This document shows positions 1-64,000 of a stretch of DNA of 64,000 bases, in pieces. This DNA comes from Chloroflexi bacterium HGW-Chloroflexi-2. Lineage in GTDB: Bacteria; Chloroflexota; Anaerolineae; Anaerolineales; Anaerolineaceae. Position 1 is the stretch's first letter. The number at the start of each line of letters is the position of its first letter. Location: NCBI GenBank assembly GCA_002840735.1, contig PHBY01000015.1:1-64000 (forward strand), in the 5' to 3' direction. The notes beneath the pieces are model-generated. The model saw only the letters and a program-made list of their open reading frames with translations. It did no database searches and was not told the DNA's origin. A program made the translations under genes and the position numbers.

Positions 1-122
1 GCTGAGCCACATTAAGGGAAACCTGGATACTGAAGTATTCCGAAGCCTAAACTTTCTTATTCCTCTACTCTACTGATCTTATTCGTGGATGGCAATTCCC
101 GGAATTCTATTTTCGTAGCAAG

Positions 123-965
123 TTAATAGCGATCTCCAGGATCTTTGTGGTAGATCACCATATTCCCCAATACGCCCCAGGAATTCAGGAAGGTATCAAC
201 CGGTACCTGGAAAAAATTGCCATTGTTCAAATAGCGGATATGATCTTTGCCGTAACCTGTTACGATCACGGTGTGTTCATAGGCTGCTACAACCACCTTA
301 TTCCCTTCTTTGTCAATAAATTCCGAGGGGATACCGCCCACCATGTTGCCAATCACCCAGGCGATGACCGGTTGGCCGCTGGCGATCTCCTTTTTTAAGT
401 TTTCCAGGCTGAAGTTTTTCGCTGCCCGGGCTGAGAGACCATACTCTTCCTTTAATAAAGTGGCAACCGGGGCGGCATGCACACCATAGGAATAAGGCGG
501 AACCTGCCCCCAGGGGTCATGCACATCGCCTACAAAGCCCTTGTCCGGATTGTCCGATAAAGGCAAACCAAATTGAAAATCCGACTCGTAAATCTGTACG
601 CCAAAAAAATCAGCCCAATCCACAGCTGTGCGGGATTCACAGCTGATCGGGTAAGACTGCCGGAAGCTGGTCACACCCTTCAGGTACACCGAATCCGGGA
701 TAGGGGTGGCTGATGGTACTGTCGTGAACGAGGGGATCGGGGTTGGGCTGGCCAATGCAGTGGAACTGGGGCGTAATGTGCTGGTGGGTTCAAACGTTGG
801 GGTGGATTGGTTAATTTCTGGATCAATGTTAGTCAGATTCTGTGATTTTTGTGTCAGAGTAGTTTTAGAAACAACAATCACCTGCTCAGCATGGGCTTCT
901 TGTTGCGCACAGCCAGCCAACAGAATGGATAGGATTACCAATAAAATGACTGAATATTTTCGCAT
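123..965 (-). CDS. Lipoprotein with C39-like peptidase domain
   Basis: Predicted secreted lipoprotein with a papain-fold, C39_2-like domain. The N-terminus has a charged start, a hydrophobic stretch and a lipobox LAGC, so it should be anchored outside the cytoplasmic membrane. A Ser/Thr/Pro-rich linker follows (about residues 45-90 of the longer reading). The folded domain has a candidate catalytic Cys in YPISCESRTAV and a His in YEHTVIVTGYG followed by YLNNG. The open frame begins at 989, but the Met at 965 (MRKYS) gives a normal signal peptide and is preferred; neither start has a strong ribosome site. Domains of this type cleave peptides or act as bacteriocin-like peptidases; the substrate is unknown. 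It is transcribed away from lacZ. Confidence 0.7.
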   Translation of the reverse strand: MRKYSVILLVILSILLAGCAQQEAHAEQVIVVSKTTLTQKSQNLTNIDPEINQSTPTFEPTSTLRPSSTALASPTPIPSFTTVPSATPIPDSVYLKGVTSFRQSYPISCESRTAVDWADFFGVQIYESDFQFGLPLSDNPDKGFVGDVHDPWGQVPPYSYGVHAAPVATLLKEEYGLSARAAKNFSLENLKKEIASGQPVIAWVIGNMVGGIPSEFIDKEGNKVVVAAYEHTVIVTGYGKDHIRYLNNGNFFQVPVDTFLNSWGVLGNMVIYHKDPGDRY

Positions 966-1073
966 GAACAAATTATACCTATCATTCATCTAAACAAAAA
1001 AAACTTAATATTCCCATTTTAGGAGAAATTAAGCCTACAGATTGGCGTACAATACCACAATCAGTTAGAATAA

Positions 1074-4244
<3,171 letters not shown>

Positions 4245-4376
4245 CCTAAGTTTACTTGATCAAAAGGCATAACTGCCTTACAATGTTGGTTAGCATTCGT
4301 CTCCATCCTGTGATTCTTATGCCAAATGGGTTTTAGGTAAAAGGTTTGGAAAAAATTATTTTTCGATAGGGAATAA

Positions 4377-6803
4377 ATGAACTCATTTTCTGGAATAAAA
4401 AACTTAACTGAATTTGTCCTTAATGCCATCCAGGTAAAACTAATAACTGGATTACAAGGTCAAATATATGAAGTTTATGTGCAGGAAGGAGAGTTATTTA
4501 ACTTTACCCGCGTAAAAAATCTTTTAGAGAAATCATTGCAGGATTGTTTAAATCATGAACTGCTCAGGAAAGTCTTAGAGGCAATCCAAAATGTTGACCA
4601 GAGTAATCAACCAACTACTCAAATAATCTCATTTTCTTCAAAAGAAGGATTGATACAGATAACTTGTGAAGTTTTTCCATTTCCTGATCAAAAATTCCTT
4701 ATAACCTTGAAACCGCATCAATCAGAAGTAGAAGATAGAGTCCCTGGTGGGAATGAATTTGATCCAATGGGTCAATTTGGAATAGAACAATTAGGTTCTA
4801 ACCTCCAATTACTACTGGATCAAACCCAGATTACCTGGTTTGCAATGACAGAAACAGGCAAAATTGTCCAATCCAATCAAGGGTTTCTGGATCTGATTGG
4901 TTACACACATAAGGACCTTGAAAATATAACCCTTCCGGATCTGTTGATTACAGATCAGAAAGAGGTAATCAATTCTATATTGAATAATTTAACTCATCAA
5001 GCTTCAAACTTGCGAAAATTAGTATTCTTTTCTAACGCAGGCAAAGAGATTAAAACTGAAACAAAATTTATTAAGGTTGCAAAGGATCGCAATCATTTCA
5101 GCATCATTGGGATTGTGCGCGAAAATCCAGGCGTCTCAGAATTAACCTTAAGATCAGCAGAGGATCAATTTGTCAAAATGATCACCAGAGTGCCAATTCC
5201 CATTCTCTTAATTGATGAATTGTCCCTCGAAATATTTTTCTCTAATCATTCAGCAATTGATTATTTTGAATATGAAAATGACGAATTATCAAAATTAAAT
5301 CTATTCGATTTATTTCCATCATCTGAAAACCATTATTTGGTATCAGTAATTCGTAAGGGGGGAGTTTTAAGCCTGGAAACCAATTATTCCTGGCGATTAA
5401 TTACAAAAAACGGAGTTGATAAAACAGCTCGTTTCCTTACCCAGCAAATTGATTACGAAAACCGAAAAGTATTGTTTATGATCATTCTGGATACGGAAGG
5501 CGATAGCAAATTAACATATATAAAAGAAGATGAAAAAATTATTGACTATTTCGAAAAGGAATTTCTGATGGTTTGCCTGACGCCAGCGGGAATCATTACC
5601 AAGGTTAATCAAAAGTATAGTGACATGATTGGCAAACCTTTGTATAAAATTATTGGACGTTCATTTGAAGAAAATCTGTTTTTGGAGGATTATGCAGGTG
5701 TTTTACATCATTTCGAACAATTAACACCACAAAACCCGGTACGAAAGAATACCAATCGAATGCTTACGTCTAATGGGAAGACAGTATGGGTTGAATGGAC
5801 TGACCGCGGAATTTTTGAAGGGGATCAATTGGTAGAGATCTATGGCCTAGGTAAAAACATTACGGATACCTATAAACGTGATTTGCTGCAGCAATCCATC
5901 GAACAACGCTTTCAAGCTTTGGTGGAAAATTTACCAATGGTTGTTTACGTCATCCACGCAAAAACCTTTTCCCCGGTTTATATCAGCCCAGAGGTTGAAA
6001 AATTGACTGGATATACACCGGAGGAGTTTTATAAGAACCCGGAAGTATGGATGAATGCCATGCACCCGGATGACGCCAACATTTTCTACCAATTATTAGA
6101 GGACTGGATTGAAAAGAACATTGCAGCTCCAGTTGAATTTCGAATGTATCATAAAGACGGGCGCTTACGATGGGTGGAAGAAACGGGCACAACCATTAAT
6201 TTACCGGATGGGACAGTACTTTTTCAGGGAGTTTCAAGAGATGTTACCGAACGTCATAACACCCGTGAAAAATTGGTCTATTATTCAAACTTTGAGCACA
6301 TGATAAACGAGACTTCATTGAAATTAATGAATGCGAACCTGGAAAATATCTCCGAGATCCTTCAAAACATTGTAAATATCCTCGGTGTATACTTGCAGGT
6401 GGATCGTTCTTATATTTTTGATTTCAATTATACTGATCAGACCATGTCAAACACCTTTGAATGGTGCAATGATGGGATCAGATCTGAAATAGCAAATTTA
6501 CAAAAATTACCCTTTTCGGAGTTCCCCTGGTGGATTCAAAAAATGGAAAAAAATCAAGAAATTTCCTTAGAAACACTTGATGATCTACCTCCTGAGGAAA
6601 AGGATCTCAAGGATTTTTTATCCTCCCAGGATATTCGTTCTTTGTTAGTGGTACCCATGTTCAACAATGGAAAAACATCCGGATTCATCGGTTTTGATAT
6701 GGTGACCAGAACAACTCATTGGGAAAATGAAGTCATCCAATTATTACGCATAGCGAGTGCGATGATCACCAGCACCAGGGAAAGATTGGTAGATCTGTCA
6801 TAA
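4377..6803 (+). CDS. Multi-PAS/GAF sensor protein without output domain
   Basis: Soluble sensor of 808 residues. I see about four PAS domains: near 155-245 (WFAMTETGKIVQSN, then LIGYTHKDL), 270-370, 390-490 (VNQKYSDMIGKPL) and 510-625, the last with the typical FRMYHKDGRLRWVEE C-cap. A GAF domain fills about 650-805. The protein ends with the GAF domain; no histidine kinase, GGDEF, EAL or HTH is visible, so it must act through a partner or has lost its output. The first 140 residues match nothing I recognise. Neighbouring signalling genes (Usp protein, diguanylate cyclase, five-PAS sensor) share its orientation but are separated by gaps that can hold their own promoters. Confidence 0.8.
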   Translation: MNSFSGIKNLTEFVLNAIQVKLITGLQGQIYEVYVQEGELFNFTRVKNLLEKSLQDCLNHELLRKVLEAIQNVDQSNQPTTQIISFSSKEGLIQITCEVFPFPDQKFLITLKPHQSEVEDRVPGGNEFDPMGQFGIEQLGSNLQLLLDQTQITWFAMTETGKIVQSNQGFLDLIGYTHKDLENITLPDLLITDQKEVINSILNNLTHQASNLRKLVFFSNAGKEIKTETKFIKVAKDRNHFSIIGIVRENPGVSELTLRSAEDQFVKMITRVPIPILLIDELSLEIFFSNHSAIDYFEYENDELSKLNLFDLFPSSENHYLVSVIRKGGVLSLETNYSWRLITKNGVDKTARFLTQQIDYENRKVLFMIILDTEGDSKLTYIKEDEKIIDYFEKEFLMVCLTPAGIITKVNQKYSDMIGKPLYKIIGRSFEENLFLEDYAGVLHHFEQLTPQNPVRKNTNRMLTSNGKTVWVEWTDRGIFEGDQLVEIYGLGKNITDTYKRDLLQQSIEQRFQALVENLPMVVYVIHAKTFSPVYISPEVEKLTGYTPEEFYKNPEVWMNAMHPDDANIFYQLLEDWIEKNIAAPVEFRMYHKDGRLRWVEETGTTINLPDGTVLFQGVSRDVTERHNTREKLVYYSNFEHMINETSLKLMNANLENISEILQNIVNILGVYLQVDRSYIFDFNYTDQTMSNTFEWCNDGIRSEIANLQKLPFSEFPWWIQKMEKNQEISLETLDDLPPEEKDLKDFLSSQDIRSLLVVPMFNNGKTSGFIGFDMVTRTTHWENEVIQLLRIASAMITSTRERLVDLS

Positions 6804-6883
6804 TTTCTATCTAATTATGATGAATAGATTTCCAAATATATTAAAATGTTGTACATTTAATAAAAAAGTACATATGGTGAACT

Positions 6884-8620
6884 ATGAATAGAAATATTGC
6901 AATCAACGACTTTAATGCTGCCCATCGCAAAGCTTCTTTAAAATCAGCCATTTCTCACCTGACCGGCGAGAAGATTGATTTACTGTCTTATAGTGAGGTT
7001 CTGAAAAGTTTGCGATTACAAGGGCAGGTTGAACGTGGCCGCCAGGAAATTCCACTGGATAATATCATCGGCTCGGTGGGAAGATATACCGACTTTACAC
7101 GTGATTTTTTGCCCCGGAAATCTTCTGATAGCCAGCGCTGGGTGTCTGTAAAGGTTGCGACCGAGTCTTTGGTGGGTGTTCCACCGATTGAAGTCTATAA
7201 AGTTGGCGATTATTATTTTGTGCGCGATGGTAACCATCGGGTTTCGATAGCGCGTCAGAATGGTCAATCGCACATAGAAGCTTATATCACAGAAGTCGTT
7301 ACCCGTGTTCCGCTCACAGGCGATGTTGATCTTGATAATCTGATTATTAAAGAAGAATACGCAAACTTTTTAGAAATTACACAACTCGATAAACACATAC
7401 CCGATCTGGAATTGGATGTGACCGAACCCGGTGGATATGAAAAATTATTGGATCACATCAGTGTTAATCGTTATTTTTTGGGGAAAAAATTGGAACGTGA
7501 AATCCCATATCTTGAAGGAGCTATCGATTGGTATAAAAATTTTTACCTACCAACCGTGGAAATTATCACAGAAAAAGGCTTACTGCGAGAATTCCCGGAT
7601 CGTACCAAAACCGATCTGTATCTTTGGTTGCTGGAACATCGTGGTGATTTGGAAGAAGAGTTAGGCTGGAAAGTGGATTCCACCAAAGCCGCCGAATCAC
7701 TGACTGAGCGTTTCTCCAATCGCACCAGGTCAATCTTCAAACGCTGCCGCTATTGGTTGGTTGACCAGATCCTGCCCGATAACTGGGAATCTGGACCACG
7801 CGCCGGCGCGTGGCGAAAGGCGCATCGAATGCAATTTGAAAAAAAGCAATTGCTTTTCCCCAATTTGCTTTTCGCGATTCAAGACAATTTGGAATCAAAA
7901 GAAGCTTTTGAGCAGGCACTCTGGATTGCACAGAAAGAGGGTGCCCGTATTTCCGGATTGCATCTGGTTGCCAATGAAGAAGAATTGGAAAGTGAAAAAG
8001 TACGCAAAATTCGCGAGATTTTTTATTGGCGTCTGGGTGAAACCGGTGTGCAGGGCAGCCTGGCGATTGAAGTGGGCGAACCTGGGAAAAAAATATTAGA
8101 GCGGGCGTTTTATACCGATATGGTGATTGTCAAAATGAGTTATGCACCTGGGATTCAACCTTTACAAAAACTACGCTCTGGTTTTCGCACATTGGTTCGG
8201 AAATGTCCCCAGCCTTTATTATTAGTTCCCGGGTATATGCGACCCGTCAAAAAATTATTGCTGGCATATGACGGAAGTCCAAAGGCAAAAGAAGCCATGT
8301 ACATCGCTGCTTATCAAGCCATACAATGGAATGTTGAACTATACATCCTGACAACCTATCGCGATAATGAACAAAAAGATCAAATGAAAAAACATATCAA
8401 CGAAGCTCGATCTTACATGCGATTCAGCGGAACCTATTATAAAGCCCATCTTCGAAAAGGCCTTTCCGGACAGAATATCCTCAAATTTGTAAATGAAAAA
8501 GATATTGATATGGTCATCATGGGTAGTTATGGTTCGGCACCTTTAAAAGAGGTGATGACTGGTAGTACAATCGATTATGTATTGGATAGTATTCAGATCC
8601 CTGTGATGATTTGTAAGTAA
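6884..8620 (+). CDS. ParB-like domain fused to two universal stress protein domains
   Basis: Protein of 578 residues. The N-terminal part has a ParB/sulfiredoxin-like fold signature, VGDYYFVRDGNHRVSIARQN (about residues 107-126), preceded by a conserved basic stretch. The C-terminal part contains two UspA-like domains (about 318-445 and 455-578). The second has the canonical end IVIMGSYGSAPLKEVMTGS-type motif followed by IPVMIC, the usual ATP-binding Usp motif. Such fusions occur in Chloroflexota and related phyla; the ParB-like part may bind nucleotides or DNA, while Usp domains respond to stress. The exact role is unknown. Its start follows a weak GGTG and is the only well-placed ATG. Confidence 0.75.
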   Translation: MNRNIAINDFNAAHRKASLKSAISHLTGEKIDLLSYSEVLKSLRLQGQVERGRQEIPLDNIIGSVGRYTDFTRDFLPRKSSDSQRWVSVKVATESLVGVPPIEVYKVGDYYFVRDGNHRVSIARQNGQSHIEAYITEVVTRVPLTGDVDLDNLIIKEEYANFLEITQLDKHIPDLELDVTEPGGYEKLLDHISVNRYFLGKKLEREIPYLEGAIDWYKNFYLPTVEIITEKGLLREFPDRTKTDLYLWLLEHRGDLEEELGWKVDSTKAAESLTERFSNRTRSIFKRCRYWLVDQILPDNWESGPRAGAWRKAHRMQFEKKQLLFPNLLFAIQDNLESKEAFEQALWIAQKEGARISGLHLVANEEELESEKVRKIREIFYWRLGETGVQGSLAIEVGEPGKKILERAFYTDMVIVKMSYAPGIQPLQKLRSGFRTLVRKCPQPLLLVPGYMRPVKKLLLAYDGSPKAKEAMYIAAYQAIQWNVELYILTTYRDNEQKDQMKKHINEARSYMRFSGTYYKAHLRKGLSGQNILKFVNEKDIDMVIMGSYGSAPLKEVMTGSTIDYVLDSIQIPVMICK

Positions 8621-8650
8621 TCCTTTTTTATAACTATTAATAAACAGAAT

Positions 8651-8706
8651 CGTAACTAAATATACATAACTCCGTAACTAAATATACATAACTCCGTAAC
8701 TAAATA
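8651..8706. repeat. 22-bp tandem direct repeat upstream of GGDEF gene
   Basis: About 2.5 head-to-tail copies of CGTAACTAAATATACATAACTC with period 22 (starting at 8651, 8673 and 8695). It lies between the stop of the Usp-type gene and the diguanylate cyclase gene and could hold repeated operator half-sites. Confidence 0.9.
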
Positions 8707-8726
8707 GTAACAAAAAACCTCTTCTC

Positions 8727-8796
8727 ATTTGTCTAAAATAGGTATACTTCTCTCATGCTAGATTTGTCTAAAATAAGTATACTTATCTCATGCTGG
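8727..8796. repeat. 35-bp tandem duplication spanning the start codon of the GGDEF gene
   Basis: Two near-identical 35-bp units (8727-8761 and 8762-8796), each beginning ATTTGTCTAAAATA and ending CTCATGCT. Each carries an ATG (8755 and 8790). Only the second is in frame with the cyclase; the first is out of frame because 35 is not a multiple of three. The duplication therefore copied the promoter-proximal region and start codon. Confidence 0.9.
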
Positions 8797-10418
8797 ATTT
8801 TTCCCTTATTTACGTAAATATTTCCTTCTTTACCGGTGTTCTTTCTTTGATATTGTTGTTTTTGATTTGGCGGAAACGTCATGTGGCTGGCAGCAAGTAT
8901 CTGATGCTTGTTGCCCTGTCGGTAGCCATTTACAATTTTGCCTACGCTTTGGATTATTCAGCAACAAATACAGCCATGAAGGTTTATTGGTCCAAGTGGG
9001 AATACTTGGGTTTGTGTAATTTATTGCCAGGGCTTTTCCTGTTTGTACTTGATTATTTTGGAATTGTTCAAAATATCAAAAGACGAAATATAATCCTGCT
9101 TTGGGTTGTACCTGTATTGGTGGTTCTCATGGCATGGACCAATCAATACCATGGTTGGATCTGGAGTGGCTTTAGTGAAATAGATCCAGGTACGAATCTG
9201 ATGATTTATTATCATGGGCCGTTTTTTTCTTTTGGTATCATTTTTCAATATATCCTGGGCATTATTCTAATTTTTACTTTGGTGCAACAATGGATCAAGT
9301 TTAAGCAACGCTCTTTTCGTTTCCAAATTGAAGTATTTATCATTGCCATCACATTGCCTTTTCTGGGAAGTATCATTTATCTGACAGATCTGAATCTGTT
9401 ACCCGGGATGGATTGGACACCCATAGGAAGCTTCTTTTCGGTTGTTTTAATAACCCTTTCTATCACTACGTTCCGGCTTCTGGATCTGATCCCTGTTGCC
9501 CGCGATCTGGTGTTCAGCCTGATTCAGGATGGCATCATGGTTGTGGATTCACAATTGCGGGTCGTCGACTGGAATCCAGCGTTGTCTCAACTTATTCCAA
9601 ATATACCGATTAAACTGGGTGGATCAGCTGAACAAATATTTCGAATGCTGGGATTGAAGAATAATCCTTTTATGAACATCCACGAATCCGTAAATTTTGA
9701 GTTAGAAATTACCGACCCGGAACTTCGCATTTTAGATATTATGGTATCTCCACTGACGCCTAATAAAGCGTTTGATGGCTGGCTTGTCATATTTGACGAT
9801 GAAACAGAACGTAGGATTGCAACCAGAGGATTAGAGAAAGCCAACAAGACCCTATTACAAAAATTAGATGAAATTGAAAAATTGCAGATCCAACTCAAAG
9901 AACAGACGATCCGCGATCCTCTAACAGGGCTATTCAACCGTCGTTTCTTTGATGAATATTTCAATACCGAATTAATCCGCAGTATACGAACAAACACGCC
10001 GATCAGTCTCCTGATGGTGGATATCGATCACTTCAAATCTGTAAATGATCGCTTTGGTCACGACGTAGGCGACCAGGTACTGGAAATGCTGGGTGAGATT
10101 CTTAAAACCATGTTCCGAAAATCAGACGTCTCCTGCCGTTTTGGCGGGGACGAATTTTTAATACTATTACCAGGTTTAGAGCATGATCAGGCTTTCAATC
10201 GCGCTGAAGCATTGCGTGAACGCTTTGAACAGGCTTCTCGCGACGCAGAATTCTTGTATGCACAGGTCACCATTTCCATTGGCATCAGCAATTATCCTTT
10301 ACATGCTGATAACACCCGCGATCTATTCCGCATTGCTGACAGAGCCCTGTACCAGGCCAAAGAACAGGGACGCAATCGAGTATGTTGCTATTCAAGACCT
10401 AAAATCACCCAATCATAA
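8790..10418 (+). CDS. Membrane diguanylate cyclase (7TM-PAS-GGDEF)
   Basis: Predicted c-di-GMP synthase of 542 residues. Residues 1-230 form about seven membrane helices resembling the 7TM N-terminal region found in bacterial histidine kinases. A PAS-like domain (about 245-345), a short coiled coil and a C-terminal GGDEF domain (about 370-535) follow. The active-site loop is RFGGDEF, intact, and an RxxD inhibitory site (RKSD) lies five residues before it, so product inhibition is expected. DIDHFKSVND supplies the metal-binding Asp. The upstream region contains two sets of tandem repeats. Start 8790 is the only ATG giving an intact first membrane helix. Confidence 0.9.
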   Translation: MLDFSLIYVNISFFTGVLSLILLFLIWRKRHVAGSKYLMLVALSVAIYNFAYALDYSATNTAMKVYWSKWEYLGLCNLLPGLFLFVLDYFGIVQNIKRRNIILLWVVPVLVVLMAWTNQYHGWIWSGFSEIDPGTNLMIYYHGPFFSFGIIFQYILGIILIFTLVQQWIKFKQRSFRFQIEVFIIAITLPFLGSIIYLTDLNLLPGMDWTPIGSFFSVVLITLSITTFRLLDLIPVARDLVFSLIQDGIMVVDSQLRVVDWNPALSQLIPNIPIKLGGSAEQIFRMLGLKNNPFMNIHESVNFELEITDPELRILDIMVSPLTPNKAFDGWLVIFDDETERRIATRGLEKANKTLLQKLDEIEKLQIQLKEQTIRDPLTGLFNRRFFDEYFNTELIRSIRTNTPISLLMVDIDHFKSVNDRFGHDVGDQVLEMLGEILKTMFRKSDVSCRFGGDEFLILLPGLEHDQAFNRAEALRERFEQASRDAEFLYAQVTISIGISNYPLHADNTRDLFRIADRALYQAKEQGRNRVCCYSRPKITQS

Positions 10419-10522
10419 GTTCAATTAATATCACCATATAATTTTCTTCATTACCGTTTTTTTCAAGAATTTTTCACAAAAAATAATTTTTGAAACCTTT
10501 CTGTTTATTAATTTAAATTTAA
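10419..10522. other. AT-rich intergenic segment before MITE copy A
   Basis: Non-coding AT-rich DNA. It ends in AAATTTAA (10515-10522), which is the left target-site duplication of the 90-bp element that follows. The remaining gap after the element, to 10788, is also AT-rich and presumably holds the promoter of the five-PAS sensor; I see no gene in it. Confidence 0.6.
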
Positions 10523-10612
10523 GTGTCCTTTCAATAATTAGCGTTCAGGGTGTTTTTGGCGTGCGTCCGCACGCCAAAAACACCCGCTTGCCCCGATTTA
10601 TTGAGATGATAC
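10523..10612 (-). mobile_element. 90-bp MITE-like palindromic element, copy A
   Basis: Non-coding 90-bp element in inverted orientation relative to copies B and C. The ends are imperfect inverted repeats of the form GTRTCMTYTCAATAA. The centre (10548-10585) is a perfect 18-bp stem with a 2-base loop built on GGGTGTTTTTGGCGTGCG. It is flanked by the 8-bp direct duplication AAATTTAA (10515-10522 and 10613-10620), a sign of transposition. It has no coding capacity, so a transposase elsewhere must have moved it. The hairpin could also form in RNA. Confidence 0.9.
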
Positions 10613-10788
10613 AAATTTAACAGTAAAAGAGTTGTACATTGGCTAAAAAAATTGTATAGTTATTGATTAATTGGTATAGGTAATCATTTTAGTACAACCC
10701 GGTTGAACTTAAGGTTTTATTAAAGATAATTAATTTCATGGGTTTTATCGAATATACCTGAAGGCTGGGACAAATAAAAGGCAATCTT

Positions 10789-13065
10789 ATGCTAAAAAAG
10801 TTGTTTAAATATGAAACAAGAGTAGCTATCTTTTATTGGTTATTCGGAATGATCTGGATTTACACTTCGGATTACCTTTTAGCAAAACTATTTCCTGATC
10901 CTGAAATTCTGACCAGGATTCAGAATTATAAAGGATGGTTTTTTGTTACTGCCAGTGCATTTTTAATTTATTTCCTGTTCCGGCATTATTTTTCAGAACA
11001 ACGCCAAATCCAACAATCATTGCAAGATAGCGAAGAAAAATTCCGTACGTTTTTTGAATCAGCCAATGTGGGTAAATCGCACACAAAACTCACAGGAGAA
11101 ATTTCTGTCAATCAAGCGTTTGCAGACATGCTGGGTTATACACGTGAGGAACTTGCTCATCGAACCTGGCAATCGCTCACCCCTCCAGAGGAAGTTGGGG
11201 TTGTTCAATCCCATCTGGACGAATTATTGGCCAGTGGATCAGACTCTACCAGATACGGAAAACGTTATATTCATAAGAATGGTTCCATTATCAATGCGGA
11301 TGTCAGTGTTGCCTTACAACGAGATGCTTCTGGAAATCCATTAAATTTTATAACTACTGTTATTGATATCACCGCTCAAAAACAAGCTGAAGAGGCACTC
11401 CGTCATTCTCATGATCTGATGAAGTACATCATTGAACATGATCGCAGTGCTGTTGCTGTGCATGATAAAAACTTGAATTATATTTATGTCAGTCAGCGTT
11501 ATCTCAATGACTATAATGTTAAAGAAACGGATGTGATTGGGAAACACCACTATGAAGTGTTCCCGGATTTACCACAAAAATGGCGTGATGTCCATCAAAG
11601 AGCACTGGCCGGGGAGATTTTGAGTGCTGAAGATGATCCCTATTATCGCAATGATGGATCTATGGAATGGACACGCTGGGAATGTCGTCCCTGGTATGAA
11701 GCTGATGGTTCGATAGGTGGAATCATTGTATATACAGAAGTAATCACAAAGCGTAAGCAGATGGAACATGCATTACGTGAAAGTGAAGAACGTTTGCGCC
11801 TGGCTGTGGAAAGTGCACAACAGGGAATTTATGACCTGGATATTGGTACAGAAAAAGTCACCGTTAATGAAATATATGCAAGAATGCTCGGATATGATTC
11901 AGAAACATTCACGGAGACATTTGATTCCTGGCGTGAAAGATTACACCCAGAGGATGCTGAACATACCACCAATTATTTGCAGGAGTATTTAAATGGATCA
12001 AGTGATAGGTTTCAAATCGAATTTCGATTGAGAACTGCTAAGGGAGATTATATCTGGGTGCTTTCAACAGGTAAAATTGTTGAATATGATATTGATGGGA
12101 AACCGAAACGGATGCTGGGGACCCATACGAATATTACTGGTTTAAAAAATCTGGAAATTGAGAAAAACCTTTTCAGTAACCTTTTGGAGAATTCCTTAAA
12201 TGAAATATTTCTTTTTGATGTCAATACACTGCGTTTCAAGCAGGTGAATAAGGCAGCTCTTGACAATCTGGGATATACAGAGGAAGAAATTTATCAAATG
12301 ACACCTCTCGACATTAAACCATTTATAAATTGGAATGATTTTGAGCAATTAATAAATCCACTAAGAACAGAGCCAGGAAATCAGATGATATTTGAAACCA
12401 TCCACCAACGTAAAGATGGAACCCGCTACCCGGTAGAAGTTCATTTGCAACTTCAACAATTAGGTAATGAATCCATTTTCGCGGCGATTATCCTGGATAT
12501 CAGTGAACGAAAACGAACACAGGAAATCTTGCTATCAGAACGGGAACGTCTGGCAGGAATTATCGAAGGCACCAATGTAGGTACCTGGGAATGGAATATC
12601 CAGACAGGAGAAACGATCCTTAACGATCGTTGGGCAGAGATTATCGGTTATACTCTGGACGAAATATCTCCCACCACAATTGATACTTGGTCGAAATTTG
12701 CGCACCCGGAAGATCTGAAGAAATCCAATGAGCTCATCCAAAAGCATATTAATGGTGAACTTGAATACTATGAATTAGAAACCCGTTTGAAACACAAAGA
12801 CGGACATTGGGTATGGGTGCTCGATCGTGGAAAAGTGACTACCTGGTCTGAGGATGGAAAACCGCTTCTGATGCAGGGCACCCACCAGGATATCACCCAA
12901 CGTAAAAACAGTGAAACCAAAATCAATGAACAATTGGAAGAATTACGTCGTTGGTATGCCGTGACACTCGGTCGTGAGGAACGGATTCTGGAACTCAAGA
13001 AAGAGATCAACAGAATTCTTGCTGATTCAGGATTGCCCCCCAGGTATAACAGCGTAAATGAGTAA
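10789..13065 (+). CDS. Membrane-anchored five-PAS sensor without output domain
   Basis: Protein of 758 residues with two N-terminal membrane helices (about 12-32 and 45-65) and then about five PAS/PAC domains: near 75-195, 200-320, 325-450, 455-575 and 580-705. Repeated PAC motifs such as RLRTAKGDYIWVLSTGK and the GYTxEE loops mark them. It ends with a coiled coil containing LGREERILELKKEINRI and a PPRY tail. This signal-transfer coil normally precedes a kinase or cyclase, but the frame stops here. The partner is unknown; the adjacent membrane diguanylate cyclase is a candidate. MITE copy A lies in its upstream region. Confidence 0.8.
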   Translation: MLKKLFKYETRVAIFYWLFGMIWIYTSDYLLAKLFPDPEILTRIQNYKGWFFVTASAFLIYFLFRHYFSEQRQIQQSLQDSEEKFRTFFESANVGKSHTKLTGEISVNQAFADMLGYTREELAHRTWQSLTPPEEVGVVQSHLDELLASGSDSTRYGKRYIHKNGSIINADVSVALQRDASGNPLNFITTVIDITAQKQAEEALRHSHDLMKYIIEHDRSAVAVHDKNLNYIYVSQRYLNDYNVKETDVIGKHHYEVFPDLPQKWRDVHQRALAGEILSAEDDPYYRNDGSMEWTRWECRPWYEADGSIGGIIVYTEVITKRKQMEHALRESEERLRLAVESAQQGIYDLDIGTEKVTVNEIYARMLGYDSETFTETFDSWRERLHPEDAEHTTNYLQEYLNGSSDRFQIEFRLRTAKGDYIWVLSTGKIVEYDIDGKPKRMLGTHTNITGLKNLEIEKNLFSNLLENSLNEIFLFDVNTLRFKQVNKAALDNLGYTEEEIYQMTPLDIKPFINWNDFEQLINPLRTEPGNQMIFETIHQRKDGTRYPVEVHLQLQQLGNESIFAAIILDISERKRTQEILLSERERLAGIIEGTNVGTWEWNIQTGETILNDRWAEIIGYTLDEISPTTIDTWSKFAHPEDLKKSNELIQKHINGELEYYELETRLKHKDGHWVWVLDRGKVTTWSEDGKPLLMQGTHQDITQRKNSETKINEQLEELRRWYAVTLGREERILELKKEINRILADSGLPPRYNSVNE

Positions 13066-13117
13066 GTAGACGTTTGAACCAGTTAACAGCTTTATCGAGG
13101 AGAATGAATTATTTCCC

Positions 13118-13549
13118 TTAGCCAACCCCAAAACGGCGCAAGACACGCTCAATCATTTCATTTAACAAAGCCTTATCCAGATTCGGGAATTGAACCCCGA
13201 TCTGCTGCTGCAATTGCAGACGCAATAGATACGGATCTATACTGGCATCAGGCTGGGAGTGCAGAAATCCGGCTGCATCTGAGGAGTCAGCAGACTTCGC
13301 AGGGACAGGTTGAACTTTAGCGTCAGTCAGCCGCACCCGTTCACCTGCCTGATTTTCCTGCGAAAGATACGGGCGTACGGGTGCAGCCGGAGGCGTGCTG
13401 GCATGTGGCGAGACCAGGCTCATCCCCAACTGCCTGGCTTTCTCATACGCCAGATCGGTGAGCACAATATGATCGTTCAGCGCCAATGACATAATGCCAC
13501 GCCGTACCAGGTCTTCGATGTCATGTTCGGTATAAAACGTCTTAGGGAT
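13118..13549 (-). CDS. BMC-locus protein with aldolase-type N-terminal module; apparent ATC start
   Basis: Last gene of the BMC operon. From the first ATG (13492) the product has 124 residues, but the conserved sequence begins 19 codons earlier: IPKTFYTEHDIEDLVRRG leads into VLTDLAYEKARQLGM. This parallels the N-terminus of the class II aldolase at 36.8-37.7 kb (MAKIILTDVDIENIAAQG, then LLTDLAYEKAGRLGI). A strong GGAGG (13556-13560) sits six bases before ATC at 13547-13549, and no in-frame ATG, GTG or TTG lies upstream, so translation probably begins at ATC or has been damaged. A Pro-rich linker follows, then a C-terminal amphipathic helix (LLNEMIERVLRRFG) resembling an encapsulation peptide. 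The function is unknown; a cargo adaptor is plausible. Confidence 0.6.
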   Translation of the reverse strand: MPKTFYTEHDIEDLVRRGIMSLALNDHIVLTDLAYEKARQLGMSLVSPHASTPPAAPVRPYLSQENQAGERVRLTDAKVQPVPAKSADSSDAAGFLHSQPDASIDPYLLRLQLQQQIGVQFPNLDKALLNEMIERVLRRFGVG

Positions 13550-13578
13550 GACACACCTCCACGCGACAATTGCAGAAC

Positions 13579-14208
13579 TTACTCAAGCTTACCGTCCAGG
13601 CTTTCCAGCGCACGGATGGCAGCATCACGCGCGGTGATAATCTCCGCTTCCGAGCCGCTCAACCACATACGTCCAAAACGTCCCACCGAGGTGACATGGA
13701 TCAGCTTGATGCTGGCTTTCTTCTCGGCCTCATTGACCGCATAATTGATGTAGGCAGCCGGAGCACACTCCATCACCAGCATCGTCTCACCCGGTACCAG
13801 CATGGAACCACGCCGGAAGCGATTGATCAACTGCGATTGATACGGATCAATGCGCGTGATCACCTGCGTGGAAACCACCTGCGGCTTGATACGATCCTGA
13901 ATGTTCAACCCCAAACGGTTCAGCACTACCTCGCCCGCTTCTTTTACAGCGGCCTGACTGGTGGAGTGCACCTCGAACATACCGAATTCGCGTTCCACAA
14001 TCTGAGCACCGGGACGGGCTTCGGTAGCCTTGACAGCGATGTCCACCACGCGGAAAACCTCGTTACCCGGCGCCATCTCCACGTATAAGGCAGCCATCCC
14101 CTCGGTCGGCAGATCACCCTGGGTCACAGAGCCAATGAAGGCAGCATACTGAGCCTGCATCCGGTCGAGATAACAATAACAGCGCAGTGAAAAATCGTCA
14201 GTTGCCAT
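13579..14208 (-). CDS. BMC-T trimeric microcompartment shell protein
   Basis: Shell protein of 209 residues made of two fused BMC folds (about 1-100 and 105-205), the tandem form that gives trimers with a gated pore. Recognisable parts are VERAFGM-like VEREFGMFEVHS and the second half with TMLVMECAPAAYINYAVNEAEK and VGRFGRMWLSGSEAEI. The frame is open to 14244, but that would overlap the upstream BMC-H gene; the Met at 14208 (MATDDFSLRC) follows that gene's stop directly and is preferred. It assembles with the BMC-H protein into the shell facets. The operon is tightly packed, suggesting co-translation. Confidence 0.85.
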   Translation of the reverse strand: MATDDFSLRCYCYLDRMQAQYAAFIGSVTQGDLPTEGMAALYVEMAPGNEVFRVVDIAVKATEARPGAQIVEREFGMFEVHSTSQAAVKEAGEVVLNRLGLNIQDRIKPQVVSTQVITRIDPYQSQLINRFRRGSMLVPGETMLVMECAPAAYINYAVNEAEKKASIKLIHVTSVGRFGRMWLSGSEAEIITARDAAIRALESLDGKLE

Positions 14209-14212
14209 TCTA

Positions 14213-14539
14213 TTATTTCTTTTCTGCGCGACCGCCGAAGCCACCCTTGGAGCGCTGCGGCAGGATCATCTCGATCTCGGCATGCGGGCGGGGGATGACA
14301 TGCACCGAAGCCAGTTCACCCACGCGTTTGGCAGCCGCAGCGCCGGCGTCTGTGGCAGCTTTCACTGCGCCTACATCCCCACGCACCATGACTGTCACAT
14401 AACCACCGCCGATATATTCAGAACCGATCAGTTCCACATTGGCAGCCTTTACCATCGCATCTGCGGCCTCAATCGCGCCCACCAGACCTTTGGTCTCGAC
14501 CATTCCTAAAGCAATTAATGAAGTATCCAAAGCGATCAT
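14213..14539 (-). CDS. BMC-H hexameric microcompartment shell protein
   Basis: Short shell protein of 108 residues with a single BMC domain and the classic start [20 protein letters not shown]. The middle has the family pattern [20 protein letters not shown] and the end [14 protein letters not shown], plus a short Lys/Arg/Gly-rich tail. It forms hexamers that tile the shell facets. It lies between the aldehyde dehydrogenase and BMC-T genes in the same direction. It is the only BMC-H gene here, and no BMC-P (pentamer) gene is visible, so shell closure must use a gene outside this window. Confidence 0.95.
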
Positions 14540-14600
14540 CCTTTCTACTCACTGACCTAAAATTACAAATCCCTCCGGCCACTAAGACCTGAGAGATGAC

Positions 14601-16049
14601 TTACCGTCTTAATATCTCCTGTAGTATATTCTCAATCGCAGATTCGACGACCGAAGCTTGCGGCGGGATCATGCGCTCCACCGGCTGCAGGGCTTCGAGC
14701 GGTGGCTGGTATAACTCATATGCCAACCGCTTGACATTGATTAAATGCCGTGCTGTGATGTTATCACCCGTGATCGCGCCACCTACACCACCCGAACCGA
14801 GCGTGAAAGAAGCATCCAACCCGGTCGTCAATCCGACTGCACCGAGCGTCCCCATCGTATTCACCAGAATACGGAACACGGGTTTCTCCAGCCCGAAGGC
14901 CAGAATCACACGCTCATCCTGGGCATAGATAATCTGGGTATGTCCCTTTCCACCCGTCTCAATCAGGCTGATGGAGGTCTCACAACCCTTCTCCCAGCCA
15001 TCCACCTCGTACCAGGCCAGCACCGTGGTCAGCTTCTCATGCGAGAGTGGTTCCTCCCGGCCAACTTTTGTCAGTGGCGTCACCAGAATACGCGTCTCGA
15101 AGGGGACATCAAAACCAGCATAAGCGGCTACGTACGGCGCAGGTTTACCCACCACAGCGGTGTTCATGGCACCGTTGGGTAGAAAGACCGTCTTGCGCAG
15201 CAAATTGGTCTGGTGTGCATCACAGAAGAAAGCACCTTCGGCATGCATCAAGGCAGCCAGTTGTGCCGCAATCGGTCGATCTGCGACCACAGCCTGTTCG
15301 GTGGCGCAGATGGTCGAGCAGTCAAAGGCTTTACTGGCGACGATATAACGGGCGGCTTTGGCAATATCCGCAGTACGATCGACATACACCGGCACATTCC
15401 CCGGACCGACACCATAGGCTGGTTTCCCGGTGGAATGCGCAGCCCGTACCATCGGGGTTCCCCCGGTTGCCAGGATCAAAGCCGTACGTTTGTGCGTCAT
15501 GAGTGCCTGCGTGCCCTCCAGGCTGATGTGCTGCATGCAAGCAATCAGTCCTTTGGGAGCACCGGCTTTTTCAGCAGCCTCTGCCATCACTTTGGCTGCT
15601 TCGAATGTACAGCGTGCAGCGGAAGGGTGGGGGGCGAACACAATCGCATCGCGGGCTTTGACCGCAATCAGGGCTTTATACAGGGTGGTAGAGGTCGGGT
15701 TGGTGGAGGGGACCAGGGCAGCAATTACCCCAATCGGCCAGGCAATCTCGGTGACCTTTTTCTCCGGATCATGCTTGATCACACCGACCGTTTTCTCCGC
15801 GCGGATGCTCTCCCAGACCAGCCTGGAACCGGTGATATTCTTGAGTTTCTTGTGTAAAGGATGACCATAGCCGGTCTCGTCATGCGCCAGTTGACCCAGA
15901 CGCTCCGCCGCCTGCACACCAGCCTCAGCCATGGCTTCACAGACCCGATCTACATCTGCCTGGGTGGCGTGGCTCCAGCTTTGCCAGGCAGCATAAGCAC
16001 TGCTGACCAGATCACGAGCTTCCTGAATTGAGGTGAGATCATTATCCAT
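14601..16049 (-). CDS. Acylating aldehyde dehydrogenase, PduP/EutE type, BMC-associated
   Basis: CoA-acylating aldehyde dehydrogenase of 482 residues, first gene of the BMC operon. It should oxidise an aldehyde made inside the compartment to an acyl-CoA using NAD+ and CoA. The catalytic Cys lies in FDCSTICATEQA; a Rossmann region includes PSTNPTSTTLYKAL. The C-terminus carries an extra Pro-linked amphipathic helix (SVVESAIENILQEILRR), of the kind that targets cargo to the shell lumen. With the class II aldolase bearing the related N-terminal module, the likely substrate is lactaldehyde from fuculose- or rhamnulose-1-phosphate; that substrate is inference. No PduL-type phosphotransacylase or alcohol dehydrogenase is present next to it. 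Confidence 0.9.
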   Translation of the reverse strand: MDNDLTSIQEARDLVSSAYAAWQSWSHATQADVDRVCEAMAEAGVQAAERLGQLAHDETGYGHPLHKKLKNITGSRLVWESIRAEKTVGVIKHDPEKKVTEIAWPIGVIAALVPSTNPTSTTLYKALIAVKARDAIVFAPHPSAARCTFEAAKVMAEAAEKAGAPKGLIACMQHISLEGTQALMTHKRTALILATGGTPMVRAAHSTGKPAYGVGPGNVPVYVDRTADIAKAARYIVASKAFDCSTICATEQAVVADRPIAAQLAALMHAEGAFFCDAHQTNLLRKTVFLPNGAMNTAVVGKPAPYVAAYAGFDVPFETRILVTPLTKVGREEPLSHEKLTTVLAWYEVDGWEKGCETSISLIETGGKGHTQIIYAQDERVILAFGLEKPVFRILVNTMGTLGAVGLTTGLDASFTLGSGGVGGAITGDNITARHLINVKRLAYELYQPPLEALQPVERMIPPQASVVESAIENILQEILRR

Positions 16050-16699
16050 CGTTAACCTGATTGTATTTTATAACGTAGCGTGAAAATAAGCAATTGGTAG
16101 GGGAAAAGGATTTGGTTGGAATGGTGGAAATATTTGTGATGAGTAGTAACAATCATTTGGTAGAAAACCTACGAATTGTTTCTTAGGAACAATTAGAAAC
16201 AATGCCAGACTTAAATAAAAAAATTTCTCGAAGATATTCAGTTATTAAGGTTCAATTGCCATACTTTATGGCTGTATCCATTATAGAAAATTAGTTCTAA
16301 TTTGTCAATATAAGATATCCAGAATTGTGATTAAAATTTCTTAATTAAAAATCTTCGCCATTCTTATCGTCCCGATTGACCAGAATGATGTAGATGATAA
16401 ACATGATGACCAGAAACAGGTCCATAATTTTTTACCCCTATAGAAAAAAAACGCAATACTAAAATGTTATTGGCTAAGGATGGCAGCAGGGCTGGATTAT
16501 TTTCTTAATTATATTATACCATTGCTCATAGTTTGAGGGTCGATTGAAATATATCACCGATATTTCAGATATTTCTATGAATACAATGAATAACTTCAAG
16601 TGGGTTTGTTTTTATTAGTAAAAAGCTACTTTTTGCGTCAGTAAGAAACACCTAAGACCATCTTTATAAAAAACTGTAATTAAGTATATTCCTCAAAGT
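16050..16699. other. 650-bp AT-rich gap between BMC and defence operons
   Basis: Low-GC DNA between the divergently ageing boundaries of two minus-strand operons. Its right part receives the 3' end of the defence operon and its left part should contain the BMC operon promoter. The only coding signal I see is a 26-codon frame at 16345-16425. No tRNA, integrase or clear terminator is visible. Confidence 0.5.
16345..16425 (-). CDS. Candidate 26-residue single-pass membrane protein
   Basis: A short frame encodes a peptide starting MDLFLVIMFIIYIILVNRDD. It has one hydrophobic helix of about 17 residues followed by a charged tail rich in Asp, Asn and Lys, the usual layout of a bacterial small membrane protein with the tail in the cytoplasm. 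An AGGGG lies about nine bases before the ATG. It is unusually GC-rich against its AT-rich surroundings. I do not recognise a family; size and shape recall KdpF-like small subunits but no relatives are nearby. Confidence 0.45.
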   Translation of the reverse strand: MDLFLVIMFIIYIILVNRDDKNGEDF

Positions 16700-18772
16700 T
16701 TAACATCTCCTACATCGCGGACAAATTGTACGAAGCCTTCCGGAATCAACAGACATATCAACGATGTCCTTATATTGATATAAGCTATCTCTTTGGTAGA
16801 AGTTTTCCGGTTCAACGGACTTCATTTTTTGGATAATGTCTTGAGATATATCATAGCTTAAATAATGATACTCATGTTTGCATTCAGGATACGGGCATAT
16901 GGTTTTTGTCAACATTAGTTGGTTGCAGGCATCGCAAATTAATTGATTGCCATGATTTCGCATCTTTCCACCGCAGCTGGGACATGTGTTTTTTTCTAAT
17001 GTAATGATCTGACGAAGCATAACATTTTGAAGACGTCTAAAGGAATTAATATCAAACATTGTTAGGGGTAAAAAAAGCGTTCGGTCACTAAATGATTTTG
17101 CATAGGAAATGATCTTTTGCTCATTCTCCTCACATTTTGGTAACGCAATAATGACATAAGAAAGGTTATCTTCTTCTGACAAAGTCTTTGTACATTCTTC
17201 CATGTATGACTTAAAAATATTTCTATTATCATTTTCTAATTCAACAACCGCAGGTAAAATTACAAATTCACTCTTTGACGGAAAAGTGAATTTTCTATGC
17301 CTTTGTTCAACTGCTCCTTTTAAAGCCGTATATTTCTTTTTTCCTTCGTAATGTTCTTTACCACGACTTTCCTTTATCTTAAACAAAGAGCAAAAATTTT
17401 CTATATCCTCAAAAGAAATATCATTATCCCAAAACAAGGTTTTTCCATCGAAATAGAAACTCTCATAGCTGTTTCCTACCGCGATTGGGGAACACACACC
17501 ATTGGGAAGTTCCATACTACATCTCGTCTTATCCCGCATAGTAACCCGAATCAAACTTTTATTGTCTTTTATAGTGATTTCCAGGTTATCTTCATATCTG
17601 CAGTACTTTCCATCTTCAATGATATCAAAATTCAGCACGTGTGCTGTAAATCCACAAAGAGTTCTACAAAACAGAAGATAATCTGAATAGGAAACCCCCA
17701 ATTCTAATTGATTCCCTACAGTAATTTCTTGAGGTGTAATTTCTTTATGAACGGCTTTCCACAACTTAAATACCACGCTGTAATGCTTATCCATGAGCAA
17801 AATATTGGTTTTGTTTATTGGATCCATTACAGGTTTTGTTTTTTTGAGATAACTATACAACCTCGTTTTTCTTAGAGACCTGTATTTTCTCAAAAGCAGT
17901 ATAGATTTTTTATGCAGCTTATCTATCAGTTCCAATGCTTTTGAACGATAATCACTGGTTTTTTTATCAGAGTTAAACAGTTCTGAAACTGCTTTTTGAA
18001 AGCTCGCATCAAAACCAAAGCTTCCCGTTTGAACACTGCTATTTATTATGCCATGCAGCTGTTCATACTGATCCTTTAAATCTTTCTCCTTCCTCCTCAA
18101 AAAAGAGATTATTTGGTCGATCAGGGTTTTTGTTACACGGTTCTCGTAAATTTGGTGTTCATCATCTTCAACTCTAGAAAACAAACGAGCAGGTTTCAAT
18201 CCACTGGCAGTTCTGGCAAGCCAATCTTCACTGTGTGCAGCTAAATATGGAATAGACTCATATCCAATACGTTTTACCGTTTCAATCGGTCTTACTTCAT
18301 TAATTGCCTTCAAGTGTGATTTTGGTTTGTCGCATATTCTCTTGAATGCTGAGAAAGCGTCTTCCATCTTATCAAATGTATCTGTCCAATCACGTACTTC
18401 TGTGCTTTGATCAATTGCATACATTTTGAGTGCACCAGATTTAACGCTTTCAATTTCATTCTTCAACTTCCCTTTGTACTCATATGTGAACTGTTCATAT
18501 ACAAGCGCAGTATCATTTGCCAAAGCTCGTACAATCGGCTTAACCATGTAAGAATAATTTTCACTACCCTGGCGAATAACCAATTCGACCTCAGCACCGC
18601 ATTCCACTTTGGTGTCGTCCGACGATATAATCTTTCCATTCAATATAACAACAAACTCATTATCTCCCTTCTCTTTTTTCAATTCCAGGTATGCTTTGCA
18701 AGGGATATGGCTGAAGATACTTCCCGCTAAAAGTTCTTTACTAATTAATGCTGAATGATAGAATACTCTCAT
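16700..18772 (-). CDS. DUF2357/McrC-like protein with C-terminal zinc ribbons
   Basis: Last gene of the defence operon, 690 residues, starting five bases after the McrB-type gene. The N-terminal half has the DUF2357 pattern (ARTASGLKPARLF, then YENRVTKTLIDQIISFLRR), the module that accompanies McrB-family ATPases in McrC-type partners. A helical middle follows. The C-terminus (about 595-690) has Cys pairs CPSCGGK, CDACNQ, CPYPECKH and CPRCRRC, suggesting two zinc ribbons. I could not find a convincing PD-(D/E)xK nuclease signature, so it may be a divergent or inactive nuclease, or a recognition subunit. Pairing with a coiled-coil McrB-type ATPase supports a McrC-equivalent (CnuC-like) role. 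Confidence 0.65.
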   Translation of the reverse strand: MRVFYHSALISKELLAGSIFSHIPCKAYLELKKEKGDNEFVVILNGKIISSDDTKVECGAEVELVIRQGSENYSYMVKPIVRALANDTALVYEQFTYEYKGKLKNEIESVKSGALKMYAIDQSTEVRDWTDTFDKMEDAFSAFKRICDKPKSHLKAINEVRPIETVKRIGYESIPYLAAHSEDWLARTASGLKPARLFSRVEDDEHQIYENRVTKTLIDQIISFLRRKEKDLKDQYEQLHGIINSSVQTGSFGFDASFQKAVSELFNSDKKTSDYRSKALELIDKLHKKSILLLRKYRSLRKTRLYSYLKKTKPVMDPINKTNILLMDKHYSVVFKLWKAVHKEITPQEITVGNQLELGVSYSDYLLFCRTLCGFTAHVLNFDIIEDGKYCRYEDNLEITIKDNKSLIRVTMRDKTRCSMELPNGVCSPIAVGNSYESFYFDGKTLFWDNDISFEDIENFCSLFKIKESRGKEHYEGKKKYTALKGAVEQRHRKFTFPSKSEFVILPAVVELENDNRNIFKSYMEECTKTLSEEDNLSYVIIALPKCEENEQKIISYAKSFSDRTLFLPLTMFDINSFRRLQNVMLRQIITLEKNTCPSCGGKMRNHGNQLICDACNQLMLTKTICPYPECKHEYHYLSYDISQDIIQKMKSVEPENFYQRDSLYQYKDIVDMSVDSGRLRTICPRCRRC

Positions 18773-18777
18773 TAGTC

Positions 18778-21444
18778 TTATCTTAAATTCTTAATTCGCT
18801 TGTTAATAAGGTGTTGTGTCCTTGGATAATCCTTTGTTGCTTCAAGCAAATCAAGGAATGCCTCGCCGTCGTCACTTGAAATTACCTTACGTAAGATCTT
18901 TGTTGAAATTTGATAGTCAATTGCATCTTCAAGGTTACCACCTGCAGAAGTGAAGACAGCCGTAAAATCTATCGTCTGCTTAACAATTCTATTACCAAAA
19001 GATATATCAAATTTTTCCATAAGGACGCTGTCAAGCGCGTCAAGTCGCTCCTCAACAGCCTTTCGCTTTTCGAATCCATTGATTGCTGCATCAAAAAGGG
19101 TCTGCAAATCTGTAGCAGAAATAAATTTCTCCTCTGTGTGTTTATAATTGCCTTCAGACTTGCCCTTCTCATATAGAGAAACAACCTGTGCACGATCATA
19201 CACCTTGTCGCTGATTTCAAACGTAGATTCGTCCTGATTTGCAGTACCAGCAAACCAAATATTGCCCGTGACCTTAATCTTACGTCCATCAATCAGGCCT
19301 TTCGCGCCGGTCAGCCTACCGAGTTTTGCCAAATATGATGTTAATTTTTCTTTTTCTTCGTCAGTTGTTTCAGTTTTTAGGTCACCCTGCCTGCTTTTTT
19401 CAATTTTTTCCCATATATCAAACACAGCTACTTCATTCATTTTCATTTTCTGCTTGACTTCGTCTGGTAACTCCATAGGAAGCGTACGCATATCGGAAGA
19501 AACAAGTTCAATGAGCCACTTATTAAGGTCAGGCTCCTGTAAAATTGCCAGGAAATCTGAGAAATAGTATTCAATTCGTGCAAGGTTCATCTCATCTAAC
19601 ACTATGAAGGTCGGAATCTCTTGGCATCTCTTTTTACTTCTTTTATATAGCTCTATTGTAAAGCTTTTTGCATTGAACTTTTTATTAAAATCGTTGTAGT
19701 AACCTAGGAGTTCATTTCTATCTCTCCAGGATGACTCTACAGGAATTAAACTATGAAAGCCAGAAATTGATTCCGAAAAGATACGGGGTAGACTTGATTT
19801 ACCAGTACCAGACATTCCTTGAAGAATTATCAATTTGCTAACAGCCATTCCTGCAAGGAAAGCTCTAATGTCGTTGTCTTTGTAAAAAAGGCGTTCTGCT
19901 TTAGCCCGGCTTCCTGCATAATTCTTTACATGAGATACCATTTCATTAAGTGATGTAATTGGTGTTCTTTGTGTTCGCTTACTTACATTGCTTATAAAAT
20001 CGCTTTCATCAGTTTCAGTATCGACTTTTGAAAGCGATGGGCAAGTGTCGCCTGTACGGCTCTCCAAAGCAGTTTTATGACTTTCAAGTTCTTGTAATAA
20101 ATGTTTATTTAGCGCATTCGTTGCTTCAACTTCCTGCTTTACAACCTCAAGCTCTTTTCTGGTATTCTTCGCAGCTATAACTTCCTCTCGGTATCTGTTT
20201 CTTTCTTGTTCAAGGGCTTCGTTAGCTCTTTCAAGATTTTCTGCTTTTTGGGCTTTTTCTTCCAAGATCCTTATGCTTTTATCATCCGGATATTTGCTGT
20301 ATATCTCAGTAAGTTTTTCATGCTTTTCTTTAAATTCCTGCATTGCTGAAACAATTTCACGTATGGACGCTATTTTTCGTCCTTCAGCAGGGTCCTCGAT
20401 CTCAGTCTTTATTGTGTCTAACAGAATCTGGGACTCTGCCCATCGCTTAGAAAGACTCTCGTATCTTTCATAAAGAGTTCTGTACTTATCTCGCTCTTCG
20501 CCCAATTCAAGCCCTAGTTCATTAATCCTTGACGGATTTCCAGTAGAGTATATCTCCTTTAGTTTCTTAACGTACTCATTAAGTTGGTCAAGCGCTTCCT
20601 TTTTAAAACCGAAATCCTGTTTCTCTTTTTCAAGATTCTGCTGGGCATCATGCAATTCTTTTTCACGCACAGAAATATCTTTAATCTGTTTTTCCAGATT
20701 TTCTATTTGTTCCTTCCAGACATCTCTTGCTTTCTCTGATGCCATTGTCAATTTTTCAATTCTCTCCTTATCAGCTAATTCTAGCACTTGGCGCGCATCA
20801 GCCTCTGCCTGGGATAGAATTGTTTCTGCATTCTCCTGAGCATCCTTTACAATTTCTGCCGCTGATTCAGCCTTTTTTATTGTATAAACCGCTTTATCAT
20901 AATCCTCTTTCATTGCATCATAGCTGGTCTGAAGCTCTTCCAATTGTTTAGCCAAATCGGATCTTTTTTCTTCCAACTCTTCGGACCGCCTCTTAGCTTC
21001 AGAAGCAGTTTCTTCAGCGGCCTTTTTTTCAAGCTCAAAGACTTCGATATCGGCCATCAAATCATCGAGCTCTTCTTTTTTCTCTTCGATTTCTTCGGAC
21101 AGCCTTTTTGCTTCTGCAGCAGTTTCTTCAGCGGCCTTTTTTTCACCCTCAAAGTCTTCGATATCGGCCATCAAATCACTACTTAGCTCTTCTTTTTTCT
21201 CTTCGATCTCTTCGGACCGCCTTTTAGCTTCAGAAGCAGTTTCTTTAGCGGCCCTTTTTTCACCCTCTAAGTTTTCCATATCGGTTATCAACTCTTTAAG
21301 CCCTTCTTTTTTCTCTTCCAGCTCAGATGAAGTTTTGCTTGCTTTGCCATCGGCAGTTGGACTTTCTACCTTTTGCTCCTGCTTAGGAGGCGACTTCGGT
21401 GGCTGGTCTTGAACTTCGGTTTTCTTATCGTTATCTTCACCCAT
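18778..21444 (-). CDS. Coiled-coil McrB-type AAA+ GTPase/ATPase (CoCoNuT-like)
   Basis: Protein of 888 residues. Residues about 35-475 are almost unbroken charged coiled coil, with repeated units at 60-164. The C-terminal domain (about 500-888) is a McrB-family AAA+ module: Walker A QGMSGTGKSSLPR near 540, Walker B FIVLDEMNLARIEYYFSDF near 615, and a sensor segment GTANQDESTFEISDKVYDRA near 735. McrB itself has MNTADR at the sensor; here the equivalent is NQDEST, so GTP preference cannot be assumed. Long coiled coils fused to McrB-type motors define the CoCoNuT branch of type IV restriction. The motor would drive the DUF2357 partner encoded next. It starts two bases after the preceding stop. 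Confidence 0.8.
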   Translation of the reverse strand: MGEDNDKKTEVQDQPPKSPPKQEQKVESPTADGKASKTSSELEEKKEGLKELITDMENLEGEKRAAKETASEAKRRSEEIEEKKEELSSDLMADIEDFEGEKKAAEETAAEAKRLSEEIEEKKEELDDLMADIEVFELEKKAAEETASEAKRRSEELEEKRSDLAKQLEELQTSYDAMKEDYDKAVYTIKKAESAAEIVKDAQENAETILSQAEADARQVLELADKERIEKLTMASEKARDVWKEQIENLEKQIKDISVREKELHDAQQNLEKEKQDFGFKKEALDQLNEYVKKLKEIYSTGNPSRINELGLELGEERDKYRTLYERYESLSKRWAESQILLDTIKTEIEDPAEGRKIASIREIVSAMQEFKEKHEKLTEIYSKYPDDKSIRILEEKAQKAENLERANEALEQERNRYREEVIAAKNTRKELEVVKQEVEATNALNKHLLQELESHKTALESRTGDTCPSLSKVDTETDESDFISNVSKRTQRTPITSLNEMVSHVKNYAGSRAKAERLFYKDNDIRAFLAGMAVSKLIILQGMSGTGKSSLPRIFSESISGFHSLIPVESSWRDRNELLGYYNDFNKKFNAKSFTIELYKRSKKRCQEIPTFIVLDEMNLARIEYYFSDFLAILQEPDLNKWLIELVSSDMRTLPMELPDEVKQKMKMNEVAVFDIWEKIEKSRQGDLKTETTDEEKEKLTSYLAKLGRLTGAKGLIDGRKIKVTGNIWFAGTANQDESTFEISDKVYDRAQVVSLYEKGKSEGNYKHTEEKFISATDLQTLFDAAINGFEKRKAVEERLDALDSVLMEKFDISFGNRIVKQTIDFTAVFTSAGGNLEDAIDYQISTKILRKVISSDDGEAFLDLLEATKDYPRTQHLINKRIKNLR
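20953..21267 (-). repeat. In-frame 38-39-residue coiled-coil repeats inside the McrB-type gene
   Basis: Residues 60-164 hold about 2.7 copies of a 38-39-residue unit built on EKKAAEETASEAKRRSEEIE and ending DLMADIEDF. Adjacent units are nearly identical in protein and DNA, indicating recent duplication. Copy number is likely to vary between strains and would change the coil length in steps. Confidence 0.85.
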
Positions 21445-21446
21445 CT

Positions 21447-23030
21447 TTATTCCTCTCTAAATGCCTCTAAGAGACCGTTAATCAACTCAAATACGTTTGC
21501 CATATAGAACTCATAATCTCTGAGGCCAAAGCGCTCGTCAGTATCATGAGAGACCTTCCGGCGGATTTGATTCAGCTGATCTGCCAATTCATATAGACTT
21601 TGTATTTTCGTATTGGATAAAAGCTTTCTGCTTTCTTTTGTTCCGAAATAATAGTCAACAACTGCAATATTGATAAATTTTTCAACAATGCTGTTTCCGT
21701 GAGTCCGACCAAGTCGTCCTAAAGCGTCGCATACAAACTTGTGACTCCATGTAATCTTGAATGGATCGATTTCAGTATTTTGAGTCAGCTGCTGTATAAA
21801 GGATTTACACCCATAGTTATTGAGATTGGACTTAGCATTACGCGAAACCGTGAAAAGCATTTCCTGTTTCAATCCTCTAAAGAAAGCGTTAAATAGCCTC
21901 TCAACCACACTTCTGGATATGTTATTTACAATGTTCTCTTTTTCCAGAAGACTGGATTGTCTTTGCATAAGAGAATAAATACGCGACATATCCCCGTATA
22001 CCATTGGAAATTTGGTCTCGTATAATTTCAAAAGAGGTGTCTTTTCAAGGAGAAAAACACTGAAGTCCTTTTCCGAGCTCTTATATGAGGGGCTAATCTT
22101 TTTGATCTCTCTGATTAGATAAGAGTTAAGCTCCTCTTCGCCAATGAAAGTGGTACCTGTTGCAGCAAGCCACTGAGTTTGCCTGAGAAAATAATTGTTA
22201 TCGATGCCATTAAAATCAAATGGGGATTCGGCTCTATATCCACCAGGAAACTGCGGATCAATAATTATTCTCATAGTAAGGTAAATCCTTTTGGGTGGAC
22301 AGTTCAATGCACGGATAAACATATTACAGTGATGTTCTTTTAGCGCATCACTTTCTAATGATTCGAGAGGTGTTACATTCTCCACTTCATCAAACGCATC
22401 AAGATCTTCGAATAGATCTACGGCTTCATCGTGACTAATCTCGCCTTCGTCATACTCCTTCGAGGTATCAGCATTTTTAATATAGCACTTATATGCTTCC
22501 CGAAGTGTTGACCGTTTTGGAGGGAACTCCTCAAAGGTCTTTGGTTCATCTCCACTGATTGTAAGCTTGGCGGGGAGCCGCTCACCCCTGAACAATGAGA
22601 TTTTATTAATGTCACCTTGATAAAAGAACGGCAACATATCCTTTTTAATGACGTTGATAAACATGTACCCAAAAAGAGAGTTCGTAGATTCTCTTTCGGA
22701 TATAGAGCCATCAAGATACTTGTTTCCGTCATCAGTCAGATTCCATGGCTTACCGATCTCTTTTTCTACATACTTCTTCATTTCAAGATGTGCCAAGATT
22801 TCTTCAATCAAGGTCTCCGTTGCATTCAGAGTCACCGCAATACCATGAGTTGACAATCCAATGGAAACCAGTTTCAAGACTGTTTCCTCATAAACATCCA
22901 AATAGTTTTCAAGGGGTGGTGTTGCTTCGCATTCTATAGCCAATACCGGCAGCGCAACATTAATTGCTTTTTCATTGGGTGCAAATTTACCCATGGTCAA
23001 GATATCAATATTCACGATAACATCCTCCAC
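21447..23030 (-). CDS. Unrecognised defence-operon protein; winged-helix-like N-terminus, HEPN-like C-terminus
   Basis: Protein of 527 residues that I cannot assign to a family with certainty. Residues about 45-110 look like a winged helix (VLKLVSIGLSTHGIAVTL, then a wing ending WNLTDDGNKYLDG). The middle is mixed and unassigned. The C-terminal 120 residues are helical and contain LNQIRRKVSHDTDER (near 490), an RxxxxH motif in the setting seen in HEPN ribonucleases. If real, this would be the RNase effector of the system, matching effectors described for CoCoNuT loci. The start overlaps the helicase gene by 26 bases; an internal start is possible. Position between helicase and McrB-type gene argues for a dedicated subunit. 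Confidence 0.5.
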   Translation of the reverse strand: MEDVIVNIDILTMGKFAPNEKAINVALPVLAIECEATPPLENYLDVYEETVLKLVSIGLSTHGIAVTLNATETLIEEILAHLEMKKYVEKEIGKPWNLTDDGNKYLDGSISERESTNSLFGYMFINVIKKDMLPFFYQGDINKISLFRGERLPAKLTISGDEPKTFEEFPPKRSTLREAYKCYIKNADTSKEYDEGEISHDEAVDLFEDLDAFDEVENVTPLESLESDALKEHHCNMFIRALNCPPKRIYLTMRIIIDPQFPGGYRAESPFDFNGIDNNYFLRQTQWLAATGTTFIGEEELNSYLIREIKKISPSYKSSEKDFSVFLLEKTPLLKLYETKFPMVYGDMSRIYSLMQRQSSLLEKENIVNNISRSVVERLFNAFFRGLKQEMLFTVSRNAKSNLNNYGCKSFIQQLTQNTEIDPFKITWSHKFVCDALGRLGRTHGNSIVEKFINIAVVDYYFGTKESRKLLSNTKIQSLYELADQLNQIRRKVSHDTDERFGLRDYEFYMANVFELINGLLEAFREE

Positions 23031-26000
23031 CCTCTATAGCGCAAATATCATAGAGTCTCGAAAAACATGGAATCTGAATTAATGTCTCTGCATCTCCATA
23101 TATAATTAGCTGCCTTTTCGCTCGGCTAAAGGCGACGCATAAGCGATTTGGTTTTTCCAAGAATCCAACCATAGGTTGTTCTTCACCTCGTTTTGGCTTG
23201 TTTGAGCGCACGCATGATAGCAGTACATAATCAAATTCCTTTCCTTGGAATGCATCAACAGTACCAACTTCGACTCGGGAAATTTCTTCAGCGTTTAAAA
23301 GCAATTCCAAACTCTGTGTGATTTTTGTAGCCTGGGCAGCATAGAAGGTAATAATTCCTACTTTGGCTTCAGTATCAGTTTCTAAAATGGTTTTAACATC
23401 CTTGCTGATGACCTCAACCTCAGCCATACGGCTTTTAGACACGCCGGGGGTTTCCGCGCCTTTTGAAATAGGCACATTAACAAATGTTAATGCTCTGCCG
23501 TTGTTGATTGATTTAGGACTACACCGTAGCTCGGGAGTTACGCTCTCAGCAGTTTGCAGTAGTCCATCATAGAATACCTCACTTACAAACTTGCATATTT
23601 CTGGATGCATTCTAAACTGATGTGTCAGCAAAACTGTTTTCGGTTTATGTCCCTTTGAGAACATTCCAAACAGACGTTCGAACAAACTTTTTTCAATCTC
23701 AGGCAGATCCTTAAACTTGGGATCATCCATAATGACTTTTAAGACATCTGGTTCAAGCATATGCGGTAGCTGCTTATGGTCGCCAACAAGCACAATCTTT
23801 TTTCCCATTGACATAGGAATAAACAAATCCAATGGATTTGCTCTTGCTGCCTCATCGATTATAACCAAATCGTATGTCTTCTGAGAATTATTCCTTAGAT
23901 CTAAGCTGGTTTGACATGTGGCTGCAGTTGTCATCGAATATTTTCTTACCATGACCTCGTACTCTTGCTCTAATCTTGACAAGAATTCACTTAATATTAA
24001 CGATTTTTTGCTTTCTATATCAGATAGAGTGTTCATGTACTGATTTGTAAAGTGATCTGACATCACAATTAAACACTCGTTGACTATACTTTTATCTTTT
24101 ATGTCGATTTCCATGCTATGTTTACAATACTTCTTTTGAAGTATTCTTACTGTGTCAACGTAGTGAGCAAATTCTATGTCGGAGAATTCTTCCTTGCACA
24201 CAGCATCAATTGCGTCAATAATTTGTTCATCGATTCCCAAATCATCTCGAATTTTCAAATGTGCAGACAGCCTTCTTGCATTTATTCTTCCATCATCAGT
24301 AAATGCTTTAGGCAATGTTCTCTGTGCTTCTAGATTCGCAATAATCGGATCAGGAATATCATCGACATCCACATCCAAAGTGGCAGCCCTCATCACAGTA
24401 TTTGCTGCTTTGATGAGTTCTTGCGGGTAACAAATGTCGGTGTAGCTAAGATAGTGCTTCATTAGCTTGGCAGCCAATTCTAAAGGCTCTCCGGCGTTCT
24501 TATATGATATGAATTCATCGTTCAGGCGTTTTCTATCCTCAACAAAGTCCAGTGCGGTTTTATCCTCGATAAGTTCATTGATAGATATAGATACTCCTGA
24601 ATACCATTCATCTAGAGCTCTTTGATATTGCTTTTTTATGCTATCTTTTACACGTTTAGCTGTTTTACGATAGGCTGGAATATCACCTGGAAGCGGGGTA
24701 GATATGGCATTATCAACAGCTTCGTTCTGAAAACTTGATATGAGAAATTTGGGGCTACGAAGAACATACTCCGGATCAGCTTTTTTGTGTTGCCTTTCTT
24801 CTGCCTCAAATATTTCTCTGAACCTTTCACAAATTGCTTTGATTACAGTTGTTTTTCCAGTCCCAGGAGGGCCCTGGATCAAAGCGATATCAGGGGTATT
24901 AATTGCAATATTTATTGCATCAATTTGCTCAGGCTTAAAGTCCTTTGCCTTCGGAAAATTTCTCCTGAGTTCTTCTGTAACGGCTTTATGACTCCCCCAA
25001 TCGCCAGGAAGTTCATATTCTGAAGCTCCTGCTTCAATGAGAGCAACGATCGACTTAATTGGCGACTGATGGTTGATCATACGTTCCTTTGCAGCATCCC
25101 GTCTGGCAATAATATATTTGTCCCCGGCAGTGTAAAGAGTAAGACTTCCTGAATCTGGAATAGACTCCAGCCCTTCCATTATCTCAATATATGTGGTGAC
25201 TTTTCTGCCAGAAATTCTTTTAATTGGCCCAACTGCTATTTGCTTAACTCTTTTACTACTCGCAGCATCATCTTTATCGGTGACTTTTTCACTTGCACCA
25301 AGCTCTTTCCCAATAAAGGACTCGTCTAATTCTTCATCACCTACAAACTCATAAGTTATTCCTGATAAATCCGTCTTCATTGTATATGAAGAATAATGAA
25401 GCTCACCAAATTCCTCGCTTTCTTGCTCCAATAGTTTCTTACTCAGCTCGTTGTATGCTTCCCAACGGGCAAAATATGATGCTGGATTAGAAATTTTATC
25501 TAAATCTGCGGCTAGACCATCATTCACATATGATCTTTCACCACCCGATATAAATTTGATTTCCGGCGCTAGATACACATCAACAGGAACCTCGTACCTG
25601 TCCTTTAAAAAACTTTCACTTTCGGCAACAATACCACGGGGCGTGTTGTGTGCGAACAGGTAACGCCTTCCAGAAGCAAATCTAACATCTGCGAGTTGCT
25701 TCTTCTTACTTTTGTAGTTAAGACAGAACAATGCAGGTTCTCCCAATTGATCCCATACATATTCCTTATAAAGTTTTTCAATGTTCGTTTTTTCTTGCAG
25801 CTTGTCAGATATCTGTATGTATATTGGGGTTTTATATTCAGTCACTGATCTGAATGTATATGCTTGGATTTCCAATGAAGTGTCGTTTACACCTTCAATT
25901 GCAAACATGCAACGAAAAGCATCATTATGTTCACTTTCAAACAAATCAAGTATATACTGAGCTGATTTGTTATCTGCTTTGCAAAGTACCAGTTGCGAAG

Positions 26001-26169
26001 AGGTTGTGCATGTTCCTTTACCATACTGATTAATCAAGAATTCGCAATCCTTCTGAGTTGCTTCAATATGGATGAGCATTCCGGCTGAAAAATAAACAGA
26101 TGAATCAATAAAATTAAGCTTGAATTTCAGACCCTTTGCAGAATGAATATCTGATATCTTCATTTTCAC
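23005..26169 (-). CDS. UPF1-like superfamily 1 helicase
   Basis: Helicase of 1054 residues. The N-terminal 400 residues are beta-rich and unassigned. The motor follows: Walker A ALIQGPPGTGKTTVIKA (near 430), Walker B VIIDEAARANPLDLF, motif III VLVGDHKQLPHML, motif IV LTHQFRMHPEICKF, motif V VGTVDAFQGKEFDYV and motif VI NRLCVAFSRAKRQLI. All motifs are complete, so it should be an active ATP-dependent RNA or DNA translocase of the UPF1/DNA2 class. The ATG overlaps the kinase stop by four bases (ATGA), indicating translational coupling. In related defence loci this helicase accompanies TerY-P modules and coiled-coil McrB proteins. Confidence 0.85.
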   Translation of the reverse strand: MKMKISDIHSAKGLKFKLNFIDSSVYFSAGMLIHIEATQKDCEFLINQYGKGTCTTSSQLVLCKADNKSAQYILDLFESEHNDAFRCMFAIEGVNDTSLEIQAYTFRSVTEYKTPIYIQISDKLQEKTNIEKLYKEYVWDQLGEPALFCLNYKSKKKQLADVRFASGRRYLFAHNTPRGIVAESESFLKDRYEVPVDVYLAPEIKFISGGERSYVNDGLAADLDKISNPASYFARWEAYNELSKKLLEQESEEFGELHYSSYTMKTDLSGITYEFVGDEELDESFIGKELGASEKVTDKDDAASSKRVKQIAVGPIKRISGRKVTTYIEIMEGLESIPDSGSLTLYTAGDKYIIARRDAAKERMINHQSPIKSIVALIEAGASEYELPGDWGSHKAVTEELRRNFPKAKDFKPEQIDAINIAINTPDIALIQGPPGTGKTTVIKAICERFREIFEAEERQHKKADPEYVLRSPKFLISSFQNEAVDNAISTPLPGDIPAYRKTAKRVKDSIKKQYQRALDEWYSGVSISINELIEDKTALDFVEDRKRLNDEFISYKNAGEPLELAAKLMKHYLSYTDICYPQELIKAANTVMRAATLDVDVDDIPDPIIANLEAQRTLPKAFTDDGRINARRLSAHLKIRDDLGIDEQIIDAIDAVCKEEFSDIEFAHYVDTVRILQKKYCKHSMEIDIKDKSIVNECLIVMSDHFTNQYMNTLSDIESKKSLILSEFLSRLEQEYEVMVRKYSMTTAATCQTSLDLRNNSQKTYDLVIIDEAARANPLDLFIPMSMGKKIVLVGDHKQLPHMLEPDVLKVIMDDPKFKDLPEIEKSLFERLFGMFSKGHKPKTVLLTHQFRMHPEICKFVSEVFYDGLLQTAESVTPELRCSPKSINNGRALTFVNVPISKGAETPGVSKSRMAEVEVISKDVKTILETDTEAKVGIITFYAAQATKITQSLELLLNAEEISRVEVGTVDAFQGKEFDYVLLSCVRSNKPKRGEEQPMVGFLEKPNRLCVAFSRAKRQLIIYGDAETLIQIPCFSRLYDICAIEGGGCYREY

Positions 26170-27599
26170 ATCTCCATAAAGCGAGCTATTCTAATAAAAG
26201 AATAATAATTCACGCCACATTTTATGGTTATAGCCCGATTATTCGTTATTTCAAAATAAATTTCGTCACCGCTTTCCATCAATATTGCTTTTTTGTTATC
26301 AAGGTGAATAAATTCTTTGGAATTAAATTTTCTGACAACTATCCCACCTTTTGAAAATTCATTATATGCATGATATCCCTTTTCATTATTTGCGATAGTC
26401 ATATAGTTTTCTGAAGACCGTTTTTCTTTTCCAAAATCATCAAATCTTAGGATGTATAAACTCTTAATGTAATTCTTCATTGATTGTTTTAGAATATATG
26501 AATTTACAAGCTTTCCTGATTTGTTATCACCGACTACCTTGGCATTTTTGTAATCATCACCTTCATACAAAACATCATAAAAATTTAACAAAGCCTTTGG
26601 TCTCGAAGGTTTGTCGCACCATGGACAGCTCTCATATTCTCTACCCTTCTTTCTCGGATAATGCCAAGCTTCGCATGATTTACACTTAATAATCTTGTTG
26701 CTTGCCTCCAGCAAGGCATATTCGAACTCGGTAGCTGATGGTCTACTCATTCTATTTTTCTTGCCATCAAGAAAGCATCTTCTAAATAGATCTTTTAGCT
26801 TATCTGTTAAAACAACATCTGCAGGAAGCATATTTGTTGAGTTTTCATCAGTAACGTAATCGTTCCTTCCTGCCAGTGCTGCCTCTTCCTCTTGTGGTGT
26901 TCCATCAAGCACATCATCACTTATATAGGGGTGTCCAACACGCAGCAGTTCAAAGAGAATTACGGCCAGGGAATAGTTATCAGAAAGAACATCTGGATTT
27001 TTCTGTCTGCTTATAACTTCAGGGGCTATATATCTTGGCGTTCCAAGAACTACTGACTTTCCTTTTCCAGCGATATAAATATTATCTATATCAATCATCT
27101 TCACCGATACACCAGTATTAGTGGTTTTTAACAAAATGTTATTTCCAGAGATATCACAATAGGAAAGATTACTCTTTTCAAGTTCGCCAAATGCTTTCGC
27201 AATAACATACCCCACAAATAATCTTTCAAAAAATCCCCGGCCTTTGTTATACCACTCTGCAAAAGATAGTTTTTTGTCGGGTATCAAGTAAGAGTTAAGC
27301 GACTTATAGTCAATGACTTTATTCATAACATAGCCTATATAAGGTGATGTGATAAGATCAACAACAACTACAAAGTTCTTGGGTGTTTTTATATTTTTAA
27401 TAAACTGAAGTCGTTCAAGAACATCATCGTCAATACTCTGGCATCCAGATGGAAAATAAAGCTTAACCATATATTTACCAGTGTTTTCTTCATATACAAC
27501 CCCCTGAGTGCCATATCCAGCTTGCCTAGTCAGTTTATATTTTTGGCCACTTACGGAGACTATAGTCAAACTGGTTAATTCTTCCATTCTAATGCTCAT
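26166..27599 (-). CDS. Ser/Thr protein kinase with zinc ribbon (TerY-P triad kinase)
   Basis: Kinase of 477 residues. N-lobe glycine loop GYGTQGVVYEE and catalytic Lys in YMVKLYFPSG; catalytic loop LSYCDISGNNILL with Asp and Asn present but no HRD Arg; the DFG segment reads MIDIDNIYI, so DFG is replaced by DID; the activation segment ends GTPRYIAPEV. After the kinase (about residue 310) comes a zinc ribbon, CKSCEAWHYP and CPWCDKPSRP. The last 130 residues are beta-rich with a segment resembling an FHA strand pattern. It is the kinase of the vWA-phosphatase-kinase trio and overlaps the phosphatase gene by 11 bases. Confidence 0.85.
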   Translation of the reverse strand: MSIRMEELTSLTIVSVSGQKYKLTRQAGYGTQGVVYEENTGKYMVKLYFPSGCQSIDDDVLERLQFIKNIKTPKNFVVVVDLITSPYIGYVMNKVIDYKSLNSYLIPDKKLSFAEWYNKGRGFFERLFVGYVIAKAFGELEKSNLSYCDISGNNILLKTTNTGVSVKMIDIDNIYIAGKGKSVVLGTPRYIAPEVISRQKNPDVLSDNYSLAVILFELLRVGHPYISDDVLDGTPQEEEAALAGRNDYVTDENSTNMLPADVVLTDKLKDLFRRCFLDGKKNRMSRPSATEFEYALLEASNKIIKCKSCEAWHYPRKKGREYESCPWCDKPSRPKALLNFYDVLYEGDDYKNAKVVGDNKSGKLVNSYILKQSMKNYIKSLYILRFDDFGKEKRSSENYMTIANNEKGYHAYNEFSKGGIVVRKFNSKEFIHLDNKKAILMESGDEIYFEITNNRAITIKCGVNYYSFIRIARFMEM

Positions 27600-28311
27600 A
27601 TTTCACTACCCCCACCGTCTTATCATCAAAGCAATAGTTTGAAACATCATTGAGAAAATCCTCTAAAGCATGTCTTAATTCATTTGCAGATATATCATTT
27701 TCAATTTCTTCTACCAGATTTATTTCTTTTCCGGGTAATATACCATTTGCGATTCCATCGGTGCAACAAAAAATAACATAAGACTTAAATGTATCCAAAT
27801 AAAAATCCGCTGTCCATAAATCTCTTCCTGATGATTGAGCACTTAAGCAGTTTGTTTCATTCGTGAAACATGTTTCTTCTGCTGGAGAAATGAGATTTAG
27901 ACCATCAGAAGTTATTGCTACAAACCCATCTCCTAAAGAAAAAACCTTGACATGGTTGAAAATCTTAAATACTACTTTTAATGTTGCACAATAATCATCA
28001 ATATTGCTGTCAGAAATTGAGGAACGCCAAAACTCAACCAATTTTTCAGCGATAATATCGGTTTCGAATGGAAGTGATCCATTTTTGATTTCTTGAAAAA
28101 GCTTTACACTTGAATCAACAGCAAATCTTGAACCGAACTCTGCTTTATTGCAGGATCCGACGCCATCAGAAACAGATAAAATAAGATCCTCCCCTAAACA
28201 ACAAAAAGCCACCGCATCCTGATTGGGGTGACCAAGTTTCTGATTACTTGAACCGATATCAGACGCTGTAACAATTATTAATTTGCCACAACGTTCTTCA
28301 CGAACATTCAT
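27589..28311 (-). CDS. PP2C-type protein phosphatase (TerY-P triad)
   Basis: Phosphatase of 240 residues, shorter than typical PP2C. Metal-binding residues are visible in HPNQDAVAFC, LILSVSDGVGSCNKAEFG, VIFCCTDGIANG and CFDDKTVGVVKY, so it should be an active Mn/Mg-dependent Ser/Thr phosphatase that reverses the neighbouring kinase. It shares an ATGA overlap with the vWA gene before it and an 11-base overlap with the kinase gene after it. Confidence 0.9.
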   Translation of the reverse strand: MNVREERCGKLIIVTASDIGSSNQKLGHPNQDAVAFCCLGEDLILSVSDGVGSCNKAEFGSRFAVDSSVKLFQEIKNGSLPFETDIIAEKLVEFWRSSISDSNIDDYCATLKVVFKIFNHVKVFSLGDGFVAITSDGLNLISPAEETCFTNETNCLSAQSSGRDLWTADFYLDTFKSYVIFCCTDGIANGILPGKEINLVEEIENDISANELRHALEDFLNDVSNYCFDDKTVGVVKYEH

Positions 28312-29009
28312 ATAATAATATCCTCTGCATCCACATCAAAAATGGGTGGTACAACTGATGTTACATTAGGGTTAATGCTGTTCATTCGTGCAACAGTTGA
28401 CATGGTAACCCAACGAAAAAACTTTGAAATCCCACCTGCATCCTTGGACTTGATGACTGGAATTTCAGTATTATTGATAAACGCCTTTAACATACTAAAG
28501 TCAGCATCTGCTCCGATTCCAAGTGCGAGACGTTGACTTTTAGATGATCGCTCACCAGAATGCAAATTATTAAGCTGCTTCCAACCAGCGTAATTCTTAC
28601 TTTTATAGATAAAATCGGGGCAATCCGTAGGAATACCATCGCTAATAAGAACAATCGTGGGAAAATACGATCTCGAAGAAACAATATTTCTGTCTTCGAT
28701 CAAACCCTTTACAACATCAAACGCTTCTCCCATCGGTGTATAGCCAATTGCAGTAAGTTCTGATAATACCAGTCCTTCGATATCTGCTAAAGGTTGTACT
28801 ATCTTAACACTACCACCAAATGATATAACCGATAGTTTGAATTTTCCTCTGATATCATCCACATTGTTTAAAGAATTCAGCATTTCTCGAAGTGCAAGGT
28901 TTAATTCGTTGATTTTCTCACCATACATGCTACCAGATGCATCCGCCAAAACAAAAATAGGCAGAGCTCGTAGTTCTCTTGCTACATAACTATTTAATCC
29001 CATGTTCAT
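28308..29009 (-). CDS. TerY-like von Willebrand factor A domain protein
   Basis: First gene of the seven-gene operon, 233 residues, one vWA domain. The MIDAS motif is complete: LADASGSMYGEK, Thr in IGYTPMGEAF and Asp in LISDGIPTDCPD. In TerY-P triads this protein is the metal-dependent adaptor or target for the kinase/phosphatase pair. Two starts are possible: 29009, or the Met at 29003 (MGLNSYV), which is better spaced from GGTGAGG. The region is a likely entry point for control of the whole operon, since all downstream genes overlap or nearly touch. Confidence 0.85.
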   Translation of the reverse strand: MNMGLNSYVARELRALPIFVLADASGSMYGEKINELNLALREMLNSLNNVDDIRGKFKLSVISFGGSVKIVQPLADIEGLVLSELTAIGYTPMGEAFDVVKGLIEDRNIVSSRSYFPTIVLISDGIPTDCPDFIYKSKNYAGWKQLNNLHSGERSSKSQRLALGIGADADFSMLKAFINNTEIPVIKSKDAGGISKFFRWVTMSTVARMNSINPNVTSVVPPIFDVDAEDIII

Positions 29010-29323
29010 TCCTCACCTTTTAAATAGTACAGCTTACATAATTTATTTTTTCAAAGCATGTTCGTTTTATACGATTATACGTAAAAAATTGTTTTTAATT
29101 TAAAAGAACACTTACCCATTTAAATTATACAGTACAGTTAATCTTGTATTCCACGGAAATGTATTCATCTCTGAAACGATTACCCATTCATTTTCATTCC
29201 AGACTGGCAAGTTATCATTGTCGGGGGAAAGATTGTATACAGGACATTGAGGTTGATAACGAAATCAGATGTCCAATACTTATCCTAAAATGAGGAATCG
29301 GTTTTTCGATTACGGAAGTTATA
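29010..29323. promoter_or_regulatory. AT-rich leader of the defence operon
   Basis: This gap holds no gene. On the minus strand a TATAAT is present (29074-29079 as ATTATA on plus), about 65 bases before the vWA start, without a good -35 box at 17 bases. It is the probable promoter zone of the operon. The left-running trpF-like gene ends at its right edge. Confidence 0.35.
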
Positions 29324-30010
29324 TCATCTCACCACAATCAAATTTCCAACTCTTTTTGCCCTTTCCACGAACAATTTTACTTTTTCCAAATCCTTGCGAA
29401 ATTTTCCTACTCCCAGTGGTAAATTCGTTTTTGTCAACGAATCCACACTCCAGGGACGCACCTGCTGGATTGCATCTTCCACATTCTCTGGCGAGAGTCC
29501 GCCTGCCAAAATCACCGGAATCTTGGATTGCTCCACAATCGCACGGCTGATGCTCCAGTCATGGGTGAAGCCGGCCGCGCCAATCCCGCCGATCTGCGGG
29601 GAATAGGAATCCAGGATGAAGTAATCGGAGACTGCTTCGAAGTCTCTGGCAATCTGCAAAGCGCTGGCATCCATGACCGGGATGGCCTGCATGATTTTCA
29701 TCCCCGGTAGCAGCCGGCGCAGTTCCATCACTTTCTCAGGTGTCAGCAGCTTGAGATCCCCGCACAGGTGCAGGATGTCTGGCCTGACTGTTTGCACCAT
29801 ATCGACGATCTTCCACAGATCGGAGTCGACCGTCAGTGCCACCTTCACGGCTCGCTCGCCAATGGCAGCGAAGATTTCAGCGGCATACTCATTGCTGATC
29901 TCACCCGGCAGTCCATGCTCGGAGGGGGTGATGCCGATGTGATCCACGCCCAGTTCAGCCAGGGCAATCCCTTCTTCGGGACTTTGAACAGTGTATATTT
30001 GAACGATCAT
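29324..30010 (-). CDS. TrpF-like TIM-barrel protein (phosphoribosylanthranilate isomerase family)
   Basis: TIM-barrel protein of 228 residues similar to the phosphoribosylanthranilate isomerase family: VDHIGITPSEHG at strand 1-2, DILHLCGD, DYFILDSYSPQIGG, and a phosphate loop VILAGGLSPENVEDAI. The longer frame starts at 30031, but the Met at 30010 follows AGAGGAG by 5-8 bases and is preferred. No other trp gene is nearby. It diverges from psuG, and two TIM-barrel proteins (this and the BtpA-like one) bracket the pseudouridine genes, so it more likely acts on a sugar phosphate in that pathway than in tryptophan synthesis. Confidence 0.65.
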   Translation of the reverse strand: MIVQIYTVQSPEEGIALAELGVDHIGITPSEHGLPGEISNEYAAEIFAAIGERAVKVALTVDSDLWKIVDMVQTVRPDILHLCGDLKLLTPEKVMELRRLLPGMKIMQAIPVMDASALQIARDFEAVSDYFILDSYSPQIGGIGAAGFTHDWSISRAIVEQSKIPVILAGGLSPENVEDAIQQVRPWSVDSLTKTNLPLGVGKFRKDLEKVKLFVERAKRVGNLIVVR

Positions 30011-30105
30011 CTCATGCTCCTCTGGTATCATGGTCTATCTCTATCATTCTAATGCCTGATATGCTGTTTATCAACCAGAAAGCGTCTATAATATCAATAA
30101 GTACC

Positions 30106-30195
30106 TTGTGATCTCAATAAATCGGGGCAAGTGGGTGTTTTTGGCGTGTGGCTGCACGCCAAAAACACCCTAGCCACTAATTATTGAAAGGATAC
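30106..30195 (+). mobile_element. 90-bp MITE-like palindromic element, copy B
   Basis: Same 90-bp element as copies A and C, more diverged at its left end and in the loop. The central stem (30133-30170) is 16 bp with a TGGCTG loop. It is flanked by perfect 8-bp duplications TAAGTACC (30098-30105 and 30196-30203). It sits in the intergenic region between the trpF-like gene and psuG, so it may affect their promoters. Confidence 0.9.
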
Positions 30196-30223
30196 TAAGT
30201 ACCTTTATTCAAATGGAGGAATG

Positions 30224-31090
30224 ATGAAAGTAGCCCTGGAATCCACCGTGATCACGCACGGTTTACCCTATCCACAGAATGTGGAAACTGCTCTTTCGAT
30301 GGAGAATATTGTCCGCGAAAACAGCGGTGTGCCGGTTACCATTGGTGTGCTGGCAGGAAAGATCAAAATTGGGATGACAGCCGACGAAATTGAACGCATG
30401 GCAAAGGAGGAAAACGTCTTCAAAGCCGGGGTGCGCGAGTTATCGATCATGCTGGCGCAAAAACGTTGGGCATCCACCACTGTCAGTGCGACCGCGCGTT
30501 TGGCGTACCTGAACAAAATCCACGTTTTTGCCACCGGTGGGATTGGCGGCGTTCATCCTGGACCCTGGGATGTGTCCATGGATCTGATGGAACTATCACG
30601 TACGCCGATTGTGGTTGTCAGTGCCGGTCCCAAAGCCATTCTGGATTTACCCGGCACCTATGAGATTCTGGAAACCATCGGTGTGACTGTAGTGGGTTAT
30701 CAGGTCGACGAAATGCCGGCCTTCTACTCGCGCTCGAGTGGGATTGGTTTGCCACGCGCCAATGATCCGGCCGAGATCGCTGAAATGTTGATGCAGAGCC
30801 GCAAGTTGGGATTGACCAACGCCATTCTGGTCTTCAATCCCATCCCGGCGCAATATGAGATCAGCAATGAAGAGGTGGAGCGCTGGAAGAATCTTTCCAA
30901 TCAGGATCTGGCAGATGCTGGTGTCTCCGGTAAGCAGGTCACCCCGTTTCTGCTGGCTCGCATGGCGCATCACTCTGAAGGGCGCACGGTCAAATCCAAC
31001 CGCAGCTTACTGGAGAACAATGTGTTGTTGGCAACCCAGATTGGGCACGAAATCGAAAAAATGACATCACGAAAAATCCGCAGCATCTAG
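30224..31090 (+). CDS. psuG: Pseudouridine-5'-phosphate glycosidase
   Basis: Cleaves the C-C glycosidic bond of pseudouridine 5'-phosphate to uracil and ribose 5-phosphate. About 288 residues, near family length. Signatures: VALESTVITHGLPYP at the start with the active-site Glu, ATGGIGGVHPG, and VSAGPKAILDLPGTYEILE with the Schiff-base Lys. Two adjacent ATGs (30221, 30224) exist; the second has better spacing from GGAGG. The next gene is a PfkB-type kinase, the usual psuK partner. MITE copy B lies just upstream. Confidence 0.93.
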   Translation: MKVALESTVITHGLPYPQNVETALSMENIVRENSGVPVTIGVLAGKIKIGMTADEIERMAKEENVFKAGVRELSIMLAQKRWASTTVSATARLAYLNKIHVFATGGIGGVHPGPWDVSMDLMELSRTPIVVVSAGPKAILDLPGTYEILETIGVTVVGYQVDEMPAFYSRSSGIGLPRANDPAEIAEMLMQSRKLGLTNAILVFNPIPAQYEISNEEVERWKNLSNQDLADAGVSGKQVTPFLLARMAHHSEGRTVKSNRSLLENNVLLATQIGHEIEKMTSRKIRSI

Positions 31091-31102
31091 TCTGTGGAGC
31101 TA

Positions 31103-32119
31103 ATGGAAGAAGCGATGGAGCCTGTGCATAAAACTGGAAAATATGTGTTGATTGGCGATTTATGCATGGATATCTTCATGCAGGTGTCTGCTTATCCCGC
31201 TGTGGGTGGGGATGGGACGGTGCAGGCGATGCATCAGCATGCCGGTGGTTCTGCTGCCAACACAGCCATGATGCTGGCAAATCTGGGCGGTGAACCTACC
31301 CTGCTCACCCATACCGGCGCAGATGTCTGGGCAGATCAGCTTTTCCCTATTCTCAAAGCTACTGGGGTTGGGACGGGGAAAATCATTCAAGAGCCTGGTG
31401 AAGCAACAGGATTGACCTTCCTGGTGGTTTCGAGTGATGCTGAGCGCACCATGTTCACCTATCGCGCTGCCAATCCACATCTGCATCCGGACGAGATTTT
31501 CCCAAGCATGTTTGAGAACGCGGATTGCCTACACATCAGCTCGTATGCCTGTCTGACAGCTCCACAATCGGATGCTGTTTTGAAGGCGGTCGAATTTGCC
31601 AACCAACACAATGTTAAGATCTCGTTGGATATCGGCGTGGAACCAGCCAGCCAGGCGCGGGATACCATCTGGAAGATGCTCCCAAAGCTGTCATTGATTG
31701 TGCTGGGAGAACCCGAAGCACGGGTGATTACACAAGAAACGACATTACCAGCTGCCATCGAAACTTTGTTAATTACTGGTGTGCAGATCATTGCGCTCAA
31801 GTTGGGCAAGGATGGTTGCCGTCTGATCCGCAAAGGTCAAGATGTGAGTCTGGCGGGATTTCCTATCAATGCCGTTGACTCGACAGGTGCCGGAGATGCC
31901 TTCAGCGCCGGGATGATCCACGGGCTGACGCATGGCTGGACTCTGGAGATGGCTGGCAGATTCGCCAATGCTTTGGGAGCGCTGGCGGCCAGTCGTTGGG
32001 GTGCAGGAGAGCAGCTGCCTTCTTTAAAGGAAGCAAGCGCTTTCCTCTCCGAGAGAAACAGCATGGAAAATGATCCTGTTATATTACAGGTTTTGGAAGG
32101 GTTGAAAAAGGAAACGTAA
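31103..32119 (+). CDS. psuK: PfkB-family carbohydrate kinase, probable pseudouridine kinase
   Basis: Sugar kinase of about 338 residues. The PfkB signatures are present: GGSAANTAMMLANLGGEP near the start and DSTGAGDAFSAGMIHGLTHG near the end, with the catalytic Asp. Placement directly after psuG supports phosphorylation of pseudouridine to the 5'-phosphate; ribokinase-like activity on another nucleoside is possible. The frame could start at GTG 31094, ATG 31103 (GGAG four bases upstream) or ATG 31115; the second is chosen. It abuts the SIS gene with no gap. Confidence 0.8.
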   Translation: MEEAMEPVHKTGKYVLIGDLCMDIFMQVSAYPAVGGDGTVQAMHQHAGGSAANTAMMLANLGGEPTLLTHTGADVWADQLFPILKATGVGTGKIIQEPGEATGLTFLVVSSDAERTMFTYRAANPHLHPDEIFPSMFENADCLHISSYACLTAPQSDAVLKAVEFANQHNVKISLDIGVEPASQARDTIWKMLPKLSLIVLGEPEARVITQETTLPAAIETLLITGVQIIALKLGKDGCRLIRKGQDVSLAGFPINAVDSTGAGDAFSAGMIHGLTHGWTLEMAGRFANALGALAASRWGAGEQLPSLKEASAFLSERNSMENDPVILQVLEGLKKET

Positions 32120-33286
32120 ATGAACCCGATGATTGCTCAAATCAAAAGCCTGCCAGAGCTGGTAAGTCAGGTGGTCCCGGCTTATAACGAGAATATTGCT
32201 TCTACAGTTTCACAGTCATTCTGTCAATCATTTGATCATCTCTACCTGATGGGCTGCGGCGACTCGCACCACGTATCGGTGGCTACCCAGCTGGCTTTTC
32301 GGGTTCTGGCTGGGATTGAGACAGAAGCGCTGACGGCGATGCATTTCGCGCGTTACACGGCTGACTGTTTAATCCATCCAGAGCATTGCCTGGTGGCTGG
32401 CGCTTCCGTATCTGGCGAGGTCTCGCGTACCCTGGAGGGCATGCTGCTGGCTCGCAAAGCTGGTGCACAGGTGCTGGCATTGACCGCAACCCCTACCAGC
32501 CGCATTGCACGGGCTGCTGATGTGGTCGTGGATACCACCCAGCCTCCCTTTCAGGATCCGGAGGGCATGGTTATCCCCGGCGTGCGTTCTTACGTTGCCA
32601 ATCAGGCCGGTTTACTGTTGTTGGCAATTCACTTTGGTGAGCAACGTGGTCACATTGCCCTTAAGGAAGCCGAAGGATACCGCCAACAAATCCACAATCT
32701 TGCTGATGCGATCGAAGCCACGATTGAAATGAATGAGAAGCGAGTCAAAGACCTGGCAAGCCAATGGGCAGATGAAAGCGAATTCATTTTCTGCGGCAGT
32801 GGTCCGGGATACGCGGCTGCCCTGTTCTCTGCTGCCAAAATGCTGGAAGCCAGTGGGGATGCAGCCATCGGGCAGGATCTGGAGGAGTGGGCACATTTGC
32901 AATACTTCGCCAAAAAGATCAGCACGCCAACCTTCGTGATCAGTGGCGGAGAGCGGGATGTTTCCCGAGCACGCGAGGTGGTTACCGCCGCATTGGCGAT
33001 TGGCCGGCGCGTGGCAGTCATCACACCTGCTGGGAAAGGCAACCTATTTCCGGAAGCCGCTGTCCAACTACCATTCACGGATGGTGTGCCTGAAATGTTC
33101 CAGGCACTCCTGACCATGCTGCCGGGCAGTATCTTCGCTGCTTATCGGGCTGAATTGTTATCGGAACCTTACTTTCGTGCCTTCGGGGGGGGACGCAGCA
33201 AGGAAGGCGGCGGTGGTATCAGCCGTATCCGCAGCAGTGAGACACTCGGGTTAGAATATCTGAAAGAGGATTCATATGACACATAA
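32120..33286 (+). CDS. SIS-domain sugar-phosphate isomerase/deglycase-like protein
   Basis: Protein of 388 residues with two SIS domains of the GlmS isomerase/AgaS/FrlB kind. Sugar-phosphate loops: YLMGCGDSHHVSVATQL, LVAGASVSGEVSRTLE and FIFCGSGPGYAAALFSAAKM. No glutamine amidotransferase domain is present. It follows psuK with no gap and overlaps the next gene by 11 bases, so it belongs to the same operon, and probably interconverts a phosphorylated sugar or aminosugar arising from C-nucleoside or sugar-adduct breakdown. The substrate is unknown. Confidence 0.75.
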   Translation: MNPMIAQIKSLPELVSQVVPAYNENIASTVSQSFCQSFDHLYLMGCGDSHHVSVATQLAFRVLAGIETEALTAMHFARYTADCLIHPEHCLVAGASVSGEVSRTLEGMLLARKAGAQVLALTATPTSRIARAADVVVDTTQPPFQDPEGMVIPGVRSYVANQAGLLLLAIHFGEQRGHIALKEAEGYRQQIHNLADAIEATIEMNEKRVKDLASQWADESEFIFCGSGPGYAAALFSAAKMLEASGDAAIGQDLEEWAHLQYFAKKISTPTFVISGGERDVSRAREVVTAALAIGRRVAVITPAGKGNLFPEAAVQLPFTDGVPEMFQALLTMLPGSIFAAYRAELLSEPYFRAFGGGRSKEGGGGISRIRSSETLGLEYLKEDSYDT

Positions 33287-34082
33287 TCAATCAATCCCTA
33301 AAATTATTGCAGCCTTACATTTACCGCCATTTCCTGGATCAGGTCATCCGGATCGCAAATCCATGCAGGCTATCCGTGAGTTTACTTTACGGAATACAGA
33401 AAAGGCAGTCCGGGCAGGTATTCAAGCCTTATTTCTACAGGATCTGGGGGATCATCCCGTCTCGCGTCCGATTCCAGCTCACATCATTACCGGTATGTCC
33501 GTGGTAGGGAACTGGATTCGGCAGGAATACCCGGATTTGCAGCTTGGTATCAGTCTGTTGGGTCATGGAGCCAGGGAACCGTTAGCCATCGCACAGGCGA
33601 TTGGAGCAAGATTTGTTCGTCTGAAAGTGTATGTCGGTGCTATGGTCAAAGCGGAGGGGCTGCTAGAAGGTTGTGCTGCCGAAGCCATTCAATATCGACA
33701 TCAGATCAGTGCAGAAGAAATCGCGATCTTTGCCGACGTCTACGACCGCAGCGGCGAACCACTCGGCCGGCAGCCCCTGGTGGAAGAAGTGCGCCAGGCG
33801 TCCGTCTTTGGACGAGCAGATGCTGTCATACTGACTGGTAAGACTTTCGACGAAACCCTTGCCATGATCTCCGAGATTACCAACAGTGACCTGAAGCCGT
33901 CCATTCTGATCGGAGGTGGCGTAAACGCAGGCAACGTGAAAGAAGCACTGCGCGTAGCTGAGGGTGTGATTGTGAGTAGTGCGTTTAAGTCCTTGGGTGG
34001 TTTTACAAGAGAATCACTCCAGGCAGATTGGGATGAGGGGAAGATGCGGGAGTTTATGAGCTGTTCAGGTGATCATGTATGA
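33276..34082 (+). CDS. BtpA/SgcQ-family TIM-barrel protein
   Basis: BtpA-family protein of 268 residues: start KIIAALHLPPFPGSG, middle LGISLLGHGAREPLAIAQAI and FVRLKVYVGAMVKAEGLLEG, and a C-terminal SILIGGGVNAGNVKEAL phosphate loop. The family is named after a photosystem I assembly factor, but most members sit in sugar or nucleoside operons. It is the last intact gene of the psuG operon. With the TrpF-like gene it suggests handling of a ribosyl or pentose phosphate. Confidence 0.8.
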   Translation: MTHNQSIPKIIAALHLPPFPGSGHPDRKSMQAIREFTLRNTEKAVRAGIQALFLQDLGDHPVSRPIPAHIITGMSVVGNWIRQEYPDLQLGISLLGHGAREPLAIAQAIGARFVRLKVYVGAMVKAEGLLEGCAAEAIQYRHQISAEEIAIFADVYDRSGEPLGRQPLVEEVRQASVFGRADAVILTGKTFDETLAMISEITNSDLKPSILIGGGVNAGNVKEALRVAEGVIVSSAFKSLGGFTRESLQADWDEGKMREFMSCSGDHV

Positions 34083-34194
34083 CGGGGGACCGAGGACGGG
34101 AGACAGGGAATCAAGGGATTTAAGACCAGTTTGTAGCTGCCAGAATACAGGTGAGCGGACAAGGGAGAGTTCCAATCTGCAGGTTTCACCGTTA

Positions 34195-34320
34195 CCATGG
34201 ATTCAAATCCATGGATACAAAAATACAAACCTGTTCAAACAGGTTAAAAAATCCTTTTTAAAGGATTTGAGGTTTAGTATCCTATGGATACCTATCCTGT
34301 GGATTGATTCATAGGATACT
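34195..34320. repeat. Cluster of four palindromes
   Basis: Non-coding stretch with consecutive inverted repeats: CCATGGATTCAAATCCATGG (34195-34214), AACCTGTTCAAACAGGTT (34228-34245), AAATCC/GGATTT with a T/A core (34249-34269), and AGTATCCTATG/CATAGGATACT (34276-34320). Together they can form a string of hairpins after the btpA-like stop. The 34083-34440 gap holds no other gene. Confidence 0.85.
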
Positions 34321-34368
34321 ACGGTGAACGTGCTCTACAGTGAGAAGAAAGGTAATGTGATCACAGAA

Positions 34369-34419
34369 CCATGGATTCAAATCCATGGATACGCAGATTC
34401 AAACCTGTTCAAACAGGTT
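34369..34419. repeat. Second copy of the first two palindromes
   Basis: The pair CCATGGATTCAAATCCATGG (34369-34388) and AACCTGTTCAAACAGGTT (34402-34419) is repeated here with the same order and spacing, directly before the truncated EcfT frame. Confidence 0.88.
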
Positions 34420-34440
34420 AAGAGAGGTGCTGTCCCAAAT

Positions 34441-34797
34441 TCATCCGGACTGGAAGGACGCTGGATGGGCGAGGTGGGGCATGCGGTTGTAAAGCAAGGA
34501 CTGACACTGGAGCAGGGTGAAGAACTGGTACGGGCAGCCCATTCCATTCGCGGTAAGTCGACCAGCTCGGGATTGGGGCATCGTTTCAAGCTCTGGCAGC
34601 GCTACATCTTCACGATACTCATTAACGGTTTGCGAAAAGCCGAAACCACCGCCACCTCCTTAGAGTGCCGTGCCTTTGGGCTGTATCCAACGAGGACATA
34701 TGTGAAAGATGTGCAATTCAATCCATGGGATCTGCTGTTGATTGTGGTGACGGTGGTGCTATCAACCGGGTTGATTGTGATAGAGAGAATTGGATAG
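34441..34797 (+). pseudogene. Truncated energy-coupling factor transporter EcfT (C-terminal part)
   Basis: About 118 codons match the C-terminal half of EcfT, the membrane subunit of ECF vitamin/nucleobase importers: coupling segment RAAHSIRGKST, then RKAETTATSLECRAFGLYPT and a final membrane helix. Intact EcfT has about 250 residues; the N-terminal membrane helices are missing and the upstream part of the frame (to 34324) is only palindromic repeat. The second coupling motif reads CRA instead of ARG. No ECF ATPases or S component are adjacent. It is probably the decayed transporter of the pseudouridine cluster. Confidence 0.7.
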
Positions 34798-34800
34798 GAA

Positions 34801-34837
34801 TCGCAAAGAGGGCAAAGTCCGCAGAGTTCGCCAAGGG
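34801..34837 (+). repeat. Left inverted repeat flanking the GxxExxY gene
   Basis: A 34-37-bp sequence rich in CGCAAAG and GTTCGC motifs. It matches the reverse complement of 35396-35432 at 26 of 34 positions. The pair brackets the GxxExxY gene. Confidence 0.7.
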
Positions 34838-34897
34838 TTTGTGATCGTGGAAAATCCTGTGAAATATTAAGAGAGTGTAAAGAATAAATAAATCATC

Positions 34898-35302
34898 ATG
34901 AACACATCGAAGACATTTACAGAGAATGAGATTGCTACTATTGTCGTAGATGCTGCTTTGAAAATTCACAAACAACTAGGTTCCGGTTTAATGGAATCAG
35001 CTTATCAAAAGGTTATGATGATCGAATTAGCTAAACGCGGATTATCTGTTGAGTCTGAAGTGCCGATACCTGTAATTTTTGAAGGTAATCAGATAGATTC
35101 TGGATTCCGGGCTGATATCGTCGTTGAAAATAAAGTGATTCTTGAATTGAAAGCAATCCAAAGAAATAATTATGTTCATAAACAACAATTGTTATCCTAC
35201 CTAAAATTATCAAACCTGAAACTGGGTCTTGTGATTAATTTTGGATCCCAACTCATCAAAGACGGAATCAATCGAGTTGTCAATGGTCTTGAAGAAGATT
35301 AA
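34898..35302 (+). CDS. GxxExxY family protein
   Basis: Small protein of 134 residues with the naming motif in LGSGLMESAYQKVM. Further parts, ESEVPIPVIFEGNQIDSGFRAD and VILELKAIQ, resemble the D and ExK core of PD-(D/E)xK nucleases (Asp in FRADIVV, Glu-x-Lys in LELKA). The biochemical role of the family is not established. It stands alone between inverted repeats and looks like an independent cassette. Confidence 0.85.
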   Translation: MNTSKTFTENEIATIVVDAALKIHKQLGSGLMESAYQKVMMIELAKRGLSVESEVPIPVIFEGNQIDSGFRADIVVENKVILELKAIQRNNYVHKQQLLSYLKLSNLKLGLVINFGSQLIKDGINRVVNGLEED

Positions 35303-35395
35303 AGTGAAAATTTCTTATTTTCATACTTGTTAAAAAGTAGGTAGAATAAAAATCAATCAATGCGTTTGAAGAAGAACCAGCAGGTAATTAATTCT

Positions 35396-35432
35396 TCTTA
35401 GCGAACTTCGCGACCTTTGCTCACTTTGCGTT
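35396..35432 (-). repeat. Right inverted repeat flanking the GxxExxY gene
   Basis: Reverse-complement partner of 34801-34837 (GCGAACTTCGCGACCTTTGC, then TCACTTTGCG). The element formed by both repeats and the gene is about 630 bp. Confidence 0.7.
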
Positions 35433-35552
35433 TCTAAAAGCATTTTGATATCTACTTAATGACTGGATATGGTTGAAGATACATAAATTGCAGATACTTG
35501 CATTTACATGTAAAATCAATTCACCATGAGCACAGGAAGTGGAAAGTGAAAA

Positions 35553-36629
35553 ATGGAAAATAAATCAATCTTCGACCTGGAAACTGTCTATCTGGATGAC
35601 GAGAACAACGCCATTGTCTTACTGGATCAAACTCTTCTTCCCAATGAAATCAAATATCTCCATCTCACCACCCAACCGGAAATCTGGGAAGCGATCAAAG
35701 AATTGCGTGTGCGTGGTGCACCTGCAATTGGTATTACCGCAGCTTATGGGGCTTATTTAGGCGTTAAGAACTCCTCACTTGATGAATTTGAGCCTTTTTA
35801 TGTTGTGTTCAAATCGGTCAAACAATACCTGGCGAGTGCCCGTCCCACTGCGGTTAATCTTTTCTGGGCACTCGATAAGATGGAGAGTTGCTTGCTTGCA
35901 AACCAACAGCGTCCTATTGAAGAAATTATTCACACACTGCATGACCAGGCAGAAGAAATCAAAGCCGAGGACATCCGTACTAATAAAGCGATCGGCGAGT
36001 ATGGGCTTTCCGTGATTCAACCCGGATGGGGCATTCTGACACATTGCAATGCGGGCTCGCTGGCAACCGGAAAATACGGGACTGCAACGGCTCCCATGTA
36101 CCTCGGGCAGGAACGTGGCTATAATCTCAAAGTTTTCGCCGATGAGACCCGACCACTATTGCAGGGAGCGCGTTTGACAACCTTCGAACTGGCAGCTGCT
36201 GGAATCGATGTAACCCTAATCTGCGATAATATGGCAGCCACAGTCATGAAAAAAGGCTGGATTCAGGCTGTTTTTGTGGGTTGTGATCGCGTGGCTGCTA
36301 ATGGTGACACCGCCAACAAGATTGGCACTGCTGGAGTGGCTATTCTGGCGCATGAATATGGAATCCCATTCTATGTGTGCGCTCCATCATCCACCATTGA
36401 TATGGCTACGCCAACGGGTGATCAAATAGAAATTGAGTTAAGGAAACCCGAAGAAATCTACAAAAAATGGTATGCCAAACCGATGGCGCCTGAACAAGGG
36501 GTCAAATTCTACAACCCTGCCTTTGATGTCACCGATGCGAAGTATATCACCGGCATCATCACTGAATTAGGGATTGCCCGTCCACCATATTCCCAAACCC
36601 TTTTACAAATTTTCGAGAAAAAGCGCTAA
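35553..36629 (+). CDS. mtnA: S-methyl-5-thioribose-1-phosphate isomerase
   Basis: Converts 5-methylthioribose 1-phosphate to 5-methylthioribulose 1-phosphate in methionine salvage; 358 residues, normal length. Signatures: VRGAPAIGITAAYGAYLG, HCNAGSLATGKYGTAT with the catalytic Cys, VGCDRVAANGDTANKIG with the catalytic Asp, and APSSTID. Some homologues act on 5-deoxyribose 1-phosphate; with the class II aldolase encoded next (opposite strand), a 5-deoxyribose or methylthioribulose route through an aldolase is possible. No other mtn gene is adjacent. Confidence 0.93.
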   Translation: MENKSIFDLETVYLDDENNAIVLLDQTLLPNEIKYLHLTTQPEIWEAIKELRVRGAPAIGITAAYGAYLGVKNSSLDEFEPFYVVFKSVKQYLASARPTAVNLFWALDKMESCLLANQQRPIEEIIHTLHDQAEEIKAEDIRTNKAIGEYGLSVIQPGWGILTHCNAGSLATGKYGTATAPMYLGQERGYNLKVFADETRPLLQGARLTTFELAAAGIDVTLICDNMAATVMKKGWIQAVFVGCDRVAANGDTANKIGTAGVAILAHEYGIPFYVCAPSSTIDMATPTGDQIEIELRKPEEIYKKWYAKPMAPEQGVKFYNPAFDVTDAKYITGIITELGIARPPYSQTLLQIFEKKR

Positions 36630-36787
36630 GAGAGAATAAGATCACTAAGTACGCAAAGTGGGAAGCTGCAAGTGTCCAATTGGGTAGGAGAATAGCAATA
36701 CCTCCCCTGGGTAAATCATTTATTTACTGAAAAGAAGGATTAAAATTGGTAACTTTGTAAATAAATGGAATTATGGTTAATCCTTAA

Positions 36788-37744
36788 TTACAATAGTTTA
36801 TTATTTTTTTGAACAATTCCTTGAATAGCATCCAGCATATCCGCAGGAAGGGCATTGACATCACCCAGTAATTCAGCAAATGTCAATGTCTTGGAGATAT
36901 GTTCCAGTCGTTCGGTTTTAATCAATGCTTCATCCAAATTCTTCCCGACTGCCAGGCTACCATGATTACGGATCAATACCACATCGTGGTTCTTGATTAG
37001 CCCCCGAATGGCGGTTGCGTTCTGGGGTGAGGAGGGTAATGCGAACTCGGTAATAGGGATCTCTCCAAAAGCAATTGCTGCTTCGGGAATCACATCCATT
37101 CGTATCTTACCCATCGAGATTGCCATTGCATTCGCGAAGATAAGATGTGTGTGTATCACAGCGCGAACATCCGGACGCTGACGGTAAATCTCTATGTGCA
37201 TTGGTTGTTCGGATGTTGCTTTCAGATTTGGATTTTCAGCGGCTTTAATGATTTGACCATCCAGATCGATCACCAGCAAATCCTCAGCTGAGATACGTCC
37301 TTTGGTCACGCCTGATGGGGTGATCAAAATATTCCCATTTGAGAGGCGAACCGATATATTTCCATCATTGGAAACCATCAAACCACTGTGATAAAGAATG
37401 CGACCCGTCAGAATAATAGCATCGCGTAGTTGTTGTTCACTGCTGAAATCATTAAACTGCAGGATATCACGACTGGTGTAAGTTCTTTCGATGCTTTTTG
37501 GCATACTGGATAAATTGTATGGTTTGCTGAAACTCGTTTGGTACGTTTCAGTCTTATCCAGATGAATTTGAACAGGTTCAGTCGGAATATGGTGTAGATT
37601 ATATTGCAGGAGTTCAATACCCAAACGTCCGGCTTTTTCATACGCAAGATCCGTGAGCAGCATATTCTCCTCGATTATCAAGGAGGTTTTTCCCTGGGCT
37701 GCAATGTTTTCGATATCTACGTCTGTCAATATAATTTTTGCCAT
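36788..37744 (-). CDS. Class II aldolase with BMC-type N-terminal module
   Basis: Aldolase of 318 residues. The C-terminal domain (about 100-310) is a class II aldolase/adducin fold with zinc ligands in AVIHTHLIFANAM and VLIRNHGSLAVG and Glu in IPEAAIAFGEI; such enzymes cleave fuculose-, rhamnulose- or deoxypentulose-1-phosphate to DHAP and an aldehyde. Residues 1-48 are extra and match the short BMC-operon protein at 13.1 kb, including the identical LTDLAYEKA. It therefore probably feeds the BMC aldehyde dehydrogenase with lactaldehyde or acetaldehyde. mtnA, convergent and adjacent, raises the alternative of deoxyribulose-phosphate salvage. Confidence 0.8.
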   Translation of the reverse strand: MAKIILTDVDIENIAAQGKTSLIIEENMLLTDLAYEKAGRLGIELLQYNLHHIPTEPVQIHLDKTETYQTSFSKPYNLSSMPKSIERTYTSRDILQFNDFSSEQQLRDAIILTGRILYHSGLMVSNDGNISVRLSNGNILITPSGVTKGRISAEDLLVIDLDGQIIKAAENPNLKATSEQPMHIEIYRQRPDVRAVIHTHLIFANAMAISMGKIRMDVIPEAAIAFGEIPITEFALPSSPQNATAIRGLIKNHDVVLIRNHGSLAVGKNLDEALIKTERLEHISKTLTFAELLGDVNALPADMLDAIQGIVQKNNKLL

Positions 37745-37897
37745 GAAAAAAAGCCGTTCGAAATGAAGTGGTTATACAATTGTTCATGAATGAACAAAAG
37801 ATAATGATATTTTCACCTTTTTCAGTTGAAAATCAATCTTTTTGTTTACTTGATTTTACCTTAACCCATCAATAAACGTTGTCCATCTGGAGATAAA

Positions 37898-37928
37898 TCA
37901 AAACCCCATCCTCAAAATGAGAATGGGG
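37898..37928 (-). terminator. Probable rho-independent terminator after the HtrA gene
   Basis: On the minus strand CCCCATTCTCA pairs with TGAGGATGGGG through a short loop (37904-37928), followed by TTTTGATTT. It lies 40 bases beyond the HtrA stop. Confidence 0.6.
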
Positions 37929-37969
37929 AATTGAAAACCCAATTGTTTTAGAAGGAGGAAGGATAAAAA

Positions 37970-39607
37970 CTAGGGGCGTTCCCCTAAGGTGACCTCAATT
38001 TTCATAGACCTACCCTCGCGGATAATGCTCAAAGTGACTGTATCTCCAGGACTATAATTGCTCAGTTCCAGACGCAAAGCCTGAATACCATCGACGCGGG
38101 TATTGTTGATGGCTGTGATCACATCACCTCCGATCATGATTTTCTGGCCGTCCAGCTCAAATGTTTTGTCACTTCCACGAATACCAGCTTCATCTGCCGG
38201 GCTGTCTGCCTGAACTTCGACCACCAGCACACCCTGTTGATCCTCGTCAAGATCCATTTCTAGGGCGACCTCAGGAATGAGACTGCCTCCGGTGATGCCC
38301 AGGTAAGCCTGCCCACTTGAAAAAGCACTGGAAGGGGTTTGGACAGTTGTTTTACCCGGGCGAACACCGAGGGTTACATCCACTGTCTGGGATTTCCCAT
38401 CGCGCAGAATGGTCAGTTCGACCACCTGGACTGGCTCAGTGGCTCGTGCCAGATACGAGACCAATGCCTCAAAATTCGGGGTTGGCTCGTTGTCAATCGC
38501 AGTGATGATGTCGCCACCAATTAGAACCTGCGATCCCAAATATTCAAATTGTTTATCACTGCCGCGTAAACCAGCTTCATCTGACGGGCTGTCGGGGGTG
38601 ATGGAAACGATTAAAACACCACGCTGATCACGATCCAGATCCATGGCTTCAGCAATGTCAGCCTGGAGTGTGCTGCCGGAAAGACCTAACCATGAATGTT
38701 GATAGGAACCCGTATCGATTAATTCAGGGACAACGCGTAGAACGATGGAGGATGGCACTACAAATCCGATGCCTGCATTTGATCCGCTGGTGGATTGGAT
38801 CGCAGTCGTGACGCCAATCACCTGACCTTTATCATTAAGAAGCACACCACCGGAATTTCCTGGGTTAATGGCTGCATCCGTTTGAATGATGTCCGGGATG
38901 GTATAACTTCCAGTCAAAGCACTATTATCCACTGACAGCGAGCGACCGACTGCACTGACAATTCCGACCGTCATGGTACCGGAGAGCCCATACGGATTTC
39001 CAATCGCAATAGCCAAATCACCAGCTTTCACGCCACTGGAATCAACCACGCTTAAAGGTTTCAGATCAGAAACTGGAGCATCAATTTTCACCACTGCCAG
39101 ATCAGAATCAGGGTCGGTGCCAACCAGTTCTGCTTTATATTCGCGTCCATCGGAAAATTGCACAACGATTGAGGTAGCATCTTTGACGACATGATTGTTG
39201 GTGACGATATGTCCTTCTTGATCCCACACGAAACCAGAACCTAAACCGGACTGTTGGGGAATGCCTTGTTCTCCTTCAGAACCAGGTAACTCAAATGGCA
39301 TATTGGTGATACCGCTAATAGTTGAAATCACCTGAATGTTGACAACCGAGGGGTTGACCATTTCATAAATACCACTCAATGTTCCATCGGAGGCTGAAGT
39401 GCTAAATGGATCCTGTACTTCATCTGATTCCAGCACTTCCTGCTGCGCAACCGATTCCGCAGCAGGGTCCGTGCTGGTGGATTCATCATTATTAAAGATT
39501 GACAGGTCCGCTAATTGACTCAAAGGCGCACACGCAGTCAAAGTCAAAGCGATCACAAGAATAATCGCTGGAAATAGAAATTTCTTTTTGGCATTTTTAT
39601 TTTGCAT
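37970..39607 (-). CDS. HtrA/DegP-like serine protease lipoprotein with two PDZ domains
   Basis: Trypsin-like quality-control protease of about 545 residues. The N-terminus is a lipoprotein signal (LTLTACAPL). The catalytic triad is intact: His in HIVTNNHVVKDA, Asp in DSDLAVVKI, Ser in INPGNSGGVLLND. Two PDZ domains follow (about 310-415 and 440-545), each with a DQxGVLxV motif. The frame opens at 39646, but the Met at 39607 follows AGGAG by eight bases and gives a proper signal. It acts on the outer face of the membrane on misfolded proteins. The two-component genes at 40.5-42.6 kb run the same way but are separated by the toxin-antitoxin pair. Confidence 0.92.
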   Translation of the reverse strand: MQNKNAKKKFLFPAIILVIALTLTACAPLSQLADLSIFNNDESTSTDPAAESVAQQEVLESDEVQDPFSTSASDGTLSGIYEMVNPSVVNIQVISTISGITNMPFELPGSEGEQGIPQQSGLGSGFVWDQEGHIVTNNHVVKDATSIVVQFSDGREYKAELVGTDPDSDLAVVKIDAPVSDLKPLSVVDSSGVKAGDLAIAIGNPYGLSGTMTVGIVSAVGRSLSVDNSALTGSYTIPDIIQTDAAINPGNSGGVLLNDKGQVIGVTTAIQSTSGSNAGIGFVVPSSIVLRVVPELIDTGSYQHSWLGLSGSTLQADIAEAMDLDRDQRGVLIVSITPDSPSDEAGLRGSDKQFEYLGSQVLIGGDIITAIDNEPTPNFEALVSYLARATEPVQVVELTILRDGKSQTVDVTLGVRPGKTTVQTPSSAFSSGQAYLGITGGSLIPEVALEMDLDEDQQGVLVVEVQADSPADEAGIRGSDKTFELDGQKIMIGGDVITAINNTRVDGIQALRLELSNYSPGDTVTLSIIREGRSMKIEVTLGERP

Positions 39608-39800
39608 AACCGAATCTCCTACATACTTACTTTTCTTACAATTCATATATTACTCATTTAATGAGGTGTTGTCCTTATGGGAACATCAAAAAGAGCTTAA
39701 GAAAGGCTTAAGAAAATACTGATTTTCAAACTATTCTTTTGATAATGAAAAAATTTCCAATACTAAAAGAGTTTACAAAATAAATCCGTTAATGAAAAAA

Positions 39801-39821
39801 ATATCATAATTATGATATAAT
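39801..39821 (+). promoter_or_regulatory. Operator palindrome and -10 box of the Phd/ParE pair
   Basis: ATATCATAATTATGATAT (39801-39818) is a perfect 18-bp palindrome, and TATAAT (39816-39821) overlaps its right end. It lies 26-46 bases before the antitoxin start, as expected for autorepression by the antitoxin or the complex. Confidence 0.7.
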
Positions 39822-39846
39822 AACGATATCTAAAAGGAGATAAGAT

Positions 39847-40116
39847 ATGCCAATAATAAGACCCAGTTCTGACCTTAGAAATAAATACAATGAAATCTCA
39901 GAGTTTTGTCATTCCTATTCTGAACCAATTTTCATTACAAAAAATGGAAAAGGTGACCTGGCTGTGATGAGCATTCAGGTTTATGAAAAACTGATTGGGA
40001 GATTTGATCTATATCGGTTGATAGACGAAGGGTTGACTGCTGAAAAAGAAGGTCTAACACGATCTTTTCATGATGCTATTGAAGATCTTCGAAAAACATT
40101 AAAGACTGATGTTTAG
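39847..40116 (+). CDS. Phd/YefM-family antitoxin
   Basis: Antitoxin of 89 residues. The N-terminus (IIRPSSDLRNKYNEISEF, then PIFITKNGKGDLAVMS) is the Phd/YefM DNA-binding fold; the C-terminus should wrap the toxin. A strong AAGGAG precedes the ATG. It overlaps the toxin gene by eight bases. Confidence 0.9.
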   Translation: MPIIRPSSDLRNKYNEISEFCHSYSEPIFITKNGKGDLAVMSIQVYEKLIGRFDLYRLIDEGLTAEKEGLTRSFHDAIEDLRKTLKTDV

Positions 40117-40429
40117 CGTAACGATCACAAGACCTGCCGAAGACGATTTAAGATCGGCTATGTCTTACATTGCTGTTGAGCTCAAGAATCCTTTAGCTGC
40201 TCAGCGCTTATTAGATAAAGCTGAGAAAACAATCGGTACATTGGCAAGCATGCCAATGCGACATGAGTTGGTTTCTGATGAGTATCTGCGACAAATTGGA
40301 ATTCGTGTAATACCGATTGATAATTATCTCGCATTTTATATTGTAAATGCGGAGGAAGAGAAAGTGGTTGTAGTTCGGATTTTGTATGCCCGCAGGGATT
40401 GGCAGAATATTCTAAATTACAAAATCTAA
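40109..40429 (+). CDS. ParE/RelE-family toxin
   Basis: Toxin of 106 residues: ITRPAEDDLRSAMSYIAVEL at the start and VVVVRILYARRDWQNIL at the end are typical of the ParE/RelE fold. ParE members poison DNA gyrase and RelE members cut mRNA; the sequence alone does not decide, though the RRDW ending is ParE-like. It is encoded right after its antitoxin. Confidence 0.9.
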   Translation: MFSVTITRPAEDDLRSAMSYIAVELKNPLAAQRLLDKAEKTIGTLASMPMRHELVSDEYLRQIGIRVIPIDNYLAFYIVNAEEEKVVVVRILYARRDWQNILNYKI

Positions 40430-40453
40430 AAGGATTTATCGGTTTACAAAAAA

Positions 40454-41884
40454 TTAATCTTCAATATTGTTGGATGGACGCTTTGGCAACCAGACGATAA
40501 AACAACTACCTTTGCCCGGTTTGCTGGTAAAAGTCAGAGAGCCATGGTGTGCCTGAACCAGGTCTCGCGCGATGGTAAGACCCAATCCCATGCCTTCCGG
40601 TAAGCGTTGGGAGGCTTTTCCGCGTTGATAAGGCTCAAAGATGCGCTCAGCTTCTTCTTCGTCGATACCAGGTCCATCATCCTGCAGAATAATCTGCCAG
40701 CCGTCATTTTCCGCCGAAACTTTCAATGAAATATGTCCACCGGGTGGTGTGTAGCGAATGGCATTGCTAAACAGATTCTCGAGCACCTGCGCCATTCGAT
40801 CTGGATCGAAATTGGCTTCTGAAGGAGTGGATTCATGGATATCAGTTTGCCAGGAGAGATGTTTATCTTCTGCCAGACGTAGCCAGGGGGGTAGGAGCGA
40901 TTCAATCCAGGATGAAATATTAACGGATTGAATTTCAAGATCAAGACTACCTAATACCTGCTCATGTAAATGTGCCAGTTCGTTCAGTAAACCTTGCAAG
41001 CGCACCAACTCGTCATCCATACCCTGAACCAGTTCCTGACGCAATTGCGGATCATCCCCAGCGCCACTTAAAAGCGCCTGGGAAGCGGATCTTAATGCGC
41101 CTAGTGGTCGACCTAATTCGTGAACCAGGTTACCAAGCAAACGTTTGCGACTGCTTTCCATGGTCTGTAAGCGTTCTACCAGGGTATTAAAAGCACGCTG
41201 AAGGACTCTGGTTTCCTCCAACCCGCCTTCCGGGAGAGGTTGCGGATTACCACCACTTGCCAACCTGTAAGCGGCGTCGGTTGTCTGCCGAATAGGGTGT
41301 TCCAGATCACGTGCCAGTAACCAGCTGAGCAGCAATCCGATGATCAAACCTCCTGCCAGTACAAATACCATCACCTGGCGCAAGGTTTGCGAACGCTCGT
41401 AAATGCTTGCTAACGGGTTGACCAGTCGCACAAACCCAATCAGTCTGAGATCTCTGCTGGAATAGACTGGAACGATAATGTCGGTGACCTTGCGTTCCTC
41501 CATGGTAACTTCAGCTTGCAATTCATTCGCTGATAACAATTCAGTATCCGGTACATTGAAAACCTGACCAATCAAAAACGAATCTTCCGGATCTGAGGAG
41601 ACAATCAATCTGCCTTCAGGGTCCAGGAGCATAACTTTTGCAGTTAAACGTGGGCTGATGCGGGTTACGAAAGCCTGCGCCCGTACCGGATCTTCCCATA
41701 TTTCCATATACGCACTGGCGGTATCTGCCACAAGAACTGCCTGACGGGTTAATTCATTGGTTAAATTTCCAAGAAATACCTGAGTTTCCAGGAGATATGT
41801 AATTAAGATGCCCATCACAGGAATAATCACCATTAATGGAATCAGGGTGTTTAAAATCAGCCTGGAACGTAAGGTCTTCATCAA
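40454..41884 (-). CDS. Sensor histidine kinase
   Basis: Membrane sensor kinase of 476 residues: two membrane helices (about 10-30 and 168-190) around an extracytoplasmic sensor domain, a HAMP domain (about 190-240), a dimerisation domain and an ATPase domain (about 355-470). The phospho-His lies in NLVHELGRPLGALR; this HELGRP departs from the usual HELRTP. N box LFSNAIRYTPPGG, G1 QDDGPGIDEEEA and G2 GMGLGLTIA are intact. It overlaps the response regulator gene by four bases (ATGA) and is its partner. Confidence 0.92.
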   Translation of the reverse strand: MMKTLRSRLILNTLIPLMVIIPVMGILITYLLETQVFLGNLTNELTRQAVLVADTASAYMEIWEDPVRAQAFVTRISPRLTAKVMLLDPEGRLIVSSDPEDSFLIGQVFNVPDTELLSANELQAEVTMEERKVTDIIVPVYSSRDLRLIGFVRLVNPLASIYERSQTLRQVMVFVLAGGLIIGLLLSWLLARDLEHPIRQTTDAAYRLASGGNPQPLPEGGLEETRVLQRAFNTLVERLQTMESSRKRLLGNLVHELGRPLGALRSASQALLSGAGDDPQLRQELVQGMDDELVRLQGLLNELAHLHEQVLGSLDLEIQSVNISSWIESLLPPWLRLAEDKHLSWQTDIHESTPSEANFDPDRMAQVLENLFSNAIRYTPPGGHISLKVSAENDGWQIILQDDGPGIDEEEAERIFEPYQRGKASQRLPEGMGLGLTIARDLVQAHHGSLTFTSKPGKGSCFIVWLPKRPSNNIED

Positions 41885-42585
41885 AGTAAATCCTCCGGCT
41901 GGTATTTATATCCAACACCTCGTATGGTTAAAATACGCTGCGGACGATTGGGATTGTCTTCCAACTTCTCACGCAACCAGCGGATGTGAACGTACACCAC
42001 CTGGGGTTGACCAACGAATTCAGCGCCCCAAACACGGTTGAGTATCTCATCGGTTGAGAGTACCTGCCCTGCTGATCGCGCCAATGTGAAGAGCAATTCG
42101 AACTCGCGAGGGGAGAGTTCCAGTTCCCTACCTCTAAATATAGCAGTATGAGCATCTGGATCTATGCGCAAGTTGCCAGTTTCAACAATCTCTGAAGAGA
42201 GATTTGTGCTCAACTCTCTAAATTGTGACCTGCGCAGAACGGCTTTGACATGAGCCAGCAGTACATTGAAATCAAACGGTTTGGTGACGTAATCATCAGC
42301 CCCCAACTCCAGACCAAGCACTTCATCCAGTTCTCTTCGTCTGGCAGTTAGCATAATCACCGGAATCTGCATCTGATTATGGAGTTTTTTCAATGCATCC
42401 AGACCGTCCATACCAGGCAGGTTAATGTCCAGCAATACCAGATCAGGTTTCTGTTGATCCGCTGACGCGAGTCCATCTTCAGCGTTGGCTGCTGTACGGG
42501 TTTCATAGCCAGCTTGTTGTAAGTTGAATGCCAGGCTGCGCCGCAAGAGTGCATCATCGTCAATCAGCAGAATTTGTTTTCCCAT
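41881..42585 (-). CDS. OmpR/PhoB-family response regulator
   Basis: Response regulator of 234 residues. Receiver domain: acidic pocket IDDDALLRR, phospho-acceptor Asp in LVLLDINLPGMDG, switch Thr in MLTARRR and Lys in YVTKPFDFN. C-terminal winged-helix DNA-binding domain: LSPREFELLFTLARSAGQV and VHIRWLREKLEDNP. It is the first gene of the pair. The target genes are not visible, though the nearby HtrA protease is a candidate. Confidence 0.93.
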   Translation of the reverse strand: MGKQILLIDDDALLRRSLAFNLQQAGYETRTAANAEDGLASADQQKPDLVLLDINLPGMDGLDALKKLHNQMQIPVIMLTARRRELDEVLGLELGADDYVTKPFDFNVLLAHVKAVLRRSQFRELSTNLSSEIVETGNLRIDPDAHTAIFRGRELELSPREFELLFTLARSAGQVLSTDEILNRVWGAEFVGQPQVVYVHIRWLREKLEDNPNRPQRILTIRGVGYKYQPEDLL

Positions 42586-42742
42586 GATTGATTCTACAAT
42601 AGATTTGGCAAAAAAGGTAGGGGATTGTAGCTATTGAGCTCTTGAGCTATAAAGTTATTGTGTTCATAAGTTCCTCATTTTAAAAGTTGTGAGAAAAAAA
42701 GAAGTACTCATTGATTACCAAAAATCTTTTATACACTGATTA

Positions 42743-42832
42743 GTATCATCTCAATAAATCGGGGCAAGCGGGTGTTTTTGGCGTGCGTCCGCACGCCAAA
42801 AACACCCTGACCGCTAATTATTGAAAGGACAC
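42743..42832 (+). mobile_element. 90-bp MITE-like palindromic element, copy C
   Basis: Near-identical to the reverse complement of copy A. Inverted terminal repeats and a perfect central 38-bp palindromic core (42770-42807) are present. It is flanked by the 8-bp duplication ACTGATTA (42735-42742 and 42833-42840). It lies in the 340-bp gap between the response regulator and AbiE genes, ending about 20 bases before the AbiE promoter. Confidence 0.92.
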
Positions 42833-42854
42833 ACTGATTATTTATAGTTTTTTC

Positions 42855-42910
42855 TTGACATTCATTAAAAATGGAGTATTATATTTCTTAAAGTAAATAA
42901 AACTATTTAC
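42855..42910 (+). promoter_or_regulatory. Promoter and operator of the AbiE pair
   Basis: TTGACA (42855-42860) is followed after 16 bases by TATTAT (42877-42882). Downstream is a perfect inverted repeat GTAAATA-AAAC-TATTTAC (42893-42910), 16 bases before the AbiEi start. AbiEi-type antitoxins repress by binding such inverted repeats. Confidence 0.6.
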
Positions 42911-42925
42911 ATTGAGAAATTAATT

Positions 42926-43543
42926 ATGAAATTAAGAGAATTCGAATCAAAAATAAAAAATTATCCATTATTTAATCTTAATGATATAAGGAAAATTGAT
43001 CCTGGATTTCACAGGCAACAATTAATTTATTGGAGAAATCAGAGATACATAAAACCATTGGCAGGTGGTTATTATATGTTAGCGGAAATGCAAGTTAATG
43101 AACCTATTTTGTTCATGCTTGCAAATAAAATTTACGAACCATCCTATGTCAGTTTAGAATCTGCATTAGCTTATTATCAAGTCATTCCAGAATCTGTATT
43201 CGGAGTCACCAGTATCAGTTCAAGAAAAACTACCCAATTCGAAAGTGATTTTGGGATTATTCAATATAGGTCAATTAAACCTGATTATTTGTTTGGTTAT
43301 CAAATAATTGAAACATCTTCCAGGATAAAATATAAAATTGCCAGATTGGAAAAGGCAATTTTGGATTATCTCTATCTTCATTCAGAAATTGAATCGACTG
43401 ATGACTTTGAACTTCTTCGATGGAATATAGAATCGGTAACAATGATTCTGGAAAATAAAAATTTTCTCAGTTATTTACATCAATTTGGGAAACTCGCATT
43501 GAACAGGAGAGTTAGATTCTTATTGGAGTATATTCATGCTTGA
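42926..43543 (+). CDS. AbiEi-family antitoxin/transcriptional regulator
   Basis: Protein of 205 residues. A winged-helix-type N-terminus (LNDIRKIDPGFHRQQLIYW, then IKPLAGGYYML) is followed by the AbiEi C-terminal domain (VSLESALAYYQVIPESVFG, then RKTTQFESDFGIIQY). It should neutralise the downstream nucleotidyltransferase toxin and repress its own operon. It overlaps the toxin gene by eight bases. Confidence 0.88.
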   Translation: MKLREFESKIKNYPLFNLNDIRKIDPGFHRQQLIYWRNQRYIKPLAGGYYMLAEMQVNEPILFMLANKIYEPSYVSLESALAYYQVIPESVFGVTSISSRKTTQFESDFGIIQYRSIKPDYLFGYQIIETSSRIKYKIARLEKAILDYLYLHSEIESTDDFELLRWNIESVTMILENKNFLSYLHQFGKLALNRRVRFLLEYIHA

Positions 43544-44315
43544 TTTACAACAAATAAAAGAACAATATACTGATGATCTGCAAAGCTTCGAGAAATCGAT
43601 CCTGAATGAATACTTACAATATAAAATTTTGCAGGCAATTTTTGAGAGCAAGTACGCAAGTAAACTCTCTTTTTTAGGAGGAACTGCGTTAAGAATTATT
43701 TATGGTAACAACCGTTTTTCTGAAGATATCAATCTTGATAATTTTGGAATGAGTTGGGATTTGTTTGCAGAATTAGTTGAGAGAGTGAAAAAGCTCTTAG
43801 AATTAGAAGGATTTCATGTCCAGGTCAACAGTGTTTCTAAAGGTGCCTTTCATTGTTATTTGCGATTTCCAGAATTATTGTATCAGCAAGGTTTATCACC
43901 TCTTCACCAGGAAAAAATAATGATACAAGTGGACACTATATCTCAAGGTTATGATTACCAACCTGAGATAAAAATCCTCAACAAATTTGATGTATTTACT
44001 GAAGTTAGAGTCACGCCATTAAATTTGTTACTTTCCCAAAAAATCTTCACAGCTGTGAATCGAAAACGAGCAAAAGGAAGAGATTTCTACGATATCACTT
44101 TTTTATTGGGTAAAACAAAACCAGATCTAGCATTTCTTGAGAAGAAAATGGGAATTAAAGACCCTGAAAAATTGAGGATGGATTTCTTTGAAAGAATCGC
44201 AAATTATAACTTTAAAGCGCTTGCCGAAGATGTAACTCCGTTTGTCATCAAGCAGGAACAGATTAATCGGGTATTAAAATTCAGAGAATTTTGGAAACAG
44301 GTGGAATTAACCTAA
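43536..44315 (+). CDS. AbiEii-family nucleotidyltransferase toxin
   Basis: Protein of 259 residues of the AbiEii/AbiGii family, whose members add nucleotides to RNA targets such as tRNA acceptor stems. The core is LSFLGGTALRIIYG followed by NRFSEDINLDN. The canonical motif is SEDLDF; here the second Asp of the DxD is Asn, which could weaken metal binding. A later conserved Lys/Asp motif RAKGRDFYDITFLLG is intact. It is co-transcribed with its antitoxin. Confidence 0.88.
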   Translation: MLDLQQIKEQYTDDLQSFEKSILNEYLQYKILQAIFESKYASKLSFLGGTALRIIYGNNRFSEDINLDNFGMSWDLFAELVERVKKLLELEGFHVQVNSVSKGAFHCYLRFPELLYQQGLSPLHQEKIMIQVDTISQGYDYQPEIKILNKFDVFTEVRVTPLNLLLSQKIFTAVNRKRAKGRDFYDITFLLGKTKPDLAFLEKKMGIKDPEKLRMDFFERIANYNFKALAEDVTPFVIKQEQINRVLKFREFWKQVELT

Positions 44316-44366
44316 GGTGTTTACAATTCTTTGTACACCAAAAGAAGACACAGTAGTCTCTGAATT

Positions 44367-44510
44367 ATGGTTAAACGGTTGTCCAATTTTTTTAAAACCA
44401 CTCTTCATCCGGAGATGTACCACGGTAGGGTGATGTCGCCACCGTTTTTTGAAGGGTGGTATTTCAAAGTGGTCGATTCAACTGGATCGCAACTCCCAAA
44501 CGTAAGCTAG
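44367..44510 (+). pseudogene. N-terminal remnant of a tocopherol cyclase-like protein
   Basis: A 47-codon frame encodes FKTTLHPEMYHGR and PPFFEGWYFKVVDSTG, the N-terminal signature of the tocopherol cyclase-like family, and then ends in a stop. Full proteins have about 300 residues or more; nothing downstream continues it. It is a gene fragment. Confidence 0.65.
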
Positions 44511-44520
44511 ATTTTTTTCT

Positions 44521-44826
44521 TCAGGATTCATATACCACCTGAGCTGTTGCTAATATGTGGCGTTTCCGAAAAGGATTGCGCAGAGCTGCTTTTTCAAGAA
44601 TATCTACTGGCCGATTGAATATTTCTTGTAACTCTATCTGCATCTAGGCAAGATCAAAAAGACTGATTTGGGCTTCTCCCGTAAAGGTTACCAAAACATC
44701 AATATCACTATTAATATCAAAATCTTCTCGTAATACTGAGCCAAACAAGGCAAATTCAACAATATTCCACCGATGACAGAAGTTTGAGATTTTTTCCTGA
44801 GGGACTTCCATATGGATCACATTCAT
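44521..44826 (-). pseudogene. MntA-like nucleotidyltransferase gene with internal amber stop
   Basis: The first 60 codons encode a minimal nucleotidyltransferase: FALFGSVLREDF then INSDIDVLVTFTG with the GS and DxD motifs. The frame meets TAG at 44644-44646 after FDLA, but remains open beyond it (MQIELQEIFNRPVDILEKAA) for 41 more codons to TGA at 44521. The restored length of about 100 residues is normal for this family. TAG is directly followed by ATG, so re-initiation is possible. A HEPN partner is missing. Confidence 0.75.
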
Positions 44827-44965
44827 AAATAAATCATAGCATTATTGAAGATAAATAAGGATTCAGGTGGAAATTATCAGGATGACCGACTAAAGAAAGT
44901 AACCATCTCGTGTGATATGTGTTAATAGATGTGACCCAATACCCTATACCTGAAAAGGAAGCTTT

Positions 44966-46609
44966 ATGAATCGAACTATTCAAACGAACGAGCACTTATC
45001 TTATAATAATCCATTTGAACAACTTCCCTGGCAAGGCAGCCAGGATCAAATTACCAATCAAACTGAAAAAATTTCTCAGCTTATTAATGAAGTTGAAAAA
45101 CCTCTATGGGCTGTGAAGGCCGGCTCTCAGGTTTTTCTGACAGATCAGGATGGATTTTCAGGATCAGGATCGGGGAACCATCTTCAAGCAGAACGGTTAG
45201 CGTATGTACTCCCCATGCCCTTAGAAGCCCTTGGAGATCCTACCTTCATGCAGACCTATGGCATCCGCTATCCTTATTATGCCGGTGCGATGGCGAATGG
45301 AATTTCCTCGGTTGAAATGGTAGTTGCATTGGGAAAGGCAGGATTGATGGGGTCACTTGGATCCGCTGGATTAGCACCCACTCGAATTGAAGCTGCCATT
45401 CATGCCATTCAACAGGCATTGCCGGATGGACCCTTTGCAATCAACCTGATTTACAGTCCGAATGAGCCTAATTTAGAAAGAAATCTGGCAGAGATGTACA
45501 TTAAGCTGGGTGTGAACTTAATAGAGGCATCTGCCTACATGGATTTGACCTTTGCTTTAGTCCATTTTCGTGTAGCCGGCCTTTCTCGCGCAAGCGATGG
45601 CAGTGTTTTGATTGGAAATAAAATCATCGCCAAAATCTCACGCAAGGAAGTAGCACGCAAATTCATGCTGCCTGCTCCAGAGGATTTGCTCAGGCAATTG
45701 CTGGCGGATGGGAAAATCACACAGGAACAAGCTGAATTAGCCCGACAGGTACCCATGGCGGATGACATTACCGTCGAAGCCGACTCAGGTGGGCATACCG
45801 ATAATCGGCCACTGGTAGGTCTGATCCCCACCATGCTGGCAGTGCGGGATGAGGTGCAGGCGAAAATGAATTATCCGCAACCGATTCGCATCGGAGCTGG
45901 TGGTGGCATCAGTACACCAGCAGCCGCATTGGCAGCCTTTATGATGGGGGCAGCTTATGTGGTGACCGGCTCTGTCAATCAAGCCTGTGTAGAATCCGGC
46001 GCATCATTGCACACACGAAACTTACTTGCTCAGGCTGATATGACGGATGTGGTCATGGCACCGGCTGCCGATATGTTCGAGATGGGGGTGCAGGTGCAGG
46101 TTTTGAAGCGTGGCACCATGTTTGCCATGCGAGCTTCCCGTTTATACGAATTGTATAGTCGTTATAATTCCGTGGAGGAAATTCCTACTGCAGATCGGGA
46201 GAAGATTGAAAAAACAATATTCCGGCGCAATCTGGATGAGGTCTGGGAAGAAACCCAGGCATTCTTTCGCGAGCGTGATCAAAAGAACCTGGACCTCGCC
46301 TTAAAAGATCCGCATCATAAGCTGGCCTTGATCTTTCGCTGGTATCTGGGACTTTCCTCACGCTGGTCGGTGGTGGGGGAGCCTGGCAGGGAGATGGATT
46401 ATCAGATCTGGTGTGGCCCAGCGATGGGGACTTTTAATCAATGGGTGAAGGGCAGCGTTCTGGAACCGGTGGAAAATCGCAAGGTGGTGGATGTCGCCAT
46501 GCAGATTCTGAATGGGGCTGCGTACCTGGCACGTGTGCGATGTATGAAAAGTCAGGGGATTAATTTGGCAGGTGAACTGCAGATGTACTATCCACAACGA
46601 TTGCGGTAA
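44966..46609 (+). CDS. pfaD: PfaD-family enoyl reductase/nitronate monooxygenase-like protein
   Basis: FMN TIM-barrel protein of 547 residues of the PfaD family, the trans-acting enoyl reductase of PUFA and some polyketide synthases. Signatures: YGIRYPYYAGAMANGISSVE, GSLGSAGLAPTRIEAAIHAI, ITVEADSGGHTDNRPLVGL and IGAGGGISTPAAALAAFMMG. The adjacent PPTase and large synthase on the opposite strand make the functional link clear: it should reduce enoyl intermediates on that synthase. It converges with the PPTase gene, 18 bases apart. Confidence 0.9.
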   Translation: MNRTIQTNEHLSYNNPFEQLPWQGSQDQITNQTEKISQLINEVEKPLWAVKAGSQVFLTDQDGFSGSGSGNHLQAERLAYVLPMPLEALGDPTFMQTYGIRYPYYAGAMANGISSVEMVVALGKAGLMGSLGSAGLAPTRIEAAIHAIQQALPDGPFAINLIYSPNEPNLERNLAEMYIKLGVNLIEASAYMDLTFALVHFRVAGLSRASDGSVLIGNKIIAKISRKEVARKFMLPAPEDLLRQLLADGKITQEQAELARQVPMADDITVEADSGGHTDNRPLVGLIPTMLAVRDEVQAKMNYPQPIRIGAGGGISTPAAALAAFMMGAAYVVTGSVNQACVESGASLHTRNLLAQADMTDVVMAPAADMFEMGVQVQVLKRGTMFAMRASRLYELYSRYNSVEEIPTADREKIEKTIFRRNLDEVWEETQAFFRERDQKNLDLALKDPHHKLALIFRWYLGLSSRWSVVGEPGREMDYQIWCGPAMGTFNQWVKGSVLEPVENRKVVDVAMQILNGAAYLARVRCMKSQGINLAGELQMYYPQRLR

Positions 46610-46626
46610 GCACTCAGGTCAGAAAA

Positions 46627-47364
46627 TCACAAAATTTGTTGAATCCAATCAGAATGAAAATCATCCTCTCGATTGTTGTGTTTGATCGCCAGGGTTACCA
46701 GGGAATGATTTGATTTACGCCAGAATAATTTCAGATTCTTCCCCTCAGGAGGACATTGCAGTATTTCTAAAGGCTTCCATTCCTCAGGACTTGAGAGAGG
46801 CGGAGGTTTGAGAGCGATCTGGCGGGTATCAATGCGTAGACCAATCTGCAGTGCTTTCACGATTGCCTCCCTACCGCTCCATAATAGTGATGCTGTCAGC
46901 GCCTGTTCTCCAATAGGGAGCGCAAGCACCATCCTGGCTTCTGGTTCGGTGAAATAATCTTCCACAAAACCACGCGATTTGGCTTCAATCTCTTCCAGAT
47001 CGATCCCAATCGAGATCTCAGGATCGAAACAGAAGGCTGAAATGGCTTTCTCAGCGCGGTGACTGATCGATAATGATCCCTCCATGCGCTGATTATTCCA
47101 CATCACAAAGGGTGCGCCGCTGTCTTCATTATGGATCGAGAGTTCATGGAATGGAAGGGTGTCAGAATCAGTTAATAGATTATTGAGTAGATTTTTAGCA
47201 ACCCAACGCCCCAGTAACCATTCCTGTTGGCGTTTTGGAAAGCGAAATTGCCGGTATCGATTTGATTCCTGAGGGGATAACCAATCCAAATCCTCAGGAA
47301 TCGAAGCAAACTTTTTTAAGCACCAAAATACAGGATAATCTGATTTCATGGTATTGTGGGGCAT
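46627..47364 (-). CDS. 4'-phosphopantetheinyl transferase, Sfp/HetI type
   Basis: Transfers phosphopantetheine from CoA to acyl carrier domains. 245 residues. Motifs: SLSISHRAEKAISAF, ISIGIDLEEIEAKS with the Mg-binding Asp and Glu, and LLWSGREAIVKALQIG, a variant of the WSxKEAxxKA motif with Arg in place of Lys. It follows the synthase gene on the same strand by 33 bases and should activate its three carrier domains. Start 47364 has no clear ribosome site; Met at 47349 is an alternative. Confidence 0.88.
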   Translation of the reverse strand: MPHNTMKSDYPVFWCLKKFASIPEDLDWLSPQESNRYRQFRFPKRQQEWLLGRWVAKNLLNNLLTDSDTLPFHELSIHNEDSGAPFVMWNNQRMEGSLSISHRAEKAISAFCFDPEISIGIDLEEIEAKSRGFVEDYFTEPEARMVLALPIGEQALTASLLWSGREAIVKALQIGLRIDTRQIALKPPPLSSPEEWKPLEILQCPPEGKNLKLFWRKSNHSLVTLAIKHNNREDDFHSDWIQQIL

Positions 47365-47397
47365 AGACCATTTGTCTGGCCTATGCCCCCAATAAAA

Positions 47398-50300
47398 TTA
47401 CTTCATTAAAGTTTCAACAGGCGTTAGCAATTCCTGCTCGACGCTATAAGGCATTGGTGAGGTGCGATACTTCTCAATTTCAAGATAGACCTGACCTTTG
47501 CTATCGACCACACGGGCATCAAAATATTGTTGACCATCGCTGGCGGTGACGGGTTGGACTTCGGCATAGATCGGCAATCCATTGACCTTGCTCTCATACA
47601 AACGCAATGCGCCAATCGATTTTGGCAGGCTGAGGGTTCCAGCTTTTCCAATGTCCCATACACCAGCAGTTTGTAAACACAATTCAACCAAAATCGGCAC
47701 GCTGATCATGCTCTTTTCCTGTTGGGACAATGGAGGGATCTGGCGATTTAGTTTTCCTAAAACCACATTTCCATTTCTTTGTACCCCTTCCAGAACCTGG
47801 AAAGCCGGACCGTGGAAATATAGTTTGTAGATGTCCTTTGCCAGAAGTGTGTAAGCATCATTCCAATGTGGTGCCTTTCCATCGCTTTTCACCTGCGGCA
47901 GATTGGCAGGCACCAGATACACCTGACCGGAGAAATGCAGAAGATGATCTGTGCGTTGATGTACGCGTGCGAGATCAGACTCAAGGGTAACGTATGCAAC
48001 CAGACCTGCTTCTTCCCGAACCGCCTGTGCTTTCCAGGTGATCGGACGGGCTTTATCCCGGTAGAATTTGAAAGGGGTCAAGAACTGAATATTCGATAGT
48101 CTTTCAACCCGGAAACCACTTTTAGAAGATCCGATCCTGGAGGCAACATGCTGAGCAGCAATTGAAAATCCTTCGATGCCCATAACACCGGGTAAGAGGG
48201 GAATACCATTCAGGCTATGATCTTTGAGGAAGGCTTCCTGGTTGGGATCCAATTCTGCTTCCAACAATATCCCATCCTGCAGGCTGACACCACTGGCGCG
48301 GTTGAGCATAACATGAATCGGTTGTCCACTGGTGAGGGCAATATTTGCTTTTTCAACGTCCAGACCACCATCAGGGTCTTTTTGTGTTTCCAATAATCCC
48401 AGAGAACCAGCCAGAACCACTTCACCGCGTGATCCAGCTTCCAATTCCTGCCTGACACAAGCAGAAGCCTGCTGGGGGTGGATCATGTCAATCCCGGCTC
48501 GTTTCATTAATTCCGGGATATGGCCACGGCTTGCCATTCCTACTTCTGCCCAGGCTCCCCAATCGATGGTCACGATATGAATTTCAGGGTATTGTTGGCG
48601 GAAAGCGGATGTAAGCCGGCACAGGAGATCATTGGCCGCGCTGTAATCGGTTTGCCCGGCGTTTCCAAAACGTCCAGCAACGGAGCTGAAATTGACGATC
48701 GCTTTTGGCAATTGTTTTTCATTTTCAAGTGCTTTGAAAAGATTGAAGAAACCAGTGGCTTTCACGTTGATAATCTGCCTGAACTCCTCTTCGCTTTTCG
48801 AGTCCAGTTTGCGGCTCTTCTCCACACCGGCAGCGTGGATCAAGACATCCACATGACCTTCTTTCTGGATGATTTGCTTCACCACTTCGTTCACTGCGTT
48901 TTGATCGCTGACATCACAGGGAAGGTAAGTCACCTGTCCACCGGTCTTGCGGATCGCGTCCATGGTTTTTAATGTAGCTGCAGCGCGTTCCAATCCTGCG
49001 ATTTCCTGATTGATGATAGCAGGAGTCGCTTTTTGACCGGATTTGGATAACCGCTGCAGGATCGTAAATTTGAGCTGTTCGGGGTCTTTGGCCAACAATT
49101 CCAATTCGGGGTGATTTTTCTCCGGCAGGTGGGTGCGCGCCAGTAAATAGAAATGTCCCTGGGTATGCTGCGCCAGATCTTCAATGATCGGAGCGGTGAT
49201 CCCACCGGTGCCACCACTAACCAGAAAAACTGCACCTTGAGGAATTGGATTCGTTTGGTCTGTTTCGATTTCAGAATCCTTTAATACTAATGTGAAACGT
49301 TGATCCCCTTCCCAGCCCACTTCCATGACAGCCGGATCAAAGAGCGTTTCTTCGACCAACTTATTTGCCAGGCTGGCAGGTTTTTCATTGTTCGAAAAAT
49401 CGACAACTTTTACAAAAATGTTATTACGCTCGCGAGCGATGGCTTTGGCAAAGCCAGCGGCTGCCCCGGATAATGGATTGTTGGCGCCATTGGCAGATAA
49501 ACCATGTAAACCGTCCATGCGCGTGGCTACAACCAGAAATTTGATCTCAGGCAATTGTCTGATGGCTGCGACCAGATTGTAAAATTTGTGTTCCAACATG
49601 CTTTGCCAGTCCTCAACATCCATTTTTGATATCAGGGTTTCCTTGTTTAAGGTGGGCAAAAAGTACAATCCATCAATAGAGCCTGATTCTGCCCATTGTT
49701 TGATTTGATTGATTAATTCTTCCTGGTTGGAGGATTGAATTGACAAAACTTCAACCTGATTGCCAGCTAGTTTCTTTTCCAGGGCTGGCGCAACCTTGCC
49801 ACTGTCTTTGATAACAACCACCCTGGAACCCTTCTCCAATACGATTTCTGTAGGTGTGCATAAATCAATACGGGGACGTAAAACTGCAACCGGTACCCTC
49901 CGTCGGATGCTGGCGGTTTCTTCAGATTCGATAGAAATTTCAGGCTGATCCGGGAGTTTCTCTTCCACGGGCTCAATCGATTTTTGTTGCGCCTGGGCAT
50001 CCAGTACAAACTGAACAACTTTTTGCAAGGTGTTGTACTCTGATAAACGTAAATCTTCACGGCGAGGAATGCCAAAATTCTCGCGAATACTGGCAAATAA
50101 CTCCGCCTGCTTGACGGTATCAATGCCCAAATCTGCTTCCAGATCGAGCTCCATATCCAGCATTTCCACCGGATAACCTGTTTTTTCACTGACTTTTTCG
50201 AGAACTACACGGGTTACTTCATCATTTTGGAGGATGCTAACAGGTTCTACTTCCGAAACCTGTATGGGTTGTGACACTGGTTGAGGTTCAGGTGCTTTTG

Positions 50301-53300
50301 CTTCAGGGATGATTTTCACCAGCGGTGTAACTGGTGCAGGAGCATCACTTGCCCAACCCTGAGGTCCCTGACCAAATTGCCAGTTGGAGACCATCGGTTT
50401 TACCTTTGGAGCACCTTCATGTTTGACACGTAAGTTATGCTGGACAACTTCCAGTTCTGGTTGTGGATAACCGGACACAGAAGCCAGCCATTGTTGGTAT
50501 TGTCCCTGATTGACACGTTCGCCCACACCAACTATTTTTCTGGTTAAGGTCATGGCGATTTGTGAACCAAAACCTGCCCCCAGACGTAGTGAGAATTGCA
50601 CCGGGTAATTACCACCTTTGGAAAGGTTGAGATCTCCCAGTTCCGGGTCTGGTTCAAAGTCTTTGTCATAATGCGCGATAGGTGGCACCATACCATATTC
50701 CAGCGCTTTGACAGCCATCACATCCTCTATACCGACCCCCATGGTATGACCAGTGAAGCCTTTGGTGTTGGTAATGATGACTTTGTTGGCCTGATCCCCA
50801 AAGGTTTTCCGCAAGGCATGAATTTCAGCGGCCGCGCTGCCACCACGTGCCGGGGTATAGGTCTCATGCGAGAAAAACGCGGTTCGAGCAGCGATTTCAT
50901 GCCGGTTGATGCCGAAACGTTGTTCTGCCTGGGCAATCACGCGCTGCATGACGTCACTGACATGGGCTACATCCAGGCGGGTACCATGGAAAGCTGAATT
51001 GGCAATCTGGCTGGAGAGTAGCTCGCAGATACCCCGCATACCACGTTCACGCACTGCGTCTTCGGCTTCCACCACCAGGGCAGCGGCGCCCATCCCCATG
51101 ATCAAACCATTACGGCGGCGGTCGAAGGGTAAAGCTGCCATACGCAAGTTTCCTTCTATCGTGGCTGCACCACTGGCCATCAATCCGGTGCCGACCCAGT
51201 TGACCAGATTGCCATCGGTGACATCATCTCCGGCAATCACGATCACTCTACGGCAGCGTCCGGCACGAATCCAATCTTCAGCAATCGCAACTGCGTGGGT
51301 GGTAGTGGCGCAGGCTGCATTGACATAGGTGTTGGGTCCACGGGCACCGATGTGTTCGGCAAATTGGGAATGACCCATTGCCAGTACCCGAAAGACAAAA
51401 TGACGGTTGAAATGGTAGTCGTTGGCTTGCAATTGGGCTTCTACTTGCTCTAATTTATGATGGAGTGTCTCAGACACCTTGCCACTGCTGCCATTCAACA
51501 TCTGGATAAAATCCAGTAATTGTTGTTTTTGCGACAATAAATTCTGGAAGGTGTAATAATGGTCGGCTTCTTCCGACATACGTTCCAGTCCTGGGAAGGC
51601 TGATCCGAAGATGACACCGGTTTCATCCTGCATGGCTTCCGGTAACATCCAGCGATTGGGTAGCAGGGTGCCTTTGCTGGTGGTACGGTAATTCATTACC
51701 AAAGGAATCCCTGCATCCCGTAAGGCATCAATCCCGGCGGCGATGGCCAGTTGGGTGCTGATATCTGTGGCATCTACACGATCTTCCGGAATCCCAAACT
51801 CATTGGCTGGATCAAAATTTCCACGTTGTCCGGCTAATTTCACGGTCGCTTCCAGATCATCAATGTTGACCATCATCGCGCCTGCTTCATGTTTGACCAG
51901 GCGGGTAACACGTTTATCGAGCATATTCTCGCGTGTTTTTTGTGGAAAAGACTCGATTAACACTTCGCCTTTGAGCAGTCTCTGGACATTATCTTCAGCA
52001 AATACCAGACCATTCTTACCTGGCAATCCCAATCCAGCACCGCTGATGACGACTGAACCCGTGAGCGGAACTCGGCCATTCGAGATGGCTGGCTGCGGGA
52101 CTGCAACGATTTCGGGTGAATTCTCATAATGAGCTTTTTCATTGCTCGCCATGGCTGGTAAACCGGCGGCGAATAAAGCGCACAGCGCTTCATTAAAGCT
52201 TGGTAATGCTCCCTTACGTGGGTGATTGGTGGCCAGGAGTGTTACTTCAGGATTGTCTTTGAAGATATCGCTGGTGAGCGCATTCAAGACGCGTTTCGGA
52301 CCGACTTCCACAAAAATTCGGGCACCGTTTTCGTACAGTTTTCTGGCTCCTTTAATGAATTGCACCGGGGATGCAACCTGTTCTGCCAGTAAATCCAGGA
52401 TTTCTTCTCGTCCAGATGGATACCAATCTCCGGTTACATTGGCAGCAACGGGTACTTTAGGAGCCTGCAGATCCATGCGTTCGATGACCTTGCGAAGTGG
52501 TTGACTGGCTGGCGCGACAATTTTGGTGTGAAAAGCATGCGAAACCGGTATTTTGACTGCCTGGAAATTGGCTGCCATGAATGCCTGGATGGCAAGATCG
52601 ACACCTTTGGTGGAACCGGCGATGACTGACTGCAATGGACTGTTGATATTTGCCAGTACGACATATTCATCAATGCTGCCAAGAATGCGTTCCACTTCCT
52701 TGAGGGGGGCTGAGACAGCTGCCATACAGCCATTATCCTCCATGGCGACCTTGACCATTTCACGACCACGGGCACTGACCACTTCCAGCGCTTCATCAAA
52801 TCGTAAGACGCCAGCGGCTACCAGGGCTGCATATTCACCCAGACTGTGTCCGATGACCATATCAGGTTTAAATCCGTATTTTTCCAGAAGGCGTAACAGC
52901 GCCACGTTGGCAGTCAACACAGCTGGTTGGGTGATAGTAGTATCTTTTAGTTTCTGTTCTGCTTCCTTGAGGCTGGCTTCATCTCCTTCGGCATAGATGT
53001 AATGAGTGAGGGGTTTCCCCAGTAACGGTTCCATGACCCGGTCTGCTTCGACAAAGACTGCATCCACCACCGGTTCAATGGCGCGTAATTCTCGCAGCAT
53101 ATTCACATATTGTGAACCCTGTCCGGGAAAAAGGAAGGCTACCTTACCGGGATCCCCGCTGCCACGATAGACTCCCTGGGCAGTCATGGCTTGCCACATG
53201 GAGGGATTATCCGAGTCAAAAGCTTTTAATGCCTTTTCTGCTCGTTTGATGAATTCATCCTGATTGCCATAATCGATTACCAGACGTTCTGATAAAGATA

Positions 53301-55617
53301 GTTGATCATGTTTTGGTAACTGAGAAGGGGGCAGAGAACCTTGCTGAGCCAGAGATAATGAATTTTGTAGTTTTTCTTTTAATTCAGCAGTTGTGTTTGC
53401 GGATAGAAAATGCAAACCTCTGAAATGTTCTGCTTGAACTGGAGAAGGGGTTGTAGGCTGTGAGGGGGCTTCGACAGTGGACGAGGTTCCTGGTTGTCCA
53501 CCAGCATTTTCTTTGAAGAAGTTGATGACTTTTGCCAGCGTGTTGTAATCTGATAAACGCAGATCTTCCCGACGGGGGACATTATAATGTGCGCGGATGG
53601 TGGCAAACAGTTCAGCTTGTTTGACGGTATCGACCCCCAGATCAGCTTCCAGATCCAATTCCAGATCAAGCATCTCTGCCGGATAACCGGTTTTTTCTGC
53701 TACCTGTTGGATCACAAATTGGGTGATCTCCTGATCGGATGCCTTTTCACCCGTTTCAATGGTTGCCTCGGTTGGTGCTGTCTGCCCGGAGGTTGCTGGG
53801 TGCAGGGAGGTTTCACTCTGAATCGATGGGTCCGATAAAGATGCATCCGAACCAGATGCATTATCCATCACAAACCCAATCACTTTCTCAATGGTGTTGT
53901 AATCGGATAAGCGTAAATCTTCGCGGCGAGGAATCCCGAAATGCTCGCGGATGGTGCGGAAAAGCTCGGCCTGTTTAACGGTATCGACACCCAGATCGGC
54001 TTCCAGATCCAACTCCACATCCAGCATTTCAGTAGGATAACCCGTTTTTTCACTCACAGCTGCCAATACGAATTCTTTCACCGCTTGATTTTCAACACGC
54101 TGGGTTGAAGGGGCACCAACGGTTGCAGAGGTGACAACCTGATTGACAGGATTAGCGATGACAGCCGGGATACTGTAGACTGGTTGGCGCTCTTCATGCA
54201 AACCTGGCACGTATTCTTCCAGAACAACATGGAAATTTGTACCTCCGAACCCAAAAGAACTTACGGCTGCCCGCCGAATTTCGCTGGCTGGTTTTTCCCA
54301 CGGTTGCGATTGAGTATTTACGAAGAAGGGCATATGTTCAAAATCAATGTTTGGGTTGGGTTTGTGAAAGTTAACCGAGGGGGGGAGCGTTTTCTGATCC
54401 AGAGCAAAAGCAACTTTCGCTAGACCGGCAGCCCCAGCAGCACTTTTGAGATGTCCAATGTTGGATTTTACTGAACCTAAAGCGATGGTTCGAACCGGGA
54501 TACCGAACTTCCCGAATATTTCATTCAGGCTATTGACCTCGACCACATCTCCAACTCGGGTGGAGGTACCATGACCTTCGATTAACCCAGCGCTGGCAGG
54601 TGTGACTCCTGCATTTTTCCAGGCACGCTCTATGGCTCTTTGTTGTCCCAAAGGATTGGGTGCGGTGATGCCCTTACCTTTGCCATCCGAACTGGAACCA
54701 ATTCCGCGGACGACAGCATAGATCTTATCCCCTTCGCGTTCGGCATCTGTCAGGCGTTTGAGCATAAAGATGGCAGTACCTTCGCCCATCACAAAGCCAT
54801 TGGCACCATCCGCATAAGGACGTGATCCATCAGCGCTGAGGGCTCCAATTTTAGAGAATTTGACATAGGATTCGGGACCCATGTTGCGATCCACACCGCC
54901 CACTAAAACAGTGTCAAATTGATAATCATTCAGCCCCTGAACGGCAGCCTGTAGGGCAGCCAAGGACGAGGCACAAGCGGCATCTGTGACGAAATTGGGT
55001 CCACTGAAATTGAACACATTGGCAATTCTGCCAGCAATAATGTTGGATAATTCACCGGACATGGTGTCTTCGGTGATATCCGGAATTTGTTGGCGAATAT
55101 TATTCTGAAAACTATCAATCAACTGTTGTTGAACTGCAGCAGGCAGGTTTTTAAAAGTATCGGATTGCTCCAATGCCTGGACATATTCAGGCAGGCGAAT
55201 TCGCATGGTGGAAGTATAATGACGTTCACCAGCGTTTGAGTTGCCGAGAATCACAGCCATTCTTTCCGGATCAATCGTCCGCTCTGGATAGCCATAATCG
55301 CTGAGCGCCTGGTGGCTGGCTGCGAGGCCCCATTGTTGTGTGAAATCCATTTGTGCTAAAACGGTAGGTGGAATGGGAATCCGCATCTTCATAGGGTTGA
55401 ATTCAAAATTTGTTACCCAGGATCCAATTTTGCTGTAGGTCTTGTCCGGTACCTTGGGATCACTATGGTAATAGAGATTGGTATCCCAACGATCTGATGG
55501 AACATCTTTAATCGAATAATGCCCTTTGAGGATATTTTCCCAAAAGAGTTTTGCATTGGGAGCATCTGGCATGATCGCTCCGATCCCCACGATTGCTACT
55601 GGTTTTTGTTCTGACAT
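47398..55617 (-). CDS. PfaA-like multidomain polyketide/PUFA-type synthase
   Basis: Giant synthase of 2739 residues. Domain order: KS1 (about 5-470; Cys in TDAACASSLAALQ, His in EGHGTSTRVGD and NIGHLKSAAG), two ACPs (about 515-590 and 635-710), AT (about 825-1130; FLFPGQGSQYVNM, VIGHSLGEYAALV), KS2 (about 1210-1700; Cys in VNAACATTTHAV, His in KGFTGHTMGVG), a third ACP (about 1785-1860), KR (about 2130-2400; LVSGGTGGITAP, then TDYSAANDLL) and a C-terminal hot-dog DH (DHSLNGIPLLPG). All three ACPs carry LGVDTVKQ or LGIDTVKQ, with Thr where Ser is expected. No thioesterase or PfaB/PfaC genes are present; PfaD and the PPTase complete the set. The start follows GGAGGT by eight bases. The product is unknown: a long-chain polyene, fatty acid or glycolipid chain. 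Confidence 0.9.
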   Translation of the reverse strand: MSEQKPVAIVGIGAIMPDAPNAKLFWENILKGHYSIKDVPSDRWDTNLYYHSDPKVPDKTYSKIGSWVTNFEFNPMKMRIPIPPTVLAQMDFTQQWGLAASHQALSDYGYPERTIDPERMAVILGNSNAGERHYTSTMRIRLPEYVQALEQSDTFKNLPAAVQQQLIDSFQNNIRQQIPDITEDTMSGELSNIIAGRIANVFNFSGPNFVTDAACASSLAALQAAVQGLNDYQFDTVLVGGVDRNMGPESYVKFSKIGALSADGSRPYADGANGFVMGEGTAIFMLKRLTDAEREGDKIYAVVRGIGSSSDGKGKGITAPNPLGQQRAIERAWKNAGVTPASAGLIEGHGTSTRVGDVVEVNSLNEIFGKFGIPVRTIALGSVKSNIGHLKSAAGAAGLAKVAFALDQKTLPPSVNFHKPNPNIDFEHMPFFVNTQSQPWEKPASEIRRAAVSSFGFGGTNFHVVLEEYVPGLHEERQPVYSIPAVIANPVNQVVTSATVGAPSTQRVENQAVKEFVLAAVSEKTGYPTEMLDVELDLEADLGVDTVKQAELFRTIREHFGIPRREDLRLSDYNTIEKVIGFVMDNASGSDASLSDPSIQSETSLHPATSGQTAPTEATIETGEKASDQEITQFVIQQVAEKTGYPAEMLDLELDLEADLGVDTVKQAELFATIRAHYNVPRREDLRLSDYNTLAKVINFFKENAGGQPGTSSTVEAPSQPTTPSPVQAEHFRGLHFLSANTTAELKEKLQNSLSLAQQGSLPPSQLPKHDQLSLSERLVIDYGNQDEFIKRAEKALKAFDSDNPSMWQAMTAQGVYRGSGDPGKVAFLFPGQGSQYVNMLRELRAIEPVVDAVFVEADRVMEPLLGKPLTHYIYAEGDEASLKEAEQKLKDTTITQPAVLTANVALLRLLEKYGFKPDMVIGHSLGEYAALVAAGVLRFDEALEVVSARGREMVKVAMEDNGCMAAVSAPLKEVERILGSIDEYVVLANINSPLQSVIAGSTKGVDLAIQAFMAANFQAVKIPVSHAFHTKIVAPASQPLRKVIERMDLQAPKVPVAANVTGDWYPSGREEILDLLAEQVASPVQFIKGARKLYENGARIFVEVGPKRVLNALTSDIFKDNPEVTLLATNHPRKGALPSFNEALCALFAAGLPAMASNEKAHYENSPEIVAVPQPAISNGRVPLTGSVVISGAGLGLPGKNGLVFAEDNVQRLLKGEVLIESFPQKTRENMLDKRVTRLVKHEAGAMMVNIDDLEATVKLAGQRGNFDPANEFGIPEDRVDATDISTQLAIAAGIDALRDAGIPLVMNYRTTSKGTLLPNRWMLPEAMQDETGVIFGSAFPGLERMSEEADHYYTFQNLLSQKQQLLDFIQMLNGSSGKVSETLHHKLEQVEAQLQANDYHFNRHFVFRVLAMGHSQFAEHIGARGPNTYVNAACATTTHAVAIAEDWIRAGRCRRVIVIAGDDVTDGNLVNWVGTGLMASGAATIEGNLRMAALPFDRRRNGLIMGMGAAALVVEAEDAVRERGMRGICELLSSQIANSAFHGTRLDVAHVSDVMQRVIAQAEQRFGINRHEIAARTAFFSHETYTPARGGSAAAEIHALRKTFGDQANKVIITNTKGFTGHTMGVGIEDVMAVKALEYGMVPPIAHYDKDFEPDPELGDLNLSKGGNYPVQFSLRLGAGFGSQIAMTLTRKIVGVGERVNQGQYQQWLASVSGYPQPELEVVQHNLRVKHEGAPKVKPMVSNWQFGQGPQGWASDAPAPVTPLVKIIPEAKAPEPQPVSQPIQVSEVEPVSILQNDEVTRVVLEKVSEKTGYPVEMLDMELDLEADLGIDTVKQAELFASIRENFGIPRREDLRLSEYNTLQKVVQFVLDAQAQQKSIEPVEEKLPDQPEISIESEETASIRRRVPVAVLRPRIDLCTPTEIVLEKGSRVVVIKDSGKVAPALEKKLAGNQVEVLSIQSSNQEELINQIKQWAESGSIDGLYFLPTLNKETLISKMDVEDWQSMLEHKFYNLVAAIRQLPEIKFLVVATRMDGLHGLSANGANNPLSGAAAGFAKAIARERNNIFVKVVDFSNNEKPASLANKLVEETLFDPAVMEVGWEGDQRFTLVLKDSEIETDQTNPIPQGAVFLVSGGTGGITAPIIEDLAQHTQGHFYLLARTHLPEKNHPELELLAKDPEQLKFTILQRLSKSGQKATPAIINQEIAGLERAAATLKTMDAIRKTGGQVTYLPCDVSDQNAVNEVVKQIIQKEGHVDVLIHAAGVEKSRKLDSKSEEEFRQIINVKATGFFNLFKALENEKQLPKAIVNFSSVAGRFGNAGQTDYSAANDLLCRLTSAFRQQYPEIHIVTIDWGAWAEVGMASRGHIPELMKRAGIDMIHPQQASACVRQELEAGSRGEVVLAGSLGLLETQKDPDGGLDVEKANIALTSGQPIHVMLNRASGVSLQDGILLEAELDPNQEAFLKDHSLNGIPLLPGVMGIEGFSIAAQHVASRIGSSKSGFRVERLSNIQFLTPFKFYRDKARPITWKAQAVREEAGLVAYVTLESDLARVHQRTDHLLHFSGQVYLVPANLPQVKSDGKAPHWNDAYTLLAKDIYKLYFHGPAFQVLEGVQRNGNVVLGKLNRQIPPLSQQEKSMISVPILVELCLQTAGVWDIGKAGTLSLPKSIGALRLYESKVNGLPIYAEVQPVTASDGQQYFDARVVDSKGQVYLEIEKYRTSPMPYSVEQELLTPVETLMK

Positions 55618-55679
55618 TCGAATTTACCTCCAATGTTGAGAGTCAATCACCTGGAAATTAAATAGGTGCATTGAATAAA

Positions 55680-55806
55680 CCTGAAAATAATCTAGTTTCA
55701 GGCTGGGAAGAGATTGGTTGTCCTGGTGTCGGACGAATCCAACACAAAAAAGCAATGTTAAGACAACAAAACAGGTGATTGTCTACCTTGCAAAAACACC
55801 TGTTTT
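55680..55806. promoter_or_regulatory. Two inverted repeats upstream of the synthase gene
   Basis: CCTGAAA...TTTCAGG (55680-55702) and a perfect 10-bp pair AAAACAGGTG (55768-55777) / CACCTGTTTT (55797-55806) lie 60-190 bases before the synthase start. The rest of the 55618-55880 gap is AT-rich and has no gene. The larger pair could be an operator, or a hairpin in the leader. Confidence 0.5.
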
Positions 55807-55880
55807 AAAAAAGAGTTACGCAAATAAAAATTTAATATGACAATTTTTAAAAAGTTTCATTAACAATTTTAATTGTCGCT

Positions 55881-56039
55881 GTGGTTATTTTAGCGCTGGC
55901 AATTGCTGCTGGATTGCTTGGCATGTTGGTGCCGGGATTGATGCTGCTGGCAGTCGTAGGACTGGTGATTTCGATCATTGTTGGTCTGGCTGCCATCTAT
56001 CCGGTTGCGACGGTGTGGAGTGTGAATCGCAGAGAGTAG
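55881..56039 (+). other. Possible 52-residue membrane peptide or gene remnant, GTG start
   Basis: A frame of 53 codons from GTG 55881 encodes an almost wholly hydrophobic peptide (LALAIAAGLLGMLVPGLM, then VISIIVGLAAIYP) ending SVNRRE, which looks like one helical hairpin. It overlaps the 3' end of the hexosaminidase gene on the other strand by 65 bases. No good ribosome site is seen, so it may be the tail of a lost membrane protein. Confidence 0.35.
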
Positions 56040-57621
56040 CACTTCGTTCACCTTTCCCTGCTTGCAATAATGTAAGCGCTCCAAAGATTCGCTTATGGAA
56101 TGGGGGATTGGAATCCATTAATTTCGAGTAGCCAACATTTTTAACATCCAATTGTTTCAAAAAGGCAGGTAAACGTTGATGGAAACTGGCGAGATCCTTT
56201 TTTCTGGGATCCAGCCAGGCTGTTTCGGCGACAGCTAATAAACGAGGGAAGACTTGCCAGTCCAGCCGAGCGCGATTGGGCACAAATTCGGTCCAGAGCG
56301 GGGTCTCGATACCCAGAATATTATGATGATATTCAGGTTCCAATTTTTCGAAAACTGGTTCATATTGGTAGACTTTATCCAACGGACTATGCGCGTAGCC
56401 ATGATCCAGATAATAGGCAGCAAAATTGGAAAGGATAGCCTTGCGACCTGAACGAATATGTTGCAGCAACTTTTTTTTGCGTCCGACCCAATATTGCACC
56501 ACTGCTTTGGGATCAAGTCCCTCCGCCAGCATCTCATTCCATCCGATCAGCATGCGTCCATTGGCTTGCAGGAACTGGCTGATGTGGTTGGTCAGGATGG
56601 TTTGCAGATCGTTGATTCTGGCTATACCGCTTTCACTGGCGAGTTTCTGGCAATCCGGGCAAGTCTTCCAGCGGGTTTTTGGGGCTTCATCGCCACCAGT
56701 ATGAATGAATTTTCCTGGAAAAAGATCCAGTACTTCTGTGAGCACATTCTGCAGAAACGTGGTGGTGTTTGCTTTTCCCGGGCACATGATATCGGAATGA
56801 ATACCCCAGCGAGGTGAAACCTGATACGGTCCGCCGGTACAGCCCAACTCCGGGTAAGCTGCCAGTGCTGCCTGAGCATGCCCGGGCATTTCAATCTCCG
56901 GTACGATCTGGATTTGCCTGGCAGCAGCATAGGATACGATCTCTTTGATCTCAGCTTGCGTATAAAAACCTGAATGGGGGTTTGCATTCAGTTGCTTGCC
57001 TAAAAAACCGCTGACCTGGTTGGCAGGTCGGGATGAGCCGACCTCGATCAACCGGGGGTACTGTTTGATCTCAATGCGCCAACCCTGATCTTCGGTCAGA
57101 TGCCAATGGAACACGTTCATTTTGAAATACGCCATCCAATCCAGCAAATCTTTGACAGTCTGCATACCCTGAAAATGGCGGGCTTCATCCAGCATGAACC
57201 CGCGCCAGGCGAAACGTGGAGCATCCATGATATTCACAGCTTGAATCTCAATTTGTGTCGAACCGACTTGATATCCCGACATAATCAATTGGCGTAAGGT
57301 TTGCAGTGCATAAAAAACACCCGTCTCATTGTGGGCTCTAATGGTGATTTCTTCACAGAGGATTCTTAATTGATAAGCTTCTTGTGCCAGTTCTCGATCA
57401 ATTTTAATCTTGATTTGTGTAAGAGCTTCTGAATCTACCATACTGGCTCGAATTTCCACAGTTAAACCAGCCAAAAAAAGCGCTACTTCATTACCAAACT
57501 CCCCTGGAAAAATTTTCAATGATCGTTTCCAGATAAAAAAACCACTCAATCGCTCAACCGCTTGAGGATAGGGGATCAATGATAAGGGAGTTAACTGTTT
57601 CTCCAAAGCAACCTCACACAT
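55975..57621 (-). CDS. Beta-N-acetylhexosaminidase, GH20 family
   Basis: GH20 enzyme of 548 residues that removes terminal N-acetylhexosamine from chitin oligomers or glycans. An N-terminal GH20b domain (LIPYPQAVERLSG to about 125) is followed by the barrel: RGFMLDEARHFQ, FHWHLTEDQGWRIEI, and the catalytic pair in HTGGDEAPKTRW. The last 30 residues (CDSHSTPSQPDRWQPDQQ) are low-complexity and overlap an opposite frame, so the original 3' end may be altered. No signal peptide is seen, so it is probably cytoplasmic. Confidence 0.9.
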   Translation of the reverse strand: MCEVALEKQLTPLSLIPYPQAVERLSGFFIWKRSLKIFPGEFGNEVALFLAGLTVEIRASMVDSEALTQIKIKIDRELAQEAYQLRILCEEITIRAHNETGVFYALQTLRQLIMSGYQVGSTQIEIQAVNIMDAPRFAWRGFMLDEARHFQGMQTVKDLLDWMAYFKMNVFHWHLTEDQGWRIEIKQYPRLIEVGSSRPANQVSGFLGKQLNANPHSGFYTQAEIKEIVSYAAARQIQIVPEIEMPGHAQAALAAYPELGCTGGPYQVSPRWGIHSDIMCPGKANTTTFLQNVLTEVLDLFPGKFIHTGGDEAPKTRWKTCPDCQKLASESGIARINDLQTILTNHISQFLQANGRMLIGWNEMLAEGLDPKAVVQYWVGRKKKLLQHIRSGRKAILSNFAAYYLDHGYAHSPLDKVYQYEPVFEKLEPEYHHNILGIETPLWTEFVPNRARLDWQVFPRLLAVAETAWLDPRKKDLASFHQRLPAFLKQLDVKNVGYSKLMDSNPPFHKRIFGALTLLQAGKGERSATLCDSHSTPSQPDRWQPDQQ

Positions 57622-57778
57622 AAAGAATTATATTAATTGTAGCCTCGATTTCATATCACCCACCAACCTTCAACAACCAAGCATACCAATATCGAAAACC
57701 TGATAATAACTTTAAAGCTATTTCAGGACGGGTCAATTTTTCCTCAATCCTCAAACCTAAATCCTCAAAACTAAACTT

Positions 57779-58630
57779 TCAATGTTTCTTGCGCAAGTAT
57801 ACAAACCAGTAGATCAGACCCACCATCACAGCTCCACCGATGATGTTGCCAATCGTGACTGGCAGGAGATTATCCAGGAAGAATTTTCCCAAGGTCAGAT
57901 TAGGAAAGTCCAGCGCTGTTTTACCAATATTTTCGAAAAATCCTGCCCCACCAAAATTTTTCACCATCAAACCAATCGGGATAAAGTACATATTGGCTAC
58001 ACTGTGCTCAGTTCCAGCAGCCACGAAAGCAGAGATGGGAAAGATGATCGACAGAATTTTATCGGTGGTGGTACCAGCAGAGAAAGTAAGCCAGACTGCC
58101 AGACATACCAATGCATTACAGATCAACCCGAGCATAATTGCCTGTATAAAATCAAGATTGCATTTAGATTCTGCAATGTTTAATATATTGAGACCAATCG
58201 CGCCACTCGCAAATGTGTATTGTTTGGTTAGAAACATGGTCAGAGCTGTTAAAACAGAGCCAACCAAATTTCCAAGGTACACGATACCCCAATTTCTGAG
58301 TAGCTTAATAAATGGTACTTTTCCGCTCATGAAGCCCATGATGATTAATGTGTTGCCTGTGAAAAGTTCCGCTCCACCCACAATCACCAGGATAAGACCC
58401 AGGCAGAAAGTCAATCCGGTTATCAGTCGATTAACCCCGTAAGGTAAAGCGGTACCACCGGTCGAAACAGTCGTTGCAAAAATAGCACCCAACCCTATAA
58501 ACGCCCCTGCCAGAACACTGAGGGCGAACAATGTCCAGAAATCAAGATTGGCCTTGTTTAATCCTACATCTTCGGCTTTTTTCGCCATCTCGGTAGGCAG
58601 CAATGAATCAATATGAATATGATTGATCAT
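57779..58630 (-). CDS. Formate/nitrite transporter family channel
   Basis: FNT-family pentameric channel subunit of 283 residues with six membrane helices. Signatures: FIGLGAIFATTVSTG, VGGAELFTGNTLI, WGIVYLGNLVGSVLTAL and the family loop GTEHSVANMYFIPIGL. It moves formate, nitrite, hydrosulfide or similar small anions; the neighbours do not point to one substrate. The start follows GAGGTGATTT. It is transcribed alone, downstream of the amidohydrolase operon. Confidence 0.92.
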   Translation of the reverse strand: MINHIHIDSLLPTEMAKKAEDVGLNKANLDFWTLFALSVLAGAFIGLGAIFATTVSTGGTALPYGVNRLITGLTFCLGLILVIVGGAELFTGNTLIIMGFMSGKVPFIKLLRNWGIVYLGNLVGSVLTALTMFLTKQYTFASGAIGLNILNIAESKCNLDFIQAIMLGLICNALVCLAVWLTFSAGTTTDKILSIIFPISAFVAAGTEHSVANMYFIPIGLMVKNFGGAGFFENIGKTALDFPNLTLGKFFLDNLLPVTIGNIIGGAVMVGLIYWFVYLRKKH

Positions 58631-58778
58631 AAATCACCTCAGAAAAAAAAATAAATTGGTAAAACAATCGGTATAAGAGTATTGTAGCCCTAAATGGATG
58701 AAAATTTAATGATTGTTTGTAATAAAATTCACAATTAAAATCATAATTTGTGACAAAGGTTGATAAATATCACCAAAC

Positions 58779-60161
58779 TCACAATTTTAAGAAATTTGGA
58801 ATATATCCAACCCTTTTCGCTAATTCCCAGGCACTCTCCTGACATTCCTGAAGAATTTCCAACTCATCAAATCCAATAATTTTTCTTTCCTCCATTAATA
58901 TGTTTCCAGCTACGATAGTGGTGGAAACATTTTCAGGTCCGGAGGAAAAGACCAGACTGCTGACAGGATCAAATACCGGTGCAGATTTAGGTTTGAATGG
59001 ATCGAAAATAAAGAGATCAGCTTGTTTGTTTACTTCCAGTGAACCGATTCTGTCAGCCTGCCCCAAAGCTTTTGCCCCGCCAAGTGTGGCCATATCAAGG
59101 ATTGTTTGAGCATTCATTACCGCCGGATTTTGATGATGCACTTTATGCAATAAACCTGTACTTTTCATCACTTCCAACATATCCTGAGAATTATTACTGC
59201 CTGCCCCATCCGTTCCCAGACTGATGGTTAATCCAGATTGTTTCAAATCCATAATGGGTGCAACACCCACACCTAAATACATATTGCTAACCGGGTTATG
59301 AGAAATCTTGACGTCATTTTTGGCGAAAATCTCGATGTCTTCCGGCTGCATTTTTACACAATGGACGCCAACCACATCTTCGCCCCAGAATCCAAGTTCT
59401 TCAAGAAATGGGACTGCTCTTTTTTGATAATCTTTTAAATTTACCTTATCATCATCCAATGTCTCATTGATGTGGATAGTGATTAGTATGCCATGTTTGT
59501 TTGCGAATTCTCTTATCGCTCTGAAGCTGTTTGGAGATATACCAAACGGAATTTCTGGAGCCAGTGCAAAAGATAAATTGCCCCCTTTGTATTCCTCCAT
59601 AATTTCGTGCCATTCAGCCAGTGCTTCTGTTACAGGCCTGAATTGACAGGGTGACAATCCATGTTCCTCACCATTTTCCATCAACCCCAGGCCCAGGACT
59701 CCTCTCAATCCTATATCACGTAACCCGTTTCCAACCTGACGGTGTAACCTGGAGTGTGGCATTGAGTACATAAAATCCAGAAGTGTGGTGGTTCCACAGT
59801 GGATGGCTTCCATACCCCCTAAAATGGTTGATAAATATGCCTGTTTTTCAGACATCCCGAAAGCACTGGGGGCTGCAATCCCGTCTACCCATTGGTACAA
59901 AGAGAGTCCTTCCCCAAGACCTTTGATAAATGTTTGGAAAAGATGAGTATGCGTGTTGATCAACCCAGGAAATATATATTTTCCCCGTGCATCGATCATT
60001 TTTCTGGCAGAATATTTAAAATCAACATCTTCCTTATTGCCAATGTCAATAATTTCTGATCCTTTGATGCTGATGGATCCATTCTGGATAATTGCTCGTG
60101 TTGAATTTTGCGTGATAATCGTCCCACCGGATATCAATACATCACAAATGATTATTTCCAT
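58779..60161 (-). CDS. Amidohydrolase of the TRZ/ATZ (aminohydrolase) family
   Basis: Metal-dependent hydrolase of 460 residues. Metal and substrate residues: LINTHTHLFQTFIKG, ILITIHINETLDD, DVVGVHCVKMQPED and LTISLGTDGAGSNN. The last motif with Ser/His in SHNPVSNMYLG matches deaminases for S-adenosylhomocysteine, methylthioadenosine, guanine or atrazine-like rings. The exact substrate cannot be told; the operon context (oxidase, aminotransferase, flavin oxidoreductase) suggests a ring or amide compound being degraded. It is the last gene of the operon. Confidence 0.8.
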   Translation of the reverse strand: MEIIICDVLISGGTIITQNSTRAIIQNGSISIKGSEIIDIGNKEDVDFKYSARKMIDARGKYIFPGLINTHTHLFQTFIKGLGEGLSLYQWVDGIAAPSAFGMSEKQAYLSTILGGMEAIHCGTTTLLDFMYSMPHSRLHRQVGNGLRDIGLRGVLGLGLMENGEEHGLSPCQFRPVTEALAEWHEIMEEYKGGNLSFALAPEIPFGISPNSFRAIREFANKHGILITIHINETLDDDKVNLKDYQKRAVPFLEELGFWGEDVVGVHCVKMQPEDIEIFAKNDVKISHNPVSNMYLGVGVAPIMDLKQSGLTISLGTDGAGSNNSQDMLEVMKSTGLLHKVHHQNPAVMNAQTILDMATLGGAKALGQADRIGSLEVNKQADLFIFDPFKPKSAPVFDPVSSLVFSSGPENVSTTIVAGNILMEERKIIGFDELEILQECQESAWELAKRVGYIPNFLKL

Positions 60162-60179
60162 TTTATCCTCGATCCGGGC

Positions 60180-61178
60180 TTACGTTTGCATTTCTGAAAA
60201 AATCTTTTTGGCTTTACAAATGATTTCAGAGGTGATTTCTACATACTCGATCGGATTTTCAACCGGTGGAATTGGCACTGTAAATACATCAAAATTATGT
60301 TCAATCATGATGCTGGCAATTTCCTCGGCACAGGAATTCTGATCACCTAATATGATAAATTGCGCGAGTAATTCATCCGGAATATATTTGCTTGCTGCTT
60401 GAAGCCCATCGGTCAACATGGTTTCTTTGATGGTGTTGATATATTCTTCTGTAAGTCCCAAATGTTTTTTTATGTGATCAGGAGAATCAATCATCATAAA
60501 TGAATAATCTGAGCGGATATCTTGCTTCAGATCATCATTAAAGACGACATGAACATCATAGAATATTTTTGGTTTTACCGAATTCTTTTTTGAACCTGCA
60601 ATGATCAGGTCACGGGACCGTTGTAAATCAAATTTGGCAATGCCAGAAAGAAGCACAAAATCTGCCATTGAACCTGCCAACTCAAGCATTTTATTGCCCC
60701 TACCAGCCATCAAAATAGGCGTTCTTGCCCGTGGATTAAAATGCAATTTCGCATTTTTGGTGTTAAAAAATTGCCCCTGGAAGTTTACGTTTTCTCCATC
60801 CAGAATTTTTCTGGACATTTCAACCGCTTCTCTACACATGGAGAGGGTATTCTTTGGCTCTATCCCTAGCGGGTCTAGAACCAAAGAACCACCCGCTCCA
60901 AATCCTATGAAAGCACGCCCTGATGAAAGTTCGTTTAAAGTTGCCATGGTCACAGCCGATGTGACTGGATGACGCGTGTAAGGATTGATGATGGCTGTTC
61001 CAAATTTGATTTTGTGAGTATTTAAAGCAATGGATGTTAAAGTTACAAACACATCCCGGGTTAATCCCTCATCCGGAACCAGAAAATAATCAAAACCCTT
61101 CTGTTCAGCCAGTACAGCAACATCTGTAATTTGATTTATTTTCAAATCAGTTGGCATGTAAATAGCTGTTTCAAACAT
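60180..61178 (-). CDS. LLM-class (F420- or FMN-dependent) oxidoreductase
   Basis: Luciferase-like monooxygenase-family protein of about 332 residues, similar to F420-dependent methylene-tetrahydromethanopterin reductase. Signatures: QKGFDYFLVPDEGLTRDVF, IKFGTAIINPYTRHP, and GRAFIGFGAGGSLVL. The frame opens at 61202, but Met 61178 follows AGGTAGG by about seven bases and starts with the family sequence (MFETAIYMP). It lies between the aminotransferase and amidohydrolase genes, 20-50 bases from each. The substrate is unknown. Confidence 0.82.
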   Translation of the reverse strand: MFETAIYMPTDLKINQITDVAVLAEQKGFDYFLVPDEGLTRDVFVTLTSIALNTHKIKFGTAIINPYTRHPVTSAVTMATLNELSSGRAFIGFGAGGSLVLDPLGIEPKNTLSMCREAVEMSRKILDGENVNFQGQFFNTKNAKLHFNPRARTPILMAGRGNKMLELAGSMADFVLLSGIAKFDLQRSRDLIIAGSKKNSVKPKIFYDVHVVFNDDLKQDIRSDYSFMMIDSPDHIKKHLGLTEEYINTIKETMLTDGLQAASKYIPDELLAQFIILGDQNSCAEEIASIMIEHNFDVFTVPIPPVENPIEYVEITSEIICKAKKIFSEMQT

Positions 61179-61223
61179 CGTTTTGCCTACCTTTAAATAC
61201 ATTTACCATAGTAATTACAGACA

Positions 61224-62456
61224 TCAAATAGATTCAGTGATCGCTTTTTCAAGAATGTTTAAGGCTTGATCAATTTCTTCAGGTAGAACGTTGAGTGGGG
61301 GAGCGACACGGACTGTTCCACCCGCATAAATGCTCCAGCTTAAGATCAAACCTAAATCCTGGGCACGACCGACAATCTTCTTGGTTAGCTCAGGGGTGGC
61401 GAATTCAAGTCCAATCATTAACCCTTTTCCTCGGACGTCAACAATCACAGGATACTTCTTTTGGAATTCCTTCAATCTGTTTTGTATCTCATTTCCAAAG
61501 ATCGCAGATCTTTCCACCAATTTGTCCCGATTGATGATATTCAAACTTGCTAATCCAGCAGCACAGGAAACAGGATGTCCACCAAAGGTCGTCATGTGAG
61601 AAAGTGGCGGGTCGGTAAGAATGTTCATGACTTCAGGACGACTGATAAAACCGCCCAATGGCATACCGCCCCCTAATGCTTTGGCTACAACCAGAATATC
61701 AGGAACTACATTCCAATGTTCACAGGCAAAAAATTTCCCGGTTCGACCAAAACCTGTTTGAATTTCATCCAGAACTAACATAGCTCCATTTTGATCGCAT
61801 AACGCACGTAGTCCAGGGAGAAAATCATCCGAAGGCACATGTACGCCCCCTTCACCTTGAATAGGCTCAATGATCACCATACCTACCTCTGGTGTGATCG
61901 CCTGTTCCGCCGCTTTCAAATCGTTGAACGGAACAAAAGTTACACCAGGTAATAACGGTTCGAAAGGTTTTCGATAAACTTCCCGGTAAGAGATAGAAAG
62001 GGAACCGCAAGTACGGCCGTGGAATGCTCCTTCGAAAGCAATTATTTTATGTTTTCCCGTTGCTCTTCGGGCTAATTTGATGGCTCCTTCGATCGCCTCT
62101 GTGCCACTGTTGGTGAAAAATATTTTGTCCAAACCATCAGGTGTGACTTTTGCCAATTCTTTGGCAAGATCCACCTGAACAGGGACCAATGATTTCCCAA
62201 AAACATTGACATGTAACATTTGCTTGGCTTGTTCGATGATTGCTTCTACTACTTCTGGATTGGTGTGTCCGACGTTATTCACGGCAATCCCTGAAATGAA
62301 ATCCAGATATTCCTTGCCATTTGCATCCCATACCTTGGTGCCCTGTGATTGGTGCAGGATTAGTTGCTTGCCGAAAGGCGTTGTTTGGCCTACATAATGA
62401 AGGTCATCTTTCCGATATTCTTCAATTGTGCTTTGATTTAATGTTTTAATATTCAT
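61224..62456 (-). CDS. Class III PLP-dependent aminotransferase
   Basis: Aminotransferase of 410 residues, related to acetylornithine/4-aminobutyrate transaminases. Motifs: FISGIAVNNVGHTNPEV, FFTNSGTEAIEGAIKLA, FEGAFHGRTCGSLS, VLDEIQTGFGRTGKFF, and the PLP-binding Lys in VVAKALGGGMPLGGF. No arg genes are adjacent, so a catabolic amine or amino-acid substrate is more likely than arginine synthesis. Confidence 0.9.
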   Translation of the reverse strand: MNIKTLNQSTIEEYRKDDLHYVGQTTPFGKQLILHQSQGTKVWDANGKEYLDFISGIAVNNVGHTNPEVVEAIIEQAKQMLHVNVFGKSLVPVQVDLAKELAKVTPDGLDKIFFTNSGTEAIEGAIKLARRATGKHKIIAFEGAFHGRTCGSLSISYREVYRKPFEPLLPGVTFVPFNDLKAAEQAITPEVGMVIIEPIQGEGGVHVPSDDFLPGLRALCDQNGAMLVLDEIQTGFGRTGKFFACEHWNVVPDILVVAKALGGGMPLGGFISRPEVMNILTDPPLSHMTTFGGHPVSCAAGLASLNIINRDKLVERSAIFGNEIQNRLKEFQKKYPVIVDVRGKGLMIGLEFATPELTKKIVGRAQDLGLILSWSIYAGGTVRVAPPLNVLPEEIDQALNILEKAITESI

Positions 62457-62512
62457 AATCTGAGACCTTTCTACTCGATAATAAAAATAACTTACTGAAC
62501 AATTTGCGAATC

Positions 62513-63688
62513 TTAGGCGGTCAATACGCCAAGTTCGTTTTTTCCTATCAAGTGACTAAAACGTGAGGGAGAATACATTTCTATCGATACAGGAGTTTCT
62601 TTCTCCTGTAGCATCAATGCCATCCACTCACTCAGAACAGGTACAGCGGTGATGGTCTCCACCAGGCTGGTGGCTACAAATAAATTGTCCATTCCTGGTA
62701 CCCAACCAATCAATGGTTGTTCATCTGGCGTAAATGACGTTGGACGGCCCCAGGTACGCACGATGCGCACTTTTTCCAGAATGGGCAACATTTTGATGAG
62801 TTCTTTTGCCATGTTGGTAACTCCCCAGGCGCTTACTCCTTTATGAAGAAGATTGGTCTTGGTTACTGATTCGGAAATATCAAGGGTGCCGTGGTTTTGT
62901 GGGTGAACTCCGATGGCGACCGCTCTGGGCTTGCCATGGATCGTTTCATAAAAATCGGCTAATTCAATGCCATTATTAAGTACCTTAGGCAACTTCTCTG
63001 TCACCATGGCTTCAGCGTGTGTGTGCTGAATCGGCAAGGTTATGCCTGCTATTTGTGTGGTTCTTGATGCCCACGCGCCGGTCATCACGGCAACTTTATG
63101 GCCATAATAAGTAGATTTGCTGGTGCGTACCGCGGTAATTTTGTTGTTTTGTACTTCAAACCCAATGACTTTGGATCTTCCCAGTATGGTTCCCCCATGA
63201 CGACGCGCTGCATTGGCATAAGCCAGTGTATATTTCAATGGGTCGAGAATACCTTCCTCAGCAAAGGCTGCACCTAATAATCCTGAGGTGATTAAATTAG
63301 ATTCAGCTTTCTGCAAGGTTGCGCGATCCACCACCTCCGTCGGGATACCAGCCCGCGTGAGGATAGCCGAACGCTCCAGCCAGCGCTGCCAGAGATCTTC
63401 GCTTCTGATCAACAAAAACAACCCAATCTTGCGCCAGTCATACTTTACCCCTAACTCTTCCTCCAGGGTTTCGTGCCTTGCCAGACCATCGCGGATGATC
63501 TGGATGTTGAGTGGGTCTAGATGCCCTTCGCAGGTTTGCGCCCGACCTGAGCAGGAAGCGGATGTGCCACCACCAATATCACCCGCTTCCAATAATAGAG
63601 TTTTCACCCCCATTTTGGAAAGTTGGTAGGCCGTGGATAACCCGAGAAACCCACCACCGATGATGATGACATCAAAAGTATTCATCAA
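62513..63688 (-). CDS. FAD-dependent amine/amino-acid oxidoreductase (DAO family)
   Basis: Flavoprotein of 391 residues with an N-terminal Rossmann motif DVIIIGGGFLGLSTAYQLSK and Glu in LLLEAGDIGGGTSAS, and a C-terminal WGRPTSFTPDEQPLIGWVPG segment as in sarcosine oxidase beta subunits and glycine oxidases. It should oxidise an N-methyl or amino group. The start lies in an ATGATGA sequence overlapping the stop of the preceding gene, so translation is coupled. Confidence 0.85.
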   Translation of the reverse strand: MMNTFDVIIIGGGFLGLSTAYQLSKMGVKTLLLEAGDIGGGTSASCSGRAQTCEGHLDPLNIQIIRDGLARHETLEEELGVKYDWRKIGLFLLIRSEDLWQRWLERSAILTRAGIPTEVVDRATLQKAESNLITSGLLGAAFAEEGILDPLKYTLAYANAARRHGGTILGRSKVIGFEVQNNKITAVRTSKSTYYGHKVAVMTGAWASRTTQIAGITLPIQHTHAEAMVTEKLPKVLNNGIELADFYETIHGKPRAVAIGVHPQNHGTLDISESVTKTNLLHKGVSAWGVTNMAKELIKMLPILEKVRIVRTWGRPTSFTPDEQPLIGWVPGMDNLFVATSLVETITAVPVLSEWMALMLQEKETPVSIEMYSPSRFSHLIGKNELGVLTA

Positions 63689-64000
63689 CTAGCCCAAATC
63701 CCATCTAATTCCGCATCCGGCACATCAAAGACTGTGGGGACCACCTCGGTGAGCGGGTTGGTCTTGAAATACTCCGGGATACGGTCATCCTCAGCAGATA
63801 ATCCGGCGGCGCGGTTGAAAGCTAGTTCCAGGTCGATTACCTTACGACCCAGGATGTCTAGATAATTATCCGGTAACTCCACATTGTAAACCTTACGCAA
63901 CATCGCCAGAACCACATCCGGTCGTTGCCCGGTGGCGCTGGTGTTGAAGGCACATAGATCTAGCGCATCATAGGCAGCCCGTTGAATCTGCGCAATGCGT
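63685..64000 (-). CDS. Aldehyde ferredoxin oxidoreductase, C-terminal part (cut by window edge)
   Basis: The frame is open to the window end, so this is the C-terminal part of a longer gene. The visible 105 codons match the end of tungsten/molybdenum aldehyde ferredoxin oxidoreductases: AYDALDLCAFNT and then LGRKVIDLELAFNRAAGLS and DDRIPEYFKTNPL. The enzyme interconverts aldehydes and carboxylic acids with ferredoxin and marks an anaerobic metabolism. It is the first visible gene of the catabolic operon. Confidence 0.85.
   Translation of the reverse strand, partial: RIAQIQRAAYDALDLCAFNTSATGQRPDVVLAMLRKVYNVELPDNYLDILGRKVIDLELAFNRAAGLSAEDDRIPEYFKTNPLTEVVPTVFDVPDAELDGIWAS

What the first reader, a model, noticed from the sequence alone, without database searches (positions are those of the whole stretch)
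47398..55617. Three carrier domains with Thr in place of the phosphopantetheine Ser
All ACP domains read LGVDTVKQ or LGIDTVKQ, where PfaA-type ACPs have DS. If the prosthetic group is attached, it would be on Thr, which is unusual for PPTases; the neighbouring PPTase has a variant WSGREAIVKA motif and may be adapted to it. I believe similar DT carriers occur in other bacteria but cannot confirm here.
Basis: partly seen in the sequence, partly recalled or inferred. Interest (0 to 1): 0.68.

Follow-up and report, generated by a model that had tools for sequence, protein, structure and literature searches.

The report
Lipid synthases with threonine-type carrier domains
A large bacterial lipid-making enzyme and its relatives carry threonine at the spot where carrier proteins otherwise have the serine that holds their working arm, and they travel with their own arm-attaching enzyme, so threonine probably holds the arm here, which can be tested directly.

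Summary
The 2,739-aa synthase (window 47398-55617, minus strand) has three carrier domains, all with Thr (T546, T664, T1834) at the attachment position. The family is known: it matches the "Type R" secondary lipid synthases of Shulse & Allen 2011 (PMC3098273), whose main text holds neither "serine" nor "threonine".

New here: in 80 loci fetched by a ketosynthase domain only, 218 of 218 carriers aligned at that column have Thr. With later loci, 345 Thr carriers lie in 115 frames, against 59 Ser carriers in 22 frames of other, mostly Pfa-like synthases; no frame mixes them. A ketosynthase tree needs one Thr/Ser change. The other catalytic residues read are intact. A PPTase is fused (13) or downstream (73) in 86 of 89 loci that have sequence left to show it. 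In E. coli, ACP S36T cannot be modified (PMC3340395).

Best explanation: phosphopantetheine sits on Thr, placed by the linked PPTase. No modified protein has been seen.

The parts
47398..55617 (-). Type R-like iterative lipid synthase, 2,739 aa: KS1-ACP-ACP-AT-KS2-ACP-KR-DH
   Evidence: ORF; Pfam; 1007.9 bits to TIGR02813 PfaA, just under its 1010.1 cut-off
54190..55605 (-). KS1, Cys215-His349-His389 present
53848..54102 (-). carrier domain 1, attachment position Thr546 (53980-53982)
53494..53748 (-). carrier domain 2, attachment position Thr664 (53626-53628)
52198..53145 (-). acyltransferase domain, Ser925 present
50308..52050 (-). second ketosynthase domain (the 'CLF' position), still with Cys1436-His1584-His1624
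49984..50235 (-). carrier domain 3, attachment position Thr1834 (50116-50118); predicted carrier fold, Thr is residue 40 of the model and the first of the helix 40-54
48418..49650 (-). ketoreductase region, Tyr2325 present
47401..48360 (-). dehydratase region, His2467 present
46627..47364 (-). Sfp-type phosphopantetheinyl transferase (PPTase), 245 aa, 33 bases after the synthase ORF on the same strand
   Evidence: Pfam ACPS; model pLDDT 93.8, best PDB match Sfp-carrier complex 4mrt Z 21.1; catalytic residues
44966..46609 (+). PfaD-type enoyl reductase, tail to tail with the PPTase; probably supplies enoyl reduction in trans
   Evidence: TIGR02814 659.4 bits against a cut-off of 449.25

Best explanation
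This is a working, self-contained, iterative lipid synthase of the known Type R kind whose carrier domains are phosphopantetheinylated on Thr instead of Ser. The linked Sfp-type PPTase transfers the 4'-phosphopantetheine of CoA to the hydroxyl of the Thr at the start of a long helix of each carrier (inferred). The AT loads malonyl units, the KS domains elongate, KR and DH process the beta carbon and, in this lineage, the PfaD protein reduces the enoyl group (domain roles inferred from their families). Thr is an inherited and strictly kept trait of the family, not a decayed carrier (shown by conservation). The product is unknown, probably a long acyl chain.
For: Thr in 218 of 218 carriers aligned at the site, in loci chosen by KS2 alone, and in 345 carriers of 115 frames after two duplicate loci were dropped, against Ser in 59 of 59 carriers of 22 other frames, none mixed; loci added after one search were picked by a carrier pattern or a PPTase place. 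The Thr codon uses all four ACN forms (183 ACG, 118 ACC, 25 ACT, 18 ACA of 344), so the residue is what is kept, while 20 of 35 Ser/Thr columns of the KS1 domain of the same proteins do swap Ser and Thr. The other two conserved Thr of the carrier occur in Ser-type carriers too (59 of 59, and 46 Thr with 7 Ser), so only this Thr is group-specific; no Ser or Cys is invariant, the nearest being a Ser at -24 in 150 of 219. Control: 42 of 42 other carriers read in genomes that hold a Thr synthase have Ser. KS1, AT, KS2, KR and DH catalytic residues are intact in all Thr-synthase rows read (98, 104, 108, 87 and 83, window included). PPTase fused in 13 and downstream on the same strand in 73 of 109 Thr loci; of the 23 without, 20 end within 2 bases of the synthase frame; ACPS confirmed by Pfam in both of 2 fused proteins scanned. 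PPTase catalytic residues kept in 85 of 85 (Asp107, Glu127, Trp147, Glu151, Lys155 in Sfp numbering) and 84 of 85 (His90, Glu109). Of 17 Chloroflexota genomes with only Thr-type pattern hits, the window's included, I gave 8: all 8 hold just two PPTases, one beside the synthase; the window's own genome shows the same.
Against: No modified protein has been seen. Known Ser to Thr changes kill canonical carriers: E. coli ACP S36T cannot be modified by 4'-PP (PMC3340395), and spinach ACP-I S38T lost function (as cited in PMC9310384). No PPTase residue that would make room for the extra methyl was identified; the group-specific PPTase positions found (Arg45 in 85 of 85 against 2 of 12, for example) are not tied to the active site by any test here. 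Two genomes (G222, G260) hold both carrier types but only the Thr-linked PPTase and one other; G380 too holds both types and two PPTases, so strict specificity is doubtful there. Two loci (L136, L174) have 8.4 and 7.7 kb downstream without a PPTase; the genome of L136 (G380) has one on another small contig that falls among the Thr-linked ones. The genomes also hold stand-alone Ser carriers that the linked PPTase might serve.
Confidence: 0.78

Rival explanations
1. The carriers are modified, but on a different residue; Thr at the canonical site is structural.
For: Two other Thr are almost invariant in the carriers, at -21 and near the last helix, and a Ser at -24 is frequent (150 of 219).
Against: Both Thr are found in Ser-type carriers as well (59 of 59, and 46 Thr with 7 Ser), so they are fold residues. 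No Ser or Cys is invariant. Thr opens the helix at residue 40 of the model, where the attachment Ser of carriers lies (N-terminus of helix II, PMC7949117, passage).
Confidence: 0.05
2. The carriers are not phosphopantetheinylated. They are scaffolds or substrate-binding modules, and the synthase works on CoA or free intermediates; the linked PPTase serves other, Ser-type carriers.
For: Ser to Thr abolishes modification in E. coli ACP (PMC3340395). Stand-alone Ser carriers exist in these genomes.
Against: A catalytically intact PPTase is linked or fused in 86 of 89 informative loci, in 13 of them within the same reading frame; carriers are kept in mostly three or more copies (73 of 84 loci with a PPTase have 3 to 6) with an invariant D-T pair; every other active site read is intact.
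Confidence: 0.08
3. Ordinary replacement: the Thr-linked PPTase is a broad enzyme that modifies Ser and Thr alike, and Thr is only a fixed historical accident without functional gain.
For: G222 and G260 hold Ser-type synthases and only the Thr-linked PPTase plus one other. The PPTase has a normal catalytic core.
Against: Thr never reverts to Ser in 345 carriers on a clade whose KS1 tree is 23 substitutions per site long, although Ser is one base change away. Partner residues change with it (V+1, Q+3, A+4, R+11 against mostly I, R, V, Q).
Confidence: 0.25

Closest known systems
Type R secondary lipid synthase (Shulse & Allen 2011, PMC3098273; abstract, section 8 and found passages read)
   Same: One long PfaA-like protein with KS, MAT, second KS ('CLF'), several ACPs and KR, followed by a PPTase gene; found in Chloroflexi and Acidobacteria; an ACC gene lies between synthase and PPTase in Koribacter, and a carboxylase does so in L008 here (Pfam); L175 has a 1,794-aa frame there (not scanned).
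   Different: In the window two carriers lie before the AT and one after KS2, a PfaD gene is attached, and the 'CLF' keeps the Cys-His-His of an active ketosynthase. The main text of that paper holds neither 'threonine' nor 'serine'.
Pfa / PUFA synthases (PfaA-D, Ser carriers)
   Same: Tandem carriers, KS, AT and KR domains, PfaD partner, own PPTase in many.
   Different: Carriers read LGIDSIKR, Ser in 59 of 59 here; different domain order; other side of one fully supported branch of the KS1 tree.
Sfp-type PPTases (Sfp, AASDHPPT, PptT)
   Same: Predicted fold (best Z 21.1 to 4mrt) and catalytic residues.
   Different: Linked to Thr carriers; 9 of 12 Ser-type PPTases, Sfp among them, stand apart in the tree, 3 lie beside the Thr-linked ones unresolved.
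E. coli ACP S36T and spinach ACP-I S38T mutants
   Same: Thr at the attachment site.
   Different: Laboratory mutants reported as not modified or non-functional; here Thr is the natural and only state seen.

Membership tests
Type R secondary lipid synthase (Shulse & Allen 2011) | Single PfaA-like polypeptide with KS, MAT, second KS/CLF, ACPs and KR | tested here: met
Type R secondary lipid synthase (Shulse & Allen 2011) | Domain order KS-MAT-CLF-ACP(3-6)-KR | tested here: inconclusive
   Relatives such as L138 and L142 show it; the window has two of its three ACPs between KS1 and AT
Type R secondary lipid synthase (Shulse & Allen 2011) | PPTase gene downstream | tested here: met
   46627-47364, same strand
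Type R secondary lipid synthase (Shulse & Allen 2011) | PPTase motifs P1a x(G/D)xP and P1b' hShxH | tested here: met
   SGAP and LSISH in the window PPTase (sequence; motifs)
Type R secondary lipid synthase (Shulse & Allen 2011) | Common KS clade with the named members (Roseiflexus, Koribacter, Solibacter, Elusimicrobium) | tested here: inconclusive
   A Roseiflexus-labelled MAG (L081) has four Thr carriers and a 'Candidatus Sulfotelmatobacter' MAG (L090) four; the strains named in the paper were not fetched by name
PUFA (PfaA) synthase TIGR02813 | Score over the curated cut-off of 1010.1 bits | tested here: not met
   1007.9 bits
PUFA (PfaA) synthase TIGR02813 | Carriers with the attachment Ser (LGIDSIKR) | tested here: not met
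   Thr in all three
Carrier domain PF00550 | Score over Pfam's cut-off | tested here: met
   All three over cut-off in the genome search; 39 of 39 members of A2 match at E 0.001 or better
Carrier domain PF00550 | Phosphopantetheine on the attachment residue | not testable with these tools
   needs mass spectrometry
Sfp-type PPTase | Pfam ACPS over cut-off, Sfp-like fold, catalytic Asp/Glu/Lys residues | tested here: met

The most novel reading that the evidence does not exclude
Phosphopantetheinyl-threonine is the normal, obligate form of the carrier in a widespread synthase family, and its linked or fused PPTase lineage accepts Thr where E. coli's own machinery cannot, perhaps keeping these carriers apart from the cell's Ser carriers as an insulated carrier/PPTase pair.
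Probability: 0.65. Interest if true: 0.85.

Novelty: new variant of a known kind. Interest (0 to 1): 0.73.

Why it matters
Ser is given as the attachment residue as a matter of course (for example PMC8007912, passage), and a Ser to Thr change is used as the dead control for E. coli ACP. A natural family with Thr only, spread over several phyla and carrying its own PPTase, would add a new protein modification, show how a PPTase can change its acceptor residue, offer a carrier/PPTase pair that may be insulated from the host's, and mean that tools which look for the Ser would call these synthases inactive. It can be tested with two small proteins in a laboratory strain.

Tried and rejected
PPTase-motif adaptation (WSGREA): rejected, Arg in 2 of 85.

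Search for a phage or mobile origin: no relative in viral contigs (48 stretches matched a pattern, none confirmed).

PPTase residues that explain Thr acceptance: group-specific positions listed, but nothing shows that they touch the acceptor; the S-type set was small (11 sequences plus Sfp) and partly far related, and four of its members (L193, L194, L196, L198) were taken from genomes with Ser synthases but not seen beside one. The PPTase tree needs 2 changes of the label and has 45 open forks among 96 inner branches, so it is weaker than the KS1 tree. That one was built by the quick method, with four long Ser rows flagged.

Papers: 10 of 10 searches used. No listing pointed to natural Thr carriers; I looked into 11 papers, by abstract, passages or one section only. 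The string DTVKQ occurs only in three unrelated papers. The library is open-licence only, and figures and supplements were not seen, so this is not proof of absence in print. I recall, from no call, that the standard phosphopantetheine signature patterns demand Ser.

Control: of 46 PF00550 hits read out of 111 in ten genomes, 4 belong to a Thr synthase and the 42 others all have Ser (those that the script's pattern missed were read by eye in its output). Of 30 further search-made loci (some repeat these hits), two (L212, L217) were not read by the pattern.

Rows dropped before counts: L180 and L181 (copies of L026 and L046); 8 gapped carrier fragments; KS1 rows under 350 aligned columns. Loci L125-L199 were chosen by a carrier pattern or a PPTase place, so they do not measure frequency. 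The pattern cannot see carriers of other sequence; it also gave one DSVK hit (G054, where the carrier profile found none) and two DWVK hits (G024, G380), which I take as chance.

The list was cut off by the tool; no count of Thr against Ser hits is given for that phylum.

Full report
What was claimed and what is there. The ORF at 47398-55617 on the minus strand encodes 2,739 residues with the order KS1-ACP-ACP-AT-KS2-ACP-KR-DH. All three carriers have Thr where the phosphopantetheine Ser is expected: LGVDTVKQ, LGVDTVKQ, LGIDTVKQ. The protein scores 1007.9 bits against the PfaA model TIGR02813, just under its cut-off of 1010.1. An Sfp-type PPTase lies 33 bases downstream on the same strand and a PfaD-type reductase ends tail to tail with it. 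The genome has five PF00550 hits, these three plus two stand-alone carriers that have Ser (KADSMDQ and LIDSFS, read), and two PPTases, of which one is this.

How common it is. I searched 84,980 species genomes with the second ketosynthase domain only, so that the carrier could not bias the choice. 428 stretches encode a relative; the best 80 came back. 75 of the 80 hold a carrier; the 226 carrier rows have Thr in 218, a gap in 8 (fragments) and Ser in none. Most loci are labelled Chloroflexota or families of it, with MAGs labelled Myxococcales (L088), Archangiaceae (L082) and Candidatus Sulfotelmatobacter (L090); the actinomycete Nonomuraea gerenzanensis has the same carrier. A degenerate DNA pattern that allows Ser or Thr hit 29 of 400 Chloroflexota genomes: by my reading of the listing 24 with DTVK, 12 with DS, 7 with both. 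It hit 44 of 114 genomes in the phylum of L088 (both kinds, listing cut off) and 12 of 99 in that of L090 (8 Thr, 4 Ser).

Two clean classes. Over all long loci fetched, 351 carriers in 117 frames are Thr and 59 in 22 frames are Ser; no frame mixes them. Without two duplicate loci it is 345 in 115 frames. The neighbours change together: Thr goes with V-K-Q (V in 343 of 345, Q in 343 of 344 filled), Ser with I-K-R (59 of 59). The Ser class sits mostly in Pfa-like synthases of other domain order, the Thr class in the one-protein type with two KS domains before or among the carriers. On a KS1 tree of 98 Thr and 21 Ser rows one change of label suffices (SH-aLRT 100, quick method). The tree is unrooted, so which state came first is not shown; Thr as the derived state is my inference.

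Why Thr is probably the working residue. It is invariant although its codon drifts through ACG 183, ACC 118, ACT 25, ACA 18, while 20 of 35 Ser/Thr columns in the KS1 domain of the same proteins swap Ser and Thr. No Ser or Cys in the carrier is invariant; a Ser at -24 is found in 150 of 219. The other two conserved Thr are shared with Ser-type carriers. In ten genomes, the 42 other carriers that I read all have Ser. The other active sites are intact in all rows read: KS1 98, AT 104, KS2 108, KR 87, DH 83. The predicted carrier (pLDDT 93.3) has Thr as first residue of a long helix; best PDB match 6lvu, an acyl carrier protein, Z 13.8, rmsd 1.4 over 78 residues, a value that the tool warns can arise among helical bundles, though the list holds mostly carrier proteins.

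The PPTase link. Of 109 Thr loci (two of them duplicates), 13 have the PPTase fused in the same reading frame, 73 have one downstream on the same strand (62 within 300 bases) and 23 show none; 20 of those 23 end within 2 bases of the synthase frame, one (L049) has 745 bases left, and two (L136, L174) have over 7 kb without one. Pfam confirms the ACPS domain in both fused proteins scanned, L160 and L170. The catalytic residues are kept in 84 or 85 of 85 PPTases, and the model of the window's enzyme matches Sfp in complex with a carrier best (4mrt, Z 21.1, rmsd 2.9, 211 aligned; AASDHPPT 2cg5 is tied at 20.8). Of 17 genomes where the pattern saw only Thr carriers I tested 8: all have two PPTases, one beside the synthase; one search shows the same for the window's own. 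Against a strict pairing, G222 and G260 hold both carrier classes with no PPTase of their own for the Ser synthase.

What is known. Shulse & Allen 2011 (PMC3098273; abstract, section 8 and found passages read) defined Type R: KS-MAT-CLF-ACP(3-6)-KR with a PPTase downstream, in Koribacter, Solibacter, Elusimicrobium and Roseiflexus, with an ACC gene in between in Koribacter. L008 here shows a biotin-dependent carboxylase in that gap; L175 has a 1,794-aa frame there that was not scanned. The main text has no 'threonine' or 'serine'; figures and supplements were not seen. In E. coli, ACP S36T cannot be modified by 4'-PP and serves as negative control (PMC3340395, passages); PMC9456370 uses it as an inactive form (passages) and PMC13343975 reports that it no longer binds IscS (passages). 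Spinach ACP-I S38T lost function, as cited in PMC9310384 (passage). Ten library searches listed no report of natural Thr carriers (see tried and rejected).

Verdict. A known family with a trait that I found unremarked and that, by the biochemistry of E. coli, is surprising. The mechanism (phosphopantetheine on Thr by the linked PPTase) is inferred, not shown, and one co-expression experiment would decide it.

Noticed in passing
window 42926-44315: AbiE-like pair beside the lipid cluster: weak AbiEi antitoxin match (NCBIfam, 29 bits against a cut-off of 150; no Pfam match) followed by an AbiEii nucleotidyl transferase (PF08843, 70.7 bits), a type IV toxin-antitoxin kind.
   Followed up: partly
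L160, L162, L163, L165, L166, L168, L170, L172, L173, L182, L183, L184, L187: PPTase is a C-terminal domain in the same reading frame as the Thr carriers, in genomes of the phylum of the Myxococcales MAG L088 (Pfam check of L160 and L170).
   Followed up: yes
window 50308-52050: The domain at the chain-length-factor position keeps Cys-His-His in 108 of 108 Thr-synthase rows read, so it looks like a second active ketosynthase.
   Followed up: partly
L008 16652-22117; L175 11902-17286: A single-protein biotin-dependent carboxylase lies between synthase and PPTase in L008; a 1,794-aa frame holds the same place in L175.
   Followed up: partly
L125, L127 (G222, G260): Ser-type Pfa-like synthases in genomes whose only PPTases found are the Thr-linked one and one other: a natural test of whether the Thr-linked enzyme also takes Ser.
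   Followed up: no
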